Shown piece by piece: positions 1-35,951 of a stretch of 35,951 bases of DNA. The notes under the pieces are model-generated. The model was not told the DNA's origin. It was given only the letters and a program-made list of their open reading frames with translations, and did not search any database. Where the stretch lies: contig JAAUPR010000015.1 of the NCBI GenBank assembly GCA_012033055.1, positions 10,154 to 46,104 of the forward strand. Direction: 5' to 3'. This DNA comes from Limnothrix sp. RL_2_0 (lineage in GTDB: Bacteria; Cyanobacteriota; Cyanobacteriia; Cyanobacteriales; MRBY01). A program made the translations under genes and the position numbers. How positions within the stretch are numbered: position 1 is the stretch's first letter; every line of letters starts with the position of its first letter.

Positions 1-2186
1 GGCACAGGAACAGTTGGTGGTACAGGAACAGTTGTCGAGATAGTGATTCTACCCGGACTAACGCCTTGGACATAGTTGCCGGGGAATGAGCCCGTTGAAA
101 TTGTTTCGCTCCCAGTTGTGAGCGCCCCTGTTGTGCCATTCGTACTGCTATCGCCCACCACAAAAGGAATACTCGTTAAACCACCACCGTGGGTAATGTT
201 GAGATCACCATTCGTTCCACCTAAGAAACCACTTGTATTAATGCTATTTGCACTAGCACCGATCACATTCGTCACCCGGAGAAACCCATTCGTCACAATA
301 TCAACATTTCCTCCCGCTACAACCGTGGCTGTTCCCCTTGCGTCGATCGAACCCAGCACAATATCCAAGTTGCCCGAAAGATTTACTGCTCCACCACCAG
401 TAAAGGCACTAGTATCAATCGCCCCAGCAGCAATTCCACCAGTTGTAGAAGAAAACGTGGCTGCCCCACCGGCTGTCGTGATGTCTCCTGTAGTAATATT
501 GCCGCCGTTAGCCTGTAAATTGACAAATCCACCATTTGTAGAAATATTGGCGGTAGAAATGCTTCCTCCAGCTTGGAAGTTAATATTTTCTACGCCCGCT
601 GGGGCAATATCGGACTGATAAGCGATGTTATTACTGGCATTCAACACAAGTGTTCCCCCATTGGCTGTAATGGTCACGCCGGGGTTAACAATGATGTTGT
701 TGTCTGCTGTCAGTGTGAGGGTATTTAAAAAGTTCGTAATATCAACGCCAGTGTTCACAGTGATATTTCCACTGCCCCCAACACCCGTAGCTGTTGTGAT
801 TTCTAAATTATTCGTTAATAAAAAGTTTTCAATATCTGAGTCTAGAAGGATGTTCCCGGAGTCAGTCGCGTCTTCGGGGTCGGTAATCGTACCACCAACA
901 GGCCCGGTATTTACAATCGTGATGTCATTCGGGTCAAACAGAAGTTTACCCGCAAGGCCATTGACTGCGCCGACATTGATGCGCTGAGACCAACCTGCTG
1001 GAATATCGAGGATATTTTTAGAAGAAATTTCTGCGAAGCCACCATTACCAATATTCGCGCCGCCTTTTGCATACAAAGATCCATCGAAATCGGTTTTTTT
1101 ATCTGACCAAATAATGATTTTGCCGCCATCACCGGTATTGGTCGCGCTGGTGTTTAGTACTGAATTTTTATCAATAAATGTTGTTAGGGCACGGGGGCGA
1201 TCGCCAGAACCCAAATAATCACCACCCACCAAAATTTCGCCGCCACCATTCGTACCAGAAGCATCCAGATTTGCCCCCACCAGATCAATATCTTGTCCGA
1301 AGACATGAATCTTACCCCCCATATTCCCAGAGGCATCTAGATTTCCCGTGATAAAAGCACTGCCAGAGTTAGGCGAAATCTCAGCAGCAGTAGCATTCTC
1401 AGTAACTGTGCCGTTGTCCAGGCTTAAACCTGTGTCGATGGGGCTGCCAGTGAGCAATGCAGGAAGATTCGTTGCCGCTAGAACATTAGAAGATGGGTTG
1501 ATTTCTAGCCCCAAGATTTGCCCAGCTTGACTCAAACGGAGCGTGTTACTACCCGGTACAGCAATGATCTGAATCTGTCCTTCCTCTGCAGTTAGGCTAC
1601 CTGTATTGACCACGTTAGAGGCAAATAGATTAAGGTTTTGGCCTTGGGTCACGCTTAGATCTGCTGTATTGATGATGGCCCCTGTGCCATCGAAGAGAAA
1701 TTGGGTCGGGGAGCCAATGAGAGTTGTGTAGTCTGTGCCGTTAGTCCAGAGTTTGCCATCGAACTCTAAACCCCATGCGGTGCTAGCTGTGAAGTCCCCA
1801 CCGATATTGAGCTGGGCATTGTTTCCAAATACGATACCAGCCGGATTTAGCAGATAGAGGTTGGCATCGCTGCCATTAATTTGGATTAGGCCATCGATAA
1901 ATGAATGGTTGCCGCTACTGATCCGCGAGAGAATGTTTTGAATATTGGCGGTAGTAGAAAAGGTGGCGCTCTAGCTAGGGTTCAAGTTGAAGTCAGCAAA
2001 GTTATGAAATAGATTATTGCCGTCTCCGGACAAGCTCCCGCCGCTAATGCCAAAGTCGTTGCCGCTTTGATTAACAACTGTGCCGGTGCTATCTCCTGCG
2101 GAGGTGACTTGGGCGATCGCCATTGGTGCATAGACCCAAGCAAAAGGGAGAGCTGAAATCACAATCAACAAACGCAAACAAAACAC
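1..2186 (-). pseudogene. Filamentous-haemagglutinin/TPS-domain exoprotein, interrupted by an in-frame TAG; partial at left edge
   Basis: This is a tandem paralogue of the CHAT exoprotein to its right. I place the start at the GTG at 2184-2186 because a GAGAGGTG ribosome site (2193-2200) lies 6 bases before it, exactly as in the paralogue; a GTG at 2193-2195 is less likely. A signal peptide ending in MAIAQ is followed by the TPS-domain motif (SGGSLSGDGNNLFHNFADFN). The codon at 1971-1973 is TAG (codon 72), where the paralogue has CAG in FNLSASQIATF. Beyond the TAG I read the same frame as open to position 1, through ILSRISSGN, NLYLLNPAGIVFG, NLFASNVVNTG and a LAGKLLFDPNDITI-like spacer. The C-terminus lies outside the window, so I cannot tell whether it also carried CHAT. 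The single C-to-T change makes a recent nonsense mutation most likely; a sequencing error or readthrough is possible. Confidence 0.75.
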
Positions 2187-2407
2187 AGGGATCACCTCTC
2201 ACGGTACAGTATGTGAAGATTTGATGAAGATATTTGTTAGTAGACTACGGGATTCTCGCTGTGAAATCAGTGTCTTCTGAAAAATTGAGGTTTGACTTTT
2301 TATGAATGGTTCGGCGGTTGCCAAACTATATAATTCTTCCATCTCATTATGCTGAGCTTAGTCGATTTCTGCGGATTATGTTCCCCATCTATATGGGTAG
2401 GGATGGT

Positions 2408-5400
2408 TTACCAAGGGTTGCCCACTAGCGTGAAACTGCTCCAGAAATAGGGATGAGCTAAATCTTGATTGTGAAATATTGGACTACTTTGTGGCAATAA
2501 GATCTCGTCTCCACCTCGTGTCAGTATCTCGCCACCATTGAGGCGAACATCACCTCGCAACATGGCAATTTGAGCCTGTCGTAACGCTTCTGCCTTGATG
2601 GGCGACGTTTTGAGCTCTTTGTAAAATTGCGTCATCAAACCCATTGTTCCCGCATCGCTGACATCCCAAATACTACCTAGGGCTGATTTTGCGCCGGAAG
2701 CTAGGGCAAGTCCCGCAAATCCTAATTCTGCTTGGCGATCGCCGAGGGCAGTACGACAGGCAGAAAGGACTAATAATTCGATGGGTGGATTATTAAGACC
2801 TAGCTGCCCCAAATCTGTGAGAGAAAGCTTTTGATCCTGAAACTGAATATAGGACTTGTCCAGTTGTCCCGGTAAAAATTCACCATGGGTGGCTAGGTGG
2901 ACAATGCCATAGGGAGTACGTTGCCGCGCCTCAATGAGATTCGCCACTGTAAATTGACTGCCTAGGAAAACATCACCACCCCAAATATCATCGGCGATAA
3001 TTTGTGCCTCTAGGGGGGCAGATGGAAGATCGCTGGCATCTTCAAATTCGGATGCACCCATGGCAATTAATTTGTTATCAGTGGGTCGCACATAGCCGGA
3101 TGTGTTGGTGAGGGAAAAACTCGGCATTAAGCCGATGCTATATTTTTCGATCAAAAATTGTTCGCCATCATGGAGCGCAGCGAGGGGCAAAACCCGTAAG
3201 CCTTCATCCATCACAAAAGCCATATTGGCAATGCCTTTTTCGCCAAGGTCTGCTTCCAAGGGTCGGATTAGTACGTCATACAAATATTGGGCTGGGGAGA
3301 GGTACACATTTCCGAAGCGGGGGGTGGTGATGCCTCGCATCAAGTTTCTTGCTTCTCTCATGACTGTGCCATAGGTGGCTCCGGGCACTCTGTACTGGAT
3401 GGCTTGCCCTTCTGGGGTGACTAGGACTATTTGTAAGGGGGTGTTATCGCTGATTTTGCGGTCTGGATCAAGAAATCGGTTTTCGGCATTGAGGAAATCA
3501 CTCAGGCGATCGCCCCTAAATTCCCATTGATTAATAGCCTTGTTCGCTTTCCCTTTGGCCTCATTATCCTTATTCCCCGCCCCACTTTCCCCTGCCTCCT
3601 CCGGGAAATAGATATAGACGATCGCCGGTTTGACCCCCGTTTGATCTTCGATATTTTTGAGCGTCCCGTGTACTTCCTCAATGTTTGTTTCTGCCTCCGT
3701 CTCCACCTCACCAGACTGCGGCGGCTCATTTTCAGCACATTCCGAAAAACACTCTGGCGGATCTGGCACTGGCTCCGGTACTGGTTCCGGCACAATTGCT
3801 AAATTCGCTGGCACACCATCACCCGATTTGAAACTAGTCGCCGTCAAAGCAAAACTGCCACCCTCGGCATTAGCCGTCGGAGTCACCGTCACTTGTCCCA
3901 ACGCACCCGTTACCCCAGAAAAACTCGTCGGATTTGTACTCGCCCCACTAGCTGGTGCATTGAAATTCACCGTTAAGCCCGGTAAAACGGTATTAAAAGT
4001 CGTTTCCTTCGCAGATACAACAATCGGTGCAAAGCTCGTACTTGCAGATATTGTTTGGCCATCCCCAGACACGAGGGCTAAAGTCGTCCCCTGAAATTCG
4101 ACCGCACCAATATCAATAGTGCCCACAAGGCGATCGCCGCCCCGTTGATCCGTAATCAACCCCAACACTTCACTATCACTGCCCCCATCAATCGCCGGAG
4201 AAATACCGTTACTAAAATCAAAAAAATGAGTCTGGGTGAAACCACCATAATCACCGAGAGCAGTAAGTTGAGGATCAACATTTAAAACCTCAGCACCCGT
4301 CACACTGCCATCTTCAACGATATTGAGGCCCTGTAAACCAATACTGCCGAAATCACTGGCAATATCACCACCACCACTATTCGCAACAATCGTATTCGTT
4401 AAACCTAAGATGCCAACGTTATAAATTCCCCCACCATCAAGCGATGCCGTATTGTCGGAAACTGTACTATTGAAAATCTCCGCTACCCCGTAATTATAAA
4501 TACCGCCGCCTGTTCCATTAGCCCCAAGGGAGTTGTTTCCAGAGATAGTGCTATTGATGAGGCTGATTACATTCATACCTCCGCCACCCTCTTGTTCCCC
4601 TCCCTCGCTCATCCCTCCATTAAAAATTCCGCCTCCGGCTGATTGAGTCGTACCATCCACATTATTGCCAGAGACCGTACTATTGCTCAGGGTCGTCGTA
4701 CCGAAATTATAAATACCGCCGCCTGCTGCGTAATTACCAGTCGCATTGTTACCAGAGACCGTACTATTCACCAGGGTTAGCTCGTTGGTATTGAAAATGC
4801 CGCCACCCGCTGCGTAATTACCAGTCGCATTGTTGCCAAAGACCGTGCTGTTAGTCAGGGTTGCCGTACCAAAATTGTCAATGCCGCCACCATAGGATGC
4901 TGAGTTACCAGAGACTGTACTGCCAATCAAGGTTAATGAGCCATTATTGTAAATGCCACCGCCACCACCATAGGATCCCTCATTCCCAGAGACTGTACTG
5001 CCAGTTAAAGTTACTGTGCCACCATCATTGAAAATGCCGCCGCCGTTATAGTCAGATTCATTATTAGAGACTGTACTGCCCGTTAAAGTGACTAGGCCGC
5101 TAGCATTAAAAATTCCGCCACCGTAGCCACCTTCAGCCTCGTTATTGGCAATAGTGGTGTTGACAAGGTTCAATGTGCCGTTGCCGTGAGATATGCCAGC
5201 GCCATCACCGTAGTAGGTGTAACCGTTCTGGAGCGTTAAGTTGCTGATTGTGATATCGCCACTCATTGTGGATGTGCTGAGTACGCGATCGCCGCCCCCA
5301 CCATCCAGAATCGTGACCCCTTGCCCCGCACCATTCAGGGTTAATTTTTTCGAGAGATTGATCTCTGAACCCCGCTGAAAAGTACCCGCACCAAGATTAA

Positions 5401-6967
5401 TTGTCCTCGCCCCTGCCACAGACCCAATCGCATCATGGGCTTCTTGAATCGACTGGCCTAACTGTGCAGCTGTTGCAGTACCCAGATTTACTGCATTGAT
5501 ATTAAAAGTTAGATTGCCGGTGATGTTAATAGTGCCGCCGCTTAAAATAAACCTCCGGCTAGTTAAGGTTAAATGATTACCACTCGTAGAATTAATAGCG
5601 GCGCCTAGGGTGATATCGCCATCATCAGCCCCTGCTGCTGCCGTAGAGACTTCTACATTATTCGTGTTGAGATTCGCGTTGATAGTTCCGGCTAGGGCGG
5701 CATTAATCAGGATATCGACAGGATCAAGGAGCCAAGAACCAGTTTCTCCATTGGCTGCGGCAGTGTTAATCGATGCTCCAGTGACATCCAAACTCAGTTT
5801 GCCAGAGGTTTCAACGAGTCCACCATTGCCATTCTGGGAGCCGCCTGTTGCCAATGCTGTACCAGAGAACTGGGTTGTATCATCCGCCCAAACAATGATT
5901 TTGCCGCCGTTGCCTGTATTGATCGCATTGGCATTTAAGACTGAGTTTGCATTGATATTGGTGGTGGTTGCACGGAATAAATCGCCTTGGCCTTGGTAGT
6001 CGCCTCCCACTAAGATTTCACCGCCGCCGTTCATACCGGAAGCATCAAGAGTTGCATCATTGAGGGCGATCGCCTGACCGAAGATCCCCACATCACCCCC
6101 CTGATCACCGGACACATTTACCAAGCTATTAATGAAAGTACTGCCCGAATTTGGAGAAACGACAGTTTGATCAGCGGCGAGGGTCACCACACCATTTTCC
6201 AAGACTAAGCCCGTGTCTAAGCTACTCCCCGTAAGTAGTTGAGGTAAATCTGTGATGGCTAAATTATTCGTCAGTGGATCAAATTCGAGGCCGAGGATCT
6301 GACCTGTTTGGTTTAAGCGCAGGGTATTTGTGCCGGGCACAGCCATGATTTGGATGTTACCTCCAGCCGCGGTGAGCGTGCCAGTATTCACGACATTTGA
6401 GGCAAATAAATTCAGCGATCGCCCCGATGTTACCGTCAGATCTCCCGCGTTGATAATTGCGCTATTCTCCGTAAAAGAGAACTCAGTAGGAGCACCGACT
6501 AAAGTTGCGTAATCTGTGCCACCTGACCAAAATTTGTCGTTGAAACCGATGCCCGAAGCGGTAGTTGCGGCGAAATCTCCGGCTAAGTTGAGCTGAACAT
6601 TACTCCCGAAAACAATGCCCGCTGGATTTAGTAAAAATAAGTTGGCATCGCTGCCACTTACTTGGAGCAAACCGTCTATATAGGAAGGGTTACCGCCACT
6701 GATACGGGATAAAATATTTTGCAGATCGGGGGTGCTCAGGAAGGTTGCGATCTGGCTGGCACTGAGGTTGAAATCGGTGAAATTGTGAAACAGATTACTG
6801 CCATCCCCCGATAGGCTACCACCAGAAATATTGAAAGCTTGCCCTTGTTGATCGACGACTGTGCCAGTGCCATCATTTGCCGCAGAAATTTGGGCGATCG
6901 CCGCCGATGTTGTGGTGAGCAAGAGTGGGAGAGAAAGAATGGATGCGGTGAGAAGAAAGCGAAACAC
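2408..6967 (-). CDS. Secreted TPS-domain beta-helix protein with C-terminal CHAT (caspase-like) protease domain
   Basis: A 1519-aa exported protein. Start is GTG with a GAGGTG ribosome site 5 bases upstream, giving a clean signal peptide ending TTTSAAIAQ. Residues about 27-200 are a filamentous-haemagglutinin N-terminal (two-partner secretion) domain with SGGSLSGDGSNLFHNF and LLNPAGIVFGSN. Residues about 550-880 form a right-handed beta-helix of repeated STVSGN/GGGIYN units. A proline/cysteine linker near residue 1055 (PEPVPDPPECFSECAE) leads to a CHAT domain over about residues 1230-1519. Its expected catalytic pair is visible as His1361 in HLATHGEF and Cys1404 in LSACRTALGD, and it ends with the typical VGNPW. 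CHAT proteins are caspase-clan cysteine peptidases. FHA-CHAT fusions are frequent in cyanobacteria but their substrates are not known to me. No TpsB outer-membrane partner is in the window. Confidence 0.9.
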   Translation of the reverse strand: MFRFLLTASILSLPLLLTTTSAAIAQISAANDGTGTVVDQQGQAFNISGGSLSGDGSNLFHNFTDFNLSASQIATFLSTPDLQNILSRISGGNPSYIDGLLQVSGSDANLFLLNPAGIVFGSNVQLNLAGDFAATTASGIGFNDKFWSGGTDYATLVGAPTEFSFTENSAIINAGDLTVTSGRSLNLFASNVVNTGTLTAAGGNIQIMAVPGTNTLRLNQTGQILGLEFDPLTNNLAITDLPQLLTGSSLDTGLVLENGVVTLAADQTVVSPNSGSTFINSLVNVSGDQGGDVGIFGQAIALNDATLDASGMNGGGEILVGGDYQGQGDLFRATTTNINANSVLNANAINTGNGGKIIVWADDTTQFSGTALATGGSQNGNGGLVETSGKLSLDVTGASINTAAANGETGSWLLDPVDILINAALAGTINANLNTNNVEVSTAAAGADDGDITLGAAINSTSGNHLTLTSRRFILSGGTINITGNLTFNINAVNLGTATAAQLGQSIQEAHDAIGSVAGARTINLGAGTFQRGSEINLSKKLTLNGAGQGVTILDGGGGDRVLSTSTMSGDITISNLTLQNGYTYYGDGAGISHGNGTLNLVNTTIANNEAEGGYGGGIFNASGLVTLTGSTVSNNESDYNGGGIFNDGGTVTLTGSTVSGNEGSYGGGGGIYNNGSLTLIGSTVSGNSASYGGGIDNFGTATLTNSTVFGNNATGNYAAGGGIFNTNELTLVNSTVSGNNATGNYAAGGGIYNFGTTTLSNSTVSGNNVDGTTQSAGGGIFNGGMSEGGEQEGGGGMNVISLINSTISGNNSLGANGTGGGIYNYGVAEIFNSTVSDNTASLDGGGIYNVGILGLTNTIVANSGGGDIASDFGSIGLQGLNIVEDGSVTGAEVLNVDPQLTALGDYGGFTQTHFFDFSNGISPAIDGGSDSEVLGLITDQRGGDRLVGTIDIGAVEFQGTTLALVSGDGQTISASTSFAPIVVSAKETTFNTVLPGLTVNFNAPASGASTNPTSFSGVTGALGQVTVTPTANAEGGSFALTATSFKSGDGVPANLAIVPEPVPEPVPDPPECFSECAENEPPQSGEVETEAETNIEEVHGTLKNIEDQTGVKPAIVYIYFPEEAGESGAGNKDNEAKGKANKAINQWEFRGDRLSDFLNAENRFLDPDRKISDNTPLQIVLVTPEGQAIQYRVPGATYGTVMREARNLMRGITTPRFGNVYLSPAQYLYDVLIRPLEADLGEKGIANMAFVMDEGLRVLPLAALHDGEQFLIEKYSIGLMPSFSLTNTSGYVRPTDNKLIAMGASEFEDASDLPSAPLEAQIIADDIWGGDVFLGSQFTVANLIEARQRTPYGIVHLATHGEFLPGQLDKSYIQFQDQKLSLTDLGQLGLNNPPIELLVLSACRTALGDRQAELGFAGLALASGAKSALGSIWDVSDAGTMGLMTQFYKELKTSPIKAEALRQAQIAMLRGDVRLNGGEILTRGGDEILLPQSSPIFHNQDLAHPYFWSSFTLVGNPW

Positions 6968-7134
6968 GGAGACACCTCAGAGAAGAAATTAGCCAGTTAT
7001 TGCATTGCTACTCAAGAAATCTGTACAGTTCAGGTTCATCTGTGAAAATATTGACGAGAAGCCTTGTGATAGATTGCCTCTAGTCTCCTGAGTGATTCTA
7101 AATTTCTTGACTGGGTAGATGTCCTGTGGATGCT

Positions 7135-7494
7135 ATTAGACCTCTTGCATAAGTCTAAAATTTCCCCCTCTTGGGGGGCTAGGGGTTGGTTCTCAGTCAG
7201 TGGCGACACCTATGGAAACCCCCTTCACCTTCCCCAAGGAAGGATATTTATTGCTCTATGGGCTTTTGCAAGAACTCTAATGAATGAGCAACATACTTTC
7301 TAGTTTATGGCGGATTTTTTCTTTTGGGGTGACCCTGTATGGGAATGCAAGACTAATGATCAGGGAGCATCAGGCGATCGCCTCTGGTGAATTTTGTAAT
7401 CCCATTAATAAAGCCAATAACAGAGCCTTCGGAGACCATAACGCCACTAGTCCCCCAAGAGGGGAAAAATTTAGACTTATGCAAGAGGTCTATT
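7135..7494. mobile_element. Non-autonomous inverted-repeat element (MITE-like), about 354 bp
   Basis: The ends are long imperfect inverted repeats of about 45 bp: AGACCTCTTGCATAAGTCTA at 7138-7157 is matched in reverse complement ending at 7491, and the match continues through a CCCCTCTTGGGGG block to CTAG with few mismatches. The trinucleotide ATT lies directly outside both ends (7135-7137 and 7492-7494), consistent with a 3-bp target duplication. Each tip is itself a small palindrome (TAGAC...GTCTA). The interior has no transposase-like reading frame, so mobilisation would need an enzyme from elsewhere. A degenerate third end (TTTTGCAAGAACTCTAA, 7264-7280) suggests a nested or composite history. 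The family is not identified; the length of the repeats and the flanking ATT are what the sequence shows. Confidence 0.65.
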
Positions 7495-9143
7495 TAGTTG
7501 CCTATTTGTTGTTTTCGTTCAGCCAGTTTGAGGCGAATTTCTTCGTGGTATTCCTTGGTGATGGGATAAAAATAAGCCAGTACTAAACCAACAATTAATG
7601 CCAAGGTCGGTAGAGGGGCGATCGCCACCCGGATGGCAAACAGAGCAGATTCCGGCTGAACCGGGGGCACATCTCCTGCGACAGACTCCACAAAGCCAGA
7701 CCACGAGAGCGCCTGACCCACGAGAAATAGACTCACCGCCAAACCCATTTTTTGCAACAACACCATAAAGCCATAGAAAACCCCTTCCCGTCGCTGCCCA
7801 GTATTCAGCTCATCCAGTTCGATTACATCCGGCACCATCGACCACGGAATCAAATAACTCACCGACACCCCACATCCCGCCAATACCGCACAAGCAAACA
7901 TCAAACCCACCTGTCCAGGCTGAAGGAAAAATAGTCCCACCTGCGCAATAATCCACAAAGCAACCCCACCAAAATACACCGCCTTTTTACCCCAGCGCCG
8001 ACTTGCCGCACTACCCCCAAACAGTAAGACCAAAGCCGTACCCTGCACCGCCAAAGCCACATTCGGGAACATCGCATCCGGCAAACCCATCCAACTAATC
8101 ACGAAGTACGGCAAGATAGATGCAGTGAGCTGAATCGCTAGCCACGACGCCATATAGATGCCGATAACAAACAGAAAAGGCTTATTACTAAACGCGATTT
8201 TGAGTTGTTCTTTAAAAGGGACGGGCGTTTCGCTGGCCTCATTGCTGGGGTGGGCAATCAATAGGTGCGTTTCCGTGGGCGACTGAATAAACGTATAACT
8301 ACTAACCGCCAATAAAATACCAAAGGATGCTGCTACAAATATCCACAGTGAGTCTAGTTGGAGCCAGTTCAGCCCGATAATACTTGCAAAGGACAAACCC
8401 GATAATGCCCCCAATATTTGCCCAAATAGTCTCCGTTGGGATTCATTTAGCACTGCGCTACGGCCTTTTTCTTGGAGGCGCAAGGTACACCAGAACAACG
8501 TGAGCAACGCAAAAATTGAGCAGACCAAACCCAGGATTAAATATTGTTTTTCGGGATTGTCGGGGTAAGCCTGAAACACGATACGGGCAACGATTAGCGA
8601 AAAAATACTGGAGCCGATAGAAAAGCTAAATCGAAAACTATTGAGACTGGTGCGTTCGTTATAGTCTTGGGTTAGCTCCGGTGTGAGGGCGGCGTAGGGC
8701 AAGTTTACAGCCGTGTAAGCGATATTAAACAGGATGCCCACGATGACGTAATAGCCGAAGAGAAACCAGTCATTTACTTGATCGACATCGCTAAAATGGG
8801 GCACGAGCCATTGGGCAAAAAAGATTACCACGAAGGGTATGGTTCCCCACAGCATCCACGGGATACGCCGTCCCCATTTAGTTTTGGTGCGATCGCTCAT
8901 CATGCCGACAATGGGATCGTTGATGGCATCGGAAATCTTCCCCAGCATCAAAATACTGCCTGCCAACCCCGGCGGCAATCCGGCAACCTGTGTGAAAAAG
9001 TAGAGTAGAAAAAAGACTAAAACGTTTGCTGTGAGGGCTGGCCCAATATCCCCGGCACCAAAGGCAATTTTTGTGGTGAGATTGAGCTTCTCGGCTTGGG
9101 GGGGCAGCGGGGTTGTCATGGGGGAATCTGAAATTACGGGCAT
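7494..9143 (-). CDS. GPH-type (MelB-like) sugar:cation symporter, MFS superfamily
   Basis: A 549-aa integral membrane protein with about 12 hydrophobic segments. The N-terminal part matches the glycoside-pentoside-hexuronide:cation symporter family: KIAFGAGDIGPAL, then a loop with ISDAINDPIVGMMSDRTKTK and WGRRIPW, the family's signature after helix 2. A second copy of this loop logic appears in the C-terminal half (SRRWGKKAVYF). The substrate cannot be read from the sequence; members carry disaccharides, pentosides or glucuronides. ATG at 9141-9143 is used; ATG at 9117-9119 (MTTPLPPQ) is an alternative, and neither has a clear ribosome site. The stop codon TAA (7494-7496) shares its last base with the ATT flank of the adjacent inverted-repeat element, so the insertion sits exactly at the gene's end. 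It is transcribed alone; the tRNA lies upstream. Confidence 0.85.
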   Translation of the reverse strand: MPVISDSPMTTPLPPQAEKLNLTTKIAFGAGDIGPALTANVLVFFLLYFFTQVAGLPPGLAGSILMLGKISDAINDPIVGMMSDRTKTKWGRRIPWMLWGTIPFVVIFFAQWLVPHFSDVDQVNDWFLFGYYVIVGILFNIAYTAVNLPYAALTPELTQDYNERTSLNSFRFSFSIGSSIFSLIVARIVFQAYPDNPEKQYLILGLVCSIFALLTLFWCTLRLQEKGRSAVLNESQRRLFGQILGALSGLSFASIIGLNWLQLDSLWIFVAASFGILLAVSSYTFIQSPTETHLLIAHPSNEASETPVPFKEQLKIAFSNKPFLFVIGIYMASWLAIQLTASILPYFVISWMGLPDAMFPNVALAVQGTALVLLFGGSAASRRWGKKAVYFGGVALWIIAQVGLFFLQPGQVGLMFACAVLAGCGVSVSYLIPWSMVPDVIELDELNTGQRREGVFYGFMVLLQKMGLAVSLFLVGQALSWSGFVESVAGDVPPVQPESALFAIRVAIAPLPTLALIVGLVLAYFYPITKEYHEEIRLKLAERKQQIGN

Positions 9144-9270
9144 GGGTTAACCGCAATTGTAGTCGCTGATACTAGATCCGGCGATCGCCCCTTACCTTAC
9201 CCACAGAGAAGCCCCGCAAACTTGGGCTGGTTAGTGTTGCCAAAGCAAGGATAGAAGCGTAAAAATAAAA

Positions 9271-9342
<72 letters not shown>

Positions 9343-9408
9343 GATCTACCGGAAAGTATTCTACTACATTTATTTTGGTGCTTTCACCGATTTCTGAAAA
9401 TTTGACAC

Positions 9409-10611
9409 TTACAGGGACGCACTGGTGAGTTCCCGTAATTTTGCGGTTAATCTGGCGGCTTCGGCGGGGTTTTGCTGTTGGTGGAGGGCGATCGCCTGTT
9501 TAAAGAATTTGATACTCTCGTCGATCTGACCGATGCGGAATAAAATTGCGCCTAAATTTTGGTGCGTCCATGGATTTGTGGGGTGGTACTGCAAAGCACT
9601 TTCATAGGCGGCGATCGCCTTGGGCACATCGTAAACGGCATTAAAAGCCATGCCGAGGTGATAGTATCCTGCCGCAAAACTTGGGTCGGCATTCACACTG
9701 GCCTGATGGTGGGCGATCGCCTGACCTGCCTGATTTTGTGTTTGCAACAATGCCCCAAGATTATGGTGTGCGCTGATTTTGAGCTTTTCTAGCAACGGCT
9801 GCTCTAACGCTTTTTCGTAATGCTTAATCGCTTTTTCCGTATCCCCCTCCTTCCGAAACGCATTGGCGAGATGATAGTGCAGTTCATAGACTAAATTCGG
9901 ACTTTCATTGGTACTACATTTCAGACCCTGTTTCAATGTTTTCAGCGCCTTTTTCGTCAGCCCTTCCGCCAGATAAATTGCCCCTAATTTACTGCATACA
10001 TAGGGGTCATTACCGTGGTCTTGGTAATAATGCTCCATCGCCACCTTCGCGCGGACACTCTTTTCCAGCTTGGCGATCGCCTCCCGTTGATAACCCGTAT
10101 GGAAAATCGCCACCAGCGGAATTTCTTTAATTTGCCAATGGGGTTCCGTTTTCAAGATTTCCCCTACACTGTCGTCGATCAAAGCATGGTAGGGACGATC
10201 AAACCGAATCTGGGGATGACGCCGAAATAACCGCGACACCAGCGAATAGGGAGATTGCACCGCGCCAATTTCCTGCCGCAACAGGTTCACCGCCAACGTA
10301 TCCGGGTCGGCGATCGCCTTCTCTATCGCTTCAACGACTTCCGGATTAAGCTGTTCATCCGCATCCAGCACCAACACCCATTCCTTCGTTACCAGCTCCA
10401 AAGCCGCATTCCGAGCCGCCGCAAAATCCTGACACCATTCAAAATGACCAACCTTCGCCCCCAACCCCTGCGCAACCTCCACCGTCCGATCCGTCGAACC
10501 CGTATCCAGCACAACGATTTCTCCCACCACATCCTGCACTGTTCGCACACACTCCTCTAGAGTATCCGCTTCATTTTTAACGATCATGCACAGACTAAGG
10601 CGGTCATTCAT
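9409..10611 (-). CDS. Family 2 glycosyltransferase with C-terminal TPR repeats
   Basis: A 400-aa protein. Residues about 1-100 are a GT-A fold of family 2: LSLCMIVKNEADTLEECV at the nucleotide-binding strand, VVLDTGSTDRT, and the metal-binding acidic motif VLDADE near residue 83. From about residue 190 onward the protein becomes a run of about five tetratricopeptide repeats (for example AIYLAEGLTKKALKTLKQGL and AAGYYHLGMAFNAVYDVPKA). This GT2-TPR arrangement is common in cyanobacteria and resembles SunS-like or O-linked glycosyltransferases that recognise peptides or surface-polymer partners. Acceptor and sugar donor cannot be deduced. ATG at 10609-10611 is the only sensible start. No membrane segment is seen, so it is probably cytosolic. 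Confidence 0.85.
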   Translation of the reverse strand: MNDRLSLCMIVKNEADTLEECVRTVQDVVGEIVVLDTGSTDRTVEVAQGLGAKVGHFEWCQDFAAARNAALELVTKEWVLVLDADEQLNPEVVEAIEKAIADPDTLAVNLLRQEIGAVQSPYSLVSRLFRRHPQIRFDRPYHALIDDSVGEILKTEPHWQIKEIPLVAIFHTGYQREAIAKLEKSVRAKVAMEHYYQDHGNDPYVCSKLGAIYLAEGLTKKALKTLKQGLKCSTNESPNLVYELHYHLANAFRKEGDTEKAIKHYEKALEQPLLEKLKISAHHNLGALLQTQNQAGQAIAHHQASVNADPSFAAGYYHLGMAFNAVYDVPKAIAAYESALQYHPTNPWTHQNLGAILFRIGQIDESIKFFKQAIALHQQQNPAEAARLTAKLRELTSASL

Positions 10612-10894
10612 TGATTTTAAAACTAAAAGATAATTAAATACTCACGGAAAATTGTAGCGGAAAGGTGGTCAAGCATCTGTATCTGTCGATTAGACCAAGG
10701 GGGAAAATAATAAAAATAGACAGCATCTTGTGATTCGTAAAACAGTATCTTTACTTTCCTGAAATCTCACTGTCAATAAAGTCAGCCTGCTTTTTGGTTC
10801 TTAAAATTAAACCAGTACTTCTCCCTACTATAAATATTCCATACTTAGAAGCCTATTTTCTTGGCTTTCTGTAAATCTTAAGTGCGACTAAAAA
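10612..10894. other. AT-rich intergenic region without a recognisable gene
   Basis: No convincing reading frame on either strand. A weak hairpin (AGAAGCC...GGCTTTCT, about 10848-10871) with no following T-tract is the only structure noticed. Upstream signals of the glycosyltransferase should lie near 10612-10700, but no clear promoter was found. Confidence 0.5.
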
Positions 10895-10925
10895 ACAAAT
10901 AAAAAAGAGAGCATAAGCTCCCTTG
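10895..10925 (-). terminator. Rho-independent terminator of the Psb34-like gene
   Basis: On the minus strand, stem AAGGGAGC, loop TTAT, stem GCTCTCTT (8 pairs, one G-U) is followed by TTTTTT and more T-rich sequence. It lies about 90 bases after the stop codon of the Psb34-like gene. Confidence 0.8.
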
Positions 10926-11013
10926 AAGATGAATAAATTTATTTTTCATGAAACCGCACGCTGTACAGTTTGTTTACCTAAATTTTTCTACCTGAATTTT
11001 TCTGCCTAAATTT

Positions 11014-11355
11014 TTATACAGACATACTGGCAATGATTGTTACGCCAAGTATTAAGCCGACAATAGATAAAGCAACAATTCCTAGCATAGTTAGATCCCG
11101 GCGCTTTTCGTCCAAAGGCTTATCACTAACGTAAACATCGGGTGTAATGGCATGGTTGTTGATGAGACCCTGCCCACTAACTGTATAGCCATCAGCTACT
11201 TTCGAGTCAGATTTAGCAGAGAGTTCTGGGTTTGTATTGATTTCACCTTCGCGATTTTTCCTAGCCGCAACTTCTGAAGGAACCAGCTCTCCACCATCAC
11301 TTAAATTATCTGTTTTTAATTCTTCAGGAACGGGAGTTGTTAATTTAGTATCCAT
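11014..11355 (-). CDS. Psb34-like (Ssl1498-family) single-span membrane protein with long N-terminal extension
   Basis: A 113-aa protein. The last 60 residues follow the pattern of the cyanobacterial Ssl1498/Psb34 family: a YTVSGQGLINNHAITPDVYV segment (family pattern roughly G-L/R-x-N-N-x-A-x-x-P-x-x-Y), a charged hinge (DEKRRD), and one C-terminal transmembrane helix (LGIVALSIVGLILGVTIIAS). Psb34 binds photosystem II assembly intermediates near CP47 and influences Hlip binding there. The first 50 or so residues are polar, rich in E, S, N and D, and make the protein about twice the usual length. ATG is preceded by AAGAGGT at a proper distance. A Hlip gene lies 0.7 kb upstream on the same strand. 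Family assignment rests on motif and topology only; a related but functionally distinct thylakoid protein is possible. Confidence 0.55.
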   Translation of the reverse strand: MDTKLTTPVPEELKTDNLSDGGELVPSEVAARKNREGEINTNPELSAKSDSKVADGYTVSGQGLINNHAITPDVYVSDKPLDEKRRDLTMLGIVALSIVGLILGVTIIASMSV

Positions 11356-11595
11356 AAAAATACCTCTTGTATTATGACTGCGGCTAAGGCAAAGAAGCCA
11401 TTTTTAATATGACAGTGTTTGCTGTGTTTCTTGCTTTAACCTACAACTTAATAGTAACTTTTTGGGGCGATCTATACATCCATCAAACGTGACAACTCTC
11501 TATCTTCCAATAGGACGAGATCTTCTTTATAGACTTGTTTTTGATATTAGGCTGGTCCGTCTAGCAGATTGGCCTAGAAGTCTGGTTATATCGAC

Positions 11596-11886
11596 TTATA
11601 GTTTTGAGGTTAAACGGCAAACAAATGCTCTACGAATATCTCTGGCTGTGCGGCGATCGCCATCGGTTTTATTGAACTCAATACGACAATCAAATTTTTC
11701 AGGCGCTTGTTTTTTGCCATTAATATTTAAGACCGCTCGATATTCCCAAAAATACTTTGCGCTTCTTTTGATCGACACTAAACAAATTTGTTGCTCACCC
11801 TCGGTGTGACATATTGATGCGGCTGCTATGGGCATCGGTAAGCAAAGATAAAAAATAAACCACAAACTAATTAGTCGAATTAGCAT
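11596..11886 (-). CDS. Small exported cysteine-containing protein, function unknown
   Basis: A 96-aa protein with a clear signal peptide (MLIRLISLWFIFYLCLPMPIAAAS) followed by a mature part of about 72 residues. The mature part holds four cysteines: C-x8-C near its start (ICHTEGEQQIC), one in KFDCRIEF and one in AFVCRL, suggesting two disulphides in the periplasm or thylakoid lumen. The segment ICLVSIKRSAKYFWEYRAVL resembles a recurrent cyanobacterial family of small hypothetical proteins that I recognise by pattern but cannot name. ATG at 11884-11886; no strong ribosome site. The gene stands alone between the Hlip terminator and the Psb34-like gene, on the same strand as both. No function is proposed. 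Confidence 0.6.
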   Translation of the reverse strand: MLIRLISLWFIFYLCLPMPIAAASICHTEGEQQICLVSIKRSAKYFWEYRAVLNINGKKQAPEKFDCRIEFNKTDGDRRTARDIRRAFVCRLTSKL

Positions 11887-11960
11887 ACTTTTTCGGTTAG
11901 ATTGGTTCTGCTCTAATCGTGCTTGCCCCTAATCAATGCTGACACCGTACCATTGGCCAC

Positions 11961-11992
11961 AAAAAAACTGAGTAACTCGAAAGCACCCAGTC
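11961..11992 (-). terminator. Rho-independent terminator of the Hlip gene
   Basis: Minus strand: stem ACTGGGTG, 9-nt loop, stem TACTCAGT (8 pairs including two G-U), followed by seven T. It lies 56 bases past the hliC stop codon. Confidence 0.8.
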
Positions 11993-12047
11993 ATTAGAAA
12001 GATAATAATTGACAATGAAATGAAACTTGTAAAACTCCGTTCGGAAC

Positions 12048-12185
12048 TTAGAGGAGACCGAAGAAGTGAAGTACGCCTTGGCCTGTGGTGAGTTCAAGGG
12101 CGATCGCCGCAACGAAACCAATCATTGCCAAACGGCCATTGAGATTTTCTGCGGATACGGTGAAACCAAATTTTTTGTCTTCCAT
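12048..12185 (-). CDS. hliC: High-light-inducible protein (HliC/ScpB type)
   Basis: A 45-aa one-helix chlorophyll-binding protein. The translation contains the chlorophyll a/b-binding signature [20 protein letters not shown], with the Glu/Arg/Asn ligand set of the first LHC helix, and ends [11 protein letters not shown], very close to the C-terminus of Synechocystis HliC. Hlips protect photosystem II assembly intermediates and chlorophyll biosynthesis enzymes from light damage by quenching excitation with bound carotenoid. ATG at 12183-12185 has AAAGGT upstream. The HIP1 octamer lies inside the helix-coding part. A terminator follows, so it is probably transcribed alone. A Psb34-like gene nearby fits a photosystem II assembly/photoprotection theme. 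Light or stress control is expected for the family but no operator was identified. Confidence 0.93.
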
Positions 12186-12357
12186 GATGTACCTTTTTTT
12201 GTGAAGAGAGGATAATTGCTTGATGGCTTTATCTTAACAAAGGTTTACACAAGAGCGCTACCCCAATGGACTGACTTTAGTTCAGTTTCTATGACATTAA
12301 AGATAAGCAAAGATTATATGTGTCCTGATCAACCCCAAAGTGTTGCGTTTAAGCCAA

Positions 12358-12393
12358 CAAAAAAGAGGCGATCGCCGGATGGATCACCTCTTT
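12358..12393 (-). terminator. Rho-independent terminator of the PRC-barrel gene, containing a HIP1 site
   Basis: Minus strand: a 12-base stem AAAGAGGTGATC pairs with GATCGCCTCTTT (one U-G pair) around an 8-nt loop and is followed by a T run. The HIP1 octamer forms part of the downstream arm. The plus strand could also form the hairpin but lacks a good T-tract. Confidence 0.8.
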
Positions 12394-12456
12394 CCTTTTG
12401 AGATATTACTAACTTCTGGGTTAACTCCTCAGATTCACGCAGGTAGAAGAGCGAAC

Positions 12457-13416
12457 TTAATAGCCACCAGATTCCTCTTCATATTCATATTCCTTAGTGG
12501 TCTCTGGAATATTGACGACGGGGGGAGTATAAGGCTCCTCTTTGACATCATCATCCCAAACATCGCCAGCTACGTTGGCCTCAGAATAATTGTTGGGAGT
12601 AGGCTCCTCATAGCCATAATCCGTATTCGCATCATCCTCCCAATTTCCCCCTTCTTCATAATCGTCATAGGTCATGGCTTTCTGTTGTTGACGACGAGGT
12701 GCTGGCGGAGCAATAGGTTCTGCTTCCCACTCATCCTCATCCCAGTTATTGATCGGTTGGCGGGTCTCGATGGGACGAGCAACGGGCTGCTGTAGGGGAA
12801 CGCCAGTACCCAATTGATTTTCGGGGCGGGCTGTGGGGGCATAATACAAATCTTCTTCTTGACGCTCCCATGGGGGACGACCAATACCGATTCTCTCTAG
12901 AAGACCAACAGTAATTTGACTGAGACGTTCTTCGGCTCCTTCAAACACAATTAGGCGGTTGGGGCCACTGCTAACTACTTCTTCGATGGGTAATTCGTAG
13001 GTGCTGATAACCTGTTCTGGAATTTGGGGTAAACCGAGGGAGGCAATAATTAATGAAGAAACTGTGCCGCTCTCTAGATCAAACTGAAAATCTCGTACTC
13101 GGCCTAAGGGTTCCCCTGCTTCGGTGATCACTTCGCTGTTGATCAAGGGGCTATAGGCTTCGACATCGACATCGGCTAATACGTTTTCGTCTTCGACGAG
13201 GATCACATCCCCTGTACGACTGACGGTATCGAGGTACATGTATTTTGGCATGCCTGACACGGAAAACATGCTATCCCGTAGTCCGAGGGATACGACTTCC
13301 CGCCGATCAATATCCACTAAGACATCTTTAACGACCCCTAGGCGTGTTCCATTATTACGGGTAATGACTTGGGTGTTGATAAATTCGTTGCGGAGACGGA
13401 TGGAATCGATGGTCAT
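12457..13416 (-). CDS. PRC-barrel domain protein with acidic C-terminal tail
   Basis: A 319-aa protein. Residues about 5-80 (LRNEFINTQVITRNNGTRLG...KDVLVDIDRREVVSLGL) and about 90-165 (SPLINSEVITEAGEPLGRVRDF) are two PRC-barrel repeats, the small beta-barrel fold also found in RimM and photosynthetic reaction centre H subunits. From about residue 190 the sequence becomes low-complexity, acidic and aromatic (runs of D, E, W, Y with proline), ending EYEYEEESGGY, and is probably disordered. No membrane segment or signal peptide. I use ATG at 13414-13416; a TTG nine bases further out is also in frame but less likely. The gene is divergent from prfB across a 387-bp gap. PRC-barrel proteins of this two-repeat form are widespread in cyanobacteria; the role is unknown, possibly an adaptor to RNA or photosynthetic membranes. 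Confidence 0.8.
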   Translation of the reverse strand: MTIDSIRLRNEFINTQVITRNNGTRLGVVKDVLVDIDRREVVSLGLRDSMFSVSGMPKYMYLDTVSRTGDVILVEDENVLADVDVEAYSPLINSEVITEAGEPLGRVRDFQFDLESGTVSSLIIASLGLPQIPEQVISTYELPIEEVVSSGPNRLIVFEGAEERLSQITVGLLERIGIGRPPWERQEEDLYYAPTARPENQLGTGVPLQQPVARPIETRQPINNWDEDEWEAEPIAPPAPRRQQQKAMTYDDYEEGGNWEDDANTDYGYEEPTPNNYSEANVAGDVWDDDVKEEPYTPPVVNIPETTKEYEYEEESGGY

Positions 13417-13803
13417 GTTGTTCAAATAATTGTCGATGCGCTAGTGGTTTAGGAAAACTTTTGTGGGCGATCGCCTAATAATTTTAGTAGAAGAAGATCG
13501 CAGTGCAATTCCGTAAATATTATGGATTAGCGTTGAATCATAAAAGCCTATGGGCGACCGAACAAGCATCAGAGCCGTTATCCAGCAGACTCTATCATTT
13601 CAAGGTCTGTCTGACAACTTCCTTCTAGCAGGGTTTTCCCTATTCTAGCGAATTGAATTGCAAATCTTCGGTTTTTGGGGTTAGAGCCTAAAGATTCTAT
13701 TTTTAAATATCTAATAAATATGGACTTCAAGGACATCCAGTATAATCAGAACGCTCAAGCTGATTTTTTAAGGCTAATTTTGTTCGGGAGTTAATACTAA
13801 TCA
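13417..13803. other. Divergent intergenic region between the PRC-barrel gene and prfB
   Basis: No gene seen. It carries one HIP1 site (about 13467) and should hold the promoters of both divergent genes. The only good element is a consensus -10 box at 13741-13746, described separately. Confidence 0.5.
13741..13746 (+). promoter_or_regulatory. Candidate -10 box of the prfB promoter
   Basis: A perfect TATAAT lies 58 bases before the prfB start codon. No good -35 hexamer is found at 16-18 bases upstream, so activity is uncertain. A GGGAG ribosome site is at about 13786-13791. Confidence 0.4.
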
Positions 13804-14937
13804 ATGATGGAAGTGTCGGACTTGAAGCGATCGCTGGAACTAGTCAGTACGCGCCTGGGGAAAACCCAGGACTATCTTTGACTTAAAGACCCTTAACGCC
13901 AGAATTTTTGACCTAGAACAAATTGCTGCCCAGCCTGAATTTTGGGATGACCAAGATACGGCCCAAGGGACGCTACAGGAATTAAACGATCTCAAGGCGA
14001 ATGTGGAGCAATATCACCACTGGCGATCGCAGTACGAAGACGCAGAAGCCATCTGTGAACTACTAGAACTCGATGACGATCCAGCCCTCCTCACAGAAGC
14101 CCTCGAAAACCTCGACACCCTCCAGAAAGAATTAGACCGCTGGGAATTACAACAAATGCTCTCCGGCGAATATGATCCAAACGGTGCAGTTCTGACCATT
14201 AACGCTGGCGCTGGTGGAACCGATGCCCAAGATTGGGCTGAAATGTTGTTGCGCATGTACACTCGCTGGGGCGAAAAACAAGGCTACAAGGTGCGATCGC
14301 CGAAATTTCCGAGGGAGAAGAAGCCGGAATCAAATCCGCTACCCTCGAAATCGAAGGACGCTATGCCTTTGGGTATCTCAAAAGCGAAAAAGGAACCCAC
14401 CGCCTCGTCAGAATTTCCCCCTTTAACGCTAACGATAAACGACAAACTAGTTTTGCTGGCGTTGAAATCATGCCCGCCCTTACTAACGACGCAGTCAAAG
14501 TAGATATCCCCGACAAAGATTTAGAGATCACCACCACCCGCGCAGGCGGTAAAGGTGGACAAAACGTTAATAAAGTAGAAACGGCAGTACGCATTGTTCA
14601 TCTGCCCACTGGGGTGGCTGTACGCTGTACCCAAGAGCGATCGCAGTTACAAAATAAAGAAAAAGCCTTAGCCTTGCTAAAAGCAAAATTACTCATCATT
14701 GCCCAAGAACAACGCACCCAAGAAATCGCCGAAATCCGAGGCGACATGGTGGAAGCCGCATGGGGAAACCAAATTCGCAACTATGTATTTCATCCTTACC
14801 AAATGGTGAAAGATCTGCGGACTAGCCACGAAACAACCGATATCAATGGCGTGATGGATGGCGATTTAGATGCGTTTATCGAAGCCTATCTCCGTCAGGA
14901 AACTCAGTTGGGAGAGGCTCCCGCCAAAGACAATTAA
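13804..14937 (+). CDS. prfB: Peptide chain release factor 2 (programmed +1 frameshift), with a second unexplained frameshift
   Basis: RF2 releases polypeptides at UGA and UAA codons. The zero frame starts ATG ATG GAA GTG and ends at TGA (13879-13881) after 25 codons; the product continues in the +1 frame ([15 protein letters not shown]), the classic autoregulatory arrangement. Family motifs follow: the SPF stop-recognition tripeptide in RISPFNAND, and the catalytic GGQ in [15 protein letters not shown]. Between them, at GTG (14291-14293), the frame breaks again: the RF2 frame resumes as GCG ATC GCC GAA ([12 protein letters not shown]) one base earlier than read, so one G is missing directly before a HIP1 octamer. 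As written the protein ends in an unrelated tail and lacks GGQ. With both shifts repaired the product is about 377 aa, normal for RF2. RF2 should be essential, so a sequencing error is the likeliest explanation. Confidence 0.93.
13854..13882 (+). promoter_or_regulatory. RF2 programmed +1 frameshift site with upstream hairpin
   Basis: The slip site CTT TGA C (13876-13882) is preceded by an internal Shine-Dalgarno-like AGGA (13868-13871) four bases before CTT. CCTGGG (13854-13859) and CCCAGG (13865-13870) form a perfect 6-bp stem with loop GAAAA, ending just before ACTATCTTTGA, so the 3' arm contains most of the AGGA. In other bacteria, slow termination at this UGA when RF2 is scarce allows the shift; the hairpin is an addition seen here. 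Confidence 0.85.
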
Positions 14938-14977
14938 CCAAAGCAAACGACTGTAAATCAACAGTTTCAATTCTTCC

Positions 14978-15625
14978 TTAGCCAGAGATGCGGGGATATA
15001 AACATCGCTGAAATTGATGGCACTCAAGTTCTAAGCCACTGATCGCAAAAGATTTCGTTGTGCAAGCATATCGATCTACGGGGAGGGCCGTATAGGCATC
15101 GGGCGTTAATAAAATTTCCATTTGCCCCGCCAAATCTTCCCCTAATTTGCAAGTGATATTCATCTCCGCCCCAAAGAGATCTTTTTCGCCGATCACCAAA
15201 GTTTTTCCATAACCAATACCGATACTGCCGTAAATATTTCGTTCTGCTGGGGAGACTTCGTTCATCGCTTCAAAGGCACGAAAAATATCGAGGGCGGCTT
15301 CTAATGCTTGGTCTGGTCGGGGAAAGATTGCAAATAAATTGTCTGCTTCCTGCTTAATCACTTGTCCACCATTCCCGGCGATCGCCGGACAAGAAGCCTG
15401 TTCCATCTGGTGGATCATCGCCAGAAAATGAATGATGCCGTATTGAACAGACAAGCGCGAGAAACCACACATATCCAGCACCAAGATTGCCACATCCTGT
15501 CCAAAGACCTGCCAGATGACCTCATCCACTTGGGCCGAACGCTCTGGGTATTGGATGCGTTCTGAGAGGAGTTGTTTCAGATATGCGCGGTCAGGACGGG
15601 GCGATGGCTCTATGAGATCTGACAT
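14978..15625 (-). CDS. Class III adenylate/guanylate cyclase-like protein with an altered active site
   Basis: A 215-aa protein consisting almost entirely of a cyclase homology domain. The first metal aspartate is Asp51 in VLDMCGFSRLS; the loop GGQVIKQEADNLFAIF gives Lys91 (adenine contact) and the second metal Asp95, 44 residues later as in true cyclases. The transition-state pair is partly kept: Asn156 in GAEMNITCKLGED, but the usual Arg four residues on is Lys160. No sensory domain or membrane span is attached. It may be a weak cyclase, a heterodimer half or a degenerate nucleotide sensor. ATG at 15623-15625. A CRP-like palindrome lies about 250 bases upstream, which hints at cAMP control but does not prove it. 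Confidence 0.75.
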   Translation of the reverse strand: MSDLIEPSPRPDRAYLKQLLSERIQYPERSAQVDEVIWQVFGQDVAILVLDMCGFSRLSVQYGIIHFLAMIHQMEQASCPAIAGNGGQVIKQEADNLFAIFPRPDQALEAALDIFRAFEAMNEVSPAERNIYGSIGIGYGKTLVIGEKDLFGAEMNITCKLGEDLAGQMEILLTPDAYTALPVDRYACTTKSFAISGLELECHQFQRCLYPRISG

Positions 15626-15874
15626 GACTAGCAGGATTTACGGAGTTATCTTCTTTTCCTACGCCGAAACCCGTAGATTTCCTGATAAAGCACTAAAGCT
15701 GTTAAAAAAAAACTTGTATTTCTGTATTTGAATGCTGAAAATTTTGGTTTCTGGACAGAGGTACTTTGTTTGCATGATGAAGATCACCTTGGCCGTAAAC
15801 CATCAATCACAATTTTTACCGAAGAGATGAATTGATTTCAATTTGAGCTTGAACAGACTGTAAACACAAGAGTT

Positions 15875-15890
15875 TGTGACAAAGATCACT
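15875..15890. promoter_or_regulatory. CRP (SyCRP1)-like binding site
   Basis: TGTGACAAAGATCACT matches the TGTGA-N6-TCACA consensus of cAMP receptor proteins with a single mismatch in the half-sites. It sits 250 bases upstream of the cyclase-like gene and about 420 bases upstream of the small gene at 16308. Function is inferred from pattern only. Confidence 0.45.
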
Positions 15891-16130
15891 CTCCCCAAAA
15901 ATACTCATCACAACATAATTACTTACGATACTTTTTTGCTTAAATAAATACTGTACGTACGCAGTTTGTTGGCTTTGTAAACACTTTATTTAGTTCTTGT
16001 AAATAGCTTTAGAAAAATAAGGCAAATTACGGATTCTTCTGGATTTGATGATGCTTTTTAGCTTTAGAATGCCTAGTTTAAATTAGTTTTAGGGCTAGCA
16101 TAAAAAAGCTTGATGTGAAATAATGTTGTC

Positions 16131-16167
16131 TGAACAACTCAAATATCTTGTATATTTACGCCAAACA
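16131..16167 (+). promoter_or_regulatory. Upstream block shared with the second small paralogue (copy 1)
   Basis: The 37-nt stretch beginning TGAACAACTC and containing ATATTT and CCAA aligns without gaps to 16989-17025, with 27 of 37 bases identical by eye. It lies 177 bases before the ATG of the 59-aa gene. It may be a shared promoter or operator retained after duplication. Confidence 0.45.
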
Positions 16168-16238
16168 ACTGATGAATAAAGAATGTGAAAACTCTAAACT
16201 AATAGTCATATTCCAATAAAGAACTTTCTTAACTAAAA

Positions 16239-16263
16239 TTAAGTAAATTAGGTCTTTACTTAA
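16239..16263. promoter_or_regulatory. Perfect 9-bp inverted repeat before the 59-aa gene
   Basis: TTAAGTAAA, 7-base spacer, TTTACTTAA. It ends 44 bases before the ATG at 16308, a typical operator position. No regulator is known for it. Confidence 0.4.
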
Positions 16264-16307
16264 ATGCATTCATCAACTATTGATCTAACTTTCTCGTGAG
16301 CAAAGCA

Positions 16308-16487
16308 ATGAAAACCTTCTCCAGTATCGTCCAAGAAATTTATTCGTCAGGCCAAATTAGTCCTTCTCAGCAACAGGAATTGGAACAGTTGTTGTGGCTA
16401 TTGCCGAAGAATGATTCGACGATCGCCAAAACACTGAATGATCTGGAAGAAGATATTGTCAATGGCAAAATTGCTGTCTCTGTCTGA
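16308..16487 (+). CDS. Tiny conserved-type protein, paralogue 1 (59 aa)
   Basis: Starts ATG AAA ACC TTC; a GTG four codons earlier is in frame, but the ATG aligns exactly with the start of the 60-aa paralogue at 17132. Both proteins share the order I/V-Q-x-x-hydrophobic, S/TGQI, a Gln-rich turn, QLLW, a proline, L..LE and a closing NG/GN segment: here IVQEIYSSGQI, EQLLWLLPKND, TLNDLEEDIVNGKIAV. The composition is helical and acidic with no membrane span, cysteine or metal motif. Similar 55-65-aa proteins occur in other cyanobacteria as hypothetical genes; I know of no function. Two inverted repeats and a conserved block lie upstream. The glutaredoxin-like gene on the other strand converges on its end. 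Confidence 0.65.
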   Translation: MKTFSSIVQEIYSSGQISPSQQQELEQLLWLLPKNDSTIAKTLNDLEEDIVNGKIAVSV

Positions 16488-16512
16488 GCGGTTCCCTTAG
16501 GCCTGTGGCTAG

Positions 16513-16776
16513 TCAACTGAGATATGTCGCAAGTTTGTGTTCAAGTTTGGCGATCGCTATTCTCGGAGAAAACCTTGGTAAAACCACCTCTTGCCCTCCT
16601 TTGATGATGCACAAGACCGGAATTTCATATTGGTATTGCTCAAACCAGTCTGGATTAGCCGTGATATCCCGCATCTCAAGCGCGAACTCTACGGTTTGTA
16701 TCTGCGCTAATTTTTCTGCTAACCCCTCGCAGAGGTGACAACCGGGTTTGCTGTAGAAAATTAAAGTCTGCATCAT
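16513..16776 (-). CDS. Glutaredoxin-family (DUF836-like) thioredoxin-fold protein
   Basis: An 87-aa thioredoxin-fold protein. MQTLIFYSKPGCHLCEGLAE carries a CxxC active site (CHLC) at the end of the first strand, and the cis-proline motif is EIPVLC, followed by GGQEVVLPRF, which fits small glutaredoxin-like proteins of the DUF836 family. Such proteins are presumed thiol-disulphide oxidoreductases; partners are not known. I start at ATG 16774-16776; the next codon is also ATG, and a longer TTG-started form is unlikely. It lies on the opposite strand between the two small paralogues, its 3' end 25 bases from the end of the first one, so the two are convergent. Confidence 0.8.
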   Translation of the reverse strand: MMQTLIFYSKPGCHLCEGLAEKLAQIQTVEFALEMRDITANPDWFEQYQYEIPVLCIIKGGQEVVLPRFSPRIAIAKLEHKLATYLS

Positions 16777-16988
16777 GCCATCCAAAATTTTGCAAAAGGA
16801 CAATATACCTTGAATGCCCGCCTGGGTTCTGAAATGTTGCTGTAGAGGTTCCCTGCCGAAATCATTATTCCTTTGCTCTTAGTGACCTTGAACTTTTGCG
16901 AAGTAATTTTAAGGAATGATGGCTGCAAAATTAAGAAATGATTAAAAGTCAGAGTTTCCGTAAAAAGTCAGGACTTAATATTATGTAT

Positions 16989-17025
16989 TGAATAACTCGT
17001 ATATTTCACATATTTCCACCAAGCA
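16989..17025 (+). promoter_or_regulatory. Upstream block shared with the first small paralogue (copy 2)
   Basis: Begins TGAATAACTC and aligns gap-free to 16131-16167 (27 of 37 identical by eye, including AACTC, ATATTT and CCAA). It lies 143 bases before the ATG at 17132. Confidence 0.45.
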
Positions 17026-17101
17026 CAACTTGATTTATCGATATGAGGCGTTTTGCGTAAATCGAGGTTGGATATTGGCACTTTTTTAATCAATCACTTT
17101 G

Positions 17102-17118
17102 ATTATTTTCAAAATAAT
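17102..17118. promoter_or_regulatory. AT-rich palindrome before the 60-aa gene
   Basis: ATTATTTT C AAAATAAT, a perfect 8-bp inverted repeat 13 bases before the ATG and overlapping the region just 5' of the ribosome site. It could be an operator or simply AT-rich chance. Confidence 0.3.
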
Positions 17119-17131
17119 TTAGGAAAACATT

Positions 17132-17314
17132 ATGGATAGGCTCGTTGATACAATTCAGAAAGTTCTCGTTACTGGTCAAATCACTGATCAGCAGGCGACT
17201 CAGATTAATCAGCTCTTGTGGAAGACCCCCATGGATCAGCCTGTATTGAAGGCATTGAGCCGTTTGGAGAAGGAGTTATCCACGGGGAATGTGACAGCGA
17301 GCCATCATATGTAG
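17132..17314 (+). CDS. Tiny conserved-type protein, paralogue 2 (60 aa)
   Basis: MDRLVDTIQKVLVTGQI followed by NQLLWKTPMDQPV and LSRLEKELSTGNV shows the same spacing as the 59-aa protein at 16308, so the two are homologues from an old duplication. ATG at 17132 is supported by AGGA about 9 bases upstream. No signal peptide, membrane span or known motif; predicted to be two or three helices. The separation from its paralogue (0.65 kb) with the inverted glutaredoxin-like gene between suggests duplication followed by insertion, or a duplicated unit from which other genes were lost. Function unknown; the conserved upstream DNA argues that both are expressed under related control. Confidence 0.7.
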   Translation: MDRLVDTIQKVLVTGQITDQQATQINQLLWKTPMDQPVLKALSRLEKELSTGNVTASHHM

Positions 17315-17485
17315 GCGATATTGATCCATTGATTGATCGGGGCTGAAAGGAAAAAGTCCCTAGGGTGATCTGGTGTATTGTCGCGACTCTAGGATGCTAG
17401 AAAGGGATAATGATTGACCATTGGCTGGTTGTGTTGCTGGCCTAAATAAATTGGAGTGGGGCGATCGCCTGTCCTGATAATCAAT

Positions 17486-17530
17486 AAAAAACACTAGCTT
17501 TTCCCCTGAGGAACATATAGCTAGTGTTTT
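17486..17530 (-). terminator. Long-stem terminator, oriented for the minus strand
   Basis: AAAACACTAGCT (17488-17499) and AGCTAGTGTTTT (17519-17530) form a perfect 12-bp stem with a 19-base loop. Read on the minus strand the stem ends in six T, so it fits termination after the exported-protein gene ending at 17608; it could work weakly in the other direction. Confidence 0.65.
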
Positions 17531-17570
17531 AGGTGTTGAAGAGATATATTCGGGCGATCGCCGCTAGATA

Positions 17571-17615
17571 TTCGTCTTTAAAACTTTCGTCTTTAAAACT
17601 TTCGTCTTTAAAACT
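17571..17615. repeat. Three tandem 15-bp repeats containing in-frame stop codons
   Basis: The unit TTCGTCTTTAAAACT occurs three times without variation (17571-17585, 17586-17600, 17601-17615). The third copy covers the end of the gene at 17608. Because 15 is a multiple of three, each copy places a TAA in the same frame of that gene. Confidence 0.95.
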
Positions 17616-18156
17616 GAGGTTGTTCAAACTCACGGTTAACAAAACCGAGTTCAAATAACTGTTGATAAGATTTGCCGCCGAGGTCGCTAACGGGACTCTG
17701 GGAGCGAATCACCTGAATGAGCAGCGGTACGGACAGTTCAGGTTGTCCTTGGATACGGTGGACAAGGGCTAGACGATAGGTTGCTGTGTCTCGCATGTCG
17801 CCCGCAGCGATCGCCGATTCACGCTCTGCGTCATACACTGAGTTGTCTAAACCTTGAAAACTGTTGGCTAGCTCGATGTGGAAGTTGGAAAGCTGGTTAA
17901 ATACTTGACGGGCTTCTTTGAGCCGATTTACTGCTGTGTCGTAGTCTTTGGCTGAAATTGCGGCGATCGCCTGATCCATCAAGGCCGAACCACCCGCCAT
18001 ACTGAGGATACTATCACTTTGGGTGAAAGGGCGTAGCTCACTTAAGTTTTGTTGGACAGCCTCAGGCTGCGCAGAAATTGGTGGCATAATTGCCAGAGAG
18101 CACCCCATGGCCAAACTAGCGAGTGGAATCAAACGATGGATATTGATTGCTTTCAT
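17608..18156 (-). CDS. Exported helical (TPR-like) protein, function unknown
   Basis: A 182-aa protein when started at ATG 18154-18156 (MKAINIHRLIPLASLAMGCS), which gives a signal peptide ending PPISAQ; a longer form starting at 18234 would bury it. The mature part is helical, with AIAAISAKDYDTAVNRLKEA and YRLALVHRIQGQPELSVPLL resembling degenerate tetratricopeptide helices. It is probably periplasmic or lumenal. The gene is divergent from the subtilase, with about 95 bases between starts, so the two may share a control region. The stop codon lies in the 15-bp tandem repeat. The cysteine at residue 19 lies inside the hydrophobic core (LAMGCS), so a lipoprotein is a weaker alternative. I do not recognise a named family. 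Confidence 0.65.
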   Translation of the reverse strand: MKAINIHRLIPLASLAMGCSLAIMPPISAQPEAVQQNLSELRPFTQSDSILSMAGGSALMDQAIAAISAKDYDTAVNRLKEARQVFNQLSNFHIELANSFQGLDNSVYDAERESAIAAGDMRDTATYRLALVHRIQGQPELSVPLLIQVIRSQSPVSDLGGKSYQQLFELGFVNREFEQPQF

Positions 18157-18250
18157 AATTTTCGTCAAGCGTTGATTTGACACAATAACAATTTGTATAC
18201 GGTTCACATCTCGATCCCGCAAGGGGATGGACAAGGAGAGGGTTTGCAGT

Positions 18251-20346
18251 ATGGCAGCACCAGAAGAAGCAATGCCACAACAACAAGGTCTTATTTTACA
18301 ACGGGGACAAGCGGAACTCTTACTACATAAGCTAGATGATCGCCTAACCGTTGCATTCCGGGATCCAGATGTAGATCTACTGGAAATAGTTCCGGGGCTA
18401 ATGTATCGTCCGTTACCGTTACTCCATAAGGATTTTCTGATGCAGGAGGTGATTGTGCCGCCGGAGGATCTGGAAATGGTCTTGGATTCGGCGCGGGCTA
18501 GCGAGGAAATCCTGTTTGCAAGCCATGTCTATCAGTTGGCCTATTCGATTGACAGTTTTGTTTATCTGACGAATCAGATGACACTCCAGTTTGAAAATAG
18601 CTTGTCTAATAATGAGCATGTGGGTTTTGGCGATCGCCACAATTTAAAACTTATCCGGCCAATTGTGGGGCTAGAAAATACCTACCTCTACGAACTGACA
18701 AAAGATAGTACCGCAAATCCCATTAAACTGGCGAATCAACTGCGGGTTTTACCGGGGATTAATCTTGCTGAGGCGAATGTGATATTGCCCCAAGAATCCC
18801 TCGGCGTGCCTAGTGTAATACCCAGTGACCCTTTGTTTCAGGAGCAATGGTATCTCCACAGTCCAGATCTCGATAGCCCCGAACTCCCCCAAGGGATCGA
18901 TGCGGTGGGGGCATGGGAAATTACGAAGGGTGATCGTTCGGTGGTGGTGGCGATCGCCGATGATTCTATCGATCTTGACCATCCCGATTTTCAAGGCGAA
19001 GGCAAAATTGTTGCCCCCTACGACTTTGGCGACAATGACTTTTTACCCAACCCAGACCATGACCAAGAAAGTCACGGTACAGCCTGCGCAGGGTTGGCGA
19101 TCGCCGAAGAAACAGGCACAGGTATTGTTGGCGTTGCCCCCGATTGCGCCCTGATGCCCTTGAAAACCACAGGCTACCTAGACGACGATTCCATCGAAGC
19201 GATCTTCACCTGGGCCGTTAACAAAGGAGCCGATGTCATTTCCTGTAGCTGGAATGCCGCCGCCGTTCATTTCCCCCTGTCCCTCCGCCAAAGTGCCGCC
19301 ATCCATTACGCAGCGACCGAAGGACGAGATGGTAAAGGCTGTGTGATTGTATTTGCAGCGGGTAATGCTAACCGTCCCCTTGATGGCACGATCTACGAAC
19401 GAGGTTGGCACAACAAAATGCTCTATGGTCCCACCGCTTGGCTTAACGGCTACGCCACCCACCCCGATGTGATTGCCGTGGGAGCCTGTACCAGTAATAA
19501 CCTCAAAGCTATCTACAGTAACTGGGGTTCAGAATTGTCCGTATGTGCCCCCAGTAATAACGCTGCCCCCGGTATGTGGTTTGCGGAACATGGCTATTTG
19601 CCCACCGCCCCCGAAATTCAGGACGAATTAGCCGGAGCGACGATCCTCAGTACCGATGCTCTAGGGGATTTGGGTTATGGTCAGGGACATTTTACACGGG
19701 ACTTTGGGGGAACATCGAGCGCTTGTCCGTTGGTGGCTGGGGTGGCTGCTTTAGTTCTCTCGGCAAACCCGATGCTCTCAGCGTTAGAGGTGAAGGAGAT
19801 TATCGAAAATAGTGCGGAGAAGATTATTGATCCCCGCCGCGATCGCCAACTGGGTTTACAGCTCGGTACTTATAATGCTCAGGGTCATTCCCGTTGGTTT
19901 GGCTATGGCAAAGTGAATGCAAAGGCGGCGGTACAGATTGCCAGTACTCAGTTTGTTGATGTGGAAGATCCCCAATTTTCTGCCGAGGAAACGAATGATC
20001 TCGAAATGGATATCCCCGATGATTCCACCGCTGGGGTGACTAGTCTGGTGGCATTTGAAGATGTGGGGGTGATTAAGGATGTGGCGGTACAGGTGCGATC
20101 GCCCACGAATACTTAGGAGATATCGAAATTCATCTGCGCACCGTCAACGGCAAAACCTTACTATTGCAAAACCGTACCCTCGGCAGCCAAACCATCCTTA
20201 ATAAAACCTATACCCCTACCAATACCCCGACCCTCAAAGAATTAGTGGGACTGGATATTACCGGAGAATGGTCGCTGTGGGTGGTAGATCACTCACCGAC
20301 GGATACAGGCTCCCTTAAAAATTGGTCACTCCGCTTTGATTATTAA
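18251..20346 (+). CDS. Subtilisin-family (S8) serine protease with P-domain, frameshifted near its 3' end
   Basis: The catalytic triad is visible: Asp in VAIADDSIDLDHPDF, His in ESHGTACAG, Ser in FGGTSSACPLVAG, with the oxyanion Asn in FAAGNAN. About 200 residues before the triad form an N-terminal prodomain-like region without a signal peptide. The frame ends at a TAG (20114-20116) just after VAVQVRSPTNT. In the frame one base back it continues as AIAHEYLGDIEIHLRTVNG and ends GSLKNWSLRFDY at 20346, a typical proprotein-convertase P-domain. The break lies at 20093-20095 in GGTGCGATCGCC, where one extra G restores frame. Start is taken at ATG 18251 behind AAGGAGAGG; ATG 18227 is an alternative. 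The intact product would be about 698 aa. Confidence 0.88.
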
Positions 20347-20421
20347 GGCGATGATCAAAAGGAATTATGCCAGTTGAAGGATCGGCCCACTGAATCTTGA
20401 TCAAATACAACAAGGTTATTG

Positions 20422-23400
20422 TTACTTATCGATGGGGAGTAGCCATTTATTGAGTACGGTGCGCATGGTGTCAGGGTTGATGGGTTTACTGAGATAGTCA
20501 TCCATCCCCGCTGCAATACATTTTTCGCGATCGCCTTTCATCGCATTAGCCGTCAGCGCCACGATAGGAATCGATTGATAAAACTCCCCAGCATTCCCTT
20601 GACGAATTTGCTGTGTTGTCTCGTAGCCGTTCATTTCTGGCATCAGACAATCCATCAAAACACAGGTAAACGGTTCTTCTAAGGATGATTCCCGCAGGAG
20701 CCACAGCGCTTCAACACCGTTCATCGCGGTACTAATTTGCAAGCCCATTTTTTTCAGTAAACCTCGAATCACCATTTGATTCACTTTGTTATCTTCCACG
20801 AGGAGCAGGCGAGTTTGTTCTGGATAGACGAGAATCTCTGGTTTATTGCGCTTGGAGTCATTGCCAGATGAATTTGCCGAACGTTGTACCACCGCAGTAC
20901 CATCACTGACATTCACTAAAGCATCTAGGAGTTCCGATGGCATAATCGGTTTGGTCAGATAGGCTGCCACATCTAAATCAATATTGTTGATCTCAGCGGA
21001 TTTGTTGGCGATCGCCGTCATCATTAAAATAGATAACTTCGTATCCCTTGCCTTAGACTGCAAAACTTTTGCGACATTAACACTCCTCATGTCCGGCAAC
21101 GTGCGATCCATCAGCACAATATCAAACCGAGCCGTTGGCGATCGCCCATCAAACACTTCCAGAGCCTCCGTCCCACTAGCCGCTTCCGTCACCTCTACTC
21201 CCCAGATCTCTAGCTGACTGCGTAGGATTTCCCGCTGAATCTCATTGTCATCCACCAACAATAATTTCAAAGGCGAAACACGGGGCAGCGGCAGCAGATC
21301 ATTAGCCTCATCACTCGTTTGTAGCTCAATAGTAAATCTGAACTGACTTCCTTTACCCACCTCACTCGTTGCCGTAATATTCCCCCCCATCAACTCACAG
21401 AGTTTTTTGGTGATAGTAAGCCCTAAACCTGTACCGCCATACTTGCGTGTGGTACTCGCATCCATCTGTGTAAACGGCTCAAACAAATGATCTAAAGTAT
21501 CTTGGGGAATACCAATACCTTGATCCATCACAGTACCCGTAAAGATAAGTCCAGAATCCTTTCGGGCCAGACGACAAGTTAACAAAATAGCGCCCCGCTC
21601 CGTAAACTTGATGGCATTGCTGGTGAGGTTAATTAAAATTTGTCGGAGTCGTCCCGGATCCCCATTCACCAGAGTATGGTTGATCCCCCGCAAATCAAGG
21701 ATCAGCTCTAGTCCTTTTTCTTCTGATTTGAGTGCCATCGTTCTCGCAAAGCTACCAAGGAGTTCGTGGAGGTCAAAGTTGATATGTTCGATCACCAGTT
21801 TGCCTGCTTCTACTTTGGAGAAATCGAGAATATCGTTAATCAGGGACAGGAGTGATTCGGCACTGGATTGGGCAATATTAATGTGCGATCGCTGTTGATC
21901 GGTCAATTCACTATCCTGTAATAGATGGAGCATCCCGATCACGCCGTTCATGGGGGTGCGAATCTCGTGGCTCATATTGGCGAGGAACATGCTCTTGGTT
22001 TGGGCGGCACTTTCGGCGGTTTCTTTGGCGCGGATTAGGGCTTTTTCGACTTGTTTATAGTCACTCACTTCCCAGTTGATGCCGATCAATTGTTTAACTT
22101 CTCCGGTTTCGTTGCGGATAATGATGGCATTGGATTTGATGTAGTGGATGTCGCCGTTGGTGTGGATTACGCGGAATTCTTGGGCGAAGTCGTCTTGGTT
22201 GTTGGCGATCGCCGCTTCATAAATAGCAAGGCATAGTCCCACATCATCGGGGTGAATTTTATTAGCCCAATCGTCAAAATTATTGTTAAAGTCACCGGGT
22301 GTAATGTCGTATAGAGCATACATTTGCTCATCCCAGATCAACCGACTATCAGCGTAGTTATATTCCCAAATGCCAATTTTTGCGGACTGGGTGGCGATCG
22401 CCAAGCGTTGGCTAATGTCTTGTACAGCAAGTTCTGTTTCCTTGCGATCACTGATGTCAGTATGAGTGCCGATTATGCGGGTAATTGTGCCCTGCTCGTC
22501 CCTTGCCATGGTCTTACCACGGGTCAAAATCCATTTGTAGGATCCATCCTTACACCGCAGACGATGTTCACAATAGTAAGTCGGGATTTTATCTTGGAAA
22601 TACTGCTCTAGCTGCTCATAAACTAATGCACGATCTTCTGGATGGATGCGACTATCCCATTCTGCAAATTTATTTTCTATTTCATCATCACGATAACCGA
22701 GGATCGCTTTCCACTGGGGTGAAAGGAACACCTGATCATTCGCGTAATTCCAATCCCAAATGCCATCCCCTGAACCTTCGAGGGCAAATTGCCAACGGAC
22801 TTCACTTTCTTTGAGGGCATTCACCGCAAGCTGTCGGTCAGTAATATCTAAGGCTGTCCCAAACACCCGGATCACTTTCCCCTCGTCATTCGTCTCCACT
22901 TCTCCCCGTCCTTCGTGATAGCGGATTGAACCATCCGGCAAAATCGCTCTGTAGTCAATAACGTAAGGAATATGATGGGCGATCGCCTGCTCAATCCCAT
23001 GGCGCAATTTCGCTTGATCATCCGGGTGAACCATCTGCAACGCCTCCTCGTAAGATGGCGCAGGCTCATGCGGGTCGAGACCAAACATCAACGCAATTTC
23101 CGATGACCAAGTGATCACTTGTGTAGGTACATCCAATGACCAGTTACCGATGTGGGCAATACGCTGCGCTTCTAGCAAAATATTTTGGCTTTGCTGGACT
23201 TTTTCCTCCGCCTCCTTGCGATCAGTGATATCTGTAATCGTACCGACCATGCCAATGATCTTGTCTTTAATATTCTTTTCTGGATTGCTCTGGACATACA
23301 CCCAGCGGATTGATCCATCTGGATGCAAAAAGCGATGCTCACAGGAAGTCGGTATTTGTTCTTTATAGGCCTGTTGCCACATGCTCATGACGTGATTTTT

Positions 23401-25653
23401 GTCGTCCGGATGGATCGCGTTTTGCCAACCATCACCGTAAAAGTTCTCTATTGGTAAGCCACTAATTTCGGCTGTTCTTTGGTTGCCATAGTTCACCGCG
23501 CCATTAAGGTCGAGGCGAAAAATACCAACTGGCACGATCGCCATGAGGTTGAGATAACGTTGTTCACTAGCGCGGAGGGCTTCTTCGATGTGGCGGCGCT
23601 CGCTGATATCCCTAGCCACCCAGAGCAGCTGATCCTCAGAAATCCTAGAGCAGGTGGCATTAAACCAAGTATCTACTCCATTAATGGGCAAACTATATTC
23701 AAATTGTTGGGATTTGCCAGAGGCGAAAGTTTGCTGGATACAGTCTTGAAAAAAAGTGAGTTCTTCCCCGTCAAAAATATCTGAGGTGGATTTGCCGATC
23801 AGTTTCTCAGGGGGGAAATAGAATTGATTGGACTGCGTCTCGATAACCTTTAAGTTGGAGCCGTCTGGACTTACCACCAACACCACATCATCCATGGCGG
23901 CGAACAGTCCTTGTAATTCAGCTTTGGATGCTTGGAGTGCTAATTCAGCTCGGTGGCGATCGCTGATATCTGTTGCAAAAAAATAGTAGCCTTGTACAAT
24001 ATTGTGTTCGTCATGGTCGGGAACTAATACGCCAGTGACATAGCGAATGTTTTCTCCCGAAGTAATTTTGAGATTAGCGTAATCTGCGGTTTCGCCATGG
24101 AGTGCCTTTTGAATATTTGACTGGCAATCTGCGTATAGTTCTTCTCCTAGGACTTCCCGGACTGTTTTGCCAATGATTTCTGCCGGCTGTTGCTTGAACC
24201 ACATGGCATAGGTGCGATTAGCAAATTGGTAGCGTTGATTGGTATCGATGTAGGCGATCGCCCCCGGTACAGAGTTGGTGATCAGCTGCAATCTTTGCTC
24301 ACTTTTTTGTAATGCTGCCGTCCGTTGTTGAATCCTTGTTTCTAAGGTTTTGTTGAATTGCTGGAGGGCTTCGTCGGTCCGTTTCCGCAACAGTTCTGCG
24401 CTGGCTCTTGCGGCAAAAACTCGCAAAATATCATGGATTTTTTTTGCTTTTGCGGCGTTAATCGGCTGTTGGTCAAAGACGCAAATATTGCCAATTGATT
24501 CTTGTTGATCGTTCTCGATGGCAACGCCCAGATAGCTTTTGATCTTCTTGGTCAACAGATCCATGTCGTGCGGAAAATGCAGATCGGTATGATCTAGGCA
24601 TTGGAAAAAGCCTTCATCGAGGACAAACTCGCAGGGGGTGTATTTGTAAGGGTAGTTGCAAGCAGATTTGAGGCCATCCTGTTCCCAATAAGCCAAGTTG
24701 TAGAGGCGATCGCCCTTTAGCTCATTAACAAAAACATAGGCACAATCCGTTGCCTCGGCTAAATGCGTGACAAGGGCCGCAAAAAAATCTTCCCCGGTGG
24801 TAGCGGCTGTCCCCTCAAGGATCGTGGTCAAAACATTTTCTGCCGCCTTGCGATCGCTGATATCTACGATGGAACCCACATAGCCAATCACCTCTCCCTC
24901 CCCATTGTGTTCCGCTGCAACGGAACGACCATGCACCCACACCACTTCGCCGTTGGGACGCACAAAACGATATTCGAGATTAAAAGGGCGCTTTGCCGCT
25001 GCGGATTGATACCATTCTGTTGAGATCCTATCTCGATCATCTGGATGCAAGCATTTGCTCCACTTTTTCTCCAAGAGGTCACTAAAATTTCGCCCTAGGA
25101 TGTTACACAACTCTGGATTGACGAAGGTACAATCTCCCGCCGCATTTGACCGAAAAATACCTATCGGGGCAAATTCCACCAATTGGTTATAAAGTGCTGC
25201 TTTTTCTTCGACGGTATCGTTGGCTAAATGGAGGCGGGCGGCATTGGTATTGAGGAAATCTAGTAATTTTTTTTCGGTCAAAACACCCAGTAATTGCTGT
25301 TGCTCATCAACAATTGGTAGATGGGAAATATGCTGGTCGGTGAAAATCTTTTGGATTTCTGTCACATCTACTTGGGCGATCGCCGGGTAGGTAATGAGTG
25401 ATTGCCCCACAACATCCTGCACCGCGAGGGAAGTAATATCCCGTTGCTCGACAAGTAAGCCTAAAATATTCCGCTGCGTCAAAATGCCGATGGGCTGGCT
25501 AGCTTCCATAACCATGGCACAATTGCAGTCCGTTTGTTGCTGGATGGCGGCGATCGCCGTAGTCAACGAATTACCCAGAAGTATTTGGGGGGGGTGAACC
25601 AACAATTCACGAATGATTTCAATCGGATAAAGTTTTTGTTCAGAAATAGTCAT
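20422..25653 (-). CDS. Multi-sensor hybrid histidine kinase: CBS2-PAS-GAF-PAS6-HisKA-HATPase-REC2
   Basis: A 1743-aa cytosolic kinase without membrane spans. Two CBS domains (about residues 10-145) come first, then a PAS/PAC, a GAF (about 275-435, with CDYAYVFVNE-like core), and six further PAS/PAC units, several ending in the DISDRK/DITDRK motif. The HisKA phosphoacceptor is His1229 in MSHEIRTPMNG; HATPase boxes are NLTSNAIKF, DQGIGIP and TGLGLTITKKLC. Two receiver domains follow with Asp1516 (VLMDRTLPD) and Asp1668 (VLMDCLMPEMNG); both keep the conserved Lys (LTKPI, LSKPI). No Hpt domain is present, so a separate phosphotransfer protein is expected. ATG at 25651-25653 is preferred over a TTG 54 bases upstream. 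CBS domains often sense adenine nucleotides; the real signals are unknown. Confidence 0.92.
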   Translation of the reverse strand: MTISEQKLYPIEIIRELLVHPPQILLGNSLTTAIAAIQQQTDCNCAMVMEASQPIGILTQRNILGLLVEQRDITSLAVQDVVGQSLITYPAIAQVDVTEIQKIFTDQHISHLPIVDEQQQLLGVLTEKKLLDFLNTNAARLHLANDTVEEKAALYNQLVEFAPIGIFRSNAAGDCTFVNPELCNILGRNFSDLLEKKWSKCLHPDDRDRISTEWYQSAAAKRPFNLEYRFVRPNGEVVWVHGRSVAAEHNGEGEVIGYVGSIVDISDRKAAENVLTTILEGTAATTGEDFFAALVTHLAEATDCAYVFVNELKGDRLYNLAYWEQDGLKSACNYPYKYTPCEFVLDEGFFQCLDHTDLHFPHDMDLLTKKIKSYLGVAIENDQQESIGNICVFDQQPINAAKAKKIHDILRVFAARASAELLRKRTDEALQQFNKTLETRIQQRTAALQKSEQRLQLITNSVPGAIAYIDTNQRYQFANRTYAMWFKQQPAEIIGKTVREVLGEELYADCQSNIQKALHGETADYANLKITSGENIRYVTGVLVPDHDEHNIVQGYYFFATDISDRHRAELALQASKAELQGLFAAMDDVVLVVSPDGSNLKVIETQSNQFYFPPEKLIGKSTSDIFDGEELTFFQDCIQQTFASGKSQQFEYSLPINGVDTWFNATCSRISEDQLLWVARDISERRHIEEALRASEQRYLNLMAIVPVGIFRLDLNGAVNYGNQRTAEISGLPIENFYGDGWQNAIHPDDKNHVMSMWQQAYKEQIPTSCEHRFLHPDGSIRWVYVQSNPEKNIKDKIIGMVGTITDITDRKEAEEKVQQSQNILLEAQRIAHIGNWSLDVPTQVITWSSEIALMFGLDPHEPAPSYEEALQMVHPDDQAKLRHGIEQAIAHHIPYVIDYRAILPDGSIRYHEGRGEVETNDEGKVIRVFGTALDITDRQLAVNALKESEVRWQFALEGSGDGIWDWNYANDQVFLSPQWKAILGYRDDEIENKFAEWDSRIHPEDRALVYEQLEQYFQDKIPTYYCEHRLRCKDGSYKWILTRGKTMARDEQGTITRIIGTHTDISDRKETELAVQDISQRLAIATQSAKIGIWEYNYADSRLIWDEQMYALYDITPGDFNNNFDDWANKIHPDDVGLCLAIYEAAIANNQDDFAQEFRVIHTNGDIHYIKSNAIIIRNETGEVKQLIGINWEVSDYKQVEKALIRAKETAESAAQTKSMFLANMSHEIRTPMNGVIGMLHLLQDSELTDQQRSHINIAQSSAESLLSLINDILDFSKVEAGKLVIEHINFDLHELLGSFARTMALKSEEKGLELILDLRGINHTLVNGDPGRLRQILINLTSNAIKFTERGAILLTCRLARKDSGLIFTGTVMDQGIGIPQDTLDHLFEPFTQMDASTTRKYGGTGLGLTITKKLCELMGGNITATSEVGKGSQFRFTIELQTSDEANDLLPLPRVSPLKLLLVDDNEIQREILRSQLEIWGVEVTEAASGTEALEVFDGRSPTARFDIVLMDRTLPDMRSVNVAKVLQSKARDTKLSILMMTAIANKSAEINNIDLDVAAYLTKPIMPSELLDALVNVSDGTAVVQRSANSSGNDSKRNKPEILVYPEQTRLLLVEDNKVNQMVIRGLLKKMGLQISTAMNGVEALWLLRESSLEEPFTCVLMDCLMPEMNGYETTQQIRQGNAGEFYQSIPIVALTANAMKGDREKCIAAGMDDYLSKPINPDTMRTVLNKWLLPIDK

Positions 25654-26291
25654 CAGGTAACGTTTTAAAAAGATGAATGGCTGCTGTCTTGATGCTTGAA
25701 ATACCAAAAAACGCGCAAACTTGGGTTGTACACCACGGAAAAAAAGCCATTAGGAAATCACCAAAAAAGTTGACTTCAGATCTTCTCCTTAGGTGTCAAC
25801 ATTCCCCACCTTTATATTTGCTTTCGGACAATCGATTATCTAGTCCTGTAACCTACACTTCAGAATACGATGCAACTCTGCACAATCTGGATTATCTCCT
25901 TGGATTTATACGCTCAACTCGTCATTGAGTAGAGTATTGATCTGCCTTGTCTAAAGTTTATCCCATAGTCAACTGCCTGAAAAATTATAGATGGGCGATA
26001 GAGTTGTACAAGTAATATTGGTCTTCTTCCACCCTAAGGGAGGGTTCTCTTAAGAGAGGATTACTTCTAAAAGTTAAACAAAATTGTTCTGGAGGATCAA
26101 TACAAAATTGAAATGTTTGGTATTGAAAAATATGCCCTAGAAAATGAGTGCTTTGTGTGACTGCCAGATAACCATTTGATTTTACTAAAATTTTCGCAAT
26201 CGAGTGCCCGCGGATGAATCTGCGACTAATCTTTGGAGGGTTTGGCGGTAGGATTTGAAGACTTGAGTTCACTGCTTGCAGTTAGTTTTTG
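25654..26291. other. Intergenic region between the hybrid kinase and the O-antigen-ligase-like gene
   Basis: About 640 bases with no gene I trust. A 95-codon GTG-started frame on the minus strand (25985-26272) has no recognisable domain, no ribosome site and unconvincing composition. Small palindromes are present (TCTCTTAAGAGA, about 26047). Promoters of both divergent genes must lie here. Confidence 0.45.
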
Positions 26292-27590
26292 ATGAAGCGT
26301 CCTTTTCTTACTCCTTCCCATCGTTTACCTGTCCTTTGCGAGCTTGGTATTCCGCTGTTTCCTTTTGCGCCGGGGTGGGGGGCGGCACTCCTTGGGGTGC
26401 AGTTAATTATGTTGGTAAAAAGTTTGGGTAAGTCCACGTTTCGGCATCCGGTAGCTTGGGTGCTGGGGGCAGTGAGTGGTTGGCTATTTATCGTGACGGC
26501 GATCGCCGCCTATCCGTTGGAATCATTTTTGGGGCTAGCAAACTTTATTCCTTTTTTCCTCTTTTTCCTCGCCTTTAGTACTCTGTTCAATTCTCTCGAA
26601 CGCCTCGAACGCTTGGCCTGGCTATTTGTCGCCCCGTCTTTGGGGGTGTCTGCGTTGGGACTGGGAGAGCTATGGTTCGGTTGGCAAACCCCGGTGTTTA
26701 TTTCGCAGTTATTTGGGTGGGGGTTAACTTCGGTGGGTAATCCGCCTGGTCGTTTAGCTTCGACTTTTCTCTATGCCAATATCTGTGCAGCCTATTTATT
26801 AATGACTTTGCTGTTGGGTTTGGGGCTGTGGTTGAAGGATTTTTCTTGGGCAAAGCTGACTAAATCGAAGGTTTTTATCTATCTCACTGTGACGTTATTG
26901 CTGGATGGGGTGGCGTTAATTTTGACGAGTTCTAGGAGTGTTTGGGCGATCGCCTTGTTGGGAATTTTAATTTATGCACTGTATATCGGTTGGTGGTGGA
27001 TCTGTGCGGCGGCTGGGGGATTTACGGCGGCGGTGTTGGGGGCATCTTTTGGGCGATCGCCATGGCGGGAGGGTTTACAGCAAGTAGTCCCCTATTATTT
27101 TTGGGGTCGTCTGTCGGATCAAATGTACGGCGATCGTCCCGTCGAATTTTTACGGATCACCCAGTGGCGCTTTGTCTTCGAGATGATCGGCGATCGTCCC
27201 CTCACAGGTTGGGGATTGCGGAGTTTTACCCCCGCCTACGAAGCCGCGATGAATACATGGCTGGGTCACCCCCACAATTTTTATCTCATGCTGATTTCAG
27301 AAATTGGGATTCCTTTTGGAATACTTTTGATCGCGATGGTGGGCTGGGTACTGGCGAGGGGAGTGCTGGCATGGCGTTACCTCCGGTCAAATCCCAAGCG
27401 CATTGTGCTGTTCAGTTATCTCGTCACTTTTGGGGGCTATAGTTTGTTTAATCTGCTTGACGTGACATCGCTGGATATCCGTCTAAATACTTTCGCTTGG
27501 ATTATTTTGGCTGGCATCTGGGGTTTGGGGCAACAGGTAAATCATGCCGGAGATGAGGGTCAAAGCTACGGCAGTCCAGAAGAGTATTAA
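26292..27590 (+). CDS. O-antigen ligase / IctB-like polytopic membrane protein
   Basis: A 432-aa protein with about ten to twelve hydrophobic segments and the Wzy/WaaL-type large loop: LTSSRSVWAIALLG, then a periplasmic stretch with DRPVEFLRITQWRFVFEMI and TGWGLRSFTPAY, and the conserved WLGHPHNFYLMLISEIGIP, where His and Asn correspond to the ligase family's HNxxL motif. These proteins transfer or polymerise lipid-linked glycans at the outer face of the plasma membrane; the cyanobacterial IctB relative was once linked to bicarbonate transport. Start is ATG 26292, directly after an in-frame TTG. Its last 108 bases overlap the 3' end of pgsA on the other strand. Substrate unknown. Confidence 0.8.
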   Translation: MKRPFLTPSHRLPVLCELGIPLFPFAPGWGAALLGVQLIMLVKSLGKSTFRHPVAWVLGAVSGWLFIVTAIAAYPLESFLGLANFIPFFLFFLAFSTLFNSLERLERLAWLFVAPSLGVSALGLGELWFGWQTPVFISQLFGWGLTSVGNPPGRLASTFLYANICAAYLLMTLLLGLGLWLKDFSWAKLTKSKVFIYLTVTLLLDGVALILTSSRSVWAIALLGILIYALYIGWWWICAAAGGFTAAVLGASFGRSPWREGLQQVVPYYFWGRLSDQMYGDRPVEFLRITQWRFVFEMIGDRPLTGWGLRSFTPAYEAAMNTWLGHPHNFYLMLISEIGIPFGILLIAMVGWVLARGVLAWRYLRSNPKRIVLFSYLVTFGGYSLFNLLDVTSLDIRLNTFAWIILAGIWGLGQQVNHAGDEGQSYGSPEEY

Positions 27591-28025
27591 CGCAAGAATT
27601 TCACCTTGATTATTAATCGGGTAAATCAGGAGGGCGATCGCCGCAATTTGGGTCACCGTTTTCGCCTTACCCCAGATATTTGCCCCCTGAATCTTTTTAT
27701 CCCCCGTTACCCGCCAACCCGCTACGGTCAATTCCCGCGCAAGGATTAAAAATACGCCCCATGCCGGAACCTGCTGGAGAGCCACTAATGCCAAGAGGGG
27801 AGCCGTTACCAAAAGCTTATCCACCAACGGATCGAGAAATTTACCCAAGTCTGTGACCTGATCCAATTTCCGGGCTAAATAGCCATCAAGCCAATCCGTC
27901 AACGCCACTACCAAAAAGATAATCACTGCAATCAGGCGATCGCCCCCCGTCGGATTATTGAGAAGCACTAACAAAAAAGGCACACCAGCCAAGCGAGAAA
28001 CAGTGATCCAAGTGGGTAAATTCAT
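27483..28025 (-). CDS. pgsA: CDP-diacylglycerol-glycerol-3-phosphate 3-phosphatidyltransferase
   Basis: A 180-aa membrane enzyme that makes phosphatidylglycerol-phosphate, the committed step to phosphatidylglycerol, needed in thylakoid membranes and photosystem II. The CDP-alcohol phosphotransferase signature D-x2-D-G-x2-A-R-x8-G-x3-D-x3-D is complete in DWLDGYLARKLDQVTDLGKF followed by LDPLVDK. The N-terminus MNLPTWITVSRLAGVPF is standard for PgsA, and about four hydrophobic helices follow. Length is normal. It is convergent with the O-antigen-ligase-like gene and overlaps it by 108 bases, and divergent from nadD with about 80 bases between starts. Confidence 0.93.
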   Translation of the reverse strand: MNLPTWITVSRLAGVPFLLVLLNNPTGGDRLIAVIIFLVVALTDWLDGYLARKLDQVTDLGKFLDPLVDKLLVTAPLLALVALQQVPAWGVFLILARELTVAGWRVTGDKKIQGANIWGKAKTVTQIAAIALLIYPINNQGEILALILFWTAVALTLISGMIYLLPQTPDASQNNPSESI

Positions 28026-28107
28026 ATAAACTCGTCAAAACGTCCTCAACACTTATCATGTCACGTCCATTACCAATGGCGGCATAATTGACCTCCCCAC
28101 AATAGCT

Positions 28108-28695
28108 ATGACCCAAATTGCCCTTTTTGGAACCAGTGCCGATCCCCCAACAGTAGGACACCAAGTAATTCTGAAATGGTTGAGCGAAAATTACGATCAA
28201 GTCGCAGTCTGGGCGGCAGATAATCCCTTCAAGGAGCATGGCGCAACCCTAGAACAACGATCGGCAATGCTGGAACTCTTGATCCAAGATTTAGGTTGTG
28301 AAAATGTCACCGTGGATAAACGTCTTAGCGATCGCCGGAGCCTCCACACCATCGAAACTGCAAAAAAAATTTGGGGTGAAGAAGCAGAATACCTCCTTGT
28401 GATCGGTGCAGATATTGTTGGTCAGATCCACCGCTGGTATCGTGCCAAAGATTTACTCCGCCAAGTGACCCTACTCATTTTTCCGCGCAAAGGTTATCCG
28501 ATCCAACCCGAAGTCCTCAAACAGCTAACCGCCCTCAAAAGCAAATGGCAAACCGCTGCCTATGTGCCCCCATCCGTGTCTTCCAGTGAATACCGCATCG
28601 AAGGTCGTTCCCAAGCTGTAATCGCGGCGATCGCCGACTATGTTGCAGCCCACAACCTCTACACCATTAAAACTGCAACGGACGACGAGAACTAG
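28108..28695 (+). CDS. nadD: Nicotinate-nucleotide adenylyltransferase
   Basis: A 195-aa nucleotidyltransferase that adenylates nicotinate mononucleotide to deamido-NAD in NAD synthesis. The N-terminal MTQIALFGTSADPPTVGHQV carries the TxGH-type motif (G-T-S...P-x-x-x-G-H), and the C-terminal VSSSEYRIEGR corresponds to the ISSTxIR motif that binds ATP phosphates. The segment YLLVIGADIVGQIHRWYRA matches the acceptor-binding GxD...W pattern. Length is typical. The 3' end overlaps the convergent membrane-protein gene by 29 bases. nadK, another NAD-pathway gene, is found 5 kb downstream, but they are not in one operon. Confidence 0.92.
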   Translation: MTQIALFGTSADPPTVGHQVILKWLSENYDQVAVWAADNPFKEHGATLEQRSAMLELLIQDLGCENVTVDKRLSDRRSLHTIETAKKIWGEEAEYLLVIGADIVGQIHRWYRAKDLLRQVTLLIFPRKGYPIQPEVLKQLTALKSKWQTAAYVPPSVSSSEYRIEGRSQAVIAAIADYVAAHNLYTIKTATDDEN

Positions 28696-29383
28696 CATTC
28701 GGCTGGGGACGCGGTGGTGGAGTATTCGGATTTTTGCTGTACCTCACCCGCAACTGCTCCCGCACATCCCAAAACACATCCCGGCGTAGATAAGGATAGA
28801 GCCCCAACCAAATATTAAGACGCGGAATATATGCATCCGTCACCTTGATATTACGCCCTAAATTTCGCTGATTCGAGAGAACAATGAGTTCCACTGATTG
28901 ACCCGGTTTAAGGGAACGGTGAATCGGTTCGACTGGCGCTTGAATTTTTGCAAGATAGCCTTCCTTATCACCCACCTCAACATTGATCCGACGTTCTCTT
29001 TTTTCTACCTTTAAAAGTCGTCCTAATTTATCCACCTCTTCCTGAGTCCGCACAATTTCTTCTGTTAAATAAACATCCAAAATTTTGCCCCGCCAAAAGC
29101 AGCAATAGGGCAGACGGCGATACACCACATTTTTGACACTGGCAGAGTAAATCGGCGACCAAAACCAATACAATCCACCAATAATTTGGGATAACAATCG
29201 AATCGGTTCTGCCCCCTTGCCTAAAATGGCTCCCAAGATAAAAAAGATCATCACCAGCACAAAAGAAATTAATGCCCGCCGCAAAAAATCCTCCGTTTTG
29301 CCCCAGTAATATTTGTACTGCTCTGCACTAGCAATGAGGGGAATAAGTTGATCAAATTTTTCTTGGGTGATAGGAATTAGCAT
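28667..29383 (-). CDS. Conserved cyanobacterial membrane protein, function unknown
   Basis: A 238-aa protein with two adjacent hydrophobic helices near residues 30-85 (LISFVLVMIFFILGAILG; IIGGLYWFWSPIYSA), then a basic soluble domain with KVEKRERRINVEVGDKEGYL and a beta-rich region ending in a proline-rich tail (NPNTPPPRPQPN). Homologues in cyanobacteria are often labelled phosphate ABC transporter permease, but nothing here resembles a permease. ATG 29381-29383 is used; a TTG two codons out is also in frame. It starts 9 bases after the dapB stop on the same strand, so it is very likely cotranscribed with dapB. Role unknown. Confidence 0.7.
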   Translation of the reverse strand: MLIPITQEKFDQLIPLIASAEQYKYYWGKTEDFLRRALISFVLVMIFFILGAILGKGAEPIRLLSQIIGGLYWFWSPIYSASVKNVVYRRLPYCCFWRGKILDVYLTEEIVRTQEEVDKLGRLLKVEKRERRINVEVGDKEGYLAKIQAPVEPIHRSLKPGQSVELIVLSNQRNLGRNIKVTDAYIPRLNIWLGLYPYLRRDVFWDVREQLRVRYSKNPNTPPPRPQPNASSRRPLQF

Positions 29384-29392
29384 CGGCAAGTT

Positions 29393-30220
29393 TTAGAGAA
29401 TATTCTCTAGGCCATAGACGAGGGTTTGTAACTCAGTCACTTTGCGAATCGACAGCAAGACACCGGGCATATAACAAGAGCGATCGCTGGTGTCGTGGCG
29501 CAGGGTGTAAATTTGTCCGGGCGCACCGAAAATCATCTCTTGGTGAGCAATTAAACCGGGGAGGCGTACACTGTGAATCCGAATATTGTCATCGGTGACG
29601 GCCCCTTTTGCACCAGCCATTTCTTCTTTTTCTTCCACCTGAGCGGGATTGTATTGCTTGCCGAGTTCCGACAACATCTGCGCCGTTTTAATCGCCGTAC
29701 CACTGGGGGCATCAGCTTTTTGATTGTGGTGCAACTCGATGATTTCTACATGGTCAAAATATTTTGCGGCCTGAAGCGAAGCCTGCTGGAGTAACACGAC
29801 TCCGATAGAAAAATTCGGAATAACCAAGGCTCCGGTGCTGGCTTTCTCGGCGAATTCTTGGAGATCTTCAATCTGGCTTTCGCTGAGTCCGGTGGTTCCC
29901 ACAACGGGTCGCACCCCATAGGCGATCGCCGCGCGAGTATTCGAATAAACACCACTAGGATGGGTAAAGTCCACCATCACCCCCTGAATTTCCGATTGGG
30001 TCGCCATCACCAGGGAAGCTTCAAGATCATTGACGATGGGAATTTCTAACGCCCCACAACCCGCCACTTCGCCCACATCTAGACCCATTACCGCCGGATT
30101 CCGATCCACCGCCGAAATCAATTCCATGTCCTCCGCAGCGGCGATCGCCTTAATCACCTCCCGACCCATTTTGCCCGCAGCCCCATTGACCACAACCGGA
30201 ATTTTTGCCGAACTTTCCAT
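29393..30220 (-). CDS. dapB: 4-hydroxy-tetrahydrodipicolinate reductase
   Basis: A 275-aa enzyme of the lysine/diaminopimelate pathway, reducing the cyclic product of DapA with NAD(P)H. The N-terminal [14 protein letters not shown] is the dinucleotide-binding GxxGxMG motif; [10 protein letters not shown] and [13 protein letters not shown] follow; the catalytic/substrate motif is [18 protein letters not shown] with His-His and Lys in place. The C-terminus [14 protein letters not shown] is typical. ATG at 30218-30220. Divergent from purA with 94 bases between starts; followed at 9 bases by the membrane-protein gene, with which it forms a two-gene unit. Confidence 0.95.
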
Positions 30221-30296
30221 AGCTACTCCCTAAACTATTCCAATATCAGAACTTGACACAAGATTACCAAGGTAACAATAATAAGAGTTTGTGTGA

Positions 30297-31646
<1,350 letters not shown>

Positions 31647-31697
31647 GGCTTCTATTTTTTGACTTTTTATTTTTTACTTTCTATCTGGTAATTTGCT

Positions 31698-31994
31698 ATG
31701 TCTCTAACTATTGAATGTAAGGCTCGCCCTGAGGGCATTAATCCCCGTGCGCTGCGCCGTGATGGTCTGTTGCCGATCAACCTTTATGGTCATAAGGGCA
31801 ATGGATCTGATTCTTTTGTGGTGGATTATAAGGAAGCTTTGGCTTTGGTACGGGCTGCAACGCCAAATGAGACTGTGGTTGAGGTGAAAACCCCTGAATG
31901 GTCTGGTTCTGCTGTTATCCGTGAAATCCAATCTCACCCTTGGAAGCGCAATTTGTTCCACCTCAGTTTTTCCATACTGATGCGGCTTAATTGA
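31698..31994 (+). CDS. rplY: 50S ribosomal protein bL25, last residues probably frameshifted
   Basis: The N-terminus MSLTIECKARPEGINPRALR and the following RDGLLPINLYGHKG are diagnostic of the cyanobacterial short bL25, which binds 5S rRNA. The frame runs well to HPWKRNLFHLSF, then ends SILMRLN. In the frame shifted by one base it would read HLSFFHTDAA and stop at 31988-31990, which fits the family's usual hydrophobic ending (HLSFF). This requires six T instead of five in the T-run at about 31968. The difference affects only the last 7 or so residues, so function may survive either way. It follows purA and is closed by a terminator at 32020. Confidence 0.85.
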   Translation: MSLTIECKARPEGINPRALRRDGLLPINLYGHKGNGSDSFVVDYKEALALVRAATPNETVVEVKTPEWSGSAVIREIQSHPWKRNLFHLSFSILMRLN

Positions 31995-32019
31995 CTTGAT
32001 TTGTATTGGATAAGATGGG

Positions 32020-32047
32020 GAGGGCAGGTTTAAATGCCCTCTTTTTT
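32020..32047 (+). terminator. Rho-independent terminator after rplY
   Basis: GAGGGCA, 8-base loop GGTTTAAA, TGCCCTC (7 perfect pairs) followed by TTTTTTG. It separates purA-rplY from pyrB. Confidence 0.88.
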
Positions 32048-32076
32048 GTGGCTATTTTTGGGTAGTGGGTGAGAGG

Positions 32077-33090
32077 ATGACGACGGCAACGCAGGCTTGG
32101 ACGAGACGGCATATTTTGTCACTGATGGATTTTTCGGTGGCGGAGCTAGACATGATTTTGCAGACGGCGGCGAGCTTCCGGGAGGTGCTGTTTCGCAAGA
32201 TGAAGAAGGTGCCTGCGCTCCAGGGTCAAGTGGTGACGAATATGTTTTTTGAGCCTTCGACGCGGACTCGTAGTAGTTTTGAGTTGGCTGCGAAACGGTT
32301 ATCGGCGGACACAATGAATTTTGCGCCGGGGTCTTCTTCGCTGAGTAAGGGGGAAACGATTCTGGATACGGCGAAGACTTATTTGGCGATGGGGACGGAC
32401 ATTATGGTGATCCGTCATAAGCAGTCTGGGGTGCCGCAGGCGATCGCCGCCGAGATGGATCGGATCAATTCGGGAGTGAGTGTGCTCAATGCGGGGGATG
32501 GACTCCATGCTCACCCGTCCCAGGCGCTACTGGATTTGTTTACGATTTGTCGGGTGGTGGACCCAGAGAAACCCCGTTGTGAAGTGGTGAAGGGTAAGAA
32601 GATTGCGATTGTGGGGGATGTTATCCATTCGCGGGTGGCACGGTCGAATATTTGGAGTCTGACGGCGGCGGGGGCTGAGGTGCATTTGGCTGCACCCCCT
32701 ACTTTGTTGCCGGAGCTGTTTCGTGAATTGGCGGTGGGTACTAATCGAAAATTATTTGTGCATTGGCAGATTGATGAGGCGATCGCCGACGCGGATTTCG
32801 TCATGACTTTGCGACTGCAACATGAACGCATGACCGATCATTTATTACCCAGTTTGCGGGAATATCATCGGGGTTTTGGCATTACGGCAGAACGGCTCAA
32901 AAGCTGTAAACCGGAGGTGAAAATTCTCCATCCAGGGCCAGTCAATCGGGGGGTCGAACTAGCCTCAGAGATCATGGATCATCCGGCACTAAGTCTGGTG
33001 TCAGAGCAGGTGACCAATGGGGTGGCGGTGCGCATGGCGTTGCTTTATCTCATCGGCAGTAGCAAGGCAAATCAGTATAGTCATAGCTAG
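32077..33090 (+). CDS. pyrB: Aspartate carbamoyltransferase catalytic subunit
   Basis: A 337-aa enzyme of pyrimidine synthesis that condenses carbamoyl phosphate and aspartate. The carbamoyl-phosphate motif [13 protein letters not shown] is intact, with [14 protein letters not shown], the [11 protein letters not shown] motif, and [11 protein letters not shown]; the C-terminal [10 protein letters not shown] (HPxPxxR) is present. I take ATG 32077 ([14 protein letters not shown]), which matches the usual cyanobacterial N-terminus; the GTG at 32065 is in frame. GAGAGG lies directly against the ATG. A terminator before it and no downstream partner suggest monocistronic transcription. No pyrI is in the window. 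Confidence 0.95.
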
Positions 33091-33211
33091 TAAGCTTGGT
33101 AGGGGTTTAACATGTAACCCTGCAGAATAAGGTTTTGAAGCGTACTTGATGTCTTAATCTTGATGGCTTTGACTATAATAACCGTCAATAAGTGTTGAGG
33201 CATCTATTCTT

Positions 33212-33305
33212 CCTTGGGGAAGGTTGCCGAAGGCCGGAAAGAGTCTTTTCGATGGGGGCGACTTGCGGAAAACCCACCCCTCAATTTCCTCCCGAAAGGG
33301 GCCGT
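33212..33305. repeat. Cyanobacterial intergenic repeat between convergent pyrB and nadK
   Basis: The block from CCTTGGGGAAGG through GCCGAAGGCCGG, GGGGCGACTTGCGGAAAAC and CCTCCCGAAAGGGG has the look of short GC-rich repeats scattered in cyanobacterial genomes. Part of it (GGCGAC...GGAAA...CCC) resembles 7200-7245 inside the inverted-repeat element. Ends are partly complementary. It lies 120 bases after pyrB and 30 before the nadK stop. Confidence 0.4.
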
Positions 33306-33334
33306 GTCTTACTCTTTTTGAGCATGACCATAAC

Positions 33335-34255
33335 TTAATTGCGGTGATTGTTGTTGTAATGGATGCGGGAGCCTTTCCACTGAAGTTTTTCGCGGATTAC
33401 TTGGTAGAAGGAATAGCTTTCGCGCAGGATGATAAAGGTGCAATAGCAGCGGGCTTTACGTACATTAACCCATTGTCCCGGCCACACAGAAGTCCCCAAT
33501 GCGCCATCGATCCAGAGCTTGTGATTCAGTTCGTAATCCCCCAACGGCCAAATATCGACATTCGTGCCAGCGGGTAATACAATCGGTCGGCTAGATAGGC
33601 TCAGGGGACAAATAGGGGTCACGGCGATCGCCTCCAAACCGGGGTGCATAATCGGGCCATTCGCAGAGGCCGTGTAGCAAGTCGAACCCGTCGAAGTTGA
33701 CACTAACAGACCATCACCATGGTACTGATCCACAATCATGTGGTCTGCTTCCATCTCGAAAACCGCTGTGGGCATCCGGTCGATCGCCGCCGGTTTAACG
33801 CACATTTCATTCAGGGCAAAATAGGGTTCACTCACGATGTCAGGATTAAGGCGATCGCCCTCACAGATCTGCGCCTCCAACATCATCCGTCTTTCCACCG
33901 CATAAGCATCCGTCGTCAGCCGTTCCCATAACTTCTGGCTATCCTCTAACTGCTCAATCGGTTCTGTCAAAAAACCCAGATGTCCCCCCACATTAATCGC
34001 CAAAATGGGGATATCTTCCACCGATAAATGTCGCGATGCCGCCAGCACCGTCCCATCCCCACCAAGGACGATCGCCAAATCAATCGGTTCCGTCACCGAA
34101 GCCAAAAATACCGGATAAGGATTGTCCTTAAAGCCGCTAGGCCCCACGAGCACCTTGCACTTGCGCGCCTCTAATTCTTTCGCACAACGTTCTGCCCATT
34201 GTTTGGCGTAGGTGTCACCCGCTTTGTAGGCAATAATTACTTGATCGAGCTTCAC
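33335..34255 (-). CDS. nadK: NAD kinase
   Basis: A 306-aa ATP-NAD kinase, producing NADP. The GGDGT motif is present in VLGGDGTVLAA, the NAD-binding NEMCVKPAAIDRM is near the middle, and the glycine-rich DGLLVSTSTGSTCYTASANG is the conserved catalytic-site segment. Start is GTG at 34253-34255; its first bases overlap the TGA stop of the lipoprotein gene in the sequence GTGA, so the two are translationally coupled. A 30-residue tail rich in Lys, His and Asn follows the domain. Cyanobacteria usually carry two NAD kinases; which one this is cannot be decided here. Confidence 0.93.
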   Translation of the reverse strand: MKLDQVIIAYKAGDTYAKQWAERCAKELEARKCKVLVGPSGFKDNPYPVFLASVTEPIDLAIVLGGDGTVLAASRHLSVEDIPILAINVGGHLGFLTEPIEQLEDSQKLWERLTTDAYAVERRMMLEAQICEGDRLNPDIVSEPYFALNEMCVKPAAIDRMPTAVFEMEADHMIVDQYHGDGLLVSTSTGSTCYTASANGPIMHPGLEAIAVTPICPLSLSSRPIVLPAGTNVDIWPLGDYELNHKLWIDGALGTSVWPGQWVNVRKARCYCTFIILRESYSFYQVIREKLQWKGSRIHYNNNHRN

Positions 34256-34875
34256 AATTTTTCAGATATTTCTGGCAGGACTTGGAAACTTTGACGGCTG
34301 CGTTCAATTTCACTTGTCGCATTATCATCGTCCATGCCACCACTATAGGTGATGACCCAAAAGGTTTCTTCGCTGGGATAGACATAGGTTGTCTGGCGCA
34401 TCTGTGATCCCTTGACCCGCAAATACCCTTGGTTTGTATTGGGATCGATGCCCTGTTCCTCAATGGTCACCCCCCCGGACTCTAACTGACTAATTTGCTT
34501 CTGGAGGTAAGTTTCCAGACTTCGGTCTTCCGAGCGTGCTTCTTGGACAACATTAATCGTTCTCAAATCCCGTCCCTCTGCCCGAAACAGCAGTAAGTCG
34601 ATTTTGGTGGCATTTTGGGCTAACCATTCCGTGCGATCGCCGAAACCCATTTCCGTTAAGGTCAGCTGAATTTCCGGCAAAAGCAATTCCGGATCGCCCC
34701 CCACATAGGCAGGGGGAACATCCAGTTGGATCTCTTCTGTTTTAACGATTTGCCATTGATCACTAGAGGGCAAACGGGACACATCCGTTGACGGTGTAGC
34801 ACCGCATCCCCATAGCCCCCACAGCAGCACAAACCCACAGCAAGACCTGAAAATTGAGCGTAAAAAATAGGGCAT
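34252..34875 (-). CDS. Putative lipoprotein, function unknown
   Basis: A 207-aa protein. MPYFLRSIFRSCCGFVLLWG ends in a lipobox (LWGC, in LWGLWGCG), so it is likely exported and lipid-anchored. The mature part is polar with a mixed alpha/beta look (LLLPEIQLTLTEMGFGDRTE; TYVYPSEETFWVITYSGG), and I recognise no domain. ATG 34873-34875 is chosen over a TTG four codons earlier. It lies 12 bases after the gltA stop and shares GTGA with nadK, so gltA, this gene and nadK probably form one operon. No function is proposed. Confidence 0.7.
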   Translation of the reverse strand: MPYFLRSIFRSCCGFVLLWGLWGCGATPSTDVSRLPSSDQWQIVKTEEIQLDVPPAYVGGDPELLLPEIQLTLTEMGFGDRTEWLAQNATKIDLLLFRAEGRDLRTINVVQEARSEDRSLETYLQKQISQLESGGVTIEEQGIDPNTNQGYLRVKGSQMRQTTYVYPSEETFWVITYSGGMDDDNATSEIERSRQSFQVLPEISEKL

Positions 34876-34887
34876 CTTACTATTCAA

Positions 34888-35951
34888 TTACACCCGTTCA
34901 TCGAGGGAGATATAGGGCTGATCGTGGAGTCCTTTATATTCTTGAGTTGGGCGAAAAATACGATTAACTCCCAGTTGTTCCTTCCAGTGGGCTAACCAGC
35001 CAGCCACCCGGGCGATCGCAAACAATGGCGTAAACAGATCACTCGGAATACCCAACTTGCGATAAACCAAACCCGAATAGAAGTCCACATTCGCATAGAT
35101 ACCCTTGTGGCCGTATTTTTCCTCGACGATCTTTTCAATTTCAAGGGCAATCTTATAGTAAGGATCTTCCCCCTCCTGCTCAAAAAGTTGCTCCGCCAAG
35201 CCTTGCAAAATTACCGCACGGGGATCTTTCACCTTGTAGACCCGGTGACCGAAGCCCATGATTTTTTGCTTATTGCTGACACATTCTTCAACATAGCCGC
35301 GCACATTTTCCACGGAGCCGATCTGTTCCAACATAAGCAGTACCTCCTCATTCGCACCACCATGGAGAGGCCCAGCCAAAGTGCCCACGGCAGAGGCAAC
35401 CACCGCATAGGGATCCGTCAAAGTCGAAGCCGTCACCATCGCAGAGAAAGTCGAAGCATTAATAGTGTGTTCCGCATGGAGGGTCAGACAGGTATCAAAT
35501 ATTTTCGCTTGTAACTCGTAGGGACGACGTTCGGTCATCATGTAAAGAAAATTCGCCGCATAGTCCAAACTATCGTTGGGCTGAACCGGATCATTTCCCG
35601 AGCGCATGGAGTTTGCCGCTGCCACCATTGTCGGAATTTTCGCGAGGAGACGGACGACAGCATGGCGAATATAGTCTGGGTTGTCGAGGGCGCGACGGGA
35701 GTAAAACAAGCCCAGCGCAGCGGCGGAGGTTTGGAGGGAATCCATCGGATGACCTGTTTCGGGAAAACATTTCATCATGTCCCGAATGCGGTATTTGATG
35801 CGGCGATGGTAGAGGATATCGTCTTTAAACTCTTCTAGCTCTTGGTCAGTGGGAAGTTTGCCCCAAATGAGGAGAAAGGCTACTTCTAGGAAAGAACTTT
35901 TTTGAGCGAGTTCTTGGATTTTGATGCCCCGATATTCTAGGATGCCGTTTT
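34888..35951 (-). CDS. gltA: Citrate synthase, partial at the right edge
   Basis: The N-terminal end is cut by the window; the first readable residues are NGILEYRGIKIQELAQKS and the frame is open to the edge. Active-site residues are visible: His in GPLHGGANEEVL, His in GFGHRVYKVKDPRA, and Asp in NVDFYSGLVY. The C-terminal RIFRPTQEYKG is typical. The enzyme condenses oxaloacetate and acetyl-CoA at the entry to the TCA pathway. The reading frame upstream of a Met at 35778 clearly belongs to the same protein, so that Met is internal. It is the promoter-proximal gene of a likely gltA-lipoprotein-nadK operon. Confidence 0.95.
   Translation of the reverse strand, partial: NGILEYRGIKIQELAQKSSFLEVAFLLIWGKLPTDQELEEFKDDILYHRRIKYRIRDMMKCFPETGHPMDSLQTSAAALGLFYSRRALDNPDYIRHAVVRLLAKIPTMVAAANSMRSGNDPVQPNDSLDYAANFLYMMTERRPYELQAKIFDTCLTLHAEHTINASTFSAMVTASTLTDPYAVVASAVGTLAGPLHGGANEEVLLMLEQIGSVENVRGYVEECVSNKQKIMGFGHRVYKVKDPRAVILQGLAEQLFEQEGEDPYYKIALEIEKIVEEKYGHKGIYANVDFYSGLVYRKLGIPSDLFTPLFAIARVAGWLAHWKEQLGVNRIFRPTQEYKGLHDQPYISLDERV

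What the first reader, a model, noticed from the sequence alone, without database searches (positions are those of the whole stretch)
14291..20104. Two deletions in the identical 12-mer GGTGCGATCGCC: HIP1-linked error or mutational hot spot
Both broken genes lack one G in the same context, while intact GGTGGCGATCGCC occurs elsewhere (18946-18958 in the same subtilase gene; 22390-22402). HIP1 contains GATC and CGATCG, both known cyanobacterial methylation targets, and methylated bases are a known source of deletions in nanopore base calling. If the deletions are real, HIP1 flanks would be deletion hot spots.
Basis: inference. Interest (0 to 1): 0.72.

Follow-up and report, generated by a model that had tools for sequence, protein, structure and literature searches.

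The report
HIP1-linked single-base deletions, sequencing artefact
Two genes in this cyanobacterial draft genome each lack one base beside the same repeated DNA word, and the same fault recurs across the draft even in genes a cell needs to live, so it is most likely a systematic sequencing error and not real mutations.

Summary
In detail: GGTGCGATCGCC occurs twice (14290-14301, 20092-20103), each at a one-base frame break, in prfB (19 of 19 relatives have one more base) and in a subtilase (2 of 2). The HIP1 link is real across the sampled genome. In 1.07 Mb of this assembly 52 of 1,219 scorable HIP1 sites show a deletion-type frame change, against 1 of 467 in two congeners. The rate is 21 of 73 when GGT, GGC or GGA precedes HIP1. 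The same flanks at least 60 nt from HIP1 give 20 of 2,856; GATC away from HIP1 gives 15 of 2,938. Genes hit include pheS (no second full copy found), ispE and prfB, so these are errors, not mutations. The nanopore/methylation cause is not supported: 14 of 33 scaffold gaps are flanked by identical 127-nt ends (a k=127 de Bruijn assembly of short reads), contigs break at homopolymers, and 4 of 129 contig ends start exactly at GCGATCGC (0.23 expected). The pattern resembles the strand-asymmetric high-frequency indels published for Ion Torrent (C/G deletions in 2-3-base runs). The platform is inferred, and why HIP1 triggers the loss is unresolved. Roughly 200 such deletions are extrapolated for the draft.

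The parts
14290..14301 (+). GGTGCGATCGCC in prfB, one base short; site of the frame break
20092..20103 (+). GGTGCGATCGCC in the subtilase gene, one base short; site of the frame break
13804..14937 (+). prfB (release factor 2): programmed +1 site near the start, then the HIP1-linked break
13876..13882 (+). CTT TGA C, the expected programmed +1 frameshift site of prfB (motif recalled); a natural shift, not an error
   Evidence: read; the frame model also shifts here
18227..20346 (+). subtilase with C-terminal P-domain, cut by the break at 20092-20103
7617..7629 (-). full-length GGTGGCGATCGCC
18946..18958 (+). full-length GGTGGCGATCGCC in the same subtilase gene
22390..22402 (+). full-length GGTGGCGATCGCC

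Best explanation
The genes are most likely intact in the organism. The assembly lacks a base because the reads under-call the GG doublet at the edge of the 10-base palindrome GGCGATCGCC (HIP1 plus one base on each side), most strongly when GGN precedes it, in a short-read data set of flow type (most likely Ion Torrent) assembled with a k=127 de Bruijn assembler. Shown here: the HIP1 link, the flank dependence, the excess of deletions over insertions, the hits in essential genes, the 127-nt overlaps, and contig breaks at homopolymers and at HIP1. Inferred: the platform, the presence of both G and GG forms in the reads, and the physical step, namely that the palindrome in the template (hairpin or pairing between neighbouring strands) lets the polymerase finish only one of the two G additions in its flow.
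For: HIP1: 52 deletion-type, 8 insertion-type, 1,159 none, 628 unsure of 1,847 sites in G000 against 1, 2, 464, 183 of 650 in congeners. The 20 stretches not chosen by the motif: 19, 5, 443, 237 of 704. Flanks: 21 of 73 with GGH before HIP1 against 20 of 2,856 for the same flanks at least 60 nt from HIP1. pheS, ispE and prfB broken at HIP1; no second full pheS found. 33 N-runs, all of 100: 14 with identical 127-nt flanks, 1 with 48, 18 with none, of which 16 end in a run of 3 or more on at least one side (random 0.178). Contig ends: 25 of 129 begin with a run of 4 or more (random 3.2%), 4 begin exactly with GCGATCGC (0.23 expected, P 9e-5). C7-C8 runs: 2 deletion- and 3 insertion-type of 34 scorable. 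Ion Torrent strand-asymmetric high-frequency indels: 82% in runs of two to three, dominated by C and G deletions, motif suspected (PMC3623719, passages).
Against: No reads, platform or assembler name were available. A simple dephasing model gave no HIP1-specific loss. PMC3623719 (abstract) says short homopolymers are typically over-called in such data, and PMC4719071 (passages) that insertions exceed deletions overall, so the GG loss fits only the special strand-asymmetric class. 18 of 52 deletions are at sites that still read GGCGATCGCC. The short-to-full count ratio is not raised for GGY. Of 14 sites with a relative spanning them, 2 showed no gap at HIP1.
Confidence: 0.76

Rival explanations
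1. Nanopore (or other native-DNA) base calling loses a base next to methylated CGATCG/GATC inside HIP1.
For: Modification-mediated nanopore errors are published (PMC10687267, abstract). CGATCG methyltransferases are nearly coextensive with abundant HIP1 (PMC4390886, passages). CGATCG outside full HIP1 shows a somewhat raised rate (5 of 179, 4 of 163).
Against: 127-nt overlaps at 14 of 33 gaps and between contigs C196 and C137; 200 contigs; homopolymer breaks. GATC at least 60 nt from HIP1: 15 of 2,938. Whether G000 has these methyltransferases was not tested.
Confidence: 0.1
2. Read-correction or graph software merges the many similar words around HIP1 and drops a base.
For: HIP1 is very frequent (66 in the window), so its flanks recur; contig ends fall exactly at HIP1.
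Against: Correction towards the commoner form should mostly add G, since both flanks are G at 799 of 1,159 unbroken sites; deletions outnumber insertions 52 to 8.
Confidence: 0.1
3. A true mutational hot spot: HIP1 flanks lose a G in the living organism.
For: The pattern is motif-bound and mostly deletion.
Against: prfB, pheS and ispE would be lost (essentiality is established knowledge, not tested). The HIP1-bearing congeners show 1 of 467. Homopolymer breaks in the same assembly point to a technical source.
Confidence: 0.02

Closest known systems
Strand-asymmetric high-frequency indels of Ion Torrent PGM data (PMC3623719; passages seen)
   Same: Single-base deletions of C or G in runs of two to three, recurring at fixed sites, a sequence motif suspected by the authors.
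   Different: Here the motif is HIP1 with a GGN flank; strand asymmetry and platform could not be tested without reads.
Modification-mediated nanopore errors (PMC10687267; abstract seen)
   Same: Systematic errors tied to a short motif that holds methylation targets.
   Different: Assembly marks point to short reads; GATC away from HIP1 shows only a low rate.
HIP1, highly iterated palindrome GCGATCGC (PMC4390886; passages seen)
   Same: The word itself, with internal GATC and CGATCG methylation targets.
   Different: No new property of HIP1 in the cell is indicated; its edge is misread or misassembled.

Membership tests
Ion Torrent strand-asymmetric high-frequency indel | deletion of C or G in a run of two to three bases | tested here: met
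   Where a relative keeps HIP1 and the gap falls in it, one G of GG or one C of CC (or of a slightly longer C run) is lost; not all 14 sites show this
Ion Torrent strand-asymmetric high-frequency indel | indel carried by reads of one orientation | not testable with these tools
   no reads held
Ion Torrent strand-asymmetric high-frequency indel | flow-type short-read data | tested here: inconclusive
   k=127 overlaps and homopolymer breaks agree; platform not named
Nanopore modification-mediated error | native long reads | tested here: inconclusive
   127-nt overlaps and fragmentation speak for short reads; a hybrid assembly is not excluded
Nanopore modification-mediated error | errors at the methylated motif in general | tested here: inconclusive
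   GATC away from HIP1 15 of 2,938; CGATCG outside HIP1 5 of 179 and 4 of 163
Nanopore modification-mediated error | matching methyltransferase in the genome | not tested
   no search made in G000
In vivo mutational hot spot | deletions compatible with life (essential genes spared) | tested here: not met
   prfB, pheS, ispE broken at HIP1; essentiality from established knowledge

The most novel reading that the evidence does not exclude
HIP1 flanks are slippery in the living population, so that G and GG forms coexist at many loci and the assembly recorded the shorter form.
Probability: 0.02. Interest if true: 0.85.

Novelty: not a real feature. Interest (0 to 1): 0.33.

Why it matters
Roughly 200 HIP1-linked deletions are expected in this draft (extrapolated), essential genes among them, so gene-loss or pseudogene claims made from it are unsafe. 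HIP1 is very frequent in many cyanobacteria (PMC4390886), so other drafts made from similar reads may hide the same fault; that was not tested. If the platform is confirmed, HIP1 with a GGN flank would be a concrete motif with which to study the unexplained strand-asymmetric indels of Ion Torrent data.

Tried and rejected
Counting the 12-mer across genomes as a proxy: raised for GGT in G000 (79 to 324; pooled five congeners 208 to 1,438; Fisher P 5e-4), not for GGY (126 to 835 = 0.151; congeners 0.104 to 0.161). Across the 148 genomes of the order the ratio varies widely between lineages, so it is no test.

Naming the organism: genome contigs gave no relative for the window's subtilase; with the G004 protein it gave 5 loci, two Symploca MAGs (52% and 50%), a Pseudanabaenales MAG (47%) and two weak distant hits.

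Literature: of the searches on HIP1 or on cyanobacteria with sequencing errors (also 58), no title or abstract start listed reports sequencing errors at HIP1. Only part of the hits was listed (20 of 169, 20 of 27, 1 of 1, 12 of 1,003, 10 of 10), in one open-access library. Searches were on nanopore and Ion Torrent errors in general. PMC9239245 passages mention HIP1 and sequencing errors separately.

Viterbi frame calls (122 in G000, 18 in controls, both flanks at least 150 nt) include many ordinary gene overlaps and were not used as an error count. In one search one Fisher test used 2,843 as a denominator; the right sum is 2,856, redone.

Full report
What is there. GGTGCGATCGCC occurs twice in the window, at 14290-14301 and 20092-20103, and GGTGGCGATCGCC three times. 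HIP1 (GCGATCGC) occurs 66 times against 0.42 expected. The first site lies in prfB: Pfam PCRF is split across it and RF-1 follows. The gene's programmed +1 site, CTT TGA C at 13876-13882, is in place (motif recalled). All 19 relatives aligned have one base more at the HIP1 site. The second site lies in a subtilase whose P-domain is cut off; both relatives that span it, in G004 and G005, read through (2 of 2). The relatives differ at the affected codons, so they do not fix which base is missing.

Is it tied to HIP1? I trained a three-periodic coding model on the assembly's own long ORFs and asked at each site whether the reading frame changes across it. In the window plus 60 stretches of G000 (1.07 Mb), 1,847 HIP1 sites gave 52 deletion-type changes, 8 insertion-type, 1,159 none and 628 unsure. 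In 0.40 Mb of two congeners 650 sites gave 1, 2, 464 and 183. The 40 stretches were laid around copies of GGTGCGATCGCC. The 20, which hold none, gave 19, 5, 443 and 237 of 704, so the choice does not make the effect.

Context (deletions over scorable sites). GGTGCGATCGC 12 of 42, GGCGCGATCGC 6 of 12, GGAGCGATCGC 3 of 19; in the congeners 0 of 6, 0 of 5 and 0 of 11. Full forms: GGTGGCGATCGC 3 of 65, GGCGGCGATCGC 3 of 99, GGAGGCGATCGC 4 of 45. At least 60 nt from HIP1: GGTGC 6 of 1,009, GGCGC 8 of 917, GGAGC 6 of 930, GGTGGC 5 of 494, GATC 15 of 2,938. CGATCG outside full HIP1 is intermediate: 5 of 179 for [ACT]CGATCG and 4 of 163 for GCGATCG[AGT]. So neither the flank nor GATC alone gives the effect. 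An earlier test on 77 of the 79 copies of the 12-mer in the genome gave 12 deletion-type, 0 insertion-type, 15 none and 50 not scorable, and 0 deletion-type of 46 GGTGGCGATCGCC sites, 29 of them not scorable.

Which base? The 60 frame-changing HIP1 sites were compared with the relatives' loci then held; 14 had a relative spanning them. Nine show a one-base gap within about 10 nt of HIP1, three a gap there among others (L062 7937, L096 7691, L118 1645), two none (L062 10248, L115 17202). Where the relative keeps HIP1 and the gap falls in it, the loss is one G of the 5' GG or one C of the 3' CC (L077 610; L081 1605; L118 537, 4450, 6937; L062 7937 with other gaps nearby). At L077 10456 the gap lies just outside HIP1, and at L062 10248 the relative keeps HIP1 with no gap.

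Error or mutation? For 10 broken genes both pieces were scanned against NCBIfam: 5 of 10 match the same families on both sides (an acetate-CoA-ligase-like enzyme, a helicase, a sensor kinase, ispE, a mannose-1-phosphate guanylyltransferase-like protein); for the other 5 the pieces have no family in common. By Pfam prfB, a PEP-synthase-like enzyme and pheS are split within a domain; the subtilase is split between domains; the fifth gene has a molybdopterin oxidoreductase after the break and no family before it. For pheS no second full copy was found; the other match is a 25-residue overlap at a contig end. The copy number of ispE was not tested. A cell without functional prfB, pheS and ispE is not expected to live (established knowledge), so the deletions are most likely not in the organism.

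Which error? The assembly has 200 contigs. All 33 N-runs in the stretches are exactly 100 long; 14 are flanked by identical 127-nt ends, one by 48, 18 by none, and 16 of those 18 end in a run of three or more on at least one side (random 0.178). Contigs C196 and C137 overlap by exactly 127 nt. That marks a de Bruijn graph with k=127, the largest k of SPAdes (recalled), hence short reads. Of 129 distinct contig ends 25 start with a run of four or more (random 3.2%, P 6e-13), and 4 start exactly with GCGATCGC (0.23 expected, P 9e-5). A G/GG disagreement between reads would branch the graph at that base, so both forms were probably in the reads (inference). Runs of seven or eight C or G show 2 deletion- and 3 insertion-type changes of 34 scorable (congeners 0 of 6). 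These marks suggest flow-type reads. PMC3623719 (passages) describes strand-asymmetric high-frequency indels in Ion Torrent data: dominated by C and G deletions, 82% in runs of two to three, more often shared between runs than chance, cause unknown. The HIP1 deletions fit that class.

What is not explained. Why the palindrome and the GGN before it matter is not shown. A simple dephasing model gave no HIP1-specific loss. My preferred step, as inference only, is a hairpin or pairing of neighbouring template strands at GGCGATCGCC that stalls the polymerase at the doublet. Correction software acting on HIP1-rich words should mostly add G, the opposite of what is seen, but was not tested. Methylation does not survive amplification (established knowledge) and remains possible only if native reads contributed.

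Results against. Ion Torrent data are reported to over-call short runs typically (PMC3623719, abstract) and to have more insertions than deletions overall (PMC4719071, passages). The short-to-full count ratio is raised for GGT but not for GGY. Eighteen of 52 deletions are at sites that still read GGCGATCGCC. The platforms of the control genomes are unknown, and 628 of 1,847 sites could not be scored.

Verdict. The observation, the HIP1 link and the choice 'error' stand; the nanopore/methylation cause is not supported. From 52 in 1.07 Mb and 19 in 0.40 Mb about 200 such deletions are expected in this draft (inference).

Noticed in passing
window 13876-13882: prfB keeps the expected programmed +1 frameshift site (CTT TGA C; motif recalled), which the frame model detected on its own.
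   Followed up: partly
G000 contig C17 (L212 start, L258 end): The first and last 127 bases are identical, so this 3,339-base contig may be a circular replicon of about 3.2 kb or a tandem repeat.
   Followed up: no
L074 10623, L085 8769 and 8924, L112 4366: Frame changes at runs of seven or eight G or C, probably homopolymer indels of the same assembly.
   Followed up: partly
window 34260, minus strand: A further frame change called in the window, away from HIP1; it may be an ordinary gene overlap or another indel.
   Followed up: no
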